Source: Symploca sp. SIO3C6 (lineage in GTDB: Bacteria; Cyanobacteriota; Cyanobacteriia; Cyanobacteriales; Coleofasciculaceae). From it: a stretch of 64,000 bases of DNA. The DNA lies in NCBI GenBank assembly GCA_010692425.1, contig JAAHHJ010000017.1, forward strand, positions 62,001 through 126,000. The letters run 5' to 3'. Below, in pieces: positions 1-64,000 of this stretch. The notes beneath the pieces are model-generated. The model searched no databases. It was not told where the DNA came from and was given only the letters and a program-made list of their open reading frames with translations. The position numbers and the translations under genes were made by a program. Each line of letters starts with the position of its first letter. Position 1 is the stretch's first letter.

Positions 1-506
1 CCACCTAACTTGATTGACCCTGGATAGGCAAAATCTAGACCTCTAAGTAGGTCATTAACTCCGGAGGAGAAGGGATCAGCTAAGAGAATGAATTGGGGCT
101 GATCGGCAGGTGAGACGCCGATTAGTTTCACCCAGGCGTCTGGAGAACTATCTAGATCAGGCAGTTGGTCAGCAAGGATGTGAAAACTATGGACATTGAC
201 ATTGGGCAAGTGAGCTAAGCTAAGAGAAATTGCTGGTTCTCCCACAATTTCCCGCGCTTCCCCCTGTGCATTCATGCCAACGACACCGCCTCCTCCACAG
301 CCAATCAATACTGGTACCGACAAGTACTCCTTCAACAGGGGTATAACGCGGGAATATTCACTGGCGTAAGCAGACGAGATAAATACCAAGCCTAAATCGG
401 CTGGCGTTGGTAATGACTTAAGAACGCATTCTACTACTTCCGCGACTGCCGCCTCCAAAGAAGGACGAGTTGATAGAGCATTGACCCATTTGATTGGATT
501 AGCCAT
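1..506 (-). CDS. FIST N-terminal domain sensory protein (partial, runs off the window)
   Basis: Minus-strand ORF from ATG at 506: MANPIKWVNALSTRPSLEAAVAEVVECVLKSL...ADLGLVFISSAYASEYSRVIPLLKEYLSVPVLIGCGGGGVVG...; FIST-like pattern. Not in the ORF track because it is truncated. Confidence 0.75.
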   Translation of the reverse strand, partial: MANPIKWVNALSTRPSLEAAVAEVVECVLKSLPTPADLGLVFISSAYASEYSRVIPLLKEYLSVPVLIGCGGGGVVGMNAQGEAREIVGEPAISLSLAHLPNVNVHSFHILADQLPDLDSSPDAWVKLIGVSPADQPQFILLADPFSSGVNDLLRGLDFAYPGSIKLG

Positions 507-1460
507 GGTCTTAGATAAGAGGCGAAAAGGTTGCAAAAGACCTACAAGTGCGTAACAGAAACAAGTTCAGGCGGTAGACACCCATTACAGGAAATCTGAT
601 TATTCCCAAGCTCCCTTCATACGACTTTGACGCATGCCCGTAGGACTATTACCCTAAGGATTAGTGGGAGAAGGCGACCTCTCTATAAAATCGGGCGCGA
701 TTTGCCCTACTCTCATTGCTCAGTTTTTATTGCTTTAATTATGACTAAAGTCCCTCAGACAGGCAATTAATCTTGCCGTAATTAATTAATGCTTGGTTTT
801 GAGACCTTTCCAGTTTAGCATGTTGCATAATTAGGTAAATGTGTCTATTGTAAACTACTCACCCCTACGAGAGTTGAAGGGTAGGTTTTCGGTATCCCTA
901 AGACATACCATAGAGTAAGCCGAGTATATTGCAATTTAGTTCTTATCCTGCAAGGTAATACTTTGCCTCTAGGTCAGTTCATAATCGACCCTTCCTTTTA
1001 AGAGCTATTGGTTCGACCCCTACTACGCCAACGGTGGGGACTACCACGAACCTTTGAATAACTTGAATAACTCAAGAAGCTTAATTGCAAGATTAGGAAG
1101 CCAGCGTTATAATCATCAAGGCTTAGTATCCTTGATTAAGATTTACCTGAGGCTAATATATCAAAGTCAAAACGTAAACTCCTCGCCTTTTGAATCAAAG
1201 ATCATCGGGAGCTGCTTCTATCTAAATGTTTTGAACTAGCATCCAAGCCAGATTAGCGAAATCTTAAAAAATCAAGGTAAATTTCCTGGTTTAAAACATG
1301 TTTGGTGATAATAGAAAGCTGGTGCTGCAATGCTCTCAATCTTAGGGACAATCTCAAAACACAGCTTGATCCCCAGTAGCCTCAACCCTTTAAGGGTTAA
1401 GCAGTTTCGATAAAATAGTTTTCTTGACTTAAGTAGGGTAATTTTAGGAAAAAGTAAACA

Positions 1461-1685
1461 ATGAGCGACATTCAAAACAAAATTGAACAAGAAAGGGCAC
1501 AAGCAAGAGAAGTTTGCGATATCCAAGGTGCAAATTCAGGTGATTGTGCAGCAGCTTGGGATGCTGTAGAAGAATTACAAGCAGAAGCATCACACCAGCA
1601 GCAAAAAATTAAGCCCAAAAACTCTTTGGAGAAGTATTGCGACGATAACCCTGAAGCAGATGAGTGTCGGGTTTACGACGACTAA
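1461..1685 (+). CDS. cp12: CP12 Calvin-cycle regulatory protein
   Basis: 74 aa with N-terminal Cys pair (CDIQGANSGDC), AAAWDAVEELQAEASH core and C-terminal LEKYCDDNPEADECRVYDD. Confidence 0.95.
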   Translation: MSDIQNKIEQERAQAREVCDIQGANSGDCAAAWDAVEELQAEASHQQQKIKPKNSLEKYCDDNPEADECRVYDD

Positions 1686-1863
1686 ACTAATTAGTTAATG
1701 AATTAGCCGTAGCTAACTATACCTACCTCTAAAGAGGTGCTAGTTACGGCAGAACTCTAAATCTAAATTGGAAGCATTAACAAGTAAGCCTTGTTAAAAA
1801 ATTGAGCAAGGTAATTAATCTTAAGGCTGGAAATTTCAGGAAAGGTCATTTTGACAACCAACA

Positions 1864-2457
1864 ATGCAAGATGAAATTGTTCGCTCACTAGTCTGGGCAG
1901 ACTATCGCTTAGCAGTTTTATTTACGGTTTTTATCCCTCTGGTTTTGCTAATTTGGGCTTTTGTTCAGAAGGCAGAGGCAATAGTGCGTCTGCTAATCAT
2001 CTATTGGCGGGTTGCTAGCCTGCTGATGATTACGGTTTACATCTTGATTGCCGGTGGACCAGTGGGTTTTGTTTCTGGTTTTTTAGCGCGTCTTCTGATT
2101 CCTATCTCTCTGTGGTTTTGGGTTGATTTGAATGAGGAAATCCAAGATCGAGCCAATGGCCCCCTGAAGCTAGCAATGACTTCATGGCGCTGGGCAGTTA
2201 CTGTATACTCCACCCTAGGCGCGATCGCCACCATTCCCTTCCTAAGTTGTGCATTTGTCCCTGGGGAAGCTCAGGAGGAGTTTTGCCAATTCTTGAGAGA
2301 GCCACCCTTACTATTTAAGCAGTTTTTCCATCCCAATTCCCAACCAGGATTTTTAGGTTTTATAGGAATAACGGGATTAGTGATTTATATCCTATACCTT
2401 GTCTATTTTGTACTGGTTAGACTAGGCAAACAGGGGCGCTCAGCAATGGAACAGTAA
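1864..2457 (+). CDS. DUF3177-like multi-pass membrane protein
   Basis: 197 aa, several hydrophobic segments; resembles conserved cyanobacterial DUF3177 proteins. Confidence 0.65.
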   Translation: MQDEIVRSLVWADYRLAVLFTVFIPLVLLIWAFVQKAEAIVRLLIIYWRVASLLMITVYILIAGGPVGFVSGFLARLLIPISLWFWVDLNEEIQDRANGPLKLAMTSWRWAVTVYSTLGAIATIPFLSCAFVPGEAQEEFCQFLREPPLLFKQFFHPNSQPGFLGFIGITGLVIYILYLVYFVLVRLGKQGRSAMEQ

Positions 2458-2530
2458 AATTAATTGATTATTGATAGCTTTTATTTAAATAAAAATTAAT
2501 AGCAAAATTTAAAGCAAGTCGCAATTTAAG

Positions 2531-2830
2531 ATGGCTGATTTAGTGGGCAAGCGTTTAGAGCAATATACTATTCAAAGACCGCAGGAAGTATTGCTTGTAA
2601 ATGTTGAAATTGCAGGAGATCAGGATCAAATTACAATCTTTAAAGGTTTTTCCAGTTCTTTGATGCGCCCGACATCTTTTGATCCAGATATCCCAGTTAT
2701 GCCAGCAGATACAAAGATTATCAAAATAGACAGAATTGCTGCTCCTTATAATCCCAATTCACCTGATTATCTCGAGCAAGGACTAACCTGGGAAAATATG
2801 CAAAAGTTGTTGCTTGATGCTGGAGTGTGA
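2531..2830 (+). CDS. conserved cyanobacterial hypothetical protein
   Basis: 99-aa ORF co-oriented between the membrane protein and glmM; soluble, low-complexity free. Confidence 0.65.
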   Translation: MADLVGKRLEQYTIQRPQEVLLVNVEIAGDQDQITIFKGFSSSLMRPTSFDPDIPVMPADTKIIKIDRIAAPYNPNSPDYLEQGLTWENMQKLLLDAGV

Positions 2831-2977
2831 CACCTGTTACCAGAAACTTATGCAAAATTTGTTATGCCTTTGAGTTTGAAGTCTTCATAGAGTTTAGTTT
2901 ATATGGATAATAATAGTCCCTATAAGAAGAAAGTGTTATCCTCCACTGTGAGTGTGTTGTGTGAGGAAAACTAGTTT

Positions 2978-4450
2978 ATGGTGACATCTCCGATCCGGAA
3001 AACCCCACAATCAAATCTATCAGAACAATCAAGACATCTTCAGCCAAACTACTCTAGCAATTTCAGTCTGCCAGAAAAAACACTGGCACTACCAACTTCC
3101 CCATTGTTTGGCACCGATGGCATTCGGGGTAAAGCAGGAGAACTTCTCAATGCTGATTTAGCCTTCAAAGTTGGTTTCTGGGGTACTCAGGTGTTACGCT
3201 CCTGTACAACAGCCCCAGGTCCTGTGATCTTGGGATTCGATTCAAGAAACTCAAGCAATTTCTTGGCAAAGGCTTTGAGCGCAGGAATAACTACAGCTGG
3301 TTTAGAGGTATGGAATCTAGGTTTATGCCCAACCCCAGCCGTTGCTCACCTTTGCAAGTCTACTGAGGCTGTGGGAGGGGTGATGATTTCAGCTAGCCAC
3401 AATCCTCCAGAAGATAACGGCATTAAATTTTTTAACTCAGAAGGTACCAAGTTATCATTTGCTTTGCAAAAGCAAATTGAAGCTGGGATTAGAGGTTTTG
3501 CCGAGTGTACTCAAGCTAACAACATTTTGGGAGAGCATTTCCACCGACCCGATTTGCTTAAAGATTACATCGCCTCGCTACAGCTTTCTGTACAATCAAT
3601 TACTGATTTACAGGGAATGCGAATTGTACTGGATTTGGCCTGGGGAGCTTGTTCGCAACTCGCCCAGCAGGTATTTGCTAATTTTGGAGCCGAAATTATC
3701 TGCCTGCATGACCAACCTGATGGCGATAAAATTAATGTCAATTGCGGTTCAACTCACCTCAAGTGTCTGCAAGAAGCTGTACAGGAACTCTCTGCTGACA
3801 TGGGTTTTGCTTTTGATGGTGATGCTGACCGTGTAATTGCCGTAGATGCTCAAGGTCGTGTTGTTGATGGAGATCACATTCTTTATTTGTGGGGTCAAAC
3901 CCTAAGCCAAGTAAAAAAGTTGCCTGAAAATCTGATTGTAGCAACAGTCATGGCGAACTTAGGTTTTGAGCGTGCTTGGGAGCAGTTAGGTTACAAACTG
4001 GTACGCACAAAAGTTGGTGATCAGCATGTTCAAGCCCAAATGCTGCACACCGGAGCAATGCTAGGTGGAGAACAATCGGGACATATTCTCTGCCACCACT
4101 ACAGCTCTACTGGAGATGGTATGCTCACAGCTTTGCATCTAGCGTCTGTGGTGCGCCAGTCTGGTATGTCCTTAACAGAGCTAGTAGACCAAAGCTTTCA
4201 GAAATATCCCCAGTTACTGTTGAATGTAAGAGTAGACAGTAGAGAACGTCGTTGTCATTGGCAAGAGTGTGATGCTCTTACTAAAGAGATAGCTAAAGCT
4301 GAAGTATCTTTGGGAGAGCAAGGAAGAATTTTGGTTCGTGCCTCAGGAACTGAGCCAGTAATTCGAGTTATGGTGGAAGCCATTAGTGCTGAACTTGCTG
4401 ATTATTGGGGTTCTCAACTGACTATGGCAGTGAAAAAACATCTGAGTTAA
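2978..4450 (+). CDS. glmM: phosphoglucosamine mutase
   Basis: [12 protein letters not shown], active-site serine loop [18 protein letters not shown], metal site DGDADR, phosphate-binding [15 protein letters not shown]. Confidence 0.95.
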
Positions 4451-4636
4451 AGTCTCAACTGATAGATTAGGCGAGGTTCTACCCCGGTAAATCTGCATAT
4501 CATACCGGGGAGCTTAAATAAACGATAAACAATGAACAATGAACAATACTAGAATCTGGATTACTAATAGTGATACGATAGGAACTTTTGAGTATGTGCC
4601 ACAATCAGAAGTAATGAGCCACTCTTATGCAATGAG

Positions 4637-6394
4637 ATGGTCAAATTAAAGTCAAAAGCTAAAAAGAAGTCAAAGAAAGGAGATTCTTCCTCCGACGCCC
4701 CCGCCCTTAGTCTGAAAGAACAGCTAGCTATCAAGCGCCAAGCTCAAAAAGAGCGCCAAGCTGTGATTCAGTTTGTGATGACGGCGGCATTTATTGGAGG
4801 TATCCTTGGTCTGATTATTGGTCTTGTGGTCGAGCCCAAAATCGGTGTGATCTTGGGAGCTGGGATCTCTAGCATACTTATCTGCAACAAGTATCCTAAG
4901 GCAGGGATTTGGTTCTTTTTCATCTATATGCCCTTTGCCGGTACCATTACCTACGGCATAGGTGGTGGTAACTCTTTATTACAGCTGGCTAAAGATGCTT
5001 TCTATTTCCCTGCCCTCTTTGGTCTAATTCAGCAGTGCAGAAGCAAAAAGCAACCAATTTTAGTTGCCAAAAGTTTACTGCCTACCCTAAGCATCATTTT
5101 GGGATTGTCCCTAGTGACGCTGTTTTTGGTTAATGCCCCCCTTGAATTTCTTTCCTGTCAGGATGCGGGTATACGCTGCAAACCAGGTACTCCTTTTTTC
5201 CCTTTTTTCCAGGGAGTCTTGGGTCTGAAAGTTTTACTCGGCTACGTTCCCTTAATCTTATGCGGCTACTATCTGATTGATGACAAAAAGAAGTTGCTCT
5301 GGCTGGGGCGCTTGTGCCTGATTATCGCCATCATTTGCTGTTCTATTAATATAGTCCAGTATTGGATGCTAGATACAGGCATTTGCCAAGGGACTCGCGG
5401 AGCAACTGGTGATAATCTGTTTAAAGCCAGCATCGAGGCTAGGTGTTTAGCCGGTGGTGCCGTGCTTTTCAGTCCGTCACAGGGGCAGATTCGCTTACCG
5501 GGGACATTTGTTTCTCCCTGGCACTGGGCTTGGTTTTTGATTTCCAATAGCGCTTTGACTTTTGCTGCCGCCTTTAGCGATACTTCACCATTGTGGCGAA
5601 TGGGGGGGTTGGCTGGAATGGCATTGGTGTTTGTCAGCTCTGTGATTTCTGGTCAAAGAATTGCCTTGGCTTTGGTACCAGTTGTGACAGTGACCTTGCT
5701 GTTTCTGACTGGACAGGTAACTAATCTCAAACGGTTTCTCCCCATTGGGGTGGGATTGGGCGTGATTTTAACCATTGCTGTGACTACTAATCCTGAATTG
5801 GTTAGTGAGAGGATCGAGAGTTTTCAGGGTCGTGCCGAGGCTTCACCACCCCAGGCATTTATAGAAGAGCAATTTAAATGGGCTTTTCACCAAAAACCAG
5901 GATTGATTGGAAAAGGTTTAGGACGAGCAACTAATTCCACCCGTATCTTAGGACCAACTAAGCTAGTTGAAACCTTCCACCCCAAACTAATCTATGAAAT
6001 TGGACCTGTGGGGGCCTTGGCCTTTGTCGCTTTCACTACATCAATCACCATCAACACCTTTAAGCAATTCCGATCAACTACTGAAAAAAGTATACGCAGC
6101 TTTGGTTCAAGTTTTTGGGTCTTTATCTTAATAATCAGTTTCTTCCCCTACTGGTATCCCTTAGATACGGATCCAGTGGCAGTTTATTACTGGTTTTTTA
6201 CAGGTGTTATTTTTAAATTGCCAGAAATCGATAAACAGGAACAAGAAAAGCTTCTACTAGCAGAAGAACAGGATCCTCAGGCCAACAAGAAAAAGAAGCG
6301 AGGCAGAAAATCGACCTCTAGAAATCAGGGAAGTTCTAGAACTTCTCGAACGGCCAAATCTAGAAACAGGAGGGTTGCGAGAACAGCTCGCTAG
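4637..6394 (+). CDS. hpsL: hormogonium polysaccharide biosynthesis protein HpsL-like (O-antigen ligase/polymerase-like)
   Basis: 585 aa multi-TM protein with Lys-rich N- and C-termini, followed by hps-type glycosyltransferases. Confidence 0.75.
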   Translation: MVKLKSKAKKKSKKGDSSSDAPALSLKEQLAIKRQAQKERQAVIQFVMTAAFIGGILGLIIGLVVEPKIGVILGAGISSILICNKYPKAGIWFFFIYMPFAGTITYGIGGGNSLLQLAKDAFYFPALFGLIQQCRSKKQPILVAKSLLPTLSIILGLSLVTLFLVNAPLEFLSCQDAGIRCKPGTPFFPFFQGVLGLKVLLGYVPLILCGYYLIDDKKKLLWLGRLCLIIAIICCSINIVQYWMLDTGICQGTRGATGDNLFKASIEARCLAGGAVLFSPSQGQIRLPGTFVSPWHWAWFLISNSALTFAAAFSDTSPLWRMGGLAGMALVFVSSVISGQRIALALVPVVTVTLLFLTGQVTNLKRFLPIGVGLGVILTIAVTTNPELVSERIESFQGRAEASPPQAFIEEQFKWAFHQKPGLIGKGLGRATNSTRILGPTKLVETFHPKLIYEIGPVGALAFVAFTTSITINTFKQFRSTTEKSIRSFGSSFWVFILIISFFPYWYPLDTDPVAVYYWFFTGVIFKLPEIDKQEQEKLLLAEEQDPQANKKKKRGRKSTSRNQGSSRTSRTAKSRNRRVARTAR

Positions 6395-6510
6395 TTGATG
6401 ATTGTGATTGCAGTTGTTAGCTTGGATATAATCAGCAAAAGCTGCAATCGTTTCTTTATTAGGGCGTATCGCCAAACAATTATAACTCATTACCAATAAC
6501 TGAAACAACC

Positions 6511-7536
6511 GTGAACTGGCCTTTGATTTCGGTAATTATCCCCACCTACGGCAGGGAAGACCCTTTGCAGGAGACCCTTGAAGATGTACTCAAGCAAGAC
6601 TATCCCGCCTTTGAGGTACTAGTGGTCGATCAAACCCCAACACACAAGCCACATATCCAACAATATTTGGAGAAATTGGCTAGTGAAGGCAAAATTACAT
6701 GGTTCCGTCTTCAATGGGCAAGTTTACCTGGAGCCAGGAATTATGGGGTGCGCAGATCTTCTGGAGAGATCATTTTATTTATTGATGATGACGTCAAAAT
6801 GCCAGTGGGGTATTTAAAATCCCATGCTCGCAACTATCAGGAACGTCCGGAAGTGGGAGCCATTGCTGGTAGAGTTTTTGACCGCATGAAGCTGGAAGAT
6901 TCCCAAAAATCCCAAACCGGAGATTCGCCCTACGAGATTGAGTATCTGCCATCTGAGGCGATGGATCCGGGAATTGCTTGGTATCACATTGATTTGGTAC
7001 ATACGATTAAACCCCAGCGTGTGATTTCGGCAAGGGGCTGCAATATGTCTTTCCGCCGCGACATCTTTACCAAATATGGACTGCAATTTGATGAAAGATT
7101 TCGGGGTAGTGCCGTCAGGGAAGAGTCAGATTTTTGCCTGCGATTACGCAGCACAGGGTACCAGATTTGGTATGACCCAGAAGCCTACTTGGTGCATTTA
7201 GGGGAAGAGACTGGGGGTTGTCATGATATTAGTACGCGATCGCTCAAATATCAGCGAACCTTTTATCACAATCACTTCCTAATGGCACTTAAAAATCTCA
7301 CTCTCTTCGAGCAACTGCGTCTGTTTGCTCGTCTGTTTGATTGCCATGTTTTAGGGCATCCTCCCTGTAACAAAAGTGGCTCCCCGCTCAAAGTTATCAG
7401 CCGTGCCATTTTTTACACTCTGGGCTTGGTTGAGGCTATCAATACTGTAGTTAAGTCTAGCTGGGATGCTGGTCAAGTTTACACAAAACTTGACCAAGAG
7501 GCAGTGGCACTACCAGATGCTAACCACAATAGCTGA
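6511..7536 (+). CDS. hpsN: family 2 glycosyltransferase, HpsN-like
   Basis: GT-A motifs: VIIPTYGREDPLQETLEDVLKQDYPAFEVLVVDQT, IIVFIDDDVKMP-like DDD; GTG start; neighbour of hpsL-like gene. Confidence 0.75.
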   Translation: MNWPLISVIIPTYGREDPLQETLEDVLKQDYPAFEVLVVDQTPTHKPHIQQYLEKLASEGKITWFRLQWASLPGARNYGVRRSSGEIILFIDDDVKMPVGYLKSHARNYQERPEVGAIAGRVFDRMKLEDSQKSQTGDSPYEIEYLPSEAMDPGIAWYHIDLVHTIKPQRVISARGCNMSFRRDIFTKYGLQFDERFRGSAVREESDFCLRLRSTGYQIWYDPEAYLVHLGEETGGCHDISTRSLKYQRTFYHNHFLMALKNLTLFEQLRLFARLFDCHVLGHPPCNKSGSPLKVISRAIFYTLGLVEAINTVVKSSWDAGQVYTKLDQEAVALPDANHNS

Positions 7537-7546
7537 AGGGTGAAGC

Positions 7547-8722
7547 TTGATGAGAATTTTAGTAGCCAGTCACACCTATATTGTTGACCTCAACTGTGAG
7601 AAGTTGAGGGCATTGGTTCACTTGGAACCTGGTGTTGAAGTAACTGTGGTGGTGCCACGCCGGTGGCGTCCCGGTGGTGTTCAGAACAAGATCATTGAAA
7701 CTAAGCCACTTCAAGAAGGTTCGTTTCGGGTAGTTCCAGTCTCTAATTTTAGCGAAAATAACCAAGGATTGTTGACCTTTGGAACTGATATTATTACCTT
7801 ATTACGTCAGTTTCGACCGCAAATTATTCAGGTGGAACAGGGAGCCAAGTCCTTAGGCTATGCCCAGCTGATTATGCTCAACCAGTTGTTAGGACTGAAG
7901 GCTAAAAACGTCTTCTTTACCTGGTGGAATTTGCCTTATGAGGTTAAATTTCCCCTTTCTTTACTGCATGGATATAACCTGCGCCATACCGATGGTCTGA
8001 TTTCTGGCAATCAGGATGGTGTAGAAGTACTAAGGCAGCATGGTTACCAGGGAGCAGCTAAAGTTTTACCGCAATTGGGTGTAGAGGAAAGTCGCTTCCA
8101 TCCAGAAGCACAACCAGACCTCAAAAGTAAGTTGGGAATTCAAGCTGATGATTTTGTAGTGGGGTTTGTGGGGCGATTTGTTGAGGAAAAAGGTTTACTT
8201 ACCCTCGGCAAAGCGCTAGCTAATCTACAAGGGAAACCTTGGAAATGGTTGTTGCTAGGGCGTGGTCCTTTGGAGTCAATTCTTAAGGAAAAAGTTGTTG
8301 AGTGGGGCATTAAAGACCAGACTATTTTTGTTGAGAGTGTTCCCCATGACCAAGTACCACGCTATATTAACTTGATGAGTACTCTGGTGCTACCTTCAGA
8401 GACAACTTATAAATTTAAAACTCTGACAGCTGCTGGTTGGAAAGAGCAGTTTGGTCATGTGTTGATTGAAGCAATGGCTTCTAAGGTAGCTGTAGTTGGT
8501 TCTAACTCCGGAGAAATTCCTCATGTAATTGCCGATTCTGGTTTAGTATTTCCAGAGGGAGATGAAAGTGCTTTGTGCGATCGCTTAAGTTCACTAATGG
8601 AACAACCAGAGTTAGCTCAGAACTTGGCTAAGTTAGGTTATGAGCGAGCAATGGAGCGTTATACTAATCAGGCTTTAGCCAGAGAGCAACTGAATTTCTA
8701 TAAGCAGTTACTAGAGTCCTAA
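7547..8722 (+). CDS. hpsO: family 4 glycosyltransferase, HpsO-like
   Basis: GT-B pattern: VGFVGRFVEEKGLLTLGKAL, FGHVLIEAMASKVAVVGSNSGEIPHVI. Confidence 0.75.
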   Translation: MMRILVASHTYIVDLNCEKLRALVHLEPGVEVTVVVPRRWRPGGVQNKIIETKPLQEGSFRVVPVSNFSENNQGLLTFGTDIITLLRQFRPQIIQVEQGAKSLGYAQLIMLNQLLGLKAKNVFFTWWNLPYEVKFPLSLLHGYNLRHTDGLISGNQDGVEVLRQHGYQGAAKVLPQLGVEESRFHPEAQPDLKSKLGIQADDFVVGFVGRFVEEKGLLTLGKALANLQGKPWKWLLLGRGPLESILKEKVVEWGIKDQTIFVESVPHDQVPRYINLMSTLVLPSETTYKFKTLTAAGWKEQFGHVLIEAMASKVAVVGSNSGEIPHVIADSGLVFPEGDESALCDRLSSLMEQPELAQNLAKLGYERAMERYTNQALAREQLNFYKQLLES

Positions 8723-8877
8723 TCAGGATTAGGGTTAGGGATGTTCATAGTTCATGGTTCATTGCTCATTGAAGCTCATTAAATTGCCATGAACTATGTT
8801 TGCGCAGCATGCGGGCTGCGCGTACCAGGAACAAACTTGATAGGTATTTTACCAGAAATGAGTAGTTTGCAGAAGAG

Positions 8878-9750
8878 CTAAGCTTTGCTTGGTGTTTTCT
8901 TGACGAAGAATTTTTTCCAAGTTCCTGAATAGAAAATATAATGCATGAGTGTACTGAGACAGCGATTGCGCTCATGCCGGTTCAACTGAGCCTGAAAGAT
9001 GGCACATAAGTATCTGAGTGAACCCCTGTTTTTAAAAAATTGTAGTGGTCCAGTGCCTTTAGTATCAATCCAGGTTTTTCGCTCCTGTTGGGATAACCTA
9101 CTTGATTGATCTCCATGACAGCGCCGGAAAAAGAGGGCTTCTGGGATTTCTTTGAGGCGTCCTCTTAGACTAAGTTCAAGGAGCAATAGTCTATCTGAGC
9201 CATAGTAGGGGGCAATTAGTGAAGTTGTCTTCAAAACATCCTTGCGCATCAGCCCAAACACCTCCAAGCACCAAAAATCTGAAATAATTGCCTGAAAGCG
9301 TACATGAGGTTCCCATGAGTCAAGGTTGGCTAGGGAACGTCCTGTCCACCATTTTTCTCCATTTGCCTTGGTGAAGATTGTTTTTGAGTGGCACACAACA
9401 ATTGTAGGATCCTTGTCAAGGACTTCTACGCAACGAGCAAGAAAGGTTGGGGCGCAAACATCATCATAGGAAGCCCACTTAAAGTATTTGCCCCTAGCTA
9501 GCCCAACTATATGATTGAAATTCCAGGCAGCACCTCGATTTTGTTGCTGTCGGTAGTAATGAATGCGTTGATCCTGGGTAGCGTATGCCCTACAAATTTC
9601 CTCGGTTCTATCAGTTGAGGCATTATCTGAAATAATTAGCTCAAAATCCTCAAAAGTCTGAGCCAAAATGGAATCAATGGCTTCTTGGAGAAATCGCTCT
9701 CCATTGTAAACAGGCATGCCAATGCTGATGCGGGGACTGTTTTTACTCAT
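8878..9750 (-). CDS. family 2 glycosyltransferase
   Basis: ISIGMPVYNGERFLQEAIDSILAQTFEDFELIISDNASTDRTEEI; opposite strand within the hps cluster. Confidence 0.85.
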   Translation of the reverse strand: MSKNSPRISIGMPVYNGERFLQEAIDSILAQTFEDFELIISDNASTDRTEEICRAYATQDQRIHYYRQQQNRGAAWNFNHIVGLARGKYFKWASYDDVCAPTFLARCVEVLDKDPTIVVCHSKTIFTKANGEKWWTGRSLANLDSWEPHVRFQAIISDFWCLEVFGLMRKDVLKTTSLIAPYYGSDRLLLLELSLRGRLKEIPEALFFRRCHGDQSSRLSQQERKTWIDTKGTGPLQFFKNRGSLRYLCAIFQAQLNRHERNRCLSTLMHYIFYSGTWKKFFVKKTPSKA

Positions 9751-10412
9751 CTTAACCCTACATTTTTATAAAAGTTAAGAATCCCCAAACTATCCACAAT
9801 TTAAAGATACAATCAAAAAAAATTATGCTTATTCACATATAAATTGAAGATTAGTTTATGGGCATTCTAGTTAAGTTAGTTCTGGTTGAGATCTACATAA
9901 ATAAACTTGAGTTTTCCGGACTCTAAACTCATTATCTTTAGTAATTAATTTTCTAAAATACAATGCTTCCCAGATACTTGAAATAAATAGATAAACTCAG
10001 CATTTTTTAGAATAAAAATCAAAACAAATTAGTGCTATTGGCAATTTATCAGTCTTTACAAGACTTTATATAGTTATGTTTAAGAGATCAAAAGTATCTG
10101 GGAATAAGTTAGGAACCCCAATGATAAGTACCTGCGACCTTGATAAAGGTTACTGGTTGAGGCAGGGTGTGGGGTGTGGGGTATGGGGTGTAGGGTGTAA
10201 GGGAACTCCGGGCGATTTCATAATTGTTTACACAGTTGCTTTTATTTATGTCCGACTACTTAGGAATGAAGTGTTCAACAAATAAAAATTACTTTAATTC
10301 TTCTAGACAAATAGTGAGTACATCCCTGTGTAACTAGTGAAATCCTGAAAACTAGCGGTTATATTGGTGAATATTGCAGCTTCCCGAAGACTCCCTCCAT
10401 TGTGATCACTAA

Positions 10413-11612
10413 GTGAACGAACCCCTCAAGATTCTACAAATAGTCCCCTCGATTTCCCCAGTCTATGGCGGTCCTAGCCAGATGGTAAAAAACTTTTCAG
10501 CAGCACTGGCTTCTCAAGGTGTTGAAGTCATGGTGTTGACAACAGACTCCAATGGGGATATTGATCAGCCACCGCTAGATGTTCCTCTGGATACACCGGT
10601 AGAACAGGACGGTTATCAGGTAAGATACTTTCGCTGCTCTCCCTTCCGCCGCTATAAATTTTCCCTTGTTCTTCTGCGTTGGCTGTGGCAACACGCTTCA
10701 GAATATCACCTTGCCCATATCCATGCACTCTTTTCTCCGGTAAGTACAGCGGCAGCAACGGTAGCGCGATGGCGGCAGTTACCATATCTGCTACGTCCCT
10801 TGGGTACTTTAGATCCAGCAGATTTGCAAAAGAAAAAACAAATTAAACAGCTTTATGGGACACTACTAGAAAAACCCAACTTAGCTGGAGCTGCAGGAAT
10901 TCACTTTACTAGTGTTCAAGAAGCCAAAATTTCAGAGCGCTTTGGGACTCAGGCATCGGATGTGGTGATTCCCTTAGGTGTGAAGCCTATAGCAAAGCAA
11001 AGTAAAGGCTTGGCAAGGTCTAAGTGGACAATTGCAGAGGATCTGCCTTTAGTGTTATTTATGTCTCGTATTGACCCGAAAAAGGGTTTAAATCTATTGA
11101 TACCTGCTCTGGAAAAACTTTTAGAATCGAACAGAGATTTTCACTTTGTTCTAGCAGGTACAAATCCTCAAGATCCGGATTATGAACTCCAGATTCAGAA
11201 ACAGTTAAAGAGTTCATCTCTGGCTGGGCGCACCACTATTGCTGGCTTTGTTACCGGTGATTTAAAGGAAGCCTTGTTACAAGATGCAGATTTGTTTGTG
11301 CTGCCCTCCTACTACGAAAACTTCGGTATTGCGGTGGCGGAGGCAATGGTGGCAGGAACACCTGTGGTAATTTCTGACCAAGTTCACATTTGGGAGGAAG
11401 TTAAGAACTCTGAGGCTGGTTGGGTTGGTCCTTGTGAAGTGGAAGCTTTGGCTGAACTTTTGCAGGAGGCTCTTAGCGACCTCGGAGAACTTCACAGGCG
11501 GGGGGAAAATGCCCAACAATGTGCTTTGAGCAATTATAGCTGGAGTGCGATTGCACAGCAAATGATTGAGACTTATCACCAAATTGTAGCAAATAGTCTC
11601 ATTGACAATTGA
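10413..11612 (+). CDS. hpsP: family 4 glycosyltransferase, HpsP-like
   Basis: ILQIVPSISPVYGGPSQMVKNFSAALASQGVEVMVLTTDSNG, FMSRIDPKKGLNLLIPAL, ENFGIAVAEAMVAGTPVVISDQV; GTG start. Confidence 0.75.
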   Translation: MNEPLKILQIVPSISPVYGGPSQMVKNFSAALASQGVEVMVLTTDSNGDIDQPPLDVPLDTPVEQDGYQVRYFRCSPFRRYKFSLVLLRWLWQHASEYHLAHIHALFSPVSTAAATVARWRQLPYLLRPLGTLDPADLQKKKQIKQLYGTLLEKPNLAGAAGIHFTSVQEAKISERFGTQASDVVIPLGVKPIAKQSKGLARSKWTIAEDLPLVLFMSRIDPKKGLNLLIPALEKLLESNRDFHFVLAGTNPQDPDYELQIQKQLKSSSLAGRTTIAGFVTGDLKEALLQDADLFVLPSYYENFGIAVAEAMVAGTPVVISDQVHIWEEVKNSEAGWVGPCEVEALAELLQEALSDLGELHRRGENAQQCALSNYSWSAIAQQMIETYHQIVANSLIDN

Positions 11613-11903
11613 AGATTTGAGCTGTTAGTGACATCTACCACCCAGTATCATCTGGATCGTCTCTGTATACTTTTTGTACTAATAAAGTAACTATTTAGTG
11701 TTGACATAGTAATTTGATTGGCATAACATAGGATATAGTATACGAATTACTTTGTACTAACTTTGTTTTACATGTAGGTAACTTCGTCGCAATTTTCCTT
11801 TAACTAAGGTGTATCTAATCTTCATTCTTCACAGCAGAGGTGTGCAAGAAACTGCTGTCGATTTTGCTATTTCAACTTCTCAAGAATCTCAGGAAGCATA
11901 CTG

Positions 11904-12797
11904 ATGAGTGGACTACTCGAAACAATTATCACAAGTTTGCAGGAGCTAGTTGGTAGTGGCATCAAAATTTTGCCTGGACTACTGACAGCACTGATTATTA
12001 TCCTGCTGACTCGCTATGCTGCTGAATTTGTTCAGCAAATAGCTGATAAGTTGGGGACTAAAACAATTAAGAGTTATTCCCTACAACTATTACTGTCAAA
12101 AACTGCTTATGTATCTGCTTGGGTAATTGGAGCTTTATTTGCAGCTGTGGTTGCTTTTCCAGGCTTGGAGTTAGGAGATATCATTGCCACGTTAGGACTT
12201 AGTTCTGTCGCAGTTGGTTTTGCCTTCCAAGATATTTTTAAAAACTTTCTTGCTGGAGTGCTGCTGTTGTTGCAAGAGCCTTTCCGCATCAATGACCAAG
12301 TAATAATTGGTGATTATGAAGGCACTGTTGAGCGCATCGATATTCGCACTACACAAATTCGTACCTATACTGGAGAGCAGGTTATTTTACCCAATGCTAC
12401 TGTGTTTACCAGTGCAGTGCAAGTGAGAACTGCTTTTGAAAGCAGACGTACTGATTTAGGAGTGGGTGTGGATTACAATACATCCCTACCTGAAGCGACT
12501 AAAGTTTTGCTGGCAACCATCACAGATATTGACGGAATTTTAACTTCTCCTGCCCCAGAAGTAGACATTGAAAGTTTTGGTGATAGCTCAATTGACTTGG
12601 TAGTACGCTACTGGACATTACCCCAGAAAACAGAAGTTCGTCGTACTCAAACTAAGGCAATTGTGGCGATTAAGAAGGCTTTTGATTTGGTCAATATTAG
12701 TATTCCTTACCCCATTCGTACAGTTTACCACTACGACCAACAACAGTTTAATGATTATCTTCCTGTTAACGGGAAGGATAATGCTCCACATAACTGA
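11904..12797 (+). CDS. small-conductance mechanosensitive channel, MscS family
   Basis: Three N-terminal TM helices, pore helix GLSSVAVGFAFQDIFKNFLAGVLLLLQEPFRINDQVIIGDYEGTVERIDIRTTQIRTYTGEQVILPNA. Confidence 0.95.
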   Translation: MSGLLETIITSLQELVGSGIKILPGLLTALIIILLTRYAAEFVQQIADKLGTKTIKSYSLQLLLSKTAYVSAWVIGALFAAVVAFPGLELGDIIATLGLSSVAVGFAFQDIFKNFLAGVLLLLQEPFRINDQVIIGDYEGTVERIDIRTTQIRTYTGEQVILPNATVFTSAVQVRTAFESRRTDLGVGVDYNTSLPEATKVLLATITDIDGILTSPAPEVDIESFGDSSIDLVVRYWTLPQKTEVRRTQTKAIVAIKKAFDLVNISIPYPIRTVYHYDQQQFNDYLPVNGKDNAPHN

Positions 12798-12887
12798 GTT
12801 CAATATCAGGAGATATAGCGCTTGTCAGGGTGCTTAGAACAGATTAAAGTAGCCAATATAAAAGAATAAGATATAATGCGGTACTAG

Positions 12888-13331
12888 TTATTCAGAAGAG
12901 GTTCCCAGTTTGTATCCCAGAGCCTTTTTCTTCATCGTCTGAAAAATGTTGTAAAAGCCGTTAGCACGGGAAGGAGTCAAGCTGACGTTTAAACCAGTCT
13001 CTTGAATAAAATCTGGAGACACTTGTAAAATTTCGTCCGGGGTAAGTCCATTAAGTCCTTCAATTAAAAGTGCCACCAAGCCTTTTACCAACTGAGCATC
13101 CGAGTCCCCTAGATACCAAACTTTACCATCTTCCAGGTTAGCAGTCAGGAAAACCTGAGATGTGCAGCCAGGAACTTTATTGGCTGAAACTTTATCTTCT
13201 TCTGGCATCTGTTTAAGCTTCTTAGCATAAGACAGCAGCTGAGCGTAACGCTGCTTAGGATCTGTCCTCCGCTTAAAGCGTTCAACAATTTTGGCGAGGG
13301 CATCTGGAAGAGGAGTTGAGGCTGATGACAT
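12888..13331 (-). CDS. sufE: SufE family Fe-S assembly protein
   Basis: KQRYAQLLSYAKKLKQMPEEDKVSANKVPGCTSQVFLTA...VKGLVALLIEGLNGLTPDEIL; SufE Cys loop. Confidence 0.9.
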   Translation of the reverse strand: MSSASTPLPDALAKIVERFKRRTDPKQRYAQLLSYAKKLKQMPEEDKVSANKVPGCTSQVFLTANLEDGKVWYLGDSDAQLVKGLVALLIEGLNGLTPDEILQVSPDFIQETGLNVSLTPSRANGFYNIFQTMKKKALGYKLGTSSE

Positions 13332-13402
13332 ACCCAGTGTAAGATCAGTATTAATTATTTTGATCCTAACAAGATAAGAGCAATAGTCCGTGCTACTTTA
13401 CA

Positions 13403-14176
13403 CTAAGGGGCAAATAATCTCAATAGCAGTGAGCCAACCGATACTAAAGCATCTCCAAAGGATGATTTAGCTTTAAACTCAGGTGGATGCTGAGCAATTT
13501 CTATGCGCTGAATCAAATTTTGAGATATCTGGTATCCCTCTATATCCCCTTGCTCTGTAAAGAGTGTACCTGCGATTTGAGCATCTGCGATCGCTCCCGA
13601 TTCATCTCCAAGCTTGTAGCGGGCAACTCCGCGAGCCATAATCGCTCTGGCAAAGTCAGGCTTGAGGCTTAAGGCTCGGTTAAAATTCTCAATTGCCACA
13701 GTATAGTTGCCTCTTTGGGCTTCAACCACACCCCAGGCGTGGAAATCTTCAGAAGTTCCAGCATACTGAGGAATACCAATTGCTCCCCGCACATAAGCAG
13801 TCTTCAGGTTAATACCGAATAATTTAGCATCGACAAGAAAAGCATCTCGAAGGTCAGTACCATTAAGATTAGCACCGCTGAGGTTAGCACCACTGAGATT
13901 AGCTCCATGGAGAGAGGCACCACTAAGGTTAGCTCCAGTCAAGTCTGCCTCAGTTAAATTGGCTCGGGAGAGATTAGCGCGACTCAAATCTGCTCCCCTC
14001 AGATTAGCCCCTGCCAAATCTGCCATAATCAAACCAGCTCCCCTGAGACTACATTGCTGACAGTCTCTAGTTGAAAGTAACTGCTGGATATTTTGTAGAT
14101 TTTCAGCAGTAGCAATTGCACTCAAGCTGGTTGTAGTTAGTAGAGCCACTGTAGTCAGAATTATGCCTTTGATCAT
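13403..14176 (-). CDS. secreted pentapeptide-repeat / TPR protein
   Basis: Signal-like N-terminus, ANLRGADLSRANLSRANLTEADLTGANL repeats, then TPR-like C-terminus. Confidence 0.85.
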   Translation of the reverse strand: MIKGIILTTVALLTTTSLSAIATAENLQNIQQLLSTRDCQQCSLRGAGLIMADLAGANLRGADLSRANLSRANLTEADLTGANLSGASLHGANLSGANLSGANLNGTDLRDAFLVDAKLFGINLKTAYVRGAIGIPQYAGTSEDFHAWGVVEAQRGNYTVAIENFNRALSLKPDFARAIMARGVARYKLGDESGAIADAQIAGTLFTEQGDIEGYQISQNLIQRIEIAQHPPEFKAKSSFGDALVSVGSLLLRLFAP

Positions 14177-14342
14177 CTCTTCGCAGTGGGGGATCCTCTC
14201 TCAAGACATTAGGAACGCATAGTTATGCGCTCCTATCCAGGAAGGAACACCACGCCCTCCATAATGTTGACAATCGGCAGATTGAGCGTTTGTAGTTAAT
14301 TACAATTATTTTATCCCCGATTAGCAGTTGCAGTAGATGATC

Positions 14343-14543
14343 CTACTGATTAGCCCTAGTATCACGAACCGCTGCCCAAAAAAAGAAGCCACTCAAAGGA
14401 ATGCTAGCTGCCAGAATAATCCCAGTAATTAAGAAACCATACTGGGGGTGTCCATAGGAGAGCTCGAAAACTGAACCGACAGCGGCAATCGCGGCGACAC
14501 AGGACATCATCAAAAATAAACCGCTTTTGGGAGTCATCATCAT
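14343..14543 (-). CDS. small two-TM hypothetical membrane protein
   Basis: 66 aa, two hydrophobic helices, co-oriented next to def. Confidence 0.6.
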   Translation of the reverse strand: MMMTPKSGLFLMMSCVAAIAAVGSVFELSYGHPQYGFLITGIILAASIPLSGFFFWAAVRDTRANQ

Positions 14544-14557
14544 AGTGGGCAGATGCT

Positions 14558-15121
14558 TTACTTAATTGGTTTGACTGCTTGCACTGAGAAACCGTTTTTT
14601 TGCAGTTCCTCTGTTAGTACTAAACCATTTTGCACGCGATCAACAAACATTACACCTTTGAGGTGATCCATTTCATGCTGAATGACCCGAGATAATAGCT
14701 CTGTAGCTTTTAATATTTTTGGGCGTCCATTTTCATCTTTGTAGGCAACTTCAATTGCTTCTGGACGTCTGACATCAAGGTAGACACCGGGAATGCTCAG
14801 GCAGCCTTCTTGACCATCACACATACTGCTACTATAGCTCTTGATTACCGGGTTAATTAGAACCAAGGGTGGATTTTCTGGGTTATCTGGTTCACAGTCA
14901 ATGACAATAATCTGCTTATTAATCCCTATCTGAGGTGCAGCTAGACCAATACCATCGGCACTGTACATAGTTTGCAGCATCTGCTGAGCCAACTGCCGGA
15001 TTTTTTGGTCTACCTTTGCCACTCGCTTGGCAGGCTGGCGCAGAACGCGCTCACCAAGGTAATGAATTTGTAAAGGCGGATTTTTTAACTTTTGCTTATC
15101 GAAAACTACTTGGGGGGTCAT
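14558..15121 (-). CDS. def: peptide deformylase
   Basis: GIGLAAPQIG, EGCLSIPG, QHEMDHLKGVMFVD motifs. Confidence 0.97.
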   Translation of the reverse strand: MTPQVVFDKQKLKNPPLQIHYLGERVLRQPAKRVAKVDQKIRQLAQQMLQTMYSADGIGLAAPQIGINKQIIVIDCEPDNPENPPLVLINPVIKSYSSSMCDGQEGCLSIPGVYLDVRRPEAIEVAYKDENGRPKILKATELLSRVIQHEMDHLKGVMFVDRVQNGLVLTEELQKNGFSVQAVKPIK

Positions 15122-15388
15122 GGGATTAAGGGTTAGAGAATGACACTTATTTTTCCAAAGTGTAATCGATCTTCATACTAGCATTTTTACTTAAATGGTC
15201 TCTATCGAGGGAATTATCGTTTTTATGTCTTAAGAATGAGGAATGATCCTCTTGGTCAACGAGATCAACTAATTACCTTTAACTCACACAAAATAAAAAT
15301 ATTATTGAAGTTGTAAAATTCTATGGCTGTGATGCCTCCATTAGAGATGAAAGAATTGCCAAGCCGCCCTGAATTCAAATTCTAGACA

Positions 15389-16306
15389 ATGTTACAATTA
15401 CTCACCAAAATTGATTATCTCTGGCGCGAAACTTTATTAGGGATACAGCGCGGTGGGACAATGAACTGGGCAGCAGTGAGTACTGTCACTGTTTTATTGT
15501 TTCTATTTGGCTTGAGTTTACAGATATCTTGGCAGTTAGAGGGAATGCTTAGTCAATTGGGCAATCGGCTGCAAGTTTCTGTCTATCTTGAACCAGGGGC
15601 GCAACTAGAAATGGTGATGCCAGCAGTTAAGAAACTACCACAAGTCAGTGAAATCAAAACCATTTCTAAACAAGAAGCTTGGGTCTCTTTAGTTGAGGAA
15701 TTGGAACTTTCTAATCTTGAAGCTGCCACTCAACAGTTGGAAGGTAATCCCTTAGTGGATGAACTCAAGGTGAAGGTTAAAAAACCACAAAATGTGCCAA
15801 TTATTGCTCAGCAACTGTCTCAGATAGAAGGAATCGATGAAGTCATCTATCTGGATGAGGAACTTCAGAGTCTGCAAGAAATCAATCGAGGTTTAGTATG
15901 GGTGAGCTTTAGTATTATTGCACTTCTAGGTATGACTAGTTTGGCAGTGATCACAATCACAATTCGTCTAATTGCGATCGCTAGACGCCGTGAAATTGAG
16001 ATTATGCAGTTAGTTGGTGCAACCTCTGCCTGGATTTATCTGCCGTTTATTTTGCAGGGTATGAGCTTTGGTGTTGTTGGTGCTACAATTGCTTGGCTTT
16101 TGATTGTCAGTATTGAGCATTTTCTAGTCAACTTGCTGGCTACTGGCCCAGATTTACTCAAATTCATTGCTACAGTTTTGCAACCACAGCCTCTACAACT
16201 ATTAATCATGCCACTGTTACTGATGAGTCTTGGAGGTTTAGTAGGCTTGATGGGAAGCTTTTTGGCAGTTCATCAGGAAACTCTCAAACTAGGAAAAAAT
16301 TTGTGA
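15389..16306 (+). CDS. ftsX: FtsX-like cell division ABC permease
   Basis: N-terminal TM, extracellular LSQLGNRLQVSVYLEPGAQLE...EISKQEAW-type ECD, then three TMs with RRREIEIMQLVGATSAWIYLPFILQG. Confidence 0.88.
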   Translation: MLQLLTKIDYLWRETLLGIQRGGTMNWAAVSTVTVLLFLFGLSLQISWQLEGMLSQLGNRLQVSVYLEPGAQLEMVMPAVKKLPQVSEIKTISKQEAWVSLVEELELSNLEAATQQLEGNPLVDELKVKVKKPQNVPIIAQQLSQIEGIDEVIYLDEELQSLQEINRGLVWVSFSIIALLGMTSLAVITITIRLIAIARRREIEIMQLVGATSAWIYLPFILQGMSFGVVGATIAWLLIVSIEHFLVNLLATGPDLLKFIATVLQPQPLQLLIMPLLLMSLGGLVGLMGSFLAVHQETLKLGKNL

Positions 16307-16307
16307 G

Positions 16308-16406
16308 TATAGCAGTACGTATTAAGGTTAGGACATACTAAATCGCTAAAACTTTGTCAATTTCTGCCTTCTGCCTTCTGCCTTCTGCCTTGCGCGTAGC
16401 GCTATA
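16308..16406. repeat. MITE-like inverted-repeat element, copy A
   Basis: Begins TATAGCAGTACGTATTAAGGTTAGGACA, ends GCGTAGCGCTATA; imperfect TIR; contains CTGCCTT heptamers. Closely matches 53830..53915. Confidence 0.7.
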
Positions 16407-16461
16407 CCTCCCGAAAAAGCCCAAAATTACTTTCAGGTCAATAGAGTTAATTGAAAAAAAT

Positions 16462-16859
16462 ATGACTGTCAAAATTTCTATTCAAGGGATAGAAATTACC
16501 ACTGGTAGTGTTATTAATACTCAAAATCTTTCTTGGCAAGATTTTGAAGAAACTCTTGCTGAACTAGGAGAAAAACATGGATTTAGAACAATATCTTCCA
16601 CCTGACCTTGCTATTGAACCTGACATTACTTATAAAACTACCCTAGAGGTTTATGCTGTTATCAGTGTGCCTGAAGTCTGGAGTTGATAGTAACCAACAA
16701 CTGAAAACTTACACTTTTTTAGATGGAAATTACACTGAAACCATTACCAGTGAAATATTTCCTAATATACCCTTAATTAGAAGGATACCATAACTAGTAC
16801 AACAAGCAATTGAGCAAGGTACTAGCAAAATGTTGAGAGAATTCAAAGGCAAACTGTGA
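16462..16859 (+). pseudogene. degraded Uma2-family (DUF820) endonuclease
   Basis: Fragments across broken frames: MTVKIS...NLSWQDFEETLAELGEKHGFRT / PPDLAIEPDITYKTTLEVYAVISVPEVW / QQLKTYTFLDGNYTETITSEIFPNIPLI / VQQAIEQGTSKMLREFKGKL*, in Uma2 order with an internal deletion. Confidence 0.8.
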
Positions 16860-17722
16860 ATTTACAAATACGAACGCAATGGGAATCACACCTACAAAAT
16901 CTCGGGGAATGGCACGGTTCATTTACCCGCCTCTCACCACAAGGTCAACAGCTAGAAGATACACCCAGCATACTCATTTTAGAACAACTTAACGATAAGC
17001 AACAAGCTCGCTTGACTCTGCGCCGCTTCCGAGAGAATCTGCCAGTAAATGAACTAGTCTATGAATACAGTTCTATAGAAAGAAATCTCCTTTTCTTTGA
17101 AAATGGCGCTTTTTCCCGAGGCGCACTACAGTGGGGAGCATATTCTGAATTTTGGGCAGAATTTGGCTTAATCGAAGCTAATCGCCGCCTGCGTATGGTG
17201 CAGCAATATAACCGAGACTCTCAACTGAGGGCACTGACTTTAATTAGAGAAAAACTTGTTGGTACAGACACTCCGGAGCGCCCTCAACTAACTTTTGAAC
17301 AGCTACTGGGTGAATGGGAGGGAAAAGCAATAACCATTTATCCTGAGCTACAAGGAGCAAGTAACTCCGAGGCAGAATCACCCCACAGTTATCCTACTAA
17401 GCTAAAAATAGAATACCAAGGAAATAATCATTTAGTGCAGCAACTCACTTTTGAGACTGGCACCTCAGCCCGCACTATTACCTCTACCGCTAGGATAGAT
17501 GGCTCAATTCTCCACTTTGAGCATAGTCCCTTACCTACTCAGGTGTTGCTATTACCTGATGGGGCATCTTGCAACTGTCCTTTAGAAATTAAACCTGGTA
17601 GTGTTTTTGTTCTAGAACTAGGTTGGTTATTGCAACCTAACAAGCGTCAACGACTAATTCGCACCTACAATGATCAGGGGGAATGGTTAAGTTTAACTTT
17701 TGTCGAGGAATATAAACTTTAA
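16856..17722 (+). CDS. DUF3598-like protein
   Basis: 288 aa; WESHLQNLGEWHGSFTRLSPQG...LLGEWEGKAITIYPEL duplicated lipocalin-like domains; GTG start. Confidence 0.75.
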   Translation: MNLQIRTQWESHLQNLGEWHGSFTRLSPQGQQLEDTPSILILEQLNDKQQARLTLRRFRENLPVNELVYEYSSIERNLLFFENGAFSRGALQWGAYSEFWAEFGLIEANRRLRMVQQYNRDSQLRALTLIREKLVGTDTPERPQLTFEQLLGEWEGKAITIYPELQGASNSEAESPHSYPTKLKIEYQGNNHLVQQLTFETGTSARTITSTARIDGSILHFEHSPLPTQVLLLPDGASCNCPLEIKPGSVFVLELGWLLQPNKRQRLIRTYNDQGEWLSLTFVEEYKL

Positions 17723-17892
17723 TTCCCATAGCTATAAAAAATTTAATAACAATCCGGCGATAAAATGCCGAAACTTTAACATTTATACAAATTTTGTCAT
17801 CCGGAATTCATGTATTTTAGATTGAAGTTAGGAACTGAAGGATAACTCCTTGGCTTTAAATAGCCACAGAGACTATTAGTGAGGAAATAAAG

Positions 17893-18009
17893 ATGACATC
17901 TGAACTAACTCAAGTTCTATTAATCGTGTTGATCGTTTCTGTTGCCTGTACCGTATTATCTCCTGTGTTATGCTGGCTTCTGCCCAATAGAGCAGCTAAC
18001 CAAGTTTAA
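17893..18009 (+). CDS. 38-aa single-TM protein
   Basis: MTSELTQVLLIVLIVSVACTVLSPVLCWLLPNRAANQV*, preceded by GAGGAAATAAAG ribosome-binding-like sequence. Below the ORF-track cutoff. Confidence 0.55.
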   Translation: MTSELTQVLLIVLIVSVACTVLSPVLCWLLPNRAANQV

Positions 18010-18403
18010 CGAAATATTACAGAAGGCAATAGATTAAGCAATGTATCGGGGTCAGTAACAGTTTGCCAAAAAATAAACAATCTTACCCACCTTATCTAGG
18101 TGGGTTAATTATTTGAGGGTAGCAATTTTTTGAGCAGCTTAATTTTAAAACTACATTCCTGATCCACCATTTTAAGTTTCCAGAGATTTTGTGGTGAACC
18201 AAAGAGACTGAGGTGCGTGCTAGTGGTTAACAAAGTGATTTCAACCAATACAGAAACTAAGTGAAAAAATCTGGAGCATCTAAGATTAGTAGCGGGAATC
18301 ATCAAGGGCTAATTTTAATTTTGAAAATCCTTACGCTCTGTACAGTTTTCAACAATCAGTTTCGGATGAGTGCCAATTTTTTCAAAAACTATGCCCTCTC
18401 TAA

Positions 18404-18520
18404 GAAAGTATCCCATATTCTCTAAAACGAATCGCCCAACCAGAAGAAATTGCTTCGATGATGGCTTTCCTATTTTCAGGAACAATTCCATCGGCAACTG
18501 TGTTCAGTATTGAGATTAAT
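18404..18520 (+). pseudogene. C-terminal relic of a short-chain dehydrogenase/reductase
   Basis: Translates ...SIPYSLKRIAQPEEIASMMAFLFSGTIPSATVFSIE, resembling the SDR tail RxxxPEEIAxxxAFLxSxxASxxTG; no start and no upstream SDR core. Confidence 0.5.
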
Positions 18521-18580
18521 TTACTTATTACTTATTACTTATTACTTATTACTTATTACTTATTACTTATTACTTATTAC
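18520..18580. repeat. heptanucleotide tandem repeat (ATTACTT)n
   Basis: About 8 uninterrupted TTACTTA units. Confidence 0.95.
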
Positions 18581-18583
18581 ACT

Positions 18584-20527
18584 TCAAGGCTTCTTAGGTC
18601 CAGATAATTGAAAAACTAAATCACCAACCTCAACACTAAGATTACCTGTCTTCCAACCTAAATAAATTGGAGCTTTACCTTGAACAGGTTTGTAGAGTTC
18701 AAAATGTTGTGACCAGTTATGCTTGACACCATTACGAACAATAATTGGTAAATCATGTTGAGAATTATGTGTTAGTTTAAGACTGTTATTTTTGGTGCCA
18801 GTAAATTGCACTATCCCCTGAGAAACTTCACTTAAGTTTAATTTGCTTTTTGCCTTTACAGCTTGTTTAAAATCCTCATAACTGTCATGAGATTCCTTTT
18901 CACCGACTTCTAGGGCAAAACCAGCATAACCATTGCCCTTAGTTATTGCTTTGAGGGTTCGCTCTTGCTCATACTCCCTAGCAAACTTCTTTCTAGAAAT
19001 GGCAACTTCAGTATAGGAATTAAGATTAATTGGGCGTACAGCTAACCAGGTTTTCTCCAATTCAAAAAACCAAAAACCCTCTTCAGTCTCAGCTGTGGCA
19101 GTCTTAGGTAATTGAAAGAAAAATGGTTGATCTGAACTTGGTCTCAACCAAATAACTAAGTTACGATATTGCCCAATTTGATCACCTCGGTTTTTTCCTG
19201 GCTGAACCCACCCACCGCCAGTGTTAGCAACGAAATAATCAACACCGCGCTCAGAATTATCAGCCATCAACTTAAAAGTGCCAACATCACCATCACTGAA
19301 AGCACCTGCTAAGCTTCCTAGTTGATAGCTATTACCAAAGAAAGTTGTTTCCCAATAACCTGGCTGATCTTCTCCCCCTGGTTTCCAATTTTCATATACA
19401 GGTTTACTACTAAAGATTTCTATCGGCTTATCAAATTGCTTACGCGCTAAAGCTACAATTGCTTGTGGAGGTCGATAGTTACTGGTAATGACATGAATTG
19501 AATCTGGTTCTGGCTTAGGATTAGCAATGGCAGTATCACCAAAATAGAGCCAAAATAAACGGGCTGCCGTGGAACCATAAACTACATTAGCTCTACCGTA
19601 ATCGCGCTTAGTTGGGCCTCCCATACCACCACGATAATATTTAACAGCAGCAGCTGCTGACATCCAATCCAAGGCAGCTTTGCCCATTTGTTTCACTTCT
19701 GGGTCTTTGGCAAAATCGTAGAGATTGAGATAGGCAGCAAAGGTATGTCCGAGGTAATTCTCTGAATCCCATTCCCCCATACCAATGTTGTAAAGCGCCC
19801 AGACATAGCGTTGAATTTTCTGTTTATAGAGAAGCTTGGTGTCTTCATTACCAGTTTCCTCTGCCATCAAATAAACCGCTACCTCTCGCATTGCCCTGAG
19901 ATTGTCAGTATTGCGCCCATCTACCCAACCACCCCGCACATCAGGCCCCCAGCCATCGCCGCCTTTGCCCTTACCATAGATAGGGTGGGGCCGTCCTTTG
20001 GGTTCTGTTTCCGTCCACACCTTAGCCCCATCAAACATCCGTTGTTTATAGGTAGGATCGAGAAATTGACCCCAGAGAAAATATTTTCTCATTTGCCCTT
20101 TTAAGGTAAAAGAATAGTAGTAATCTATCCCTTCCGTATGTTTGTTATCATTAGTTTGGGCATCTTCTGATTGTAAAAATTTCAGCGCCTGTTGACGGTT
20201 GCCTGCTAGAAAGTCGAACATGGCACGGGGGTAAGAACGCTTCTCATTTTCCCCATTATTATTGCCATAGCTTTGACCAGCATAGTATTTAATTACTTCT
20301 TGAGCGCGATTTTGAAATTCTGCTTCTAACTCTGGAGTCCACTGGTTCTTATACTCGGACTCAATAGTTGCAGCTTCAATACCAATTATTTTAGCTGTGG
20401 AAGCTTTAACTGCCGTTTCTGTTTCCACAGATTTTGTCGTAGAGACGACTTGATCACTACAGCTAAGTATTGCACATGCTAATACAGAGGCTGCTATTGG
20501 ATAACGAGAAATACCTAGACTTTTCAT
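18584..20527 (-). CDS. putative lipoprotein, possible polysaccharide-active enzyme
   Basis: 647 aa; N-terminus MKSLGISRYPIAASVLACAILSCSD (lipobox-like ILSC); long aromatic-rich helical region followed by beta-rich C-terminus. Confidence 0.6.
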   Translation of the reverse strand: MKSLGISRYPIAASVLACAILSCSDQVVSTTKSVETETAVKASTAKIIGIEAATIESEYKNQWTPELEAEFQNRAQEVIKYYAGQSYGNNNGENEKRSYPRAMFDFLAGNRQQALKFLQSEDAQTNDNKHTEGIDYYYSFTLKGQMRKYFLWGQFLDPTYKQRMFDGAKVWTETEPKGRPHPIYGKGKGGDGWGPDVRGGWVDGRNTDNLRAMREVAVYLMAEETGNEDTKLLYKQKIQRYVWALYNIGMGEWDSENYLGHTFAAYLNLYDFAKDPEVKQMGKAALDWMSAAAAVKYYRGGMGGPTKRDYGRANVVYGSTAARLFWLYFGDTAIANPKPEPDSIHVITSNYRPPQAIVALARKQFDKPIEIFSSKPVYENWKPGGEDQPGYWETTFFGNSYQLGSLAGAFSDGDVGTFKLMADNSERGVDYFVANTGGGWVQPGKNRGDQIGQYRNLVIWLRPSSDQPFFFQLPKTATAETEEGFWFFELEKTWLAVRPINLNSYTEVAISRKKFAREYEQERTLKAITKGNGYAGFALEVGEKESHDSYEDFKQAVKAKSKLNLSEVSQGIVQFTGTKNNSLKLTHNSQHDLPIIVRNGVKHNWSQHFELYKPVQGKAPIYLGWKTGNLSVEVGDLVFQLSGPKKP

Positions 20528-20663
20528 CTTTCAATCCCTGCTGGGGATTATATACCGCTGAAAATGCTTAAGTAATAGACGAAAAGCTAGTCAAATTTGT
20601 TTCATCCTAACAATTAGATTTATTCTGAACTCCTGTAACTCTTGAACTCCACTCAACGATAAA

Positions 20664-21266
20664 TCACTGCTTAACTTGAGCTCCATGACTGCGAGGATCA
20701 TCCTGACTAGTTGTTTGGGTCGATACAGGAGACTCAAAAGTAGAAACTTCTCCGCTACCTTGGGTATAAGGTAGAGGTAAACTAGCTACCAAAGCATCTA
20801 AATTTGCCTTCAGAATTGTCTTGGGCTGTTCCCCAATCGTCTGGGCAATAACTTGTCCATCTTCACCTAAAAACACAAAATGAGGAATTCCATCCACCCG
20901 ATAATTGAGAATTTCTGGTAGCCACTTACTGTTATCCACATTCAACATCACAAAATTCACCGAGTCAGCATACTCCTGTTTCAGCTCCCCCAAATCCTGC
21001 GCCATGGCCTGACAAGTGCTACACCAGTTAGCATAAAACTCCATTAACGTTGGTTTACCACTGCTGAGTGCTACTGGCAGTGGCGTGGCTTCTTTTGCTT
21101 GGGCTTCAAGGGAAGCCACACCAGTCTCAGTTTTCAATCCCAAGAAGAGAGTAACACCAAGAGCGATCGCTACCATGGCAATCAGAAAATTTCTGATCCT
21201 AGTGCCACTAGAGATTTCAGATTTCTGGAGGGATGTGGTTTCTGAGTCAGAGGAATTCGCTGTCAT
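20664..21266 (-). CDS. txlA: membrane-anchored thioredoxin-like protein (TxlA/HCF164 type)
   Basis: N-terminal TM, then LMEFYANWCSTCQAMAQDL...VNFVMLNVDNSKWLPEILNYRVDGIPHFVFL. Confidence 0.88.
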   Translation of the reverse strand: MTANSSDSETTSLQKSEISSGTRIRNFLIAMVAIALGVTLFLGLKTETGVASLEAQAKEATPLPVALSSGKPTLMEFYANWCSTCQAMAQDLGELKQEYADSVNFVMLNVDNSKWLPEILNYRVDGIPHFVFLGEDGQVIAQTIGEQPKTILKANLDALVASLPLPYTQGSGEVSTFESPVSTQTTSQDDPRSHGAQVKQ

Positions 21267-21336
21267 GGTTAATCCAACTTATAGGTGCTAAATATGATTT
21301 ATCTAAAAGTATCTACCAGAATTACTGTAACAATTT

Positions 21337-21741
21337 ATGAAAAAACGGTTAACACTAATCTTTCCTAAAAACACTGTTCAGATGCCAATTACCTATCGGC
21401 TAGCAAAGGATTTCAATGTCGCAGCAAATATTATTCGCGCCCAAGTTGCACCCAATCGCATGGGCACCCTGGTGGTAGAACTTTTGGGTGATATTGATCA
21501 GTTAGATGCTGCAATAGAATGGATGCGCTCAATTGATGTTAATGTTTCCCTGGTTGGTCGTGAGATTGTAATTGATGAAGATTCCTGTGTTGATTGCGGC
21601 TTATGCACTGGTGTCTGTCCCACCCAAGCCCTAACTCTTGACCAGAAGACATTTAAGCTCAATTTTAATCGCTCCCGTTGCATTGTGTGCGAGCAATGCG
21701 TTCCTACCTGTCCAGTTCAAGCAATTTCTACCAATCTCTAG
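21337..21741 (+). CDS. NIL domain / 4Fe-4S ferredoxin-type protein
   Basis: NIL domain then CVDCGLCTGVCPTQAL and CIVCEQCVPTCPVQAI clusters. Confidence 0.9.
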   Translation: MKKRLTLIFPKNTVQMPITYRLAKDFNVAANIIRAQVAPNRMGTLVVELLGDIDQLDAAIEWMRSIDVNVSLVGREIVIDEDSCVDCGLCTGVCPTQALTLDQKTFKLNFNRSRCIVCEQCVPTCPVQAISTNL

Positions 21742-21801
21742 TTGTTGCTGAGGATATTATTAGCAAACAACTAATGGCTAAGATTTTTCGCTAAAAAAAT
21801 C

Positions 21802-22401
21802 TTAGCCATTGTTGTTAGAGAGCCATTTAACCAGCAAAAACCCAGAGCCAAATGCTGTCAGTAAAATTGTGATAATAACCACAACCAACAGCCAACCATT
21901 TACATCTGAACTTCCCTCTGAGGAATTAGGACGACGGTAACGCTCTTCTTCCTGTTCAAATACTAATGTTTCTCCATATGGGGAAGTATTTGTTTCCGAT
22001 TGATGGGACTCTCTGGGAAACTCAACCTCTGGAGTTGCTGTTGTATTTCGAGGCAAAGGTGCGGTTGTAGCTGGCGGTGATGGCGACGGTATAGCTGAAC
22101 CATCACTAGACTTTCCGTGCTGGCTAACTGGTTTTAGGGAAGCTACAACCTGCTGTAAATGCTGGGCTGACTTAACGACTTTTTCAACTTCCTGGTGCAG
22201 TAGTTGGTTTTGTTTGACTAATTGCTGATTTTGATTGTTCAGGGATTCAAGCCTTGCCCGTGCCGTCTGCAACTCAGCTGCCAATTCTCGATAGACGGAA
22301 ATTGGTACTGAAGGGCGATAGGAACTAGCTACTGTTGATGGCTTCATGCTTTCAGCCACAGGTTTTGCCATAGAAGTATTGATCTGAGAATGGGAGGTCA
22401 T
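21802..22401 (-). CDS. hypothetical coiled-coil protein with C-terminal TM
   Basis: 199 aa; coiled coil ELAAELQTARARLESLNNQNQQLVKQNQLLHQEVEKV and TM WLLVVVIITILLTAFGSGFLLVKW. Confidence 0.75.
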   Translation of the reverse strand: MTSHSQINTSMAKPVAESMKPSTVASSYRPSVPISVYRELAAELQTARARLESLNNQNQQLVKQNQLLHQEVEKVVKSAQHLQQVVASLKPVSQHGKSSDGSAIPSPSPPATTAPLPRNTTATPEVEFPRESHQSETNTSPYGETLVFEQEEERYRRPNSSEGSSDVNGWLLVVVIITILLTAFGSGFLLVKWLSNNNG

Positions 22402-22410
22402 AGGAAATTT

Positions 22411-22780
22411 GACATCTTCCCAGCGCTAAAAGCGCGGGATTCCTAAACCTCGCGATTTAGGTTTCTGCTTCTTCCACATCTGCGTACACTACCAACTCGC
22501 GTTAGTTATGTCCCCGTCTTACATCATGTCCACAGACTTTCGACCCATTGCAGAGTCCCGATTCCGCAAGCCCTGCGGTACGGAGTCTTACAAGAGTGGT
22601 ACTTGTTGCTTAGGCTTTTTACCAAGCTTTGCATTCCTAGCCGGAACGCCCTAAACCTAGTTTTTCAAGGTGCTAATACCTACTGCTTGGTTTTCGCGCT
22701 TCGGTATCTCTCGATTGTACAACGGCGGTGGAGGCGCGGCTTTCCTCCCATCAGTAAAACCGAGGGTTGACCGCCGCGAA
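22411..22780 (-). mobile_element. ORF-less IS605-superfamily-like element with candidate omegaRNA/reRNA
   Basis: Minus strand ends with GGAATCCCGCGCTTTTAGCGCTGGGAAGATGTC (TnpB-type right end); other end 22730..22780 matches 37741..37791 (reverse complement) at 45/51 by eye; no ORF; interior hairpins CCGCA-AGCCC-TGCGG, CCTAAA..TTTAGG, ACCAAGC..GCTTGGT. Confidence 0.65.
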
Positions 22781-22889
22781 ATTAGATGAAAACGCATGTA
22801 AGGCAAGAATAGTTTAACTACCCGGATCTAGCAAAGCTTAATCACGAAAATGATCTCCTAACTCGGATGAATCAGAGACTCCTTCTTCT

Positions 22890-23708
22890 TCAAGTTTGCA
22901 AAAGTGGAAAGAAATGTCCCAGCGGACCACAGCCTTGACCTATATCCAGGGCGTATTTCAGAGCAGTTGTCACATAATCCTTTGCTAATCGTACTGCAGT
23001 GAGTGGTTCCTTTCCTAGTGCCAGATTGGCTGCGATCGCACTACTGAGAGTACAACCAGTACCATGAGTATTAGATGTCTCCACTAGCTCTGTTTCAAGG
23101 GTTAATAACTCTTTACCATCAAACCAGATATCAACACCACGATTTTTACCAGTCATTGCTCCCCCTTTAACTAAAACTGCCTGCGGGCCTAATTGATAAA
23201 TGTCTTTGGCAGCTGTACACATATCATCAAAGGTATTAATCGCCAAACCGCTTAGTATTTGTGCTTCGTAGAAATTTGGCGTCACAATTGTAGCCATCGG
23301 GATCACTATATCCCTTAAACAAGCTACGGCATGATCATCAATCAGTTGATCCCCAGTACGTGATACCATTACTGGGTCAACCACCAAATTATTCAAACCC
23401 AGACTTTTCCAAGTCGATGCCACGGCATTCATAATTTCCTGGTTGAGCAACATCCCAGTTTTAGCTGCTTGTACGCCAAGATCACTAACAACCGCCTCAA
23501 TTTGGGAAACTACTGCTGCGCTGGGTAAAGCCTCAACTCGGGTAACGCTGTGAGTATTCTGTGAAGTCACACAAGTTAGAGCACTGGTGCCATGAACGCA
23601 ATGAAAAGCAAATGTCTTCAAATCTGCCTGAATGCCAGCACCGCCACCGCTATCGGAACCAGCAATTGTGAGAACAATCGGTATATTGGATTGAGCTTGG
23701 TGCCTCAT
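22890..23708 (-). CDS. thiD: hydroxymethylpyrimidine/phosphomethylpyrimidine kinase
   Basis: VLTIAGSDSGGGAGIQADLKTF, DPVMVSRTGDQL, NTHGTGCTLSSAIAANLALG. Confidence 0.96.
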   Translation of the reverse strand: MRHQAQSNIPIVLTIAGSDSGGGAGIQADLKTFAFHCVHGTSALTCVTSQNTHSVTRVEALPSAAVVSQIEAVVSDLGVQAAKTGMLLNQEIMNAVASTWKSLGLNNLVVDPVMVSRTGDQLIDDHAVACLRDIVIPMATIVTPNFYEAQILSGLAINTFDDMCTAAKDIYQLGPQAVLVKGGAMTGKNRGVDIWFDGKELLTLETELVETSNTHGTGCTLSSAIAANLALGKEPLTAVRLAKDYVTTALKYALDIGQGCGPLGHFFPLLQT

Positions 23709-23880
23709 ATAGTAGCAGTTTTGATAATTACACTAATCCTGGTTTTGAGGCTTTGAGGCAACAAACAGGATTTTTATATATTCCACTAAATTACTTCTAC
23801 GCCATAACAAAAAAATTCCCCGACTTTCAGCTGTGAGGATAAAATAAAGTAAGAATTCCTATAAGTGCTACTGATTATCC

Positions 23881-25146
23881 CTATCTCTTGGGACGACGCC
23901 TTTGCAGAAATTCTGGAATATCCAGGTCTGTTGTTCTACCCTTAGGATCTGGTGCAACCGCAGGTGGTCTAGGGGGCGTTTCCAAAAATCTCCTTCCTGG
24001 ACGTGAAGCTTCCTTCGTAACTGGCGCAGGGGGAGCTTCGTTGCTAAAACCAGTGGCAATTACAGTAATTACAATCTCGCCTTGGAGCCTATCATCAATC
24101 ACCGCTCCAAAGATAATATTGGCATTGGGATCAACAACTTCATAGATAGTTTCAGCAGCGTCGTTAACTTCATGCAGGGTTAAATCACCACCCCCAGTAA
24201 TATTAAGTACAACGCCTCTGGCTCCTTCTATTGAAGACTCAATGAGGGGAGAATTAATCGCTGCAGTGGCTGCCTCTCTAGCGCGGGACTTGCCGGAACC
24301 AGTACCGATCCCCATCAAAGCTGAACCGGCATCTGCCATTACTGCTCGGACATCAGCAAAGTCAACGTTTACCAAACCAGGAATCGTAATAATATCAGAA
24401 ATCCCTTGTACCCCTTGACGTAGAATATCGTCGGCAACTGTAAATGCTTGCTGTACTGGCATTTCGGCAGGAATAACCGATAAAAGTTGATTGTTAGGAA
24501 TAACAATCAAGGTATCCACTCTACTTTGCAATGCCGCAATTCCCTCTTCTGCTTGAGAGGTACGACGGCGTCCCTCAAAGGTAAAAGGGCGGGTAACTAC
24601 ACCCACGGTTAAGGCACCCATTTCCTTCGCCACTTCTGCTACTATCGGCGCTGCACCTGTACCTGTGCCCCCTCCCATGCCAGCAGTAATGAATACGAGG
24701 TCACTACCCTCTAGAGCATGGGCAATTTCTTCGCGAGATTCTTCAGCAGCTTTCTGACCAATTGCTGGATTACCACCTGCACCCAAACCTCGCGTCAATT
24801 TTTGACCCATTTGCAAGCGTTTGGGGGAAGATGTTTGAGCAAGTGCTTGAGCATCTGTGTTGATTGACCAAAACTCAACCCCAGCAACCTCACTAGCGAT
24901 CATGCGGTTAACTGCATTCCCGCCACCCCCACCGACACCAATGACTTTAATTTTCGCAACGCTACCTGGCACGATATTGTTACTCCTAGTTTCTTCCCTA
25001 GGTATCCCCTGAGAATCAGGCATTTTGCCAAATTGCAGACCAGAGTTACTGAAGGGATGAGTATTATCCACTTCAACTGAGAGTTCGGATTGCCCGTTGA
25101 TACGAGAGCTTTGATAGTCCAGCTTTAGTTTACTATTAAGCGTCAT
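23881..25146 (-). CDS. ftsZ: cell division protein FtsZ
   Basis: [32 protein letters not shown]-terminal [15 protein letters not shown]. Confidence 0.98.
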
Positions 25147-25453
25147 TGCAATAGGTCAGGGTCATTAATTAACTTTATCAGTTAAGGGTAACAATCTGAG
25201 TTAACTATAGAGTAAGTTGATAGAAAAACCAACGAAGGTTGAAGCCAAAGTCTTTCGTCTTTAAAAGCAGGTGGCAGGAATTACCGGAGTACAATCTTCG
25301 AGCTAGTCACCAAAACATAGTCAAGATCAGGTACAGTACCGTATATGTTATACTAGGTAGCTATCTAGATTTACCGGGAAAGAGCCTCACCATATATAGC
25401 TTGTCTGGCAATCCCTCCCCAACCTCTTCCGTAGGGAAGTGTAGGGAACTTTA

Positions 25454-26293
25454 CTAATTGCTAGCTTCGACAAGCTCATTTCCATTGGTCATTTGAATCG
25501 CTGGAAAGTCGGGATCATTGAGGTCAATATAGGCCATTTGGCTTGGTTGCACGTGAGTTGGTAATTCTCGCATGCGGTCTAGGATGCCTAATTGTTCGGT
25601 AAATCGTGAAGTGTAAGGACCAAAATGCACGTCTCCTAAATCGGTTTTCAGAATTAAATTGTCTGGGTTTTGCCAATCGATCTCGAACACCTGGATTGGA
25701 GAACGACTTACAGCTTGGTAAAGTTCTTTCCAGTGAGGGCGATATTGCTGCCAAGAACCAATAATTTTAAGTTTAGGTAAATCTAGATTTTCTTCAAGTG
25801 AGCTATAGCTCTTAGCTGGCATCCAGACGCCACCTTCATCTAGCAAACCCAATTGTGATCCAGAATTGGTAGTTTCGGTGTTTTGGGTGAAACTAGGTTG
25901 AGCAATTGCCACTGGTAAACGCTCTTTAACTCGTATCTTCAGTCCTGGTGGTACAAGTTGGCGGCTAACAGTAGCCTCGGCAATGGGAACTTGAGACTCC
26001 AGGGAAGCAGCTAGATTTTGCGGTTCAACTCGCAATAAAGATTGAGGGTAAGACAAGGGCAGTAGTGAGCGAATAGCCCTCTTAGAAAGCAAGCTGTTGC
26101 CTTCTATAATTATCTGTTCCGGCTGACTAATCACCCAATCTGGCAAGGTAATCGCCCAAATCAAGCTACTTGCCATACCGCCAACCAATAGAGAGCGCCA
26201 AATTGCCTGGCAGGATTTAATCTGGCGTGTTCGCTGTAGCTTTTTGCGCCTGCTGACCATTTGTGCGTGAGAAACTGATGCAATGTTTGCCAT
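25454..26293 (-). CDS. ftsQ: FtsQ/DivIB-like division protein
   Basis: Single TM then POTRA-like IEGNSLLSKRAIRSLLPLSYPQSLLRVEPQNLAASLESQVPIAEATVSRQLVPPGLKIRVKERLPVA; immediately upstream of ftsZ. Confidence 0.87.
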   Translation of the reverse strand: MANIASVSHAQMVSRRKKLQRTRQIKSCQAIWRSLLVGGMASSLIWAITLPDWVISQPEQIIIEGNSLLSKRAIRSLLPLSYPQSLLRVEPQNLAASLESQVPIAEATVSRQLVPPGLKIRVKERLPVAIAQPSFTQNTETTNSGSQLGLLDEGGVWMPAKSYSSLEENLDLPKLKIIGSWQQYRPHWKELYQAVSRSPIQVFEIDWQNPDNLILKTDLGDVHFGPYTSRFTEQLGILDRMRELPTHVQPSQMAYIDLNDPDFPAIQMTNGNELVEASN

Positions 26294-26768
26294 CTATTAC
26301 CGACGGGTTCAACAAGGATGTAAATTCAAAGATGTTGTTTTTCCTTAAAGGTAGAGTAAAAAGGCGCTGGTTGTAACCCTGGCGACCTTACTTATCTGAA
26401 CTAATTAGCCGTTGATTAACCCACGATACTTTTATCATTTAACCACCCCTTTTCCAGAGTGTCGTAAATTATGTCAACTATTGCGATTAAATCGATTAAC
26501 TCTGGTAATGACCATCATTTGCATCTTGTTGAAAAGAACCCAATCATAGCACCATAACTATGGTGGCTATAATACTAGACCTCTGGTTAAAAGATTCTTT
26601 GGCAAAAGGCAAGGGCAAGGAACCAGCTTAAAAAGCAAGGGACTTGCTATGACCTTTCCCCAACTCAATTAACTTCGACAATGGGGCCCTTAGCGTCCAT
26701 CAAAAAGTCTACTCTCAGTTGCAGGCGCTAAAAATCAGGTTTAACTCCTGCAACTGGCTCCCAGATTA

Positions 26769-28124
26769 GTGAGTACTCAAGACTCCTGCATGAATATGAC
26801 CATGAAACTGCATCTACCAACATTTTTCAAAGCTTGTAACCCTGCTAAAACTCTAGTTATGGGTAATCCGTCCGATTCCCAGTACTATATAGATTTTTCT
26901 TCTGTACGGGGCGGCAAGATTATCGAAGCTTTAGGTCGAACTATCACCCGTCTCTCTCCAGACGAACCCACCTGTCAACTGTTTACAGGACATATTGGTT
27001 GCGGTAAATCCACAGAATTGTTTCGACTTAAAGCTCAGTTGGAACAGGAAGATTTTCATGTAGTTTATTTTGAGTCCTCTCAAGATTTAGATATGGCCGA
27101 TGTTGATATCAGCGATATTTTGCTCAGCATCGCCAGATCCGTCAGCGAAAGCCTCGAAGAAATTGGCATTCACTTGAAACCAGGGTACTTTAGCAATTTA
27201 TTCAACGACATCAAAAACTTTTTGCAAACTCCGATTGAACTCTCAGCTGAGGCTGAACTTTCTGTAGGAATTGGCAAAATAACTGCCAAAACTAAAGACA
27301 GCCCTCAGATGCGTGAACAACTCAGACAACACTTGGAGCCACGTACCCAAGGCATTTTGAGTGCTATTAATGAAGAAGTCCTCGCTCAAGGTATTAAACA
27401 ACTAAAGCGGCGTGGCAAACAGGGTTTAGTGGTAATTATTGATAATCTTGATCGGGTTGATCCCCGACCTGTACATGGTAAGCGATCGCAACCAGAATAC
27501 CTCTTTATCGACCGTGGTTCTCAGTTGCGTAGTTTAAACTGTCATGTTGTTTACACCTTGCCCTTAGCTTTGATGTTCTCTAACGAATACGAAGCTTTAA
27601 AAAATCGTGTAGGGGGTGGTGTTGCTCCCAAGGTATTGCCGATGGTGCCGATACAATCACGAGATGGTAGTGAGTTGCCCGAAGGTATGGGTTTGTTACG
27701 ACAGTTAGTACTGGCAAGGGCTTTTCCTCAGGTAAAACCCCAACAACGGCTGCAATTAATTCCAGAGGTTTTTGATCATCCTGATACTCTTGACCGTATG
27801 TGCCGTATCAGTGGTGGTCATGTCCGCAACTTGTTAGGGCTATTATATAACTGCTTGCAACAGGAAGACCCACCCTTCTCTCGCAGTTGCTTAGAGAGTG
27901 TGATTAAGGGCTACCGCGATGATCTGACTCTCGCAGTTGATGAGATGGAATGGGAGTTATTATCTCAAGTTGTACAGCAGCAAAATGTCAAGGGTGAAAA
28001 AGAATATCAAACCTTATTGCGGAGTATGTTTGTCTATGAATATCGGGATGAATTAGGGCGCTGGTTTGGGATCAACCCAGCTTTAGCAGAAACAGGCAAA
28101 ATTCCAGTTATGGGTAAACTTTGA
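26769..28124 (+). CDS. P-loop ATPase (AAA/STAND-like)
   Basis: Walker A GHIGCGKSTELF, Walker B LVVIIDNLDRVD; SGGHVRNLLGLLYNC C-terminal region. Confidence 0.8.
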   Translation: MSTQDSCMNMTMKLHLPTFFKACNPAKTLVMGNPSDSQYYIDFSSVRGGKIIEALGRTITRLSPDEPTCQLFTGHIGCGKSTELFRLKAQLEQEDFHVVYFESSQDLDMADVDISDILLSIARSVSESLEEIGIHLKPGYFSNLFNDIKNFLQTPIELSAEAELSVGIGKITAKTKDSPQMREQLRQHLEPRTQGILSAINEEVLAQGIKQLKRRGKQGLVVIIDNLDRVDPRPVHGKRSQPEYLFIDRGSQLRSLNCHVVYTLPLALMFSNEYEALKNRVGGGVAPKVLPMVPIQSRDGSELPEGMGLLRQLVLARAFPQVKPQQRLQLIPEVFDHPDTLDRMCRISGGHVRNLLGLLYNCLQQEDPPFSRSCLESVIKGYRDDLTLAVDEMEWELLSQVVQQQNVKGEKEYQTLLRSMFVYEYRDELGRWFGINPALAETGKIPVMGKL

Positions 28125-28714
28125 AGCCTTAAAAAGGTTAAAGGGGATGAACGAAATTTTTGGTAGGACTTCTAGCTAAGTATTTAAAGAATTCCCCCAC
28201 ACTCCCCACACCTCCCACCCCTTTTTTCGCTCACCCGGTTAAAGGGACGAAAAGCACCTTTGTTTTTAACCCTTTAACCTTTGTCCAAAAAAATATTAAC
28301 ATGCATTTTTACAACGAATTAAGGGTATCAGAACAAGACTGACCTGATTTATGTTACATTCGTTTACAAGTTAATAATTTATTCAGAAAATAGTTGATAT
28401 GACTGATATTAAGGCTTAAGCCTTGAGGTAGAGTCACAGGCTATATCATTACTCTAAACTACGGCTAAATATGTTATTGGCTGAGTTAGCAAAATTTCAT
28501 TGCTCAACTAACGCAAATCCACAACATATTCTAGTATCTGGCACTGGCAATTATCGGCAATTAATTTTGATTAATGCCTCAAAGGCAATTCATTGATAAA
28601 ATCTAGGCTGTAAAGCCTGGGTAAAGCCAAATTGTCATTTTCCTCCACATATGCAAATAAGACCTGGTTGCTGGTTTTTAAACACCAGTAAAACTCAAAA
28701 GTTTTGATGATTGA

Positions 28715-31700
28715 ATGAGGGAGCAAAATCCACAACAATATCCACATCCACTAGAGCAAGTGGCGAAAGCTAATGAAAGAGCACTGTCAACACTATCTCG
28801 TGCCATTTCTCTTTCTCAAGGGCAATTCGCGATTATCTTAGTGCGCTGCAATTATGAGTCTTGCAAAGAGCAAATGCGACAACAGCTGCAAGAACTAACT
28901 AAGATGTCACTGAGTGAACTAGTGTTACAAGAATCAACTTTAGCGCTATACTCTAGCATTCTCAAGGCACGAAAAGGTAAACAGACATCAGCCTTGATTG
29001 TCTTCGGTTTAGATTCAGTAGCAGCATTAGACCAATTGCTAATTTCGACTAACCAAGTTCGAGATGAATTCCGCAAAACTTTGAGCTTCCCGATAGTATT
29101 GTGGATATCCGACGAAGTACTACAGAAATTAGCGAGATTTGCCCCTGATTTCAAGAGTTGGGCTGCTACTTCCATTAAGTTTGAACTGGCCACTGAGAAT
29201 TTACTAAGTTTGTGGAAGCAAACAGCAGATGAATTATTTACGACTATTGTAGAGAGGGATTTAGGAGAGTTTGTACCTAACAAAACTATCGGTTTAGCAC
29301 CTTCGTGTCGCCGACGCCAGGAGCTCGAATCGGCCTTGAGAGACTTACACTCCCGGGAAATTAGTTTAGAACCAGAATTAATCGCCAGCTGGCAATTTAT
29401 TCTGGGGCGAGATGCTTTTAGCGACAATCAAATCGAACTTGCCTTAGATCAATATCAGCATAGCCTAAATTTTTGGCAGCAACAATGGGAGAGTAGAGTA
29501 GAAATTCCGCTTCAGTTGCCGGAAAACAGATATACCTACCAATTTAGGAATGGGCTACACTCTAATGTTGAGGAAACAGATTTTGTTGGGTTTAATCACA
29601 ACAGTAACTCCAATTCTATCGATCAAGCTGATACCCCTTCTTTTTCAAAGCGCATTGGAATACTACTCCACCACATCAGCTTGTGCTATTGCCGCCAAGC
29701 TCAATTACAAAGATTTGCTAGTAGCAGCAAGTGGGAGCAAGCTAGGGATGCTTTGAGTAAAGGCATTGAAACCTTTGCTGCCGGTGGCTGTTTGGAACAA
29801 GTTGCTCAGTTGACGATTGTACTCGGCGAAGTACTCCAAAAGTTGCAAAGCTGGACAGAACTACAGGCTTTAGCTCTCAAGTCTCTGGAGTTGCCATTCA
29901 TCCACAATAATCGAGTAAAACTGGCTCAAGTCTACGGCTTTCTTGCAGCTGTTGCTCAAGGGCAATCAAATTGGGAAGATGCCAGAGACTTAGCCACAGT
30001 TGCCCTACAACAACTATCACAATCCCAACTACCTGTACCTCAGTATCGAGGATTATATCTGCTGCTGAAGGCAAAAGCGCAACGGCACTTAGGTCTTTCA
30101 TCAGCAGCAATTTCAGCTCTAGAGGAAGCTCTTAACCTAGAGCCTTTGCTGAGATACCAAACCCAAGGTAGAGTTTTTGTACAGGAACATCCACAGCTTT
30201 ACATTGATATTTTAGAAGAATTGCGATCGCTCTATCTAGAGCAAAAACAATACCTAAGAGCCTTTGAACTTAAGCAAGAGCGACGCTCACTAGAGCAAAA
30301 GTATGGATTTTCTCCATTCCTGGGTGCTGCCCCTCTACAGCCCCAATGGCACAACAGAATAGTTGGCGAATTCATACCCGCAATTCACTCAGGACAATTG
30401 CCTGTACAAATTGCGGCAGCTGGACGTCAACCTGATGTCAATCGTTTGCTGGAGCGTCTGAGCCGCAATGACCACAAACTTACAGTAATTCACGGTTGTT
30501 CTGGCGTTGGCAAAAGTTCTTTGATAAATGCAGGCTTAGTACCAGCCTTAGAACAACGAATTATTGGTGCCAGAATAGCAGTGCCTGTGGTACAGAAAGT
30601 CTACAAGGATTGGATTGGCGAGTTAGAAGCACAACTGACACAAGCTTTAGATAAAAAGCCAGTATCAACAGCCGATATTACCAATTATCAATCCCTACCT
30701 GGGCAAAAGCCTAATTCCTTGGAGAGTTTCCAGGGAAATTCTTCGCCCACTACTCCAGCCTCTAAGCTCCGAAAAATGTTACTAAAGCTGCGACAAGCTG
30801 GTGAGCAACATTTGCTAACAGTACTAATTTTCGACCAGTTTGAAGAGTTTTTTTTTGTGTGTGAAAATCTCGTCGAACGGCGTCAATTTTATGATTTTTT
30901 GAGCGATTGCCTGAACCTGCCCTTCGTGAAATTAATCTTGTCGCTACGGGAAGATTATCTGCATTATCTATTGGAATGTGAACGCTATAGCAATCTCAAA
31001 GCAATCGATAACAATATTCTGGATCGAAAGCTACGTTACCCTCTAGGAAACCTATCCCCAGAAGATGCTAAAAACGTGATTTACACTTTAGCAACAGCCT
31101 CTCAGTTTCAATTAGAAGCTTCTCTGATTGAAAGGTTAGTAAGGGATTTAACAGGCAATTCAGGGACAGTACGCCTAATCGAATTACAAGTAGTGGGTGC
31201 CGAGCTACAAGCAGAAAAAATTACCACCCTCAAGCAATACCAGGCGCTTGGTTCCTATCCTATCGCTATTCTCGTTGAGCGTACCCTCTCCAATCTAATT
31301 AAAGATTGTGGAGCTGACAACGAAGATACACTCTGGCAAGTTTTATTTTCCTTGACTGATGAGAGAGGTACTAGACCATTAAAAACTCAAGCTGAGTTGG
31401 CTAATAGTATTTCCTGTTCTCCTGCTGTTGTACCTAATCTGGCAGATAATCAGTTAGTTAACAACGGCAAGGGTACTCGCTGGGAGCATTGGAGGGGAAA
31501 CAATAACCTCACTCAAAACTGTGCTGAAAAACTTGACTTAATTTTGAAGATCTTGATAGGTTCTGGTTTAGTATTCCGAGTACGCTCACAACCAGACCGA
31601 TATCAGTTAGTTCACGATTATCTAGTTGAACCAATTCGCCTCAAATCCAAGCAGAGGTCTCAATCGCAACTGTTAGCACAGCTAGAAGGAAGTGCAACTG

Positions 31701-34054
31701 AACTCTCGCGGGTGCGCAGACAGCGACTGCGGGCAATGGCAGTTGGTGCGGCAATGGCAATTATGGCGTTTACTTCTGCTGGCTTGGGATGGCGAGCAGA
31801 GATGTTAAGGAAGCAGGCAGATGAACTCTGGATTAATGCTCACCTAAGTGCCTTGAGTGCCTCTTCGGAGGCTCTTTTTGTTTCTAATAAGAAATTCGAT
31901 GCTTTGCTGGAAGGACTAAGAGCAGCCAGATTCTTGCAAGGAAAAGAGGCTGATTCAGTAAGGGTGAAACCAGATGTCCGTCTGCAAGTGATAACTGCCC
32001 TCTCACAAGCTGTTTACGGAGCCTCAGAGCGCAATCGTCTTGAAGGACATAGCGATATAGTCGCCAATGTCAGTTTTTCCCCCGATGGTCAATTAATTGC
32101 CTCTGCTAGCCGAGACAAAACTGTCAAACTTTGGCATCCAGATGGCACTTTAGTTGCTACCCTTAAGGGTCATCTCTCCAGCGTAACTAGCGTGGCTTTT
32201 AGTCGAGATAGTCAGCTGATTGCTTCTGGCAGTTGGGATAGTACCCTCAGGATTTGGCGTCGAGATGGCACTCAAATGCAAAGTTTTAGAGGGCATGTTG
32301 GTCACATCTACAGCATTAGTTTTAGTCCCAATGGGCAAATGCTTGCTTCTGCTGGTGGCGATGGCACTGTCAAACTTTGGACGATTAACGGCAAGTTAGT
32401 TAAAACTTTTCAAGGTCACAAGGGCGTCGTCAAGTGGGTAAGCTTTAGTCCTAATGGTCAGCTCATCGCTTCTGCCGGAGAAGATCAGACGATTAAATTG
32501 TGGACGCTGACAGGCAAATTGGTGCAAACGCTGGCAGGGCACAGTGGTAAAGTTAACTCTGTAGCTTTCTCTCCTGATGGTCAGCTAATTGTTTCTGGCA
32601 GTGATGACCGCACTGTCAAACTGTGGAATAACAAAGGTAAGCTGCTGAGAACCTTCCCCAAGCATCAGCGTTGGGTATTTGGAGTTGCTTTTAGTGCTGA
32701 TGGTCGCTTGATTGCCTCTGCCAGTGCTGAAAATGCTGTTAAGCTTTGGGACCTCAGCGGCAATTTATTAAAAACTTTTAAAGGGCACAGTGATAGTGCT
32801 ACTGCTGTGAGTTTTAGTCCAGTTAATAATTGGGGATTACCAATTTTAAATTTTGGATTAGGTGAATTTGCTCAACAACTAAGCACTGGTGAATCTGAGC
32901 AACACTTCAAAAATCTCCAATCCCCAATCCCTAACCCTAAATCCCCAACCCTAAATCCCCAATCCCCAATCCCCAAACCTCAATTAGAACTCTTAAAAGT
33001 CCCGACTATCGCCTCAGCCAGTAATGACAAAACAGTTAAACTGTGGAGTTTTAGAGAGCAGTCTCGACTGATTTTGCAGGGGCATCAGGATGATGTTAGA
33101 GATGTGGAATTTTCTCCAGATGGCGAACTAATTGCTACAGCCAGTAATGACGGTACGATCAAGCTTTGGGAGCGCAACAGTACGCTCCTCAAAACCTTAA
33201 AAGGTCATCAAGATCGTATCTATAGCATCAGTTTCTCTCCTGATGGTCAGTTGATTGCTTCTGCTAGCAGGGATAAAACTCTCAAACTTTGGAACCGCCA
33301 AGGTAATTTACTGGCAACCCTGAAGGGACATCAGGACTGGGTATTAGATGTTAGCTTCTCTGCTGATAGTCAGTTAATTGCTTCTGCTAGTCGAGACAAA
33401 ACTGCTAAACTTTGGGATCTTCAGGGCAATTTACTCAAGACTCTCACAGGGCATCAGCAGCGTGTCAATGCAATTAGTTTTAGCCCTGATGGTAAACTCC
33501 TAGCCTCAGCTAGTGACGATAATACCGTCAAACTGTGGACACCCCAGGGAAAATTACTGAAAACTTTGAAGGGTCATAGCAATTGGGTATTAGATGTCAG
33601 TTTTGCGCCTGACTCCCAACAGTTAGCCTCAGCTAGTTATGACAATACAGTTAAACTCTGGAGTACTCAGGGAGAACTCAAGTCAACCTTAGCAGGGCAT
33701 ACTGATAGTGTTGCCAAAGTTAGTTTTAGCCCTGATGGCGAAATTTTGGCAACAACTAGTTGGGATAACAAGGTACAGCTATGGCGGCTTGATGACACTT
33801 TGATTAAAACTTTAGCAGGACACTCAGAACGTTTAACTAGTGTCAACTGGAGCAGTGACGGTAAAGCTTTAGCTTCAGCTAGTCAAGACAATAAGGTAAT
33901 TGTTTGGAATTTGGATTTGGAAGATCTCCTAGACAAAAGCTGTAGTTGGCTGCAAGACTATTTAGAAACTAACAAAAAAGTTAGGCAAAGTGATCGGCAT
34001 CTGTGTGTTCCAAGGGAGCAAACATCGAGTCTCTCACCTCCGGAGGCTAAGTGA
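28715..34054 (+). CDS. giant TPR - STAND NTPase - TM - WD40 protein
   Basis: 1779 aa: N-terminal NTPase-like region without recognisable Walker A, TPR-like helices, P-loop VIHGCSGVGKSSLINAGL, Walker B LLTVLIFDQFEEFF, TM, then 14 WD40 units (GH...SFSPDG...KLW). Confidence 0.9.
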   Translation: MREQNPQQYPHPLEQVAKANERALSTLSRAISLSQGQFAIILVRCNYESCKEQMRQQLQELTKMSLSELVLQESTLALYSSILKARKGKQTSALIVFGLDSVAALDQLLISTNQVRDEFRKTLSFPIVLWISDEVLQKLARFAPDFKSWAATSIKFELATENLLSLWKQTADELFTTIVERDLGEFVPNKTIGLAPSCRRRQELESALRDLHSREISLEPELIASWQFILGRDAFSDNQIELALDQYQHSLNFWQQQWESRVEIPLQLPENRYTYQFRNGLHSNVEETDFVGFNHNSNSNSIDQADTPSFSKRIGILLHHISLCYCRQAQLQRFASSSKWEQARDALSKGIETFAAGGCLEQVAQLTIVLGEVLQKLQSWTELQALALKSLELPFIHNNRVKLAQVYGFLAAVAQGQSNWEDARDLATVALQQLSQSQLPVPQYRGLYLLLKAKAQRHLGLSSAAISALEEALNLEPLLRYQTQGRVFVQEHPQLYIDILEELRSLYLEQKQYLRAFELKQERRSLEQKYGFSPFLGAAPLQPQWHNRIVGEFIPAIHSGQLPVQIAAAGRQPDVNRLLERLSRNDHKLTVIHGCSGVGKSSLINAGLVPALEQRIIGARIAVPVVQKVYKDWIGELEAQLTQALDKKPVSTADITNYQSLPGQKPNSLESFQGNSSPTTPASKLRKMLLKLRQAGEQHLLTVLIFDQFEEFFFVCENLVERRQFYDFLSDCLNLPFVKLILSLREDYLHYLLECERYSNLKAIDNNILDRKLRYPLGNLSPEDAKNVIYTLATASQFQLEASLIERLVRDLTGNSGTVRLIELQVVGAELQAEKITTLKQYQALGSYPIAILVERTLSNLIKDCGADNEDTLWQVLFSLTDERGTRPLKTQAELANSISCSPAVVPNLADNQLVNNGKGTRWEHWRGNNNLTQNCAEKLDLILKILIGSGLVFRVRSQPDRYQLVHDYLVEPIRLKSKQRSQSQLLAQLEGSATELSRVRRQRLRAMAVGAAMAIMAFTSAGLGWRAEMLRKQADELWINAHLSALSASSEALFVSNKKFDALLEGLRAARFLQGKEADSVRVKPDVRLQVITALSQAVYGASERNRLEGHSDIVANVSFSPDGQLIASASRDKTVKLWHPDGTLVATLKGHLSSVTSVAFSRDSQLIASGSWDSTLRIWRRDGTQMQSFRGHVGHIYSISFSPNGQMLASAGGDGTVKLWTINGKLVKTFQGHKGVVKWVSFSPNGQLIASAGEDQTIKLWTLTGKLVQTLAGHSGKVNSVAFSPDGQLIVSGSDDRTVKLWNNKGKLLRTFPKHQRWVFGVAFSADGRLIASASAENAVKLWDLSGNLLKTFKGHSDSATAVSFSPVNNWGLPILNFGLGEFAQQLSTGESEQHFKNLQSPIPNPKSPTLNPQSPIPKPQLELLKVPTIASASNDKTVKLWSFREQSRLILQGHQDDVRDVEFSPDGELIATASNDGTIKLWERNSTLLKTLKGHQDRIYSISFSPDGQLIASASRDKTLKLWNRQGNLLATLKGHQDWVLDVSFSADSQLIASASRDKTAKLWDLQGNLLKTLTGHQQRVNAISFSPDGKLLASASDDNTVKLWTPQGKLLKTLKGHSNWVLDVSFAPDSQQLASASYDNTVKLWSTQGELKSTLAGHTDSVAKVSFSPDGEILATTSWDNKVQLWRLDDTLIKTLAGHSERLTSVNWSSDGKALASASQDNKVIVWNLDLEDLLDKSCSWLQDYLETNKKVRQSDRHLCVPREQTSSLSPPEAK

Positions 34055-34147
34055 GATTCCGGATCAGGTGTTGCTTAGATAGAAAGTATAAAGTATGTGC
34101 TTTAGAGGCTTCCTACTATAGCCTGTGCCACTATAGCCTGTGTTAGA

Positions 34148-35494
34148 GTGAGCTTAACTCCTTTGCATTATGTTTCCTCCAGCTCAAAAAGGATTATGGT
34201 GATTACAAAACGTGGTCTCGTTCTTGGTGCGACAGCAGTAGTCTTATCCACTGTTGCTGTTACAGGTGCTGGTCTTCATTTATCTCAAAGTCAAGCATTC
34301 TTTCGCGAAAGCCCTACAGAACTTGTTGATGAAGTTTGGCAAATTATCGACCGCGAGTATGTCGATGCCACTTTCAATCAAGTGGATTGGGAAGCAATTC
34401 GCACTGACTACGTGAAGAACCGCTCTTACAACTCTAAGAAAGATGCCTACAAAGCCATCCGAGAAATGCTAGAGACGCTGGAGGATCCTTACACTCGGTT
34501 CATGGACCCCCAAGAGTTCAAGAATATGCAGATTGATACTTCTGGGGAATTAACAGGCGTAGGTATCCAAATTGCTTTGGATGAAGAAACCAAGAAATTA
34601 ATGGTAATTTCTCCCATTGAGGATACGCCAGCTTTTGAGGCTGGTATCCTTGCCAAGGATATAATTACTGAAATTGACGGTCAAAGTACCGAGGGCATGG
34701 ATGTCAACGATGCCGTACTACTGATTCGAGGCAAACCAGGGACTAAGGTAACACTAACCATTGAGCGGGGGAACCAAAAGGTAGATTATACAATCACGCG
34801 GGCTCGAATCGAAATTCATCCTGTACGCTACAGTTATCGCCCCGAACCTGAAGGTGACATTGGCTATATTCGTCTCAATCAATTCAGTGCTATCGCTGCC
34901 CAGGAAATGCGCGAAGCCATCAAAGATTTAGAAAAGAAGCAGGTCAAGGGTTATATTTTAGATATACGCTCTAACCCAGGCGGCTTACTTTACTCAAGTA
35001 TTGAAATTGCCGGAATGTTGCTCAATGAAGGTACTATTGTCTCGACAGTGAACCGACAGGGCAAAAGTAAATCTGAAGCTGCAAATAATCGCCCACTGAC
35101 TGATAAACCACTGGTGGTGCTGGTGGATGGCGGTTCAGCCAGTGCCAGCGAAATTCTTTCCGGAGCACTACAGGATAATCAACGAGCTATCTTGGTGGGG
35201 ACTCAGACTTTTGGGAAAGGTTTAGTCCAGTCAGTTAAAGGGTTACACTCGGATGAGTCTGGTTTAGCTGTTACCATCGCTAAGTATCTAACTCCCAGTG
35301 GTCGTGATATTAATAAGGCCGGAATTGCTCCGGATGTCGTCGTAGAATTGACAGAATCGCAACGCAAGGAATTGCAGCGTGACCGTACCCAAGTCGGCAC
35401 TAAAGCTGACCCTCAGTATGTCAAAGCTTTTCAAGTCCTTAAGCAAGAGATTGCACAACAGAAGAATTCAAGGGCTGCTTCCAGCAATCGCTAG
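34148..35494 (+). CDS. carboxyl-terminal processing protease, S41 family (Ctp); likely start at ATG 34196
   Basis: PDZ TGVGIQIALDEETKKLMVISPIEDTPAFEAGI; catalytic DGGSASASEILSGALQDN and GTQTFGKGLVQ. Confidence 0.93.
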   Translation: MSLTPLHYVSSSSKRIMVITKRGLVLGATAVVLSTVAVTGAGLHLSQSQAFFRESPTELVDEVWQIIDREYVDATFNQVDWEAIRTDYVKNRSYNSKKDAYKAIREMLETLEDPYTRFMDPQEFKNMQIDTSGELTGVGIQIALDEETKKLMVISPIEDTPAFEAGILAKDIITEIDGQSTEGMDVNDAVLLIRGKPGTKVTLTIERGNQKVDYTITRARIEIHPVRYSYRPEPEGDIGYIRLNQFSAIAAQEMREAIKDLEKKQVKGYILDIRSNPGGLLYSSIEIAGMLLNEGTIVSTVNRQGKSKSEAANNRPLTDKPLVVLVDGGSASASEILSGALQDNQRAILVGTQTFGKGLVQSVKGLHSDESGLAVTIAKYLTPSGRDINKAGIAPDVVVELTESQRKELQRDRTQVGTKADPQYVKAFQVLKQEIAQQKNSRAASSNR

Positions 35495-35635
35495 AGTTGT
35501 AATTGCAAAACAAAAGATTGGAATAATGAAAACAAGGATAAAGTGACCAGTGGGCAGAAACTTTACCTTGTCTCCCAATCTCTAGATCTGAGGCAAACTT
35601 AGGGCATAATTAGCTAACTCTGGCTCTACTCTAAG

Positions 35636-37735
35636 TTATTTTCTGGGTTTACCATTGCCATTACCATTGCCGTTACCGTTACCGTTGCTGCGACCAGTAG
35701 TTTTCAGGACTCCTGTAGCTAGCTTACCGGGGACTTCCTGAAGATGATTATACTCCCATTTGAAGAAACCAGTACCGAGAGTAAGCGATCGCAACTCCAC
35801 AATGAAGTCATGCATCTCGGCTTGAGGGAGATAGCCACAGACACAATCCCAGCCTTTCCAATCGGAAATCGCTTCATAGCCGAGAATTTGCCCGCGACGC
35901 CCAGTTATTAGTTGGAGGACTTTAGAGGTAAATTCTATCGGTGCCTTGACTTCAATCGCCATAATTGGCTCAAGAAGCATTGGTTGGCAATTAGGCATGC
36001 CTTGCGTCATTGCTAAGCGTGCTGCTTGCTTAAAAGCCTGTTCGGAGCTATCAACGGAGTGGTAAGAGCCATTAGTCAGTGTTACTGCTACATCCACCAC
36101 TGGAAAACCTAGAGGTCCTTGTGATAAATACTCTCGAACACCAGTTTCTACACCAGGAATATATTGCTTCGGTACTACACCACCGACAATAGTGTCCGAG
36201 AAATCGAAGCCTTCACCACGATGCTGGGGTTTAATCTCAAGGTAAACATCACCAAATTGACCATGACCACCACTTTGATGCTTGTAGCGCCCATGAGAAG
36301 AGGTGGTTTTACGGATAGTTTCCTTATAGGGAACTTGTGGCCAACCTGTAGTCATTGGTAGGTTATACTTACGCCGCAGTCGGTCTAGAGCCACCTTGAG
36401 GTGAATGTCTCCTTGCCCCCAGAGGATAATTTCATTTGTATCGCCATGTTGCTCCCAGGCTAGAGAAGGGTCTTCTTCCAGCATCTTAGTTAAAGCCCCA
36501 GAGAGCTTGACTTCGTCTTTGCGCTTCTCTGGGGCAATTGCTAGGGCATAAACTGGCTTAATTGGTTCAGCTTGCGATAATTTCACGCCTGAATTATCAC
36601 CGCTAGCAACTAAGGTAGCCCCAGTTTGGATACCTTCTAAGCGTCCTAGGGCAATAATTTCACCGGCTGATGCCTTTGATATTGACTGAGATTGTTGACC
36701 CTGTAAGCGATACAAGCCACTGGGACGAACCTGATTGAGAATTATACCCTCGGTAAGTTGACCTTGCCAAAGGCGCACTAGTGAGAGTCTTCCACCTTGG
36801 GGAGTGTAATAGGTTTTAAGTACCTGTGCCACTACTTTCTCAGAATTACCATCAATTCCCCGTCGCTTAGCAGTAGTTTCAGGTGCTGGTGCTTCCCGCA
36901 AGAGGGCATCAATTAGATGCCTGACGCCATAATCTCGCTCAGCTACGCCCATAAACACTGGCACAATTAGGTCACAGCCCAATTCCATTTTCAGGTCTTG
37001 AAGAATTTCTTCCTGAGGCGGTTCAATTTCTTCTAATAGTTCTTCTAGGAGATGGTCATCAAAATCTGCTAAGGTTTCGAGTAATTGCGCCCTTGCTTCC
37101 TGCTCCTGCTCCTTCAAAGACTCAGGCAATGGTACCAGATCAGCTGGGGCATCAGGGTGGTACTGATAGGCTTGTTCACTAACTAAATCAATAAATCCTG
37201 TGACTTTGTCCCCTGTGCCAATGGGGTACTGGTGCAGCACTAAAGGACGGGCTGAGACTGATTTAATCGCTGCTAATAATTCTCGATAAGAGCTGCCCCA
37301 AGCACCACCATTACAGCTAAATCGGTCTACTTTGTTAATAAATAATAGGTGCGGAATTTCCCAATCATCGAGAAACTTAAATAGGGGAGACAGCGTTAGG
37401 ACGCGCTCAATTACTGGTTCACAAACAACGATCGCGGCATCGACGCCAATTAAAGCATTGTAGGTTTCTTGGGCAAACTCAATTGAGCCTGGGCAATCTA
37501 GAAAGGTGAAGTCAATACCCCGATATTGGGTAGTAGCGACAGTTACCTCCACGCTCATGTGGCGCTCGCGTGCTTCGGCTGCACTATCACCTACTGTATT
37601 GCCGTCTTTAATATTGCCTTTGCGAGAAATCGCACCAGTCACAGACAATAAGCTCTCCAACAAAGTGGTTTTGCCACTTAAATAGGGACCGACAATTGCC
37701 ACATTACGGGTAGCAGAAACGACTTTTTCGTTCAT
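35636..37735 (-). CDS. elongation factor G-like GTPase (divergent paralog)
   Basis: P-loop GPYLSGKTTLLESLL, LDCPGSIEF, INKVDRF, EF-G domains IV/V (GQFGDVYLEIKP...); C-terminal NGNGNGNGNGNGK repeat. Confidence 0.9.
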   Translation of the reverse strand: MNEKVVSATRNVAIVGPYLSGKTTLLESLLSVTGAISRKGNIKDGNTVGDSAAEARERHMSVEVTVATTQYRGIDFTFLDCPGSIEFAQETYNALIGVDAAIVVCEPVIERVLTLSPLFKFLDDWEIPHLLFINKVDRFSCNGGAWGSSYRELLAAIKSVSARPLVLHQYPIGTGDKVTGFIDLVSEQAYQYHPDAPADLVPLPESLKEQEQEARAQLLETLADFDDHLLEELLEEIEPPQEEILQDLKMELGCDLIVPVFMGVAERDYGVRHLIDALLREAPAPETTAKRRGIDGNSEKVVAQVLKTYYTPQGGRLSLVRLWQGQLTEGIILNQVRPSGLYRLQGQQSQSISKASAGEIIALGRLEGIQTGATLVASGDNSGVKLSQAEPIKPVYALAIAPEKRKDEVKLSGALTKMLEEDPSLAWEQHGDTNEIILWGQGDIHLKVALDRLRRKYNLPMTTGWPQVPYKETIRKTTSSHGRYKHQSGGHGQFGDVYLEIKPQHRGEGFDFSDTIVGGVVPKQYIPGVETGVREYLSQGPLGFPVVDVAVTLTNGSYHSVDSSEQAFKQAARLAMTQGMPNCQPMLLEPIMAIEVKAPIEFTSKVLQLITGRRGQILGYEAISDWKGWDCVCGYLPQAEMHDFIVELRSLTLGTGFFKWEYNHLQEVPGKLATGVLKTTGRSNGNGNGNGNGNGKPRK

Positions 37736-38865
37736 CTTTCTTCGCGGCGGTCGCCCCTCGCTTTTAGCGACGGGAGGAAAGCCGCGCCTCCGACTAATGG
37801 TTTACAAATTAATCCTGTGCTACGTCTTAGTAGCTTGGTTTTCTTGACAGAAAACTGCCCTAATCGCTTCGAGTTAAAATCTGATACCGAAACTTGTGTT
37901 TTGGTGTCTCCCGATACCCAGCCCCGATATTTAACCCCTTTGCGCTCTGTCTCGACGAAGTCTCCCTTTCTAAGACCGTGGCAAGTTACTGTCGCGCCAT
38001 ATTTGCGACGCTTTCCACCCTTGGCGAACACCATTAGATGTAGCTGTCTACGGCTAACGGGAGGTCGCTTAACGACTAAAAACGGAGCTGGGGTAACTTG
38101 ACAAATACCTTGCCAGTAACCGTATTTACCTCTCAACTCTTTCCATCTCAAAAAGTAATGAGCGGCTAGAGCGATACCATCAACAGCATGAGTGGCAGGT
38201 GTTTGATTAGCCTTGTTGGATTTGTCTTTAGTCAAACCCAAGTATTGCCTGAGGTTTGAAGTTTCCCAGCCATACCTGGTAGTAACTGGCGCTAGTTGTG
38301 GCAACCACTCCTCAATCATGACTTTTTGACCTACCATTGCTGGACTAAAGCCTTTGTTCCCCTTAGCCTTAATGTATTCGTACACAATACCGCTAACTGG
38401 AAACAGCTCGGTTAATTCTTTAACGACACGGTACTCAAGTTGTCTATTGGAACGAATACTAGGAGGGAGCTTTCTAGCCTTGCGATTGTTAAAGCGTACT
38501 TGTCTATGTGAACGTTGGTTGTAGGGTAACTTGCGATTAATTCGTCTGCCTCTACGCCCACGCCGCATCATTCTACGGTCTGACATTCGCTTTGTAACAC
38601 TCTTAAAAGGTAACTCAAGATGGGCAGTAAAAAGGGTTGCTTTGACAGATTGAACACCTATCCCAGTAAATAGTTTTCCAGGGTCAATACCAACAGCTAT
38701 AGGTTGGGTTTTAGTATCAGCATCTATTGTTAATTGGATAGCAAACTGTTGCAGGTCATTCCGGTAGATTCGTGCCTTACCTTCCTTTAGCCATCGCCTT
38801 GCACGACTAGGCTTGGTCGGCATTAAAGGCTTGCCGAATTTACTGATAACGGGTACACGATACAT
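37732..38865 (-). CDS. isrB: IsrB-type RNA-guided RuvC nuclease (IscB family lacking HNH)
   Basis: PLMP domain (VPVISKFGKPLMPTKPSRARRWLKEGKARIY), RuvC-I VGIDPGKLFTGIGV, Arg-rich bridge RMSDRRMMRRGRRGRRINRKLPYNQRSHRQVRFNNR, RuvC-II-like IVYEYIKA, RuvC-III THAVDGIALA; no HNH/CxxC insert. Confidence 0.85.
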   Translation of the reverse strand: MYRVPVISKFGKPLMPTKPSRARRWLKEGKARIYRNDLQQFAIQLTIDADTKTQPIAVGIDPGKLFTGIGVQSVKATLFTAHLELPFKSVTKRMSDRRMMRRGRRGRRINRKLPYNQRSHRQVRFNNRKARKLPPSIRSNRQLEYRVVKELTELFPVSGIVYEYIKAKGNKGFSPAMVGQKVMIEEWLPQLAPVTTRYGWETSNLRQYLGLTKDKSNKANQTPATHAVDGIALAAHYFLRWKELRGKYGYWQGICQVTPAPFLVVKRPPVSRRQLHLMVFAKGGKRRKYGATVTCHGLRKGDFVETERKGVKYRGWVSGDTKTQVSVSDFNSKRLGQFSVKKTKLLRRSTGLICKPLVGGAAFLPSLKARGDRREER

Positions 38866-39085
38866 GGTGATAAACCTTTCGTGAAAAAGTTAAAAGTCCC
38901 CTCGACCACGCTTAACAAGATGTCCCTTCTACAGGCGCAACTAGTAAGGTTGCTTGTAAATAATCTGAGCTGGGGAAGCACTCAGAAGTACGTGCCAGTT
39001 AAGCGCTCAATGGTAAGCGTCAAATCTCTGTAAGGCTTACCTCTTACAAGCCCTCGCTAGAAGCGAGGGTTATTGACTACTTTCC
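38866..39085 (-). ncRNA. candidate IsrB omegaRNA region / left end of isrB element
   Basis: Non-coding stretch directly upstream of isrB; contains strong hairpin CCCTCGCTTCTAGCGAGGG near its distal end; IscB/IsrB omegaRNAs lie upstream of the ORF. Confidence 0.5.
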
Positions 39086-39123
39086 CCCAAAATCATTAAT
39101 ATTCAACTAATAAAGACTTGTAC

Positions 39124-39381
39124 TCAGTTTTGCAGCAATGCCCGCAAAAAGTTATAACTGAGTTGCTTTTTCCCACTTGATTCTGAAGGCGAAGGCGCTG
39201 CTCCAGTCTGTAGGGCAAACACGGCTCAACGACGCACGTGAGCAAAATTAGTGGTGGTATTTAAGTCTCTGTCACCAGCAAAGCCGCACTTGTTGAGAGT
39301 TAAATCTGCGCTCATCTAGTGCTAGAGACGGTTTCTTCTTTCTACAGTTTGAGCAAGTTTTGGATGAAGGCATCCATCAAT
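39124..39381 (-). pseudogene. C-terminal remnant of tnpB (OrfB)
   Basis: Frameshifted translation WMPSSKTCSNCRKKKPSLALDERRFNSQ / KCGFAGDRDLNTTTNFAHVRR* / ALQTGAAPSPSESSGKKQ; TnpB zinc-ribbon and RuvC-III signature. Confidence 0.82.
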
Positions 39382-39589
39382 TAACCACTATCAACTTGAA
39401 GTTGTATAGCTGGTATCTATATTTCAACCCTGAGCTTAGCGCGTTCTGCTCTCGAGTAAACCACAACCGTAATCTCTTTTAAGAGAAACATTATTAAAAA
39501 TTAAGTTAAACTAAATATAGTAAATACAACTAAACTTTTATTAATTTAAATAACTAATTGCAACGAATTTTCTCAAAGAGAAACAGAAA

Positions 39590-40552
39590 TTGGCAAAGGC
39601 AAGCAGATCATTGTTCCACAGTATGGAAAGTCGTAGAAAAGGTTTCTGTGTAGGCTTGAGTTTGCTGTTGCTTGGTAGCAGTATGATGCTAGTAACTCTA
39701 CCACTTGCGGCACAAACCTCATCGCCTGCCATTCCAACCATAGAGCCAACACAACCGGCAGCACTTGAGCAGCTAAATCAAGGACTGGCATGGATTGAAC
39801 AGGGCAAATTACCAGAAGCGATCGCAGCGTTTAGACAGGCGGTTCAACTTAATCGGCAGCTGGCACCTGCCTACTACAATTTAGGGTTAGCCTTACGCCA
39901 GTTGGGGCAATTGCAGGAGTCAGAACAGGCTTTTTACCAAGCAACACAAACTGACCCCAGCTTTGCCTTAGCTTTTGCTAACTTGGGAGCAGCACGCTTG
40001 GAACTTCAAAACCTAGCTCAGGCGCAGGCTGATTTGTTACAAGCACTAGAACTTGACCCTAATCTTGGAGTTGCTCATTACAATTTAGGTTTAGTACTCT
40101 CCAAAACAGGAGAACTAGAGCAAGCGATTAGGGCATTTAATAGGGCGATGCAATTGAGTAGAAACGCCCCAGAGCCAGCATATCATCTAGGCATCACCTA
40201 TTGGCAACAGGGAAAAATAGAACTAGCAAGAAAGGCGCTACAGCGTGCGATTCAAATCAACCCCCAATACTCAGAAGCACACTACAGTTTAGGTTCAATT
40301 TGGTTTAACCAAGGAGAGTTTGAGGCAGCTCTCGATGCTTTCCGGCAAGCTGCAACTGCCAACTCTAACTACGCTAATGCCTATTATGCTGCTGGTTTAG
40401 TATTTCTACGCCAGAACCGATTTAGTGACGCCGAGCAAATGTTGCAATACGCCAGAGATCTTTACAAAGCCCAAGGCAATTGGCAGTGGGCGACAAAAGC
40501 AGAGCAAGGACTCGAAGCAGCACGTAACTCTATCCCGCAGGAGCTACGCTAG
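39590..40552 (+). CDS. TPR repeat protein, probably secreted (start may be internal, e.g. ATG 39623)
   Basis: N-terminal hydrophobic segment and multiple TPRs (AYYNLGLALRQLGQLQESEQAFYQATQTDPSFA). Confidence 0.88.
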   Translation: MAKASRSLFHSMESRRKGFCVGLSLLLLGSSMMLVTLPLAAQTSSPAIPTIEPTQPAALEQLNQGLAWIEQGKLPEAIAAFRQAVQLNRQLAPAYYNLGLALRQLGQLQESEQAFYQATQTDPSFALAFANLGAARLELQNLAQAQADLLQALELDPNLGVAHYNLGLVLSKTGELEQAIRAFNRAMQLSRNAPEPAYHLGITYWQQGKIELARKALQRAIQINPQYSEAHYSLGSIWFNQGEFEAALDAFRQAATANSNYANAYYAAGLVFLRQNRFSDAEQMLQYARDLYKAQGNWQWATKAEQGLEAARNSIPQELR

Positions 40553-40659
40553 CTGAGGTTGAAGTAATTCAACTTGGATTATTTGACCAAACTAATTTAG
40601 TGGAATTGGAATCATCTTCTTATCCTGGAGATCGTTGAGTATCTAACGTATTGGTTGAG

Positions 40660-41265
40660 TTAATGCTTCAAAACAGCGTGCGATGATTGACGGCTGGTAT
40701 CCCAGAGCAAAATGCTGTGAAGACAACCAACAGCGATCGCCCATACCGCATTTCCCGCAAAAACGCCCCACAAAATTGGCAGGGTAAATCCTTCAACACC
40801 TCCCAAGGCAAATCCCGCCAGCAAAATGACACACTCATACAGAACATATCCTCCCATTAAAGCGACAGCCAACCATAGATAATGACTTCCCATAGGAGAA
40901 CGACCGAAGCTAGGTTTGATAGATGTTAGGAGTGTGACCAACAGCGTCCCTAATCCTAGTACCAATCCCCAGGTAAAGGTGTTGAGAGTCTGAGGATAGC
41001 TGTGAATGGTAAACCCCAAAAGTTGGTTGACAAACCACATAGTCATCATAGTTGCAATAGCACGGCGATGGGGAAGAGTCGCTCCAGCGATCACACCAAA
41101 ACCCACCAGAGGAACTGTGCAGGTATAAACAACATTACTGAGACTGCCTAGGGCGGTAAGCAAGAGGAACCAGAATTTACTCTGGGACACAGAACGGTAA
41201 GCTACCTCCCAACGAGCTGATAGCTTAAGTAACGGTGAATGGCTAGCAATTTTGCTGTAATGCAT
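40660..41265 (-). CDS. uncharacterised multi-TM membrane protein in cobalamin-riboswitch operon
   Basis: 201 aa, about five hydrophobic helices; co-oriented with ferredoxin-like and BtuB-like genes downstream of a cobalamin riboswitch. Confidence 0.7.
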   Translation of the reverse strand: MHYSKIASHSPLLKLSARWEVAYRSVSQSKFWFLLLTALGSLSNVVYTCTVPLVGFGVIAGATLPHRRAIATMMTMWFVNQLLGFTIHSYPQTLNTFTWGLVLGLGTLLVTLLTSIKPSFGRSPMGSHYLWLAVALMGGYVLYECVILLAGFALGGVEGFTLPILWGVFAGNAVWAIAVGCLHSILLWDTSRQSSHAVLKH

Positions 41266-41291
41266 AGAGAAAACTCCTTTTCTAGAAAAAC

Positions 41292-42188
41292 TTAACTTTT
41301 TGGAGGATAGAGGTGGGCTGTTAGTTTGCGACCATTAACCAAATGTTCCTGTACAATTTGCCGTGCCACCTCTGGTTTAACTCGCGTGTACCAGGTTTGT
41401 TGGCGCAGTTCGGGAGAGCGATCATCCCCTGAGTAGTACACCACCGGTCCTAACTTGCAAACCTCCAGACAACCAGAGCTAATTACATTTACTTCTAGTC
41501 CCGCTTCTGCCACCGCTTGCTGCATTGCCTCACAGACAGGCTGCCAGTTACGCGAAGGATAGCAGCGACTAGAACGACAGACGGATAAATAGGGGCGCTT
41601 GAGGGGATTAGTGGTGTAAGGAATCGGACGGATTCCTTGAACGTAGATTTGTCGTAGTTCTTCGTAAAGTGCCAGCTTCTCCAGACAGGGCTTATTTTCC
41701 GGCAGTAGGTCTTCTTCCTCACCCAGAAACGGATTGGGCAAAAACAGATTCATCATCTTTTCCCCCGTCCCATTCCAGAACTGAATCCCCCAACTGCGTG
41801 CTTTACCATGTTCATTGAGGCTGCGATATAAGGCGGCGCGACCAACTAGACGCTGTTGGCGTAGATTGGGTGGGGTTTTCTGATGTGGACCACCCAGGTT
41901 TTCTTCTACGCACAAATGCAGATGCCAGGATTCGGTAGCAACAGTGAGATACCCATCGTAAACCACGCAAATTTTAGGGGGTTGGCTAAACTCCAACTCC
42001 AGAACGCTACCCTCAACCACATGCCCTAGCTGCACTTCCTGCCAACGTTCTTGAAACAGAGTGTACAATATCGGACCAAGTACATCGATCTGAGGGGAAA
42101 AATCTTCGTATTCAATCGTACCGCTTCTGGAGGCAGGTTCTGTATCCCGGCAGTTGAGCGGCGTGACCCAACGATTAAATGCACTCAT
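41292..42188 (-). CDS. (2Fe-2S) ferredoxin-domain protein
   Basis: C-terminal thioredoxin-like ferredoxin pattern VCRSSRCYPSRNWQPVCEAMQ...VISSGCLEVCKLGPVVYYS. Confidence 0.8.
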   Translation of the reverse strand: MSAFNRWVTPLNCRDTEPASRSGTIEYEDFSPQIDVLGPILYTLFQERWQEVQLGHVVEGSVLELEFSQPPKICVVYDGYLTVATESWHLHLCVEENLGGPHQKTPPNLRQQRLVGRAALYRSLNEHGKARSWGIQFWNGTGEKMMNLFLPNPFLGEEEDLLPENKPCLEKLALYEELRQIYVQGIRPIPYTTNPLKRPYLSVCRSSRCYPSRNWQPVCEAMQQAVAEAGLEVNVISSGCLEVCKLGPVVYYSGDDRSPELRQQTWYTRVKPEVARQIVQEHLVNGRKLTAHLYPPKS

Positions 42189-42200
42189 CAGCTACTCTCC

Positions 42201-44312
42201 TTAAAATTCTGAACTCAGACCAATGCGAAAACTGCTACCTACCCCTGGAAAACCAGGAAATTCTTCATACTGTTGATCAAAAATATTGTCCCAACTGGCA
42301 TTGAATACCAGATTACTACTTACAGGCAATCGCAGTTTCAAATCCAAGGTAGTGTATCCCGGCAGAGATTCTGTATTGGTATTGTTAGTAAAAAACTCAC
42401 TAAGATGACGCAGCAGTAATCCAACATAGAGTCCTCGGTTGGTTTCATATGCTAGTCCTAAATTCAGACTATCAGCTCCACGGAAACTCAATTCATTACT
42501 TTCGAGACCCGGATTGCTATCTTCCAAAATCTCAGGGTCATTCAAAGTATAGTTAGCGAAGGCATAGAGATTGTTGGCTAGTTGGGCATTTAGCTCGGCC
42601 TCAATCCCCGTTGTCCGCACTTTGCCAATATTTGTGTAGGTACTAGGAGAGCCAAACTCAAAATTTATTAAATCGGAGATGGTATTGACGAAGAATGTTA
42701 AACGCAGTAAACCAAGATCTCCCAATTGCTGGTCAACACCAATATCAAAACTATTGCCTCGTTCAGGTTGCAAATCGGGATTGCCGACTACGTTAAAAGC
42801 CGCCAATCCTTCCTGGTTAACTATTTGAGGAGCTCTAAAACTTTTAGCATAGTTAGTTCTGAGGGTAGTAGATTTTCCTAAAGCCAGACGTACTCCCAAA
42901 CTAGGAGAAGTGAATGAACCATTTTCTAGGCTATTAAAATCTTGGCGTAGTCCCAAATTGAAGCTAAAACTAGGAGATAAATCAATATCATAAAGAGCAA
43001 AAATTGCTCCTTGGCTAATATTGCCGTCATAGTTCTCGGTGTTAGTTTCAGTGGCGAAACTGAAAGTATTATTTTCAGCATTAATATTACGATAATCAAA
43101 GCCATAGGTCAGGCTTTGGTTGGCAGCTAATTGCCAGTTATGTTGCACCTGTAGTCCTAGGTTGGTTCGCTCAATATCATCTTTTGTTCCAAAGGTATTG
43201 GGGTCAGGGTTGGTGAAATTGTAATCGAGAAAATCGGCGTAAATTCTACTGGTTAGCAGAGAATCATCTGCCTGTCCCAATTTAGCTTGCCAGCTTAGAT
43301 CTAGTAGGACTTCTTCCGTGTACTGCCTCGCCTCAGGGGTAAGGTTATTAAATTCTCCGGCACTGCCATCAATAGGAATGGGAACACCCCCAGCCACACC
43401 GAAATCTTTAGTGAGATATAAAGCATTGAAAATGAGACGGTTGCGATCGCCTAAGTTCGTCTCTAGTTTCAAATTGAGGTTGTTGTACAGAACATCGGCG
43501 TTTTCACGCTCATCTTCCAAATCAATTCTGTCAATCTCGAAAGGGAAGTCGTTCTCCGACTCCGTGCGATTGTAACTCAAAAACCAACCGATATCCCCAG
43601 TGCGACCATTGGTCTGAACCACCTGTTGATTGAAACCAAAACTACCCAAACCGACAGTAGGTTTGGCTTCAATCTCTTGTTGTTTAGGCACAACACGGGT
43701 AATGATGTTAATCACTCCACCAACAGCATCAGAACCATAGAGGGTTGAACCACCACCGGGAACTACCTCAATCTGTTCTACTACGTCGGTGGTAAATTCC
43801 GAGAGATCGAAGCCACCAAAAAAGCCAACATCATTAATCGGTCGTCCATCTAACAAAATTAAGGTCTGAGCGGTATTACCGCCACGGATGAATTGAGAAC
43901 TAGACGCTCCCAACTGCCCCCCTGCTGTACCATCACTGAGAATTCCCGGTAAGAATTTGAGGGCTTCTTGTACTGTACTGGCACCTTGAGCTTCAATTTG
44001 TTCCCGGTTGATTATATAAGCTGGACGGCTAGAGTCTCTGAGGGTGCCTTCCTGACGAAATGGAGTGTAGAGCGGTTGAGTTAATAGCTCCTCGGTTACC
44101 GTAATTTCAATTTCTTCTGCTTGTTCCTCAACTAATGGTTCTTTTTCCGCTTCGGTTTCTGAGTTAGTTGTCGGTTCCGGAGAGGATTGTTGAGCGTAAA
44201 GTGGTTCTTGAGCCTTAACTTCACAGCCCCCCATAAACATCATTGTTAACCCACTTAAACTCAGGCAGATACAGTTAGTTAACCAAGCAATAACGGCAAG
44301 GTTAGTATACAT
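42201..44312 (-). CDS. TonB-dependent outer membrane receptor, BtuB-like
   Basis: Plug domain RPAYIINREQIEAQGASTVQEALKFLPGI...GGGSTLYGSDAVGGVINIITR, C-terminal beta-barrel ending in FRIGLSSEF. Confidence 0.93.
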   Translation of the reverse strand: MYTNLAVIAWLTNCICLSLSGLTMMFMGGCEVKAQEPLYAQQSSPEPTTNSETEAEKEPLVEEQAEEIEITVTEELLTQPLYTPFRQEGTLRDSSRPAYIINREQIEAQGASTVQEALKFLPGILSDGTAGGQLGASSSQFIRGGNTAQTLILLDGRPINDVGFFGGFDLSEFTTDVVEQIEVVPGGGSTLYGSDAVGGVINIITRVVPKQQEIEAKPTVGLGSFGFNQQVVQTNGRTGDIGWFLSYNRTESENDFPFEIDRIDLEDERENADVLYNNLNLKLETNLGDRNRLIFNALYLTKDFGVAGGVPIPIDGSAGEFNNLTPEARQYTEEVLLDLSWQAKLGQADDSLLTSRIYADFLDYNFTNPDPNTFGTKDDIERTNLGLQVQHNWQLAANQSLTYGFDYRNINAENNTFSFATETNTENYDGNISQGAIFALYDIDLSPSFSFNLGLRQDFNSLENGSFTSPSLGVRLALGKSTTLRTNYAKSFRAPQIVNQEGLAAFNVVGNPDLQPERGNSFDIGVDQQLGDLGLLRLTFFVNTISDLINFEFGSPSTYTNIGKVRTTGIEAELNAQLANNLYAFANYTLNDPEILEDSNPGLESNELSFRGADSLNLGLAYETNRGLYVGLLLRHLSEFFTNNTNTESLPGYTTLDLKLRLPVSSNLVFNASWDNIFDQQYEEFPGFPGVGSSFRIGLSSEF

Positions 44313-44699
44313 TAAGGTTATTTTCCTTCTGGTTAATGGTTATGACCAGTAATTTCCAGTGATTGATTGCCAAAACTGTTACAACTCCCCTAGCATCTGA
44401 GCAAAATAGCGAAATTAGTTGCACTCAAACTTGCTCTAAGTACAGAGAATTATGCTTAGTTGTCACAAATTTTGTTGGGAAGTAGTTTGATACCCAGGAT
44501 GAAATCTTGCAAGGACTATGTACCTGATACAACCACTGATCAATAAACTTATAGTGGTTTGTCAGAGTGATCTACTTAGTAAGCCCTGCTATCTGATTGA
44601 GTTGCAAAGCTTTCTTTCTACCAACAGCTTCACAATCCGAGAATGATAAACTCTTAAGCTTTTTAACTAGCCAGTTAGTCATTACCTGTACCTCGCAGA

Positions 44700-44860
44700 T
44701 AAATATGGATAAACTTCATCGGCGGGCATTCTGACTCAGAGACATTAAGCTCATCACAGCTGCGGGACAGCGCCGGATTTACACCGAACTTTCCCCCTTT
44801 CCTCCAACGGCTGCTCCTCGTTGGAACCGATAATCTTGCTTATGCCAGGATATCATACCA
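44700..44860 (-). promoter_or_regulatory. cobalamin (B12) riboswitch
   Basis: Minus strand reads AAAGGGGGAAAGTTCGGTGTAAATCCGGCGCTGTCCCGCAGCTGTGATGAGC...GAGTCAGAATGCCCGCC, matching the cobalamin riboswitch core including the B12 box. Confidence 0.95.
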
Positions 44861-44910
44861 AATCCATACCTTAATACATACTGCTGTATTTAGGAAATTG
44901 GTATTAGATA

Positions 44911-45012
44911 TATAGCGCTGCGCGCTGGTGTGTTTACAAATCACAAATCGAGCCTTGATGAGCAAAGACTTAGAACACTTGTACTGTAAATAGACGAGAG
45001 CGCACTGCTATA
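44911..45012. repeat. MITE-like inverted-repeat element, copy E
   Basis: TATAGCGCTGCGCGCT at the left; right end reverse complement TATAGCAGTGCGCTCT. Confidence 0.6.
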
Positions 45013-45202
45013 GGAGATAAGCAAAACTATCTTGAAACCTTGATTTTTCGTAGCATTAATTCATGAATTAATACTACCTCCGACGCTTTTTGCATAAGTC
45101 CTGAGATAGTTTTATTTAACTTAGTTCACAAAGAAACAGTTCAGAATAGTGCTATTCTGAAACCCAGTTAAATGCAAATTAACTCAACTCAGGAGAAAAT
45201 GC

Positions 45203-45577
45203 ATGAAGCGAGTCGTAAGTTTCTTGATTTCTTTGATTGCTCTACTAGTATTAATCGCGCCCCCAGCTCACGCTGATTATATAAGGGCGGGACAAACCAC
45301 GCCAGGGGCTACAAACTGGATGGTATATGAAGATAATTCTATCTATGTTGAGGTTGACACCACTGATGCTGACTTCTCTAATACCCCTATTTACATCACA
45401 TCACTTGGGGGCGATGGTGCTCACTTTACAACTGTAGGAGCTTCATCTATTTATAAACCCACTCCCACAAGTTTCCGTATTTTCCTAAAGAAAATAAGTG
45501 GAGCAAACCTTACTCCAGATTTTGCTAACGAGATGAAATGGTACATAAATTGGATTGGAATAGATCCGAATAGTTGA
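45203..45577 (+). CDS. small secreted hypothetical protein
   Basis: 124 aa, signal peptide MKRVVSFLISLIALLVLIAPPAHA|DY, preceded by AGGAG RBS. Confidence 0.75.
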   Translation: MKRVVSFLISLIALLVLIAPPAHADYIRAGQTTPGATNWMVYEDNSIYVEVDTTDADFSNTPIYITSLGGDGAHFTTVGASSIYKPTPTSFRIFLKKISGANLTPDFANEMKWYINWIGIDPNS

Positions 45578-45652
45578 TCTCTTGGAACTCCTCAATAAGG
45601 GGAGAGAAACTCTCTCCCCTTGCCTCTCCTACCTGAGTAACTCTGTTCACCG

Positions 45653-48307
45653 TTATTTGGTTTTGGTACTTTTTTTAGCAGTTGTCTTCTTAGTAGTTGA
45701 GGAAGTCTTACTCTTACTCGAAGTAGTTGACTTTTTCGATTTAGAGCTAGATTTCTTAGTAGCTTCTTTAGCCGCTAAAAGCTCCAGCGCTATTTCTAAA
45801 GTAATATCTTCCACCTGCTTACCCTCAGGGAGAGAGGCATTAGTTTTGCCATGTTTAACATAGGGACCATAGGGACCATTGTAGATATTTACCGGCTCCT
45901 CACTATCAGGATGAGAACCCAATTCCCTTAAGGGAGTCTTAGATTGGCTACGGCTACCGCCCCGCGTTTTCTTGGGTTGTGCCAATAGTTCCAAGGCTCG
46001 TTCAAGGTTAACTGTCAAAACATCATCACCAGCTTTGAGGGAGCGGTAATCCTTTCCTTCCTTACCCTGGTTGTGAACCACATAGGGACCAAATCTACCC
46101 AGTCCTGCTTGGATTTTACAGCCTGTCTCTGGATGAAGACCTAGTTCACGGGGCAAAGAAAGCAAGCCCACTGCTATTTCCAAAGTCACATTTTCTACAG
46201 TCAGGCCCTTGGTGAGGGAAGCCCGTTTAGGTTTTTTATTGTCCTCTGAGGCTTCGCCCAACTGCACATAAGGACCATAGCTACCAAGCATGATATAAAT
46301 TGGCTCACCTGTTTCTGGATGAAATCCCAATTTGTCAGGCCCTTCAGTTTTTTGCCGCAGTAAGGTTTCTACTTGCTCTGGGTCTAATTCTGCTGGTGTT
46401 AAGTCTTTGGGAATTGAAGCAGAGACGCGCCCGTCGTCATTTTCAGTCTCAATGTAGGGACCATAGCGACCAATACGGACTTTAGCATCCAGGTTATCTA
46501 GTTCAACGGTACGGGCTTGATTGGGGTCAATAAGGCTCTCTTGTTCTTTCACCTGAGTCTCTAGTCCCTTTTCTCCAAGGTAAAATTCTTGTAAGTAAGG
46601 AAGGGATTGAGCTTCACCAGTAGAAATTTCGTCAAGGGTTTGCTCCATCTTTGAGGTGAAGCTGTTATCTACTAGATTGGGAAAGTATTGCTCTAGAAGA
46701 CCTGTAACTGCAAAAGCGGTGAAGGTGGGAACCAGAGCATTGCCCTGGGGCTGAACATAGCCTCGATCAATGATTGTGCCAATAATGCTGGCGTAGGTAC
46801 TAGGACGCCCAATGCCTTCACTTTCAAGGGTTTTAACTAAAGAGGCTTCCGTATAACGTGCTGGTGGTTGAGTTTCGTGACCAACAGCTTCGAGTGCCTT
46901 GCAGTTGGGGTGATCCCCTACCTTCAGAGGGGGTAAAATCACTTCTTGGTCTTCTAGGGCTGCATCTGGGTCATCAGAACCTTCGACATAGGCTCGCAAG
47001 AAACCAGGAAAGTCAATGCGTTTGCCGGTGGAGCGAAAACCAGCTTCTTCCACTTGTAGCCCGACAGAGATCATAGTTTGCTGGGAGTCTGCCATTTGTG
47101 AGGCAACAGTGCGCTTCCAAATTAGGTCATAGAGAGCCAACTCTTGAGCTGCCAAACCAGTTTGCTTGGGTGTGCGAAAGGTGCTGCCTGCAGGACGAAT
47201 TGCTTCGTGGGCTTCTTGAGCGCCCTTGCTTTTAGTGTTGTACTGGCGGGGTTTAGGGCTCAGATATTGGGATCCGTATTTTTCCTCAACGCAGCTACGA
47301 GCCGCCGCAATCGCTTGTTCTGACAAATGTACTGAATCTGTCCGCATGTAGGTAATAAAACCTTGCTCATAGAGATTTTGAGCAATCCGCATCGTCTCCC
47401 GAGCGCCCAAGCGCAGTTTCCGGTTCGCTTCTTGTTGTAGAGTCGAGGTGGTAAAGGGTGCAGAAGGTTTGCGAGTAACTGGTCGTTCGTCTAACTCGCT
47501 AACTGTCCAAGTTTTGTCTAGAAGTCGCTCGCGAAGTTCTCTGGCTTCAGCTTCATTGAGTAATCTAACCCTACGACCTTCGATAATTTGACCAGTGTTG
47601 GGGTCAAAATCGCTGCCTGTAGCAACTTTCGTACCTGCTAAGGTAACTAACTTGGCATCAAAGGGGTTTTTTTCCTGCTCTAAGAGGGCTTTGAGGTCCC
47701 AGTAGCTACCTTTGCGGAAAGCCCGTCGCTGACGTTCTTTGTTAACTAACAACCTAACAGCAACCGACTGCACCCGCCCAGCAGATAAGCCAAAGGCGAT
47801 TTTTTTCCATAGCAGGGGCGAGAGAGTATAACCCACTAGTCGGTCTAAAATTCGCCTAGTTTCCTGTGCCTGTACCAGTGGCTCATGGATACTCCGGCAG
47901 TTTCGTAGTGCTTTTTGGATGGCTTCTTTGGTAATTTCATGAAATACCATTCGCTTGGTAGGGACTTTTGGCTTGAGCAGTTGCAATAAATGCCAACTAA
48001 TGCTTTCCCCTTCGCGGTCTTCGTCTGTGGCGAGAACCAGCTCATCAGCTTCTTTAAGCGCATCTTTGAGCTGCTGAACCACTTTCTTTTTGGCTTTGGG
48101 AACTACGTACAAGGGTTCAAAGTTCGACTCCACATTCACCCCTAGCTGCGCCCATTTTTCATCTTTTAGGGATGCAGGAATTTCAGTGGCGGACTGAGGT
48201 AGATCGCGAACATGTCCCATCGAAGCCTCTACACGGTAGTTAGAGGGCAAGTAGTTGCGAATGGTACGTGCTTTGGTGGGAGATTCGACGATGACGAGGG
48301 TTGTCAT
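45653..48307 (-). CDS. topA: DNA topoisomerase I
   Basis: [42 protein letters not shown]; Lys/Ser/Thr-rich C-terminus. Confidence 0.97.
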
Positions 48308-48859
48308 AGGAATTTTTTGAAAATAGCAGCTAAGCTGAACAGTTTAATCCAAGTAAACTTTGCAAGATTTCAAGTAAGTTAAGCGGTGTACAAGGGCAAT
48401 TTACTCAACACTATATAGCTGGCGTGTAGACTTCACATCGCGAGTGCTTGAGTGAGGGAAGCCCGGATGTACCCTTTGTTGATACTAAGCTAACTTTGCC
48501 TCCCCCAGATTGTGCAAAAGTTGACGAGGAGAGGGCAGCACTCAGTGTTCCCGGAAGGAAATCTAAGCAAGGGTTTTAGACTTTTCGTTTCACCTAGCTA
48601 CTCAATTATTGAAGTCTCTTAATTTCTCTTATATCTGATGAAGGTGAAGTGACTCTTATTTTTCCAGATTGTGCCAGAATTGTGGCTAAACCTGGTCATG
48701 GCTCAAAAATTTAACAGGTATATTAGATTTATGCTGAAAAGCTAAGGCACTCTTTTATCCTGGAGAAACAGTTAAGCAGTAAGCAAGATATGGTGAAAAT
48801 GTCGGCAATTAGGATAAAGAAATATTTGTCGAGAGTTAATAAGATTTCCTAGGCGCAAG

Positions 48860-49343
48860 GGTGAGTACATCCTCTACACTGTAACCACGCTGATTAGGCT
48901 CGTGAACCAATCTTTGCATAACAACTATCGGGTATGCAAGGGCGTTGGGTAGCAGGGCTACTAAAAGCCTACACTCTAAAGCCTTTGGTCTATGCCCGTA
49001 GGGCTATCACCCGAAGGGTTAGTAGCAGGAATGCGTTACTAGGTGCAATTCGCTACACAAGGAGTTGCCATCATCGATATGATAAAAAAGTTAATCTCAC
49101 AATAAACTCTAAAAATGGGTTTCAAGCTCTGCCCTATAAGGGTGGCTTGGTTCTAGGCGAGGATATAATTCTTAAAGTCCCAGGCGGATAGCCTGAGACT
49201 TTAAACAGACGAGTCCCAAGCGTAAGACTATCGTAAAAGTTAGCAGCATCCAAGGAAGCGTCAACCTACCCTCCAAATTCATACGGCTGTCGCTGTTTGG
49301 GTAGATGGGAATCCCTGCGCCTTCTAGGTTGGGGAGGATGTCA
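48860..49343 (+). mobile_element. ORF-less segment ending in TnpB-type right end, candidate reRNA (left boundary uncertain)
   Basis: Plus strand ends GGGAATCCCTGCGCCTTCTAGGTTGGGGAGGATGTCA, typical of tnpB right ends; no credible CDS; interior hairpin AAAGTC-C-CAGGC-GGATA-GCCTG-A-GACTTT. Confidence 0.5.
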
Positions 49344-49372
49344 CATAACCATAGACTATAAAAGTAAAAACT

Positions 49373-50947
49373 ATGGATTTTGCCAGTGTTGCTGCCCAGC
49401 TTAATGCTGGGGTGATTTTGCCAGAGGGGATCGTTATTATCACCCTCTTGCTAGTTTTAGTGATTGACCTGATTGCTGGCAGGAGTGCTGTAAAAGTAAT
49501 TCCTTACGTCGCAATTGGGGGTTTATTAATTTCCATATTAGCCCTGTGCTACCAATGGGATGTTGTTAATCCTATTGCCTTTCTTGGGGGATTTAATGGT
49601 GATACCCTGAGTGTTGCTTTCCGAGGCATCATTGCTCTGTCGGCTGCTGTAACGATTATGATGTCTATATCTTACGTGCAGCAGTCTGGTACGTCCTTGG
49701 CAGAATTTATTGGAATTTTGCTGACTGCTACTTTGGGAGGGATGTTTCTTTCTGGGGCCCAGGAGTTGGTGACAATTTTTGTTTCCCTGGAAACCTTGAG
49801 TATTTCTTCCTATATGATCACGGGCTATATGAAGCGTGATCCTCGCTCCAATGAGGCAGCTTTAAAATATTTGCTGATTGGAGCAGCAAGTTCTGCAGTC
49901 TTCCTTTATGGTGTATCTTTGCTATACGGTTTGTCTGGAGGAGAGACGAACTTGATGGCAATCGCGCAGGGCATTGCTGATTTAAAATCTGGTCAATCCC
50001 TAGGGATTTTGATTGCTCTGGTATTTGCGATCGCTGGCATTGCCTTTAAAATTTCAGCAGTTCCCTTCCACCAATGGACACCTGATGTCTACGAAGGTTC
50101 TCCTACTCCTGTAGTTGCCTTTCTCTCGGTTGGTTCTAAAGCTGCTGGCTTTGCCCTGGCGATTCGCTTACTAACTACTGCCTTCCCCCTAGTCAGCGAA
50201 GAATGGCACTTAATCTTCACTGCCCTGGCTGTGTTAAGCATGGTATTAGGGAATGTGGTTGCCCTCACCCAAACCAGCATGAAGCGGTTACTAGCCTATT
50301 CTTCCATTGCTCAGGCTGGGTTCGTAATGATTGGTTTAATTGCTGGTACTGATGCCGGTTACTCCAGCATGATTTTTTACTTGCTGGTTTATTTATTCAT
50401 GAACTTGGGTGGTTTCATCTGCGTGATTCTCTTCACCTTGCGTACTGGCACTGACCAAATTAGTGAGTACGCTGGACTATATCATAAAGACCCACTAGTG
50501 ACTTTAGGCTTAAGTATTTGTTTACTATCCTTGGGAGGGATTCCACCTCTGGCAGGGTTTTTCGGTAAAATTTACTTGTTCTGGGCAGGTTGGCAAGCGG
50601 GATTGTATGGTTTAGTACTCTTAGGTCTGATTACTAGCGTAATCTCGATTTACTATTACATCCGCGTGGTCAAAATGATGGTGGTGAAAGAACCCCAGGA
50701 AATGTCTGAGTCTGTGAAAAATTATCCAGAAATTAGCTGGACTCTTCCTGGTATGCGTCCTCTGCAAGTGGGTTTAGTGTTGTCGGTATTTGCTACTTCT
50801 GTAGTAGGAATTCTTTCTAACCCACTATTTACACTGGCGAATGATTCTGTTACTAAAACTCAGATTTTGCAATCGCAAGTGGTAGAAATGCAAACAGTTG
50901 GCTCTGTTGTTGGGGAACGGAGTCTATCTTTGTATCCCAAGGATTAA
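49373..50947 (+). CDS. ndhB: NAD(P)H-quinone oxidoreductase subunit 2
   Basis: NuoN/NdhB pattern: [79 protein letters not shown]. Confidence 0.97.
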
Positions 50948-51033
50948 TTTCTCTAAAAAAGCAAACCCTGCTCTACTCCAAGGGTAGGGTTTTGCCTTTG
51001 ATGGTTCATGGTTCATGGTTCATAGTTCATTGC

Positions 51034-51125
51034 TATAGCAACGGAGATGTCAGTTAGGACATTCTATATTTGTTCAAGGGAACAGGGAACAAGGAAGTGT
51101 CCTAACAGCTGTGGCGACTGCTATA
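51034..51125. repeat. MITE-like inverted-repeat element, copy C
   Basis: Left TATAGCAACGGAGATGTCAGTTAGGACA; right end reverse complement TATAGCAGTCGCCACAGCTGTTAGGACA. Confidence 0.7.
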
Positions 51126-51231
51126 TTAACGATGAGCAAAGGCGATAAATTATGTTACATACTTGTAATTAATTGGGGTTAAAATCAAGATTAAATAGCT
51201 ATAAAGTAGGATAGATAAGGGATCAATAGTT

Positions 51232-51459
51232 ATGGAATCGAAAGTAAAATCTGACTATGAAACTGCTTCGTTACCACCTAAGATTCCAGGAACAGCTGAG
51301 GGCATATCCAGAGTAATTTGCCTGCTAGGTAATCGTACCAAAGCTGAACTTAAGCGCAAGGCTCAGCAGGAGTTGATTGATTTAATTGGAACTTATCCTA
51401 ATATCCAGCAAGCAGCTGAATGGAAAAAGTCTCTGCGGCAACTGTCTAAATCTGAATGA
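51232..51459 (+). CDS. small hypothetical protein
   Basis: 75 aa, charged and plausible codon use; no recognised family. Confidence 0.55.
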   Translation: MESKVKSDYETASLPPKIPGTAEGISRVICLLGNRTKAELKRKAQQELIDLIGTYPNIQQAAEWKKSLRQLSKSE

Positions 51460-51634
51460 TATACCAAAAATAACTTTAAACGAGAAATAGCCAGCTGTAA
51501 TTGTTAATTATTGAAGCGTCGCGGTGCGTGCTTTTAAACCGCTCCGCAACATTGGCTTAGAATCGGCGTTTTTCAAAGCGCTCCAGATGTTAATACCTGT
51601 GAAATATTCCCCTCTATAAAAATAGAAAATAGCT

Positions 51635-53590
51635 TTGCTGTTCAATGATTTCCAACCCCTAGCTGCGATCGCTACTACCCCTGTAGCTGCTCAAAAACTA
51701 CAATCGATGTGTCAAACTGCTGGGGCGACACTTTGGGTGCCAGAGTCTCTCAATCACCTCAAACTTAAACAGATTAAGTTCTATAGTGGCTCACTTAAAG
51801 ACCATATTGCCTCGCTGTGGTTCCAAAATCGCGCTTTGGTTTTCTGCTTGGCAACTGGAGCAGTGGTGCGCTTAATTGCTCCTCTGCTAGAGGATAAATC
51901 CCGTGATCCAGCAATAGTGGTGGTAGAGCAAGGAGGACGTTTTGTAATAAGTTTGTGCAGCTCTCATCAAAGGGGTGCTAACCAGTTGGCACAGTTAGTT
52001 GCTCATCAACTGGGAGCAGTACCAATCTTAACAGGAGCTGCTGCTGATTTAGGGATACCAGGTATTGATGTATTAGGTATTCCCTTCGGTTGGCTTCGTG
52101 GAGAGGGGAATTGGACAGGTGTTAGTGCAGCGGCAGCACGTGGTGAGTCTATAGAGGTGATTCAGGAAGCTGGTTCGATTTTGTGGCAAAGTCATCTTAA
52201 AGAAGGACATCCCTTTGAGTTTGGCGCATCTGGAGACTCTAAAGCTAGAATTTGGATTAGTTCCCAAGTTAAATCTCCTCAAGCATCTCTAGAAATAGAA
52301 AAGGGGAAAGGGGAAGGGGAAGGGGTAAAGGTTTTTAAAAATAAAAATAGCATTCAAAATCCATTGCTCATCCCAGAGGTGCAGTGGCATCCAAGGGTAT
52401 TATGGGTTGGAATTGGATGCGAGCGTGGAACTTCAAAAGAACTTTTAGTAACAGCAATTGAGCAGACTTGTCAGCGCTATCAGTTAGCAACAGCAGCGAT
52501 CGCAGCAATTGCTACTATTGATCTCAAAGCTGATGAAGTGGGTTTGGTGGAATTGTGCGCAGAGCATAATTGGCCGTTACGAACTTTTCCAGCTGAAGTA
52601 CTCGGCGGTGTAAGTGTACCTAATCCTTCTCGAATTGTGAAGAAAGAAGTAGGAACCCCCAGCGTAGCCGAGGCGGCGGCTCTACTAGCAGCGTCATCTC
52701 AAACTCTTTTGGTATCTAAACAAATTTTCCGCTCTCAAAGCCTAAATTTAGATATTGCCAAGCTAGAGGGAGATAACAACATCCACAATTACCAAGGAGC
52801 AGTAACGGTAGCGATCGCTCAATCTGAATTAGAATACACTGGTCGTAATGGGCAATTGTTCTTAGTTGGCACTGGTCCTGGTCAACTTGACCAAATGACC
52901 CCGGCAGCCCAAACTGCTGTTACCAAAGCCGATGCTGTAATTGGTTATTCCCTATATATAGATTTAATCACAGCTTTGAGGCGTCCAGGGCAAATTATTG
53001 AGGCCCTACCAATTACCAAGGAGCGCCAACGGGCGCAAAGAGCAATTGAATTAGCTGAGTGGGGGTTATCTGTGGCAGTTATTTCCTCCGGTGATTGTGG
53101 TATCTATGGCATGGCAGGGTTAGTCTTTGAAGAGCTCCGCAATCAGGGATGGGATGGCAAAAAGCCAGAGATACAGTTGTTTCCTGGTATCAGCGCTCTG
53201 CAAGCTGCTGCTTCTCGCGTTGGTGCTCCGTTAATGCACGATTTCTGTGCCATTAGTTTGAGTGATCTGTTAACGCCCTGGAAGGTGATAGAAAAACGTC
53301 TAGAAGCAGCAGCGCAGGCGGATTTTGTCACAGCATTATATAATCCGCAATCACGTAAACGAACTCAACAAATTGCGATCGCTCAAGATATATTTCTTAA
53401 ATATCGTCATCCTCATACTCCTGTGGCAATTGTGCGCTCTGCCTATCGAGAGGATGAGCAAGTAACTCTGACAACTCTCGACAAATTTCTAGATCTACCC
53501 ATTGATATGCTCTCAACTGTGCTCATTGGCAATCAGAGTACTGATATCTATTCTAATTGGATGATTACCCCGCGGGGATACTTAGGATAA
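51635..53590 (+). CDS. cobJ: CbiG-CobJ fusion: cobalamin biosynthesis CbiG / precorrin-3B C17-methyltransferase
   Basis: N-terminal CbiG (LVFCLATGAVVRLIAPLLEDKSRDPAIVVVEQGGRFVISLCSSHQRGANQLAQLVAHQLGAVPILTGAAAD), C-terminal SAM methyltransferase GQLFLVGTGPGQLDQMTPAAQTAVTKADAVIGYSLYIDLI. TTG start. Confidence 0.94.
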   Translation: MLFNDFQPLAAIATTPVAAQKLQSMCQTAGATLWVPESLNHLKLKQIKFYSGSLKDHIASLWFQNRALVFCLATGAVVRLIAPLLEDKSRDPAIVVVEQGGRFVISLCSSHQRGANQLAQLVAHQLGAVPILTGAAADLGIPGIDVLGIPFGWLRGEGNWTGVSAAAARGESIEVIQEAGSILWQSHLKEGHPFEFGASGDSKARIWISSQVKSPQASLEIEKGKGEGEGVKVFKNKNSIQNPLLIPEVQWHPRVLWVGIGCERGTSKELLVTAIEQTCQRYQLATAAIAAIATIDLKADEVGLVELCAEHNWPLRTFPAEVLGGVSVPNPSRIVKKEVGTPSVAEAAALLAASSQTLLVSKQIFRSQSLNLDIAKLEGDNNIHNYQGAVTVAIAQSELEYTGRNGQLFLVGTGPGQLDQMTPAAQTAVTKADAVIGYSLYIDLITALRRPGQIIEALPITKERQRAQRAIELAEWGLSVAVISSGDCGIYGMAGLVFEELRNQGWDGKKPEIQLFPGISALQAAASRVGAPLMHDFCAISLSDLLTPWKVIEKRLEAAAQADFVTALYNPQSRKRTQQIAIAQDIFLKYRHPHTPVAIVRSAYREDEQVTLTTLDKFLDLPIDMLSTVLIGNQSTDIYSNWMITPRGYLG

Positions 53591-53786
53591 AGCACTTCCA
53601 CATAAATTACTCATCAACCTCACCCAAAAAACTTATTCAGCAAACTCTAAGTATCATTAATTTTTGTTACAACAGAATCTAGTTGATTTTTATGAAGTGT
53701 AGGAATATTTTTAGGAAGAGATATCATCAACAAAGAGATTGCTATATCTACTCTTTAAATTTGTCATAACTCGAGTTCATTTTTTT

Positions 53787-53816
53787 AAGTAATAAGTAAT
53801 AAGTAATAAGTAATAA
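53787..53816. repeat. heptanucleotide tandem repeat (AAGTAAT)n
   Basis: Four units; reverse complement of the 18520 repeat unit. Confidence 0.9.
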
Positions 53817-53829
53817 ATATTCTTACTAT

Positions 53830-53915
53830 TATAACAGTACGTATTAAGGTTAGGACAAGCTAAATCCCTAAAACTTTGTCAAATTCTGCCCTGGAGCCTT
53901 GCGCGTAGCGCTATA
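53830..53915. repeat. MITE-like inverted-repeat element, copy B
   Basis: TATAACAGTACGTATTAAGGTTAGGACAAGCTAAATCCCTAAAACTTTGTCAAATTCTGCC...GCGCGTAGCGCTATA; near-identical to 16308..16406 outside the heptamer array. Confidence 0.75.
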
Positions 53916-54068
53916 TTACTATCATTTACGTCGTTTATGTATGGTGTTTCTCAAATTGGTGAGTTACAATTCTTAGACTTTAGATAGTAGGTAAGAACAT
54001 GGGGTGTATCTCACGCTAGAAAGATAATTGCTATATTACTTGCAGTAAAACTATTTATAGCATTTTTT

Positions 54069-55106
54069 CTATTCGAGAGAAGATTGAGTCGTTTCAGGTG
54101 GAGTTATATCCACTACTGCTTTTATACCGGGCTCGCTAGATTCTAAACCTGGTTTGCTGTTATTGATAGATTCTTCTGCTTGAGGAGAAATTGACGAATG
54201 AGAAGGATTATGAAGCTCAACATAATTATTTGGTGTTGTCGGTTTTGAAATCCAACTTAGTCCTCCTATAGCTCCGGCAATTAGGGCTATGTAGCCTAAA
54301 TACAAATGAACTGAGTTAATATGTAATTTTAACGCTGAGTTTTTTTGAAACCAAGAGGTGGCTGTAGATGTAACTCGTTCATTTTCTGCTAAGGAAGCAG
54401 CTAGCTGTACACCATTGATACCTAAAGCTTCACCCAGTTTACATATGAAACCGCGAATGTAAATATCCTCTGGTAATTGCTCTATATTACCAGCTTCCAA
54501 AGCCCGAATCTGATGAACTGGCACTAGGGTTTGAGCATGAAGTTCTTGCACAGAGAGTGAGTGATTTTGCCTAATTTGGCGAAGTTGTTGACCAATTTGA
54601 CGTAGAAGCATCTCTCTTTCTGAGGCTACTTTTGAAACTGTATTTCGGTAATCAAGTTTTTTGTTAGTTTTAGACTTACCTATCGTTCTATTACTAGAAC
54701 TAGGTAGATAATTAGTATCCACTAAATTAGTGACTTGGGTACTACAATTGGTGTGGGAAGTTGATTCTGTTTTGGTTGGGTGATGTTCCTGAAAAGCAGA
54801 AACATTTAAATTATGCTTGTCACCATCATCAGTTTCTTCAGAAATTATAGGTATGACACTATAATTTGCCATTATTTCTTTTAAAGTTAATCGGATTGCT
54901 TCTCGCCCTACTGCTTTGACTAGAACTTGACCTATTTCAAAAGTTTCTGCCAAAAGTTTCTCTAAACCAGCCATTGTACGGCAATAAATTTCACTGCCCT
55001 GAAGTTCTATTTCGATCTTGTTAATGAGAGAATGCAATTCTTGTTGAGATATTTTTATGTTTGGGGAATTTATAAAATTACTATCAATTTCAGGCTGGAA
55101 GATCAT
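54069..55106 (-). CDS. helix-turn-helix, RodZ-like membrane protein
   Basis: HTH LRQIRQNHSLSVQELHAQTLVPVHQIRALEAGNIEQLPEDIYIRGFICKLGEALGIN followed by TM. Confidence 0.8.
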   Translation of the reverse strand: MIFQPEIDSNFINSPNIKISQQELHSLINKIEIELQGSEIYCRTMAGLEKLLAETFEIGQVLVKAVGREAIRLTLKEIMANYSVIPIISEETDDGDKHNLNVSAFQEHHPTKTESTSHTNCSTQVTNLVDTNYLPSSSNRTIGKSKTNKKLDYRNTVSKVASEREMLLRQIGQQLRQIRQNHSLSVQELHAQTLVPVHQIRALEAGNIEQLPEDIYIRGFICKLGEALGINGVQLAASLAENERVTSTATSWFQKNSALKLHINSVHLYLGYIALIAGAIGGLSWISKPTTPNNYVELHNPSHSSISPQAEESINNSKPGLESSEPGIKAVVDITPPETTQSSLE

Positions 55107-55363
55107 CTGTCTTTTTCTTCTTAGTTTAATTTAGTGTTTAATTGAGTTGATATGCTCCCCTGTCTATGTGCTTCAAGCAAGTTACTGCAATACAGTATAC
55201 CTCTTGCACAAAACATTGTTGCAAGAAGTTTATTCAATATCTAGATAATCTTTTCGGTTCAATTAGGCAAAAATCAGGATATTGATGTGACTAAAATAAC
55301 TAAAAACCACCTCTTATTTCACGCAAGAGATGGCTTTGTTGGCACGCGATTTAGATAATTTTA

Positions 55364-55750
55364 TGGAGCCTACGGGAATCGAACCCGTGTCCGCCTTGGG
55401 TATTAACTTATCGCTCATTCACAGGCTTAGCCCCTCTAACCCTCAGGGCGGGAACCATCCATTATCCCGGATGACAGGATGCTTTGGTGGTTTTCTTAGC
55501 TAATAAGCTTACCAAAGACAGCTTACTAGAGCATCCGTTGGGGTTTGGTCTATAGTCCTTAACGGAGTCAAACTATAGACGCTCGAACCTGTAAGAGGTG
55601 TTTAGGCAACAGCAGCTGCCTTACGAGCAAAAGGAACGATGTTGTTCGCAGTTACGTTTTTTTGAGTCCGGTATTTACGAGAGAAGACTCACTCTCGACC
55701 TGAATCACGGGTTAGCTTTCGCCAACACGTCGAAACCATTAAGGCCCCCC
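55364..55750 (-). ncRNA. ssrA: transfer-messenger RNA (tmRNA)
   Basis: 3' end TGGAGCCTACGGGAATCGAACCCGTGTCCG (complement), tag ORF GCGAACAACATCGTTCCTTTTGCTCGTAAGGCAGCTGCTGTTGCCTAA = ANNIVPFARKAAAVA*, 5' GGGGGCCTTAATGGTTTCGAC. Confidence 0.96.
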
Positions 55751-55824
55751 GTTTACTAGATCCATATCCCTATTATAATAAAATATTTGGCTGTTGGTAG
55801 AGATTGAAGAGGGAAAGCTATTTT

Positions 55825-55900
55825 GTCCCCGTGTCCCCGTGTCTCCGTGTCTCCGTGTCTCCGTGTCTCCGTGTCTCCGTGTCTCCGTATCTCCGCGTCT
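55825..55900. repeat. octanucleotide tandem repeat (GTGTCTCC)n
   Basis: About nine near-perfect GTGTCTCC units between ssrA and the kinase gene. Confidence 0.95.
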
Positions 55901-55916
55901 TTAATGTCACCCCAAT

Positions 55917-57404
55917 CTAATTGGGTTCCAGCTTTTTCCTTGGTCTTATCCCTTCTGGTGGGGGTTGGAATTGTGGTGATTTAAATGTCTCTACGCCTGG
56001 ATTTGTTGGTGTAGGTGACTCTGGTGAATTGGTAGAAGTTGGTACTTGTGCTGGTGGCTGAGATTGCTCAGAGGAAGATTCTGGTGTAGGAGAGCTAGAT
56101 TCATTTGTCAGTGCTGGGGTAGTCTTTTGGAGCTTTGGCGAAGCAGGGGTAGTTTCTTCCGGCTGTGATGAAGGCGATTGATTGCTTGGCTTGGGCAACG
56201 GCAAAGGCTTGACTTGCGGCGTAGCTCGTCTGGGGGTAGGGGTAGGGGTATTATTTTTCTCTACTGTTTGAGGGGGAGCCTGCTCTACTTCCTGAGTCTG
56301 CTCATCTTCGAGCAAGGGCAAAGGTAGTATAGTCGGTTCAGTTGTGGGTGAGACTTCTGGCTGCTTAGATCCAAACAAAATAGTACCTAAGGCAAATACC
56401 ACACCACTGAATAGGGCTGCTGCTGAGAAAAGTAAACCAGGAACAACCCACCAAGGACGCATGGAGTCAATCGCAACTCGTTTCGACTTACCTTGAGATT
56501 GGGAGTGTTGCTGAGGTTTGAGGGCAATAGTTGCTCTAGTTGGGGATGAGTTTGATTGAGATTGAGTATGATTACTACTAGTTGGCTCAACCTGAGGTTC
56601 AGGTAACAGCGAGAGCCACTCATCAACCGTTTCAGGTCGAAAATGAGCATCAACTGCCATACCTCTCATCACGGCTTGACTAAGAGCTGCACTTAGCTGA
56701 GGTTGTAATTGGCGGGGAGCTGTTAGCGGTTGGCGATTGCGAAGTGCTGACGGTACAGGCACTTGTGCCGTCAACAGTGCATAGAGTGTCGCTGCTAAAC
56801 CGTAAACATCTGTAGCTGGCGTGCGTTTTTCCTTGGGCAAATACTGTTCAATGGGGGCGTAACCTTCAGAAACCATGCCCGTGTGAGTCTGAGTTGAGTT
56901 GGGCGTAAACTCCCGAGCAATGCCAAAGTCAATCAATACTACTTCATCAGTGCCTTGACGCCGGATGATATTGGCTGGTTTAATATCCCGATGCAGTAAT
57001 CCCTTTTGATGGACAACTTTTAAGGCTTCTCCAATTTGCTGAATGTAATTAATAGCATTTTTTTCGCTCAAGGGTTTTTCTGGAAACACCAACTCTTGCA
57101 AATCCTGACCAGGGATATAGTCCATGACCATGAAGGGCAAGCCAGCTTCGACAAAGAAGTCACTAACTCTGACAATATTGGGGTGGATACACAAAGCTAG
57201 ACGCCGTGCTTCGTCCTGAAACTGACGTCTAAACCGCTCAAATTCTGGGTGTTGGTGCAGTGATTCATTGAGAGTTTTAATCACCACCACTTGACCTAAG
57301 TAGTGATGGATGGCTTTATAGGTAACGCCAAAACCTCCTCTGCCCAGTTCTTGCTCTAAAGTATATTTACCGCCCTGTAAGGTTTTGCCAACTATAGAGG
57401 TCAT
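55917..57404 (-). CDS. serine/threonine protein kinase, single TM, Pro/Thr-rich C-terminus
   Basis: [40 protein letters not shown] then long PTP-rich tail. Confidence 0.95.
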
Positions 57405-57618
57405 ACAGCAAGATGTTTTTGAGTTTTTGCCTATTATCTGGAGTTTGAACTAACGATAAACTAACAGAACTGTTGCCTAAAACAACTACCCACAGAAAGA
57501 ATAATCCGGAAGCTTGGTATAGATTGAGTTTGATATGTCATAAAGGAGTTTAGAGGGAGGAGTACTCTGTAGCTTCTAAGTTCTGAACTTTTGTTCAATT
57601 AGTATAGTCTCAAAAACT

Positions 57619-58314
57619 GTGTTTCCTATTAGTGATGACAATCCAACACGCATTCGACCCTATGTAACCTATGCACTGATTGCGATCAACATCGTGGTGT
57701 TTTTACATGAAATGAGTTTAGCACCACCTCAGTTGCAAGCTTTCTTTCATCTCTATGCTGTGGTTCCAAAGGAGTTGACCGCTAGTTTAAATGGTATCCC
57801 TGTGAATCAGCCAGTGCCAGAACCACTGACGTTGGTAACTTCCCAATTCTTACATGGTGGTTTTATGCACATTGCTGGTAATATGCTGTTTTTATGGATT
57901 TTTGGCAATAATGTTGAAGATAAACTCGGTCACGTCAAGTACATAATTTTTTACATTACCTGTGGCATCTTAGCGGCTTTAGCTCAGTGGATTTTCTCAG
58001 TACAATCAGGAATTCCTTCCCTAGGTGCCAGTGGCGCGATTGCAGGCGTCATGGGCGCTTATATTCTGAGGTTTCCCAAGGCAAGAATCCGGACTTTAAT
58101 TTTCTTAGGCTATTTTGTCACTAGTTGGGAAATACCAGCAGTCTTTTTCCTTGGTTTTTGGTTTGTACAACAAGCTTTCAATAGCTTTGCTAGTCTAGCA
58201 GTACAGACTGATGTCGGCATGGAGACTGGAGGCATTGCCTACTGGGCCCATGCTGGGGGATTCGTTTTCGGGGCAATTCTAGGTCCACTAATGGGACTAC
58301 TTAATTCTGATTGA
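57619..58314 (+). CDS. rhomboid family intramembrane serine protease
   Basis: FLHGGFMHIAGNMLFLWIFGNNVE, SLGASGAIAGVMGAY, YWAHAGGFVFGAILG. Confidence 0.95.
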   Translation: MFPISDDNPTRIRPYVTYALIAINIVVFLHEMSLAPPQLQAFFHLYAVVPKELTASLNGIPVNQPVPEPLTLVTSQFLHGGFMHIAGNMLFLWIFGNNVEDKLGHVKYIIFYITCGILAALAQWIFSVQSGIPSLGASGAIAGVMGAYILRFPKARIRTLIFLGYFVTSWEIPAVFFLGFWFVQQAFNSFASLAVQTDVGMETGGIAYWAHAGGFVFGAILGPLMGLLNSD

Positions 58315-58463
58315 TAGGTTTGAACATAACACAGGTGAGCAGGGTAAAAAAATATTTTTAAAAACTCTGCTCTTAGTTGCTTTCGGTTTTAACTGCTGCG
58401 GTAGCCCTGATCATAGTAACTTGACAATACATCCCTAGTTTTTTAGTCTATGACGCTCTTACT

Positions 58464-59174
58464 TTAAAGACGCTGGAGCAAACTTAAGCCGTGGGTATCA
58501 GTGCCACAGGTATTAAGCAGATTGTAAGAGGCACTAAGCTGTTTGACCTGTTGAGTTTGCTTCTGACTTGGTTGCCAGGGTTTGGGATTGGCATAGGCGT
58601 AGTAGGTTTCAACGCCATCAATACCCAACTCAGCTGCCAAGGGAATTAACTCCTTGGCTGAGCGCCGATAGCGAGCTGGGTGAGCCAAAACTGCCAAGCC
58701 ACCTGCTTGATGAATAGCAATAATTGCAGACTCTGCCTTAGCCTCGCTGTTTTGAGGTGCACTACCTTGTAGATAAGTATGTAAAGCTGGGTGTTCAGGA
58801 TCGAAGGCATAGCCTAGGATATGGACTTCAGAACCCAAGAGTTCAGCTGTAATTTCCATACCTGTCCAGAGTTGAGGAACTTGGGTAGTAGAGGGTATTT
58901 GTTGCTGCCAATCCTCTAACCAGCTTTGAGCTACCTGATAGCCATTAATGGTATGGTGATCCGTAATCGCAAGCCCTTTGAGACCAATAGCAACTGCCTG
59001 CTCGATCAATTCTTCTGGCTTAAGTCGCCCATCAGAGCAGATAGTGTGCATGTGGAAGTTGTAGGAATAAGGGCAGCTATCTGGCTGTATAGTCTTCCAA
59101 ACCTCTGTGAGGGTTTGTTTATCTGGTGCTGCCACCTTAGGTATAGTCAGAGTTTGAGTAGTGTTTAGTGCCAT
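58464..59174 (-). CDS. PHP-domain metal-dependent phosphoesterase
   Basis: YNFHMHTICSDGRLKPEELIEQAVAIGLKGLAITDHHTINGY; VLAHPARYRRS; CGTDTHG. Confidence 0.93.
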   Translation of the reverse strand: MALNTTQTLTIPKVAAPDKQTLTEVWKTIQPDSCPYSYNFHMHTICSDGRLKPEELIEQAVAIGLKGLAITDHHTINGYQVAQSWLEDWQQQIPSTTQVPQLWTGMEITAELLGSEVHILGYAFDPEHPALHTYLQGSAPQNSEAKAESAIIAIHQAGGLAVLAHPARYRRSAKELIPLAAELGIDGVETYYAYANPKPWQPSQKQTQQVKQLSASYNLLNTCGTDTHGLSLLQRL

Positions 59175-59349
59175 AAGTTTTTGTTGTCAATTGCCTGAAG
59201 GTGAGCGATTAGATGCAGTTTTGGGCTGCGAATTTCCATACTCAAGTAGGAAGGTATGTTGTTGAAGTTTGTAATTGTTAACATTACCTTAGCAAAAGTA
59301 GAGACAATCAACCTCTTGGCACTATTGAGTTACTACTACTGAGTTACTA

Positions 59350-60558
59350 CTACTCATTTCCCGGTATTGAGTTACGAGTTTTCCAAGCTAATGACAACAG
59401 CTGAGTCCACTGCTTTTTCACCTTGTTGGGCGTGATTTTTAGCACTTTGGCAATCTCGATCTCACTCTTGTGAGCTTGTTTGAGGGACAACAGTTTTTGC
59501 ATGGGCTCATTAAGCTGAGCCACAAATATTTCCCACTGCTGGGATGACATGCCCAGTTTTTGGTCAATGTCTGCTCCCAGCCATTGGTGCACCAGTTTCC
59601 AGTGACTGGAGCGAGAAAATTTTTCTACATGGTACTTAAAACGTTGTTGCAGATAGTCCCGCTGTCGGGGTGTCAAACCCAGGATTTCGTCAATCTCTGG
59701 TGCTGCTAAGTCTTGCAGCTTTAAGACTAAGTAATCTGCACAGTCAGAGTGACCCTGTTCCTCAAGATATTTTACCAGCTCTGTAACTACGCGATCGCGC
59801 AACACAGCATCGCTGGGATCATCTGTTTGAGCAATGAGGCGAGAGCGCACCTGTTGCATTGCTGGTGAGCGTCTTTGCTCCTGTGCCTCTTCGCTTTTGG
59901 CAAACTCAACTGCTTGTTCAATATCGAGGGAGGTTTCGCTGGGTAGGCGTCTGGCAAAGCTTTGAGCCCTCAGTACAATTAGCTGTTGGCTATTGCCATT
60001 GGGCAGACTGATGCGCCGCTTAGCATATTGTTCTGTAAACGCCATGTATTCAGCTAGTTCTATCTGAGTGCGGGGACTATATCCGCCCTCAAGCTGATTT
60101 TCTCGCCGAAAGGCTTTGAGAGATTCAGCATAAAAATCTTGCAAAAAGTCCTCAATTAAGTTACAACGAGCAGAAAACTGTAAGTGGGATTGAGGTAGGG
60201 CTACATGGCGATAAACCATGACACTGAGATTGCTGTGTAACTCAACACGACCTTGCCTAGAACCCAGTTGATAGTAATCCAGGCACTTTTGCAGCCGATG
60301 GCGCGCCAAGCTTAATTGCCAAGAGCCGATTTGACCACTGCTTTGGATGCGATAACTCTTACAACAAATCCGCATCACTTCTAAGGCTATTCGATGAGCC
60401 ACTGCCAAAGCGCTGTTTGAGGTTGAATTCAGTTGCGCTTGCATTTGTGATTGCAACAGTTTCGTCAGCGCTTCTACATTAGTTTCTGTTGTAATTTCCG
60501 GAGCATGAAACTTGATCTGGGAAATTTGATGAATAGACTCAGGAGTTTTAACTGGCAT
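59350..60558 (-). CDS. HetZ-related protein
   Basis: 402 aa; ARHRLQKCLDYYQLGSRQGRVELHSNLSVMVYR..., LAEYMAFTEQYAKRRISLPNGNSQQLIVLRAQ..., GLTPRQRDYLQQRFKYHVEKF resemble HetZ family. Confidence 0.82.
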   Translation of the reverse strand: MPVKTPESIHQISQIKFHAPEITTETNVEALTKLLQSQMQAQLNSTSNSALAVAHRIALEVMRICCKSYRIQSSGQIGSWQLSLARHRLQKCLDYYQLGSRQGRVELHSNLSVMVYRHVALPQSHLQFSARCNLIEDFLQDFYAESLKAFRRENQLEGGYSPRTQIELAEYMAFTEQYAKRRISLPNGNSQQLIVLRAQSFARRLPSETSLDIEQAVEFAKSEEAQEQRRSPAMQQVRSRLIAQTDDPSDAVLRDRVVTELVKYLEEQGHSDCADYLVLKLQDLAAPEIDEILGLTPRQRDYLQQRFKYHVEKFSRSSHWKLVHQWLGADIDQKLGMSSQQWEIFVAQLNEPMQKLLSLKQAHKSEIEIAKVLKITPNKVKKQWTQLLSLAWKTRNSIPGNE

Positions 60559-61196
60559 GGTATTGCCCCTAAAGACGACAGTTATGGGTTGTGAGGATAC
60601 CGACGGAAGGAAGGTTTGATGAGGTTTTTAAAGTAGGTGCTATCTACTGGGTTTATTTTGATGTTGCTGTCTGTTACTTAAATTTAGACAGCTACTTCTA
60701 ACCCCAGTTGTTAGTGGGTTGATGTTCTCGAATTGCCTACAATCTGACGATGCTTACCGACAGCTATTGACAGACAGGACTGAGTTTGTAAATCCCTGCT
60801 GTGCAAGCAGTTTCAGGATTTACACTGTGCCTGTTTGTCCGAGAAATCTAACATTGGTTTTAGTAGGCCAATCTTGGCAGTGGCTGAGAATTGCCACTCC
60901 TCCCTAATTGAGGTAGCAATCTTTGCCACCTGCTAACAGTGATAAGGAGATCAAGATGGAAGTAAATTGTAAACCCTACATTTTCAGCAAATCTGACTGT
61001 TTTGAAGAGTGTTGCCAGCAGTTTTGCTAGCTGTGTATTGGCTTTTAAAAGATTAGGATGACACTTATACATTGAAGATGCTATGATAGTTTTTTCTCCA
61101 GTTGTTGGATGAGTTGCTCGAAACTACTGGTAAGTGCCCCTAACCCAACTTTAGGTCGTAAGTTAGCGATCGCCAACCCTTGTACTGGTCTTGAGC

Positions 61197-61862
61197 TTAA
61201 TGCCGCCCTTGGATTGCAGGCTGAATCCAAGCCTCGGCTGTCTCCCATTGCAGACCTTGACGAACAATTATAGGTTCATCACCAGTCATGTCGATGATGG
61301 TTGACACTTCAAAGCCAGGTTCTAAACCGTGGTCAACAATTATATCCACCAGAGCATCAAGAGAATCAAATAGTTTTGCCTTCTCTAGCCCAACTGTTGG
61401 GGTTTTACCATCCTCATCTGGTAGATGGGCGGAGGTAGAAATAATTGGATTGCCCAAAGCTGCAAGCAACTCCTGACACACCTGATGATCTGGAACACGG
61501 ATACCACTGGTTCGGCGTTTGGGACTCATCACTAATCTGGGTACTAACTTCGTTGCTGGTAGCAAGAAAGTGTAGGGCCCAGGGACTAGGTGCTTCATAA
61601 TGCGGTAAGCCTGGTTGCTTACTCTAGCATATTGGGCAATGTTTGACAGAGAAGAACAAAGAAAGGTCAGAGGCTTATCATTAGATAGTTGCTTCAAACG
61701 TCTAACTCTTTGTACTGCTGACTTGACATTGAGATCACACCCAATTGCATAGACGGTGTCTGTAGGATATAGCATCACAGCACCATCTTGCAGGGCGTCC
61801 CTTATTTTCTCTATTCGGCGTCTTTGCGGTGTTTCCGGATGGACGGTATAAATAATAGCCAT
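61197..61862 (-). CDS. L-threonylcarbamoyladenylate synthase (Sua5/YciO/YrdC)
   Basis: GAVMLYPTDTVYAIGCDL, RLKQLSNDKPLTFLC, PGPYTFLLPAT, SGIRVPDHQVCQELL. Confidence 0.94.
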   Translation of the reverse strand: MAIIYTVHPETPQRRRIEKIRDALQDGAVMLYPTDTVYAIGCDLNVKSAVQRVRRLKQLSNDKPLTFLCSSLSNIAQYARVSNQAYRIMKHLVPGPYTFLLPATKLVPRLVMSPKRRTSGIRVPDHQVCQELLAALGNPIISTSAHLPDEDGKTPTVGLEKAKLFDSLDALVDIIVDHGLEPGFEVSTIIDMTGDEPIIVRQGLQWETAEAWIQPAIQGRH

Positions 61863-62002
61863 TAGATTTTTCTCTTGCTGTAAACAATCAACTCATCAAA
61901 ATTACCAGATCCCGCTCACCAAGCCTGATGTAGTTGTAACAGCAGCTCCCTCTTATTCCGGCAATCTACTACTAAAGTATGATTTTTAATCAATCCTCTA
62001 AA

Positions 62003-62034
62003 CTTATTACTTATTACTTATTACTTATTACTTA
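62003..62034. repeat. heptanucleotide tandem repeat (CTTATTA)n
   Basis: Four-plus units, same unit as 18520 repeat. Confidence 0.9.
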
Positions 62035-62054
62035 AAATAAGCACTTGCCACTGT

Positions 62055-63437
62055 ATGATTAAACTCGCCTATCTAGATTGTCCAACAGGAATTGCCGGTG
62101 ATATGTGCCTGGGGGCACTGGTGGCAGCGGGTGTGCCTCTTGAATATTTAACCGATAAGCTTAAGGGTCTTGGCATTGAGCAAGAATATCGGTTGTGGGC
62201 AGAAAATGTCCACCGCAATGGTCAGTTGGCAACAAAAGCCCATGTGGATTTACTGGATTCTGCCTCCTATAAGCACCAGCAGGCTTCGGCTCTCAAGGGT
62301 AATGGCAAACATCAGGAAGTGCACCACCATGATGCTGAATATGCTTCTGCCAGACATTTGCCGGAAATTGAGCGCTTAATTATGGCAGCAGAGTTACCAG
62401 AGCGAGTATGCCAATGGAGTCTGGCTGTCTTCCGTAGACTAGCAGAAGCCGAAGGGGCGGTACATGGTATTGCACCAGAACAAGTTCATTTCCATGAAGT
62501 AGGTGCTACTGATGCCATTGTAGATATTGTCGGCACCTGTTTGGGGCTAGATTGGCTAGAAATTGATCAATTATACTGTTCAGCTTTACCAACTGGCGGT
62601 GGTACTGTCTGGACACAACATGGTTGGCTACCTGTACCTGTGCCAGCTACGCTGAAATTGTGGGAAACTCGTCAGGTGCCTGTTTACAGTAATGGTATTG
62701 AGCGGGAATTAGTTACGCCGACTGGTGCTGCCCTGGCTGTTACCCTTGCCACTAGTTTTGGTGCTCCACCAGCAATGACTATCAATAAAGTTGGTAATGG
62801 TGCCGGCTCACGCCAGTTACGGCTGCCGAATATGCTCAGACTGTGGATTGGTGAGTCATTAGCAGCAAGAGGAGAAAATTGGCATAAGGGTAGTACTTTT
62901 CAAGTTAATTTTGGGAACAAGCAACAACTAAAGCAGTCTCTGAATAAAACTCACTCACACTCTCATCCCTCAGATTCTTGTTTAGAAGATATCTGTGTGC
63001 TAGAAACTCAAATTGATGATTTAAATCCTCAAGCTATTGGTTATGTTTTTGAGGCGCTTTTTGGTGTCGGTGCTGTGGATGTTTTTACACAGGCAATTGG
63101 GATGAAAAAATCTCGCCCTGGGATTTTGCTTACTGTTATTTGTCCTACAGAAAAGTTAACAGCTTGTCAGGAAGTTTTATTCCGAGAAACTACTACTTTG
63201 GGAATTCGTCGTCGCACCCAACAAAGAGCGATTTTACAACGGGAAATTCAGGAAGTTGAGACGGATTACGGTTGTGTGCGCGTTAAGGTTGCTACTGGCG
63301 AAGATGCTGGAAAAAAGAAGATTATGAATGTGCAACCAGAATACGAAGATTGTGCTTCGATAGCGCGGCAATATCATCTGCCTTGGCGGGAGGTGCATCA
63401 ATTAGCACTTGATGCTTGGTATCGTCAGATTCAGTAA
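62055..63437 (+). CDS. larC: nickel pincer cofactor biosynthesis protein LarC
   Basis: [62 protein letters not shown]. Confidence 0.95.
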
Positions 63438-63440
63438 TAT

Positions 63441-64000
63441 TTAATATTCGCAGTCGGTTTCATCGCTATTGCTATCTTCAATTAGTTTAAAACCAAAACT
63501 GGAACCATGGGGAGCAGGCGCATTTTTATCAACTTGAACTAGGCTAGATTCTCTATCAGGGTTGCCATCTGCCCAAAACTTGAGTCTATCCCCCGATGTC
63601 TCTTTGCATGAAAGCTCTAAAGATTTCAGGTTATTAAGTACTGTATTGTTTGAGGCATTTATAGATAGCGCTTTAATAAAAGCCCAGGTTGCATCATAAC
63701 TGGCGGCAGTGCGCCAGCTAATTGTTTCTTTCCATCGCTCCTTTGCTGCTTTAGCATAGGCAGAGTTTTGGTCATACCAAGGTATAACTAAAGTCAAGCC
63801 CTCAACTGCAGAGCCTCCCTGTATTAAGGTTTCAGAGCTATATAGCGCACCACCACCAAATAGCTGCAACCTTTGCTGCTGTGGTAGTTGGGCATTGATA
63901 TGAGCAATTGAAATAGCAATAGAAGTTGTTTCTACACTAGGAATCAAAACCAGAGCTTTTGCCTGATTCTGATGCACAATATCTTTGATTTCATCCTCAA
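63441..64000 (-). CDS. periplasmic ligand-binding (Leu/Ile/Val-type) protein, C-terminal part; frame open to window edge
   Basis: IPSVETTSIAISIAHINAQL...GSAVEGLTLVIPWYDQNSAYAKAAKERW...ASYDATWAFIKAL; the frame continues upstream past the listed ATG (EDEIKDIVHQNQ...). Confidence 0.75.
   Translation of the reverse strand, partial: EDEIKDIVHQNQAKALVLIPSVETTSIAISIAHINAQLPQQQRLQLFGGGALYSSETLIQGGSAVEGLTLVIPWYDQNSAYAKAAKERWKETISWRTAASYDATWAFIKALSINASNNTVLNNLKSLELSCKETSGDRLKFWADGNPDRESSLVQVDKNAPAPHGSSFGFKLIEDSNSDETDCEY

Follow-up and report, generated by a model that had tools for sequence, protein, structure and literature searches.

An ORF-less IS200/IS605-type element in a cyanobacterial genome that probably makes a TnpB-type guide RNA used in trans

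Results

Locus and extent of the element

The window analyzed here is the whole 64,000-nucleotide stretch (G000:C79:62001-126000) and belongs to a cyanobacterial draft genome of 7.5 Mb. A gene for a 199-aa coiled-coil/TM protein lies on its minus strand (21802..22401); it matches no Pfam family, and its ortholog in the congener G001 has no insertion. Upstream of its start codon, on the same strand, is a segment that the first-pass annotation had placed at 22391-22790. The minus-strand sequence quoted there is present as given, and the segment is a real unit, but genomic copies and an empty site set slightly tighter limits. We therefore define the element body as 377 bases at 22409..22785 (minus strand). 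No open reading frame of at least 60 aa lies inside it, in agreement with the reported absence of a transposase or nuclease gene.

Identity among aligned copies runs from TCATC (22789) to GTCAA (22409), and outside these points they have nothing in common. The left limit of identity is marked by TTCAT in the host flank (22786..22790, minus), and the right limit in all copies by the terminal GATGTCAA with its cleavage tetranucleotide TCAA (22409..22416, minus). The orthologous locus of the congener is empty, reading GACGTTTTAAT|ATGCATATGACC (L045) where the window has GCGTTTTCAT-element-ATTTCCTATGACC. From the alignment limits and the empty site together, we take TTCAT to be the target motif (TAM) and the element to span 22409-22785. 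With TTCAT assigned to the flank, the element still adjoins the ATG at 22401, at a distance of 7 nt rather than the 9 nt first given. The empty-site comparison and the end alignment also show insertion 3' of a short motif without target duplication and with subterminal hairpins. Inspected relatives include class A, with a TTCAT target and a GAGGATGTCAA end, and class B, with a TTAC target and GAGTGTCAA or a similar end; most class A copies are preceded by TTCAT or TCAT.

Comparison with the rest of the genome and with a relative, which had been suggested along with the initial description, was productive. Searching the genome with the element returned 19 matches, six of them full-length copies and the remainder ends or partial matches. 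Besides the window copy, the full-length copies are 98, 95, 92, 90, and 86% identical to it, and their flanks differ. The congener G001, of the same genus, holds about 20 full or near-full copies as well as fragments, and none of the sampled copies occupies an insertion site common to both congeners. The element moves as a unit and is mobile. Two minimal PATE-like elements were also seen in the same genome, L014 (~53 bp) and L017 (~80 bp), in which the left end runs straight into the right end.

Ends shared with tnpB elements

The first ~60 bp of the element form a left end (LE), an imperfect palindrome at 22730..22785 (minus), that is also found in the tnpB elements L019 and L050 and in an IsrB-like element of the window. 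Over its last ~65 bp, the element is 86-92% identical to right ends of same-genome tnpB elements (L007, L008, L009/L050). Within this right end (RE), the hairpin TCCCGCGC-TTTTA-GCGCTGGGA (22418..22439, minus), an equivalent of stem 4, is identical or near-identical in the tnpB elements L007, L008, and L097, and the hairpin CCTAAA...TTTAGG (22442..22461, minus) recurs in tnpB right ends as CCTAAG/CTTAGG. The earlier reading of a tnpB-type right end on the minus strand thus agrees with the ends common to co-resident tnpB elements and with the guide-RNA core described below, and those ends likewise bear out its suggestion of a non-autonomous element. Against the guide-RNA reading, TnpA needs the right end anyway. 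Similar pairings occur in other genera, where the LE and RE of ORF-less elements resemble those of tnpB elements of the same genus, including a common TTAGCGCAGCGGTGCGTAGCAC insert in the same hairpin. None of the TnpA loci retrieved had matching ends.

The IsrB-like element (window 37731-39077) carries a 377-aa RRXRR ORF at 37732-38865 (minus) and, just upstream of it, a weak HEARO match (38890-39077, minus, 31.3 bits, below gathering). Its insertion site is the start codon of an EF-G-like gene. One of its ends is 85% identical to the left end of the 377-base element, so TnpB-type and IsrB-type elements appear to share end sequence. Plasmid and phage collections gave matches to the right end only, found in records of one plasmid and three phages, all from Microcystis. 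In the Microcystis phages PP681323, PP681324, and OP394178, a right-end-like sequence (~82% over 65 bp) lies under hypothetical protein or transposase features.

A TnpB guide-RNA core in the 3' part

The last ~130 nt of the element contain a guide-RNA core in common with co-resident tnpB genes. This core, GTCTGTGGA-N7-TAAGAC (22516..22537, minus; positions -129..-108), is a fixed 22-nt motif with a GTCT/AGAC stem and a GGAC loop, a candidate equivalent of stem 1 and its pseudoknot. A pattern search found 85 sites in 15 of 22 family genomes (0 for the reversed-pattern control), and every listed site had a spacing of exactly N7, though N7-N10 was allowed. Because MAFFT misplaced the core when tnpB 3' ends were aligned to the element, we took it from this anchored, fixed-spacing search. 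Of the 30 core loci examined, some lay within a TnpB reading frame or at its end and the others in stretches that lack an ORF and close with the same type of right end; in a few, the motif is crossed by nothing longer than a short open frame, and these are possibly decayed tnpB. The motif is coding in tnpB 3' ends (..AVSVCG..) and non-coding in ORF-less elements, and both motif and spacing are kept in both.

The GGAC loop is complementary to the terminal GTC at the expected pseudoknot positions, and both are near-invariant. Cis copies in tnpB elements have GGAG instead of GGAC, which would make their pseudoknot shorter. The right-end loop UUUUA falls at -23..-19. Between core and right end, the hairpin ACTAAC-GCGA-GTTGGT (22491..22506, minus) has arms that differ between classes yet stay complementary, as judged by inspection of alignments. 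On the other side of the core are an extra hairpin, GACTCTGCAATGGGTC (22542..22557, minus), absent from tnpB cis RNAs, and the hairpin CCGCA-GGGCT-TGCGG (22564..22578, minus; helix 4), which shows double changes in all five pairs and is also present in tnpB 3' coding ends and cis RNAs. Four tnpB 3' ends (L076, L125, L126, L127) have a GC-rich palindromic insert, ACCCC/GGGGT, in place of the CCGCA/TGCGG hairpin, with the frame kept. An equivalent of ISDra2 stem 2 was not identified in the element, and its homology to tnpB cis RNA is limited to the core, the hairpins, and the right end. To judge from these sequence features, the 3' part is homologous to the reRNA/omegaRNA core of ISDra2-like TnpB.

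A conserved structured 5' domain

Upstream of the core is a structured RNA domain, GCACCTTGAAAA...CGGAATCG (22559..22673, minus). RNAalifold on relatives gave compensatory changes in 17 of 55 pairs. We built a covariance model of this domain (R1), with which we aligned 86 matches that comprise 73 distinct sequences; the window sequence, itself included in the model, scores 120.9 bits (E 1.6e-31). Paired cells in the R1 alignment amount to 96.7%, doubly changed cells number 352 against 99.6 when shuffled, and the covariation score is 0.686 against 0.214 shuffled and at most 0.084 for slid versions. The several strong hairpins noted originally are present: single-sequence folding, a weak test, is only mildly unusual (z -1.9), but covariation among relatives is strong. 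A covariance-model check had also been proposed; HEARO and Rfam searches gave no match to the element, while our own R1 model shows a conserved fold.

The G-U pairs of the covarying helices place the RNA on the strand running from TAM to right end. IS200/IS605 transposition uses single-stranded DNA, so selection on ssDNA hairpins could in principle account for part of the covariation. Relatives in other genera have the same interior and different ends, and such conserved interior folds between variable ends fit RNA better than ssDNA folding. RNAalifold also proposed a long-range pair of GCACCTT in the 5' domain with the terminal GAGGATGT beside the guide, which is unsupported because it shows no covariation within class A.

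Distribution and related families

R1 matches occur in 115 of 293 genomes of the order, representing 61 of 122 genera. A phylum-wide draw found them in 38 of 294 genomes, all but one of the same order. A gapped DNA pattern run against 85,462 species genomes hit 84 stretches, of which 83 are cyanobacterial; the other, on a Rhizobium MAG contig, may be contamination. Nearly all inspected R1 matches, strong and weak, end in an IS200/IS605-type right end. No tnpB ORF with a zinc-ribbon signature was found within 2.5 kb of any of 148 R1-type motif sites, a count that includes duplicates and some flanks of only 1.5 kb, and a search of four genomes found no tnpB with a class B (TTAC-type) 3' end.

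Rfam 15 gave no family at the gathering threshold and no relevant match at relaxed thresholds. A group I or II intron, considered for the size of the element and the IStron precedent, was rejected for lack of an Rfam match. Elsewhere in the window, Rfam identified two ordinary RNAs, a cobalamin riboswitch and a tmRNA, at 44704-44846 and 55361-55748. Other ORF-less groups were also seen. A second RNA type (L010/L047 at G000:C46:264772-265201, L306, L307, L308) combines a different 5' domain, GACCCACCC...ACAGGGCAATGGA, with a 3' guide-RNA part and a right end that are both similar, and has no Rfam family; in a further group (L315-L318, G284), a 3' end of class B type follows yet another 5' sequence (GGAACTAGACAAAGC...).

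Putative guide, promoter, and partner protein

The sequence directly 3' of the right end differs at each copy, as expected of a TnpB guide. Taking a length of 16 nt from ISDra2 (PMC10097598), the predicted guide of the window copy is ATTTCCTATGACCTCC (22393..22408, minus), the first bases after TCAA and unique to this copy. It starts at 22408, with the element ending 7 nt before the ATG, and covers that start codon, as the first-pass annotation had seen. This overlap occurs at the window copy only, and we regard it as an accident of recent insertion, not domestication.

Just inside the left end and upstream of the RNA domain is a putative extended -10 box, TTGTACAAT (22714..22722, minus), which we take as a candidate promoter. 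Matches of at least 7/8 to TGnTATAAT occur in 26 of 80 distinct relatives against 8.6% in shuffles, a moderate enrichment, and cluster ~45-50 nt upstream. A possible partner is encoded in the same genome at C248 as an intact 401-aa TnpB with PF01385, PF07282, and PF12323 (OrfB_IS605/Cas12f1-like_TNB families). A designed nuclease aside, its closest PDB match is ISDra2 TnpB (8bf8, E=1.3e-73).

Discussion

The most probable reading is a non-autonomous element of the IS200/IS605 type that makes nothing but a TnpB-type guide RNA used in trans. Since it has no protein gene and its RNA would end in the manner of a TnpB guide RNA, the TnpB it uses is probably supplied from another locus in the cell. 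The initial description had offered a standalone trans guide RNA and a palindrome-associated non-autonomous element as separate options. The tnpB guide-RNA core in an ORF-less 3' part speaks for the former, and our data support the two being the same thing here. Its label "TnpB/IscB-type" can be narrowed: the guide would be 3' and the RNA would run from TAM to right end, as for TnpB, and the IscB/IsrB part falls away with no HEARO match on either strand.

We envisage that the element is transcribed from its own -10 box into an ~300-nt RNA reading into the flank, with the first ~16 flank nucleotides serving as the guide. The 5' domain would presumably stand in for the leader that tnpB mRNA gives a tnpB-linked guide RNA. 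TnpB of a related element elsewhere, such as the one at C248, would bind this RNA and cut sites with TTCAT and the guide sequence. Such targets would be the empty site after excision or the uninserted sister chromosome, and repair would copy the element back; excision and insertion would be carried out by TnpA acting in trans. The inserted copy would be spared, as its guide sequence follows TCAA in place of TTCAT, and the congener's orthologous site would escape because it has TTAAT and a different target. Selfish retention by cutting the empty site is a scheme known for tnpB elements.

A functional RNA that is not a TnpB guide, acting as a regulator of TnpA/TnpB expression, a TnpB decoy or antagonist, or the partner of another protein, seems unlikely to us. 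Its 5' domain does extend beyond the known TnpB scaffold, the ISDra2 RNA being disordered upstream of -116 (PMC10097598), and the GCACCTT/GAGGATGT pairing could mask the guide-proximal end. However, that pair does not covary in class A, the scaffold core is retained at the 3' end, and every copy has a unique flank in the guide position. It is also rather improbable that this is an ordinary IS605-derived MITE or PATE, with end hairpins serving TnpA in trans as its sole functional parts and an interior of decayed tnpB that has no role as RNA. Non-coding PATEs bounded by IS605-like ends are already known (PMC3119063), and the genome itself holds very short elements of LE and RE only (L014, L017). 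Random decay, in contrast, would not give an interior conserved over many families, nor does this reading sit well with strong interior covariation across elements with different ends and TAMs.

Two further readings appear far less plausible. That the downstream gene has domesticated the element as a 5' leader or regulatory RNA, a reading also raised in the first-pass annotation, could draw on the closeness of the ATG, since the transcript would enter the gene; we consider it highly improbable and no longer favor it, as the insertion is recent and missing from the congener's ortholog, other copies sit at unrelated sites, and no other copy overlaps an ATG in this way. We give next to no credence to an IscB/IsrB-type (HEARO-like) omegaRNA element on the opposite strand. 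The IsrB-like element at 37731-39077, with its similar end and weak HEARO match, speaks for it, but RF02033 has no match in the 377-base element even at E up to 10, the G-U pairs lie on the TAM-to-right-end strand, and the core and right end match tnpB.

Standalone IscB omegaRNAs act in trans from guide RNA loci that have no nuclease gene. Those are of IscB type with a 5' guide, whereas the RNA described here would be of TnpB type with a 3' guide. Work on Geobacillus may have mentioned gene-less IS605 elements that keep an omegaRNA.

The layout is close to that of ISDra2 TnpB reRNA/omegaRNA, with a 3' guide from the right flank and a TAM at the left flank (PMC8612924, PMC10097598). ISDra2 omegaRNA has stem 1 at -116..-86, the loop of which forms a pseudoknot with -5..-3, and a UUUA loop at -20..-17 (PMC10097598). 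The element is alike in stem 1, candidate GGAC/GTC pseudoknot, and UUUUA loop. Unlike ISDra2 reRNA, it overlaps no tnpB ORF, has its own putative promoter, and adds a conserved ~150-nt 5' domain that is undescribed there and was not detected beside tnpB genes here. The element RNA would work like a TnpB reRNA without being a cis member, as it has no ORF and no tnpB lies within 2.5 kb of the 148 motif sites. With PATEs and other IS200/IS605-derived non-autonomous elements it shares IS605-like ends, multiple copies, and the lack of both an ORF and a target duplication; PATEs, however, have been characterized as end hairpins around deleted cores (PMC3119063), and its core is a conserved structured RNA. 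RAGATH-18 is a structured RNA family shown to be the guide scaffold (reRNA) of IS607 TnpB, and only 64% of its members adjoin a TnpB, so some stand apart (PMC11061315). The element RNA differs from it, with no Rfam match and a different transposase type.

As a concept, an RNA-only element with a trans TnpB guide RNA is a variation on parts that are already known. What appears to be undescribed in the sources searched is this particular RNA family, which has a conserved 5' domain and is widespread in cyanobacteria. These sources, which mostly leave out subscription journals, gave no account of such RNA-only elements, and novelty is provisional. We lean, somewhat tentatively, toward a broader picture in which cyanobacteria harbor a large, old family of RNA-only IS200/IS605 elements, combining one 5' domain with several TnpB-type scaffolds and ends (TTCAT, TTAC) and supplying guides to the TnpB of other elements.

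Our findings suggest that transposons without genes, carrying a guide RNA alone, can share TnpB in trans in a manner reminiscent of a split CRISPR system, and that such sharing is common among cyanobacteria. They define an unlisted RNA family in which the role of the extra domain in TnpB binding, stability, or specificity is directly testable. They also provide a natural setting in which to ask whether guide supply alone can maintain a transposon, and these elements may be a source of natural trans guide scaffolds for TnpB tools.
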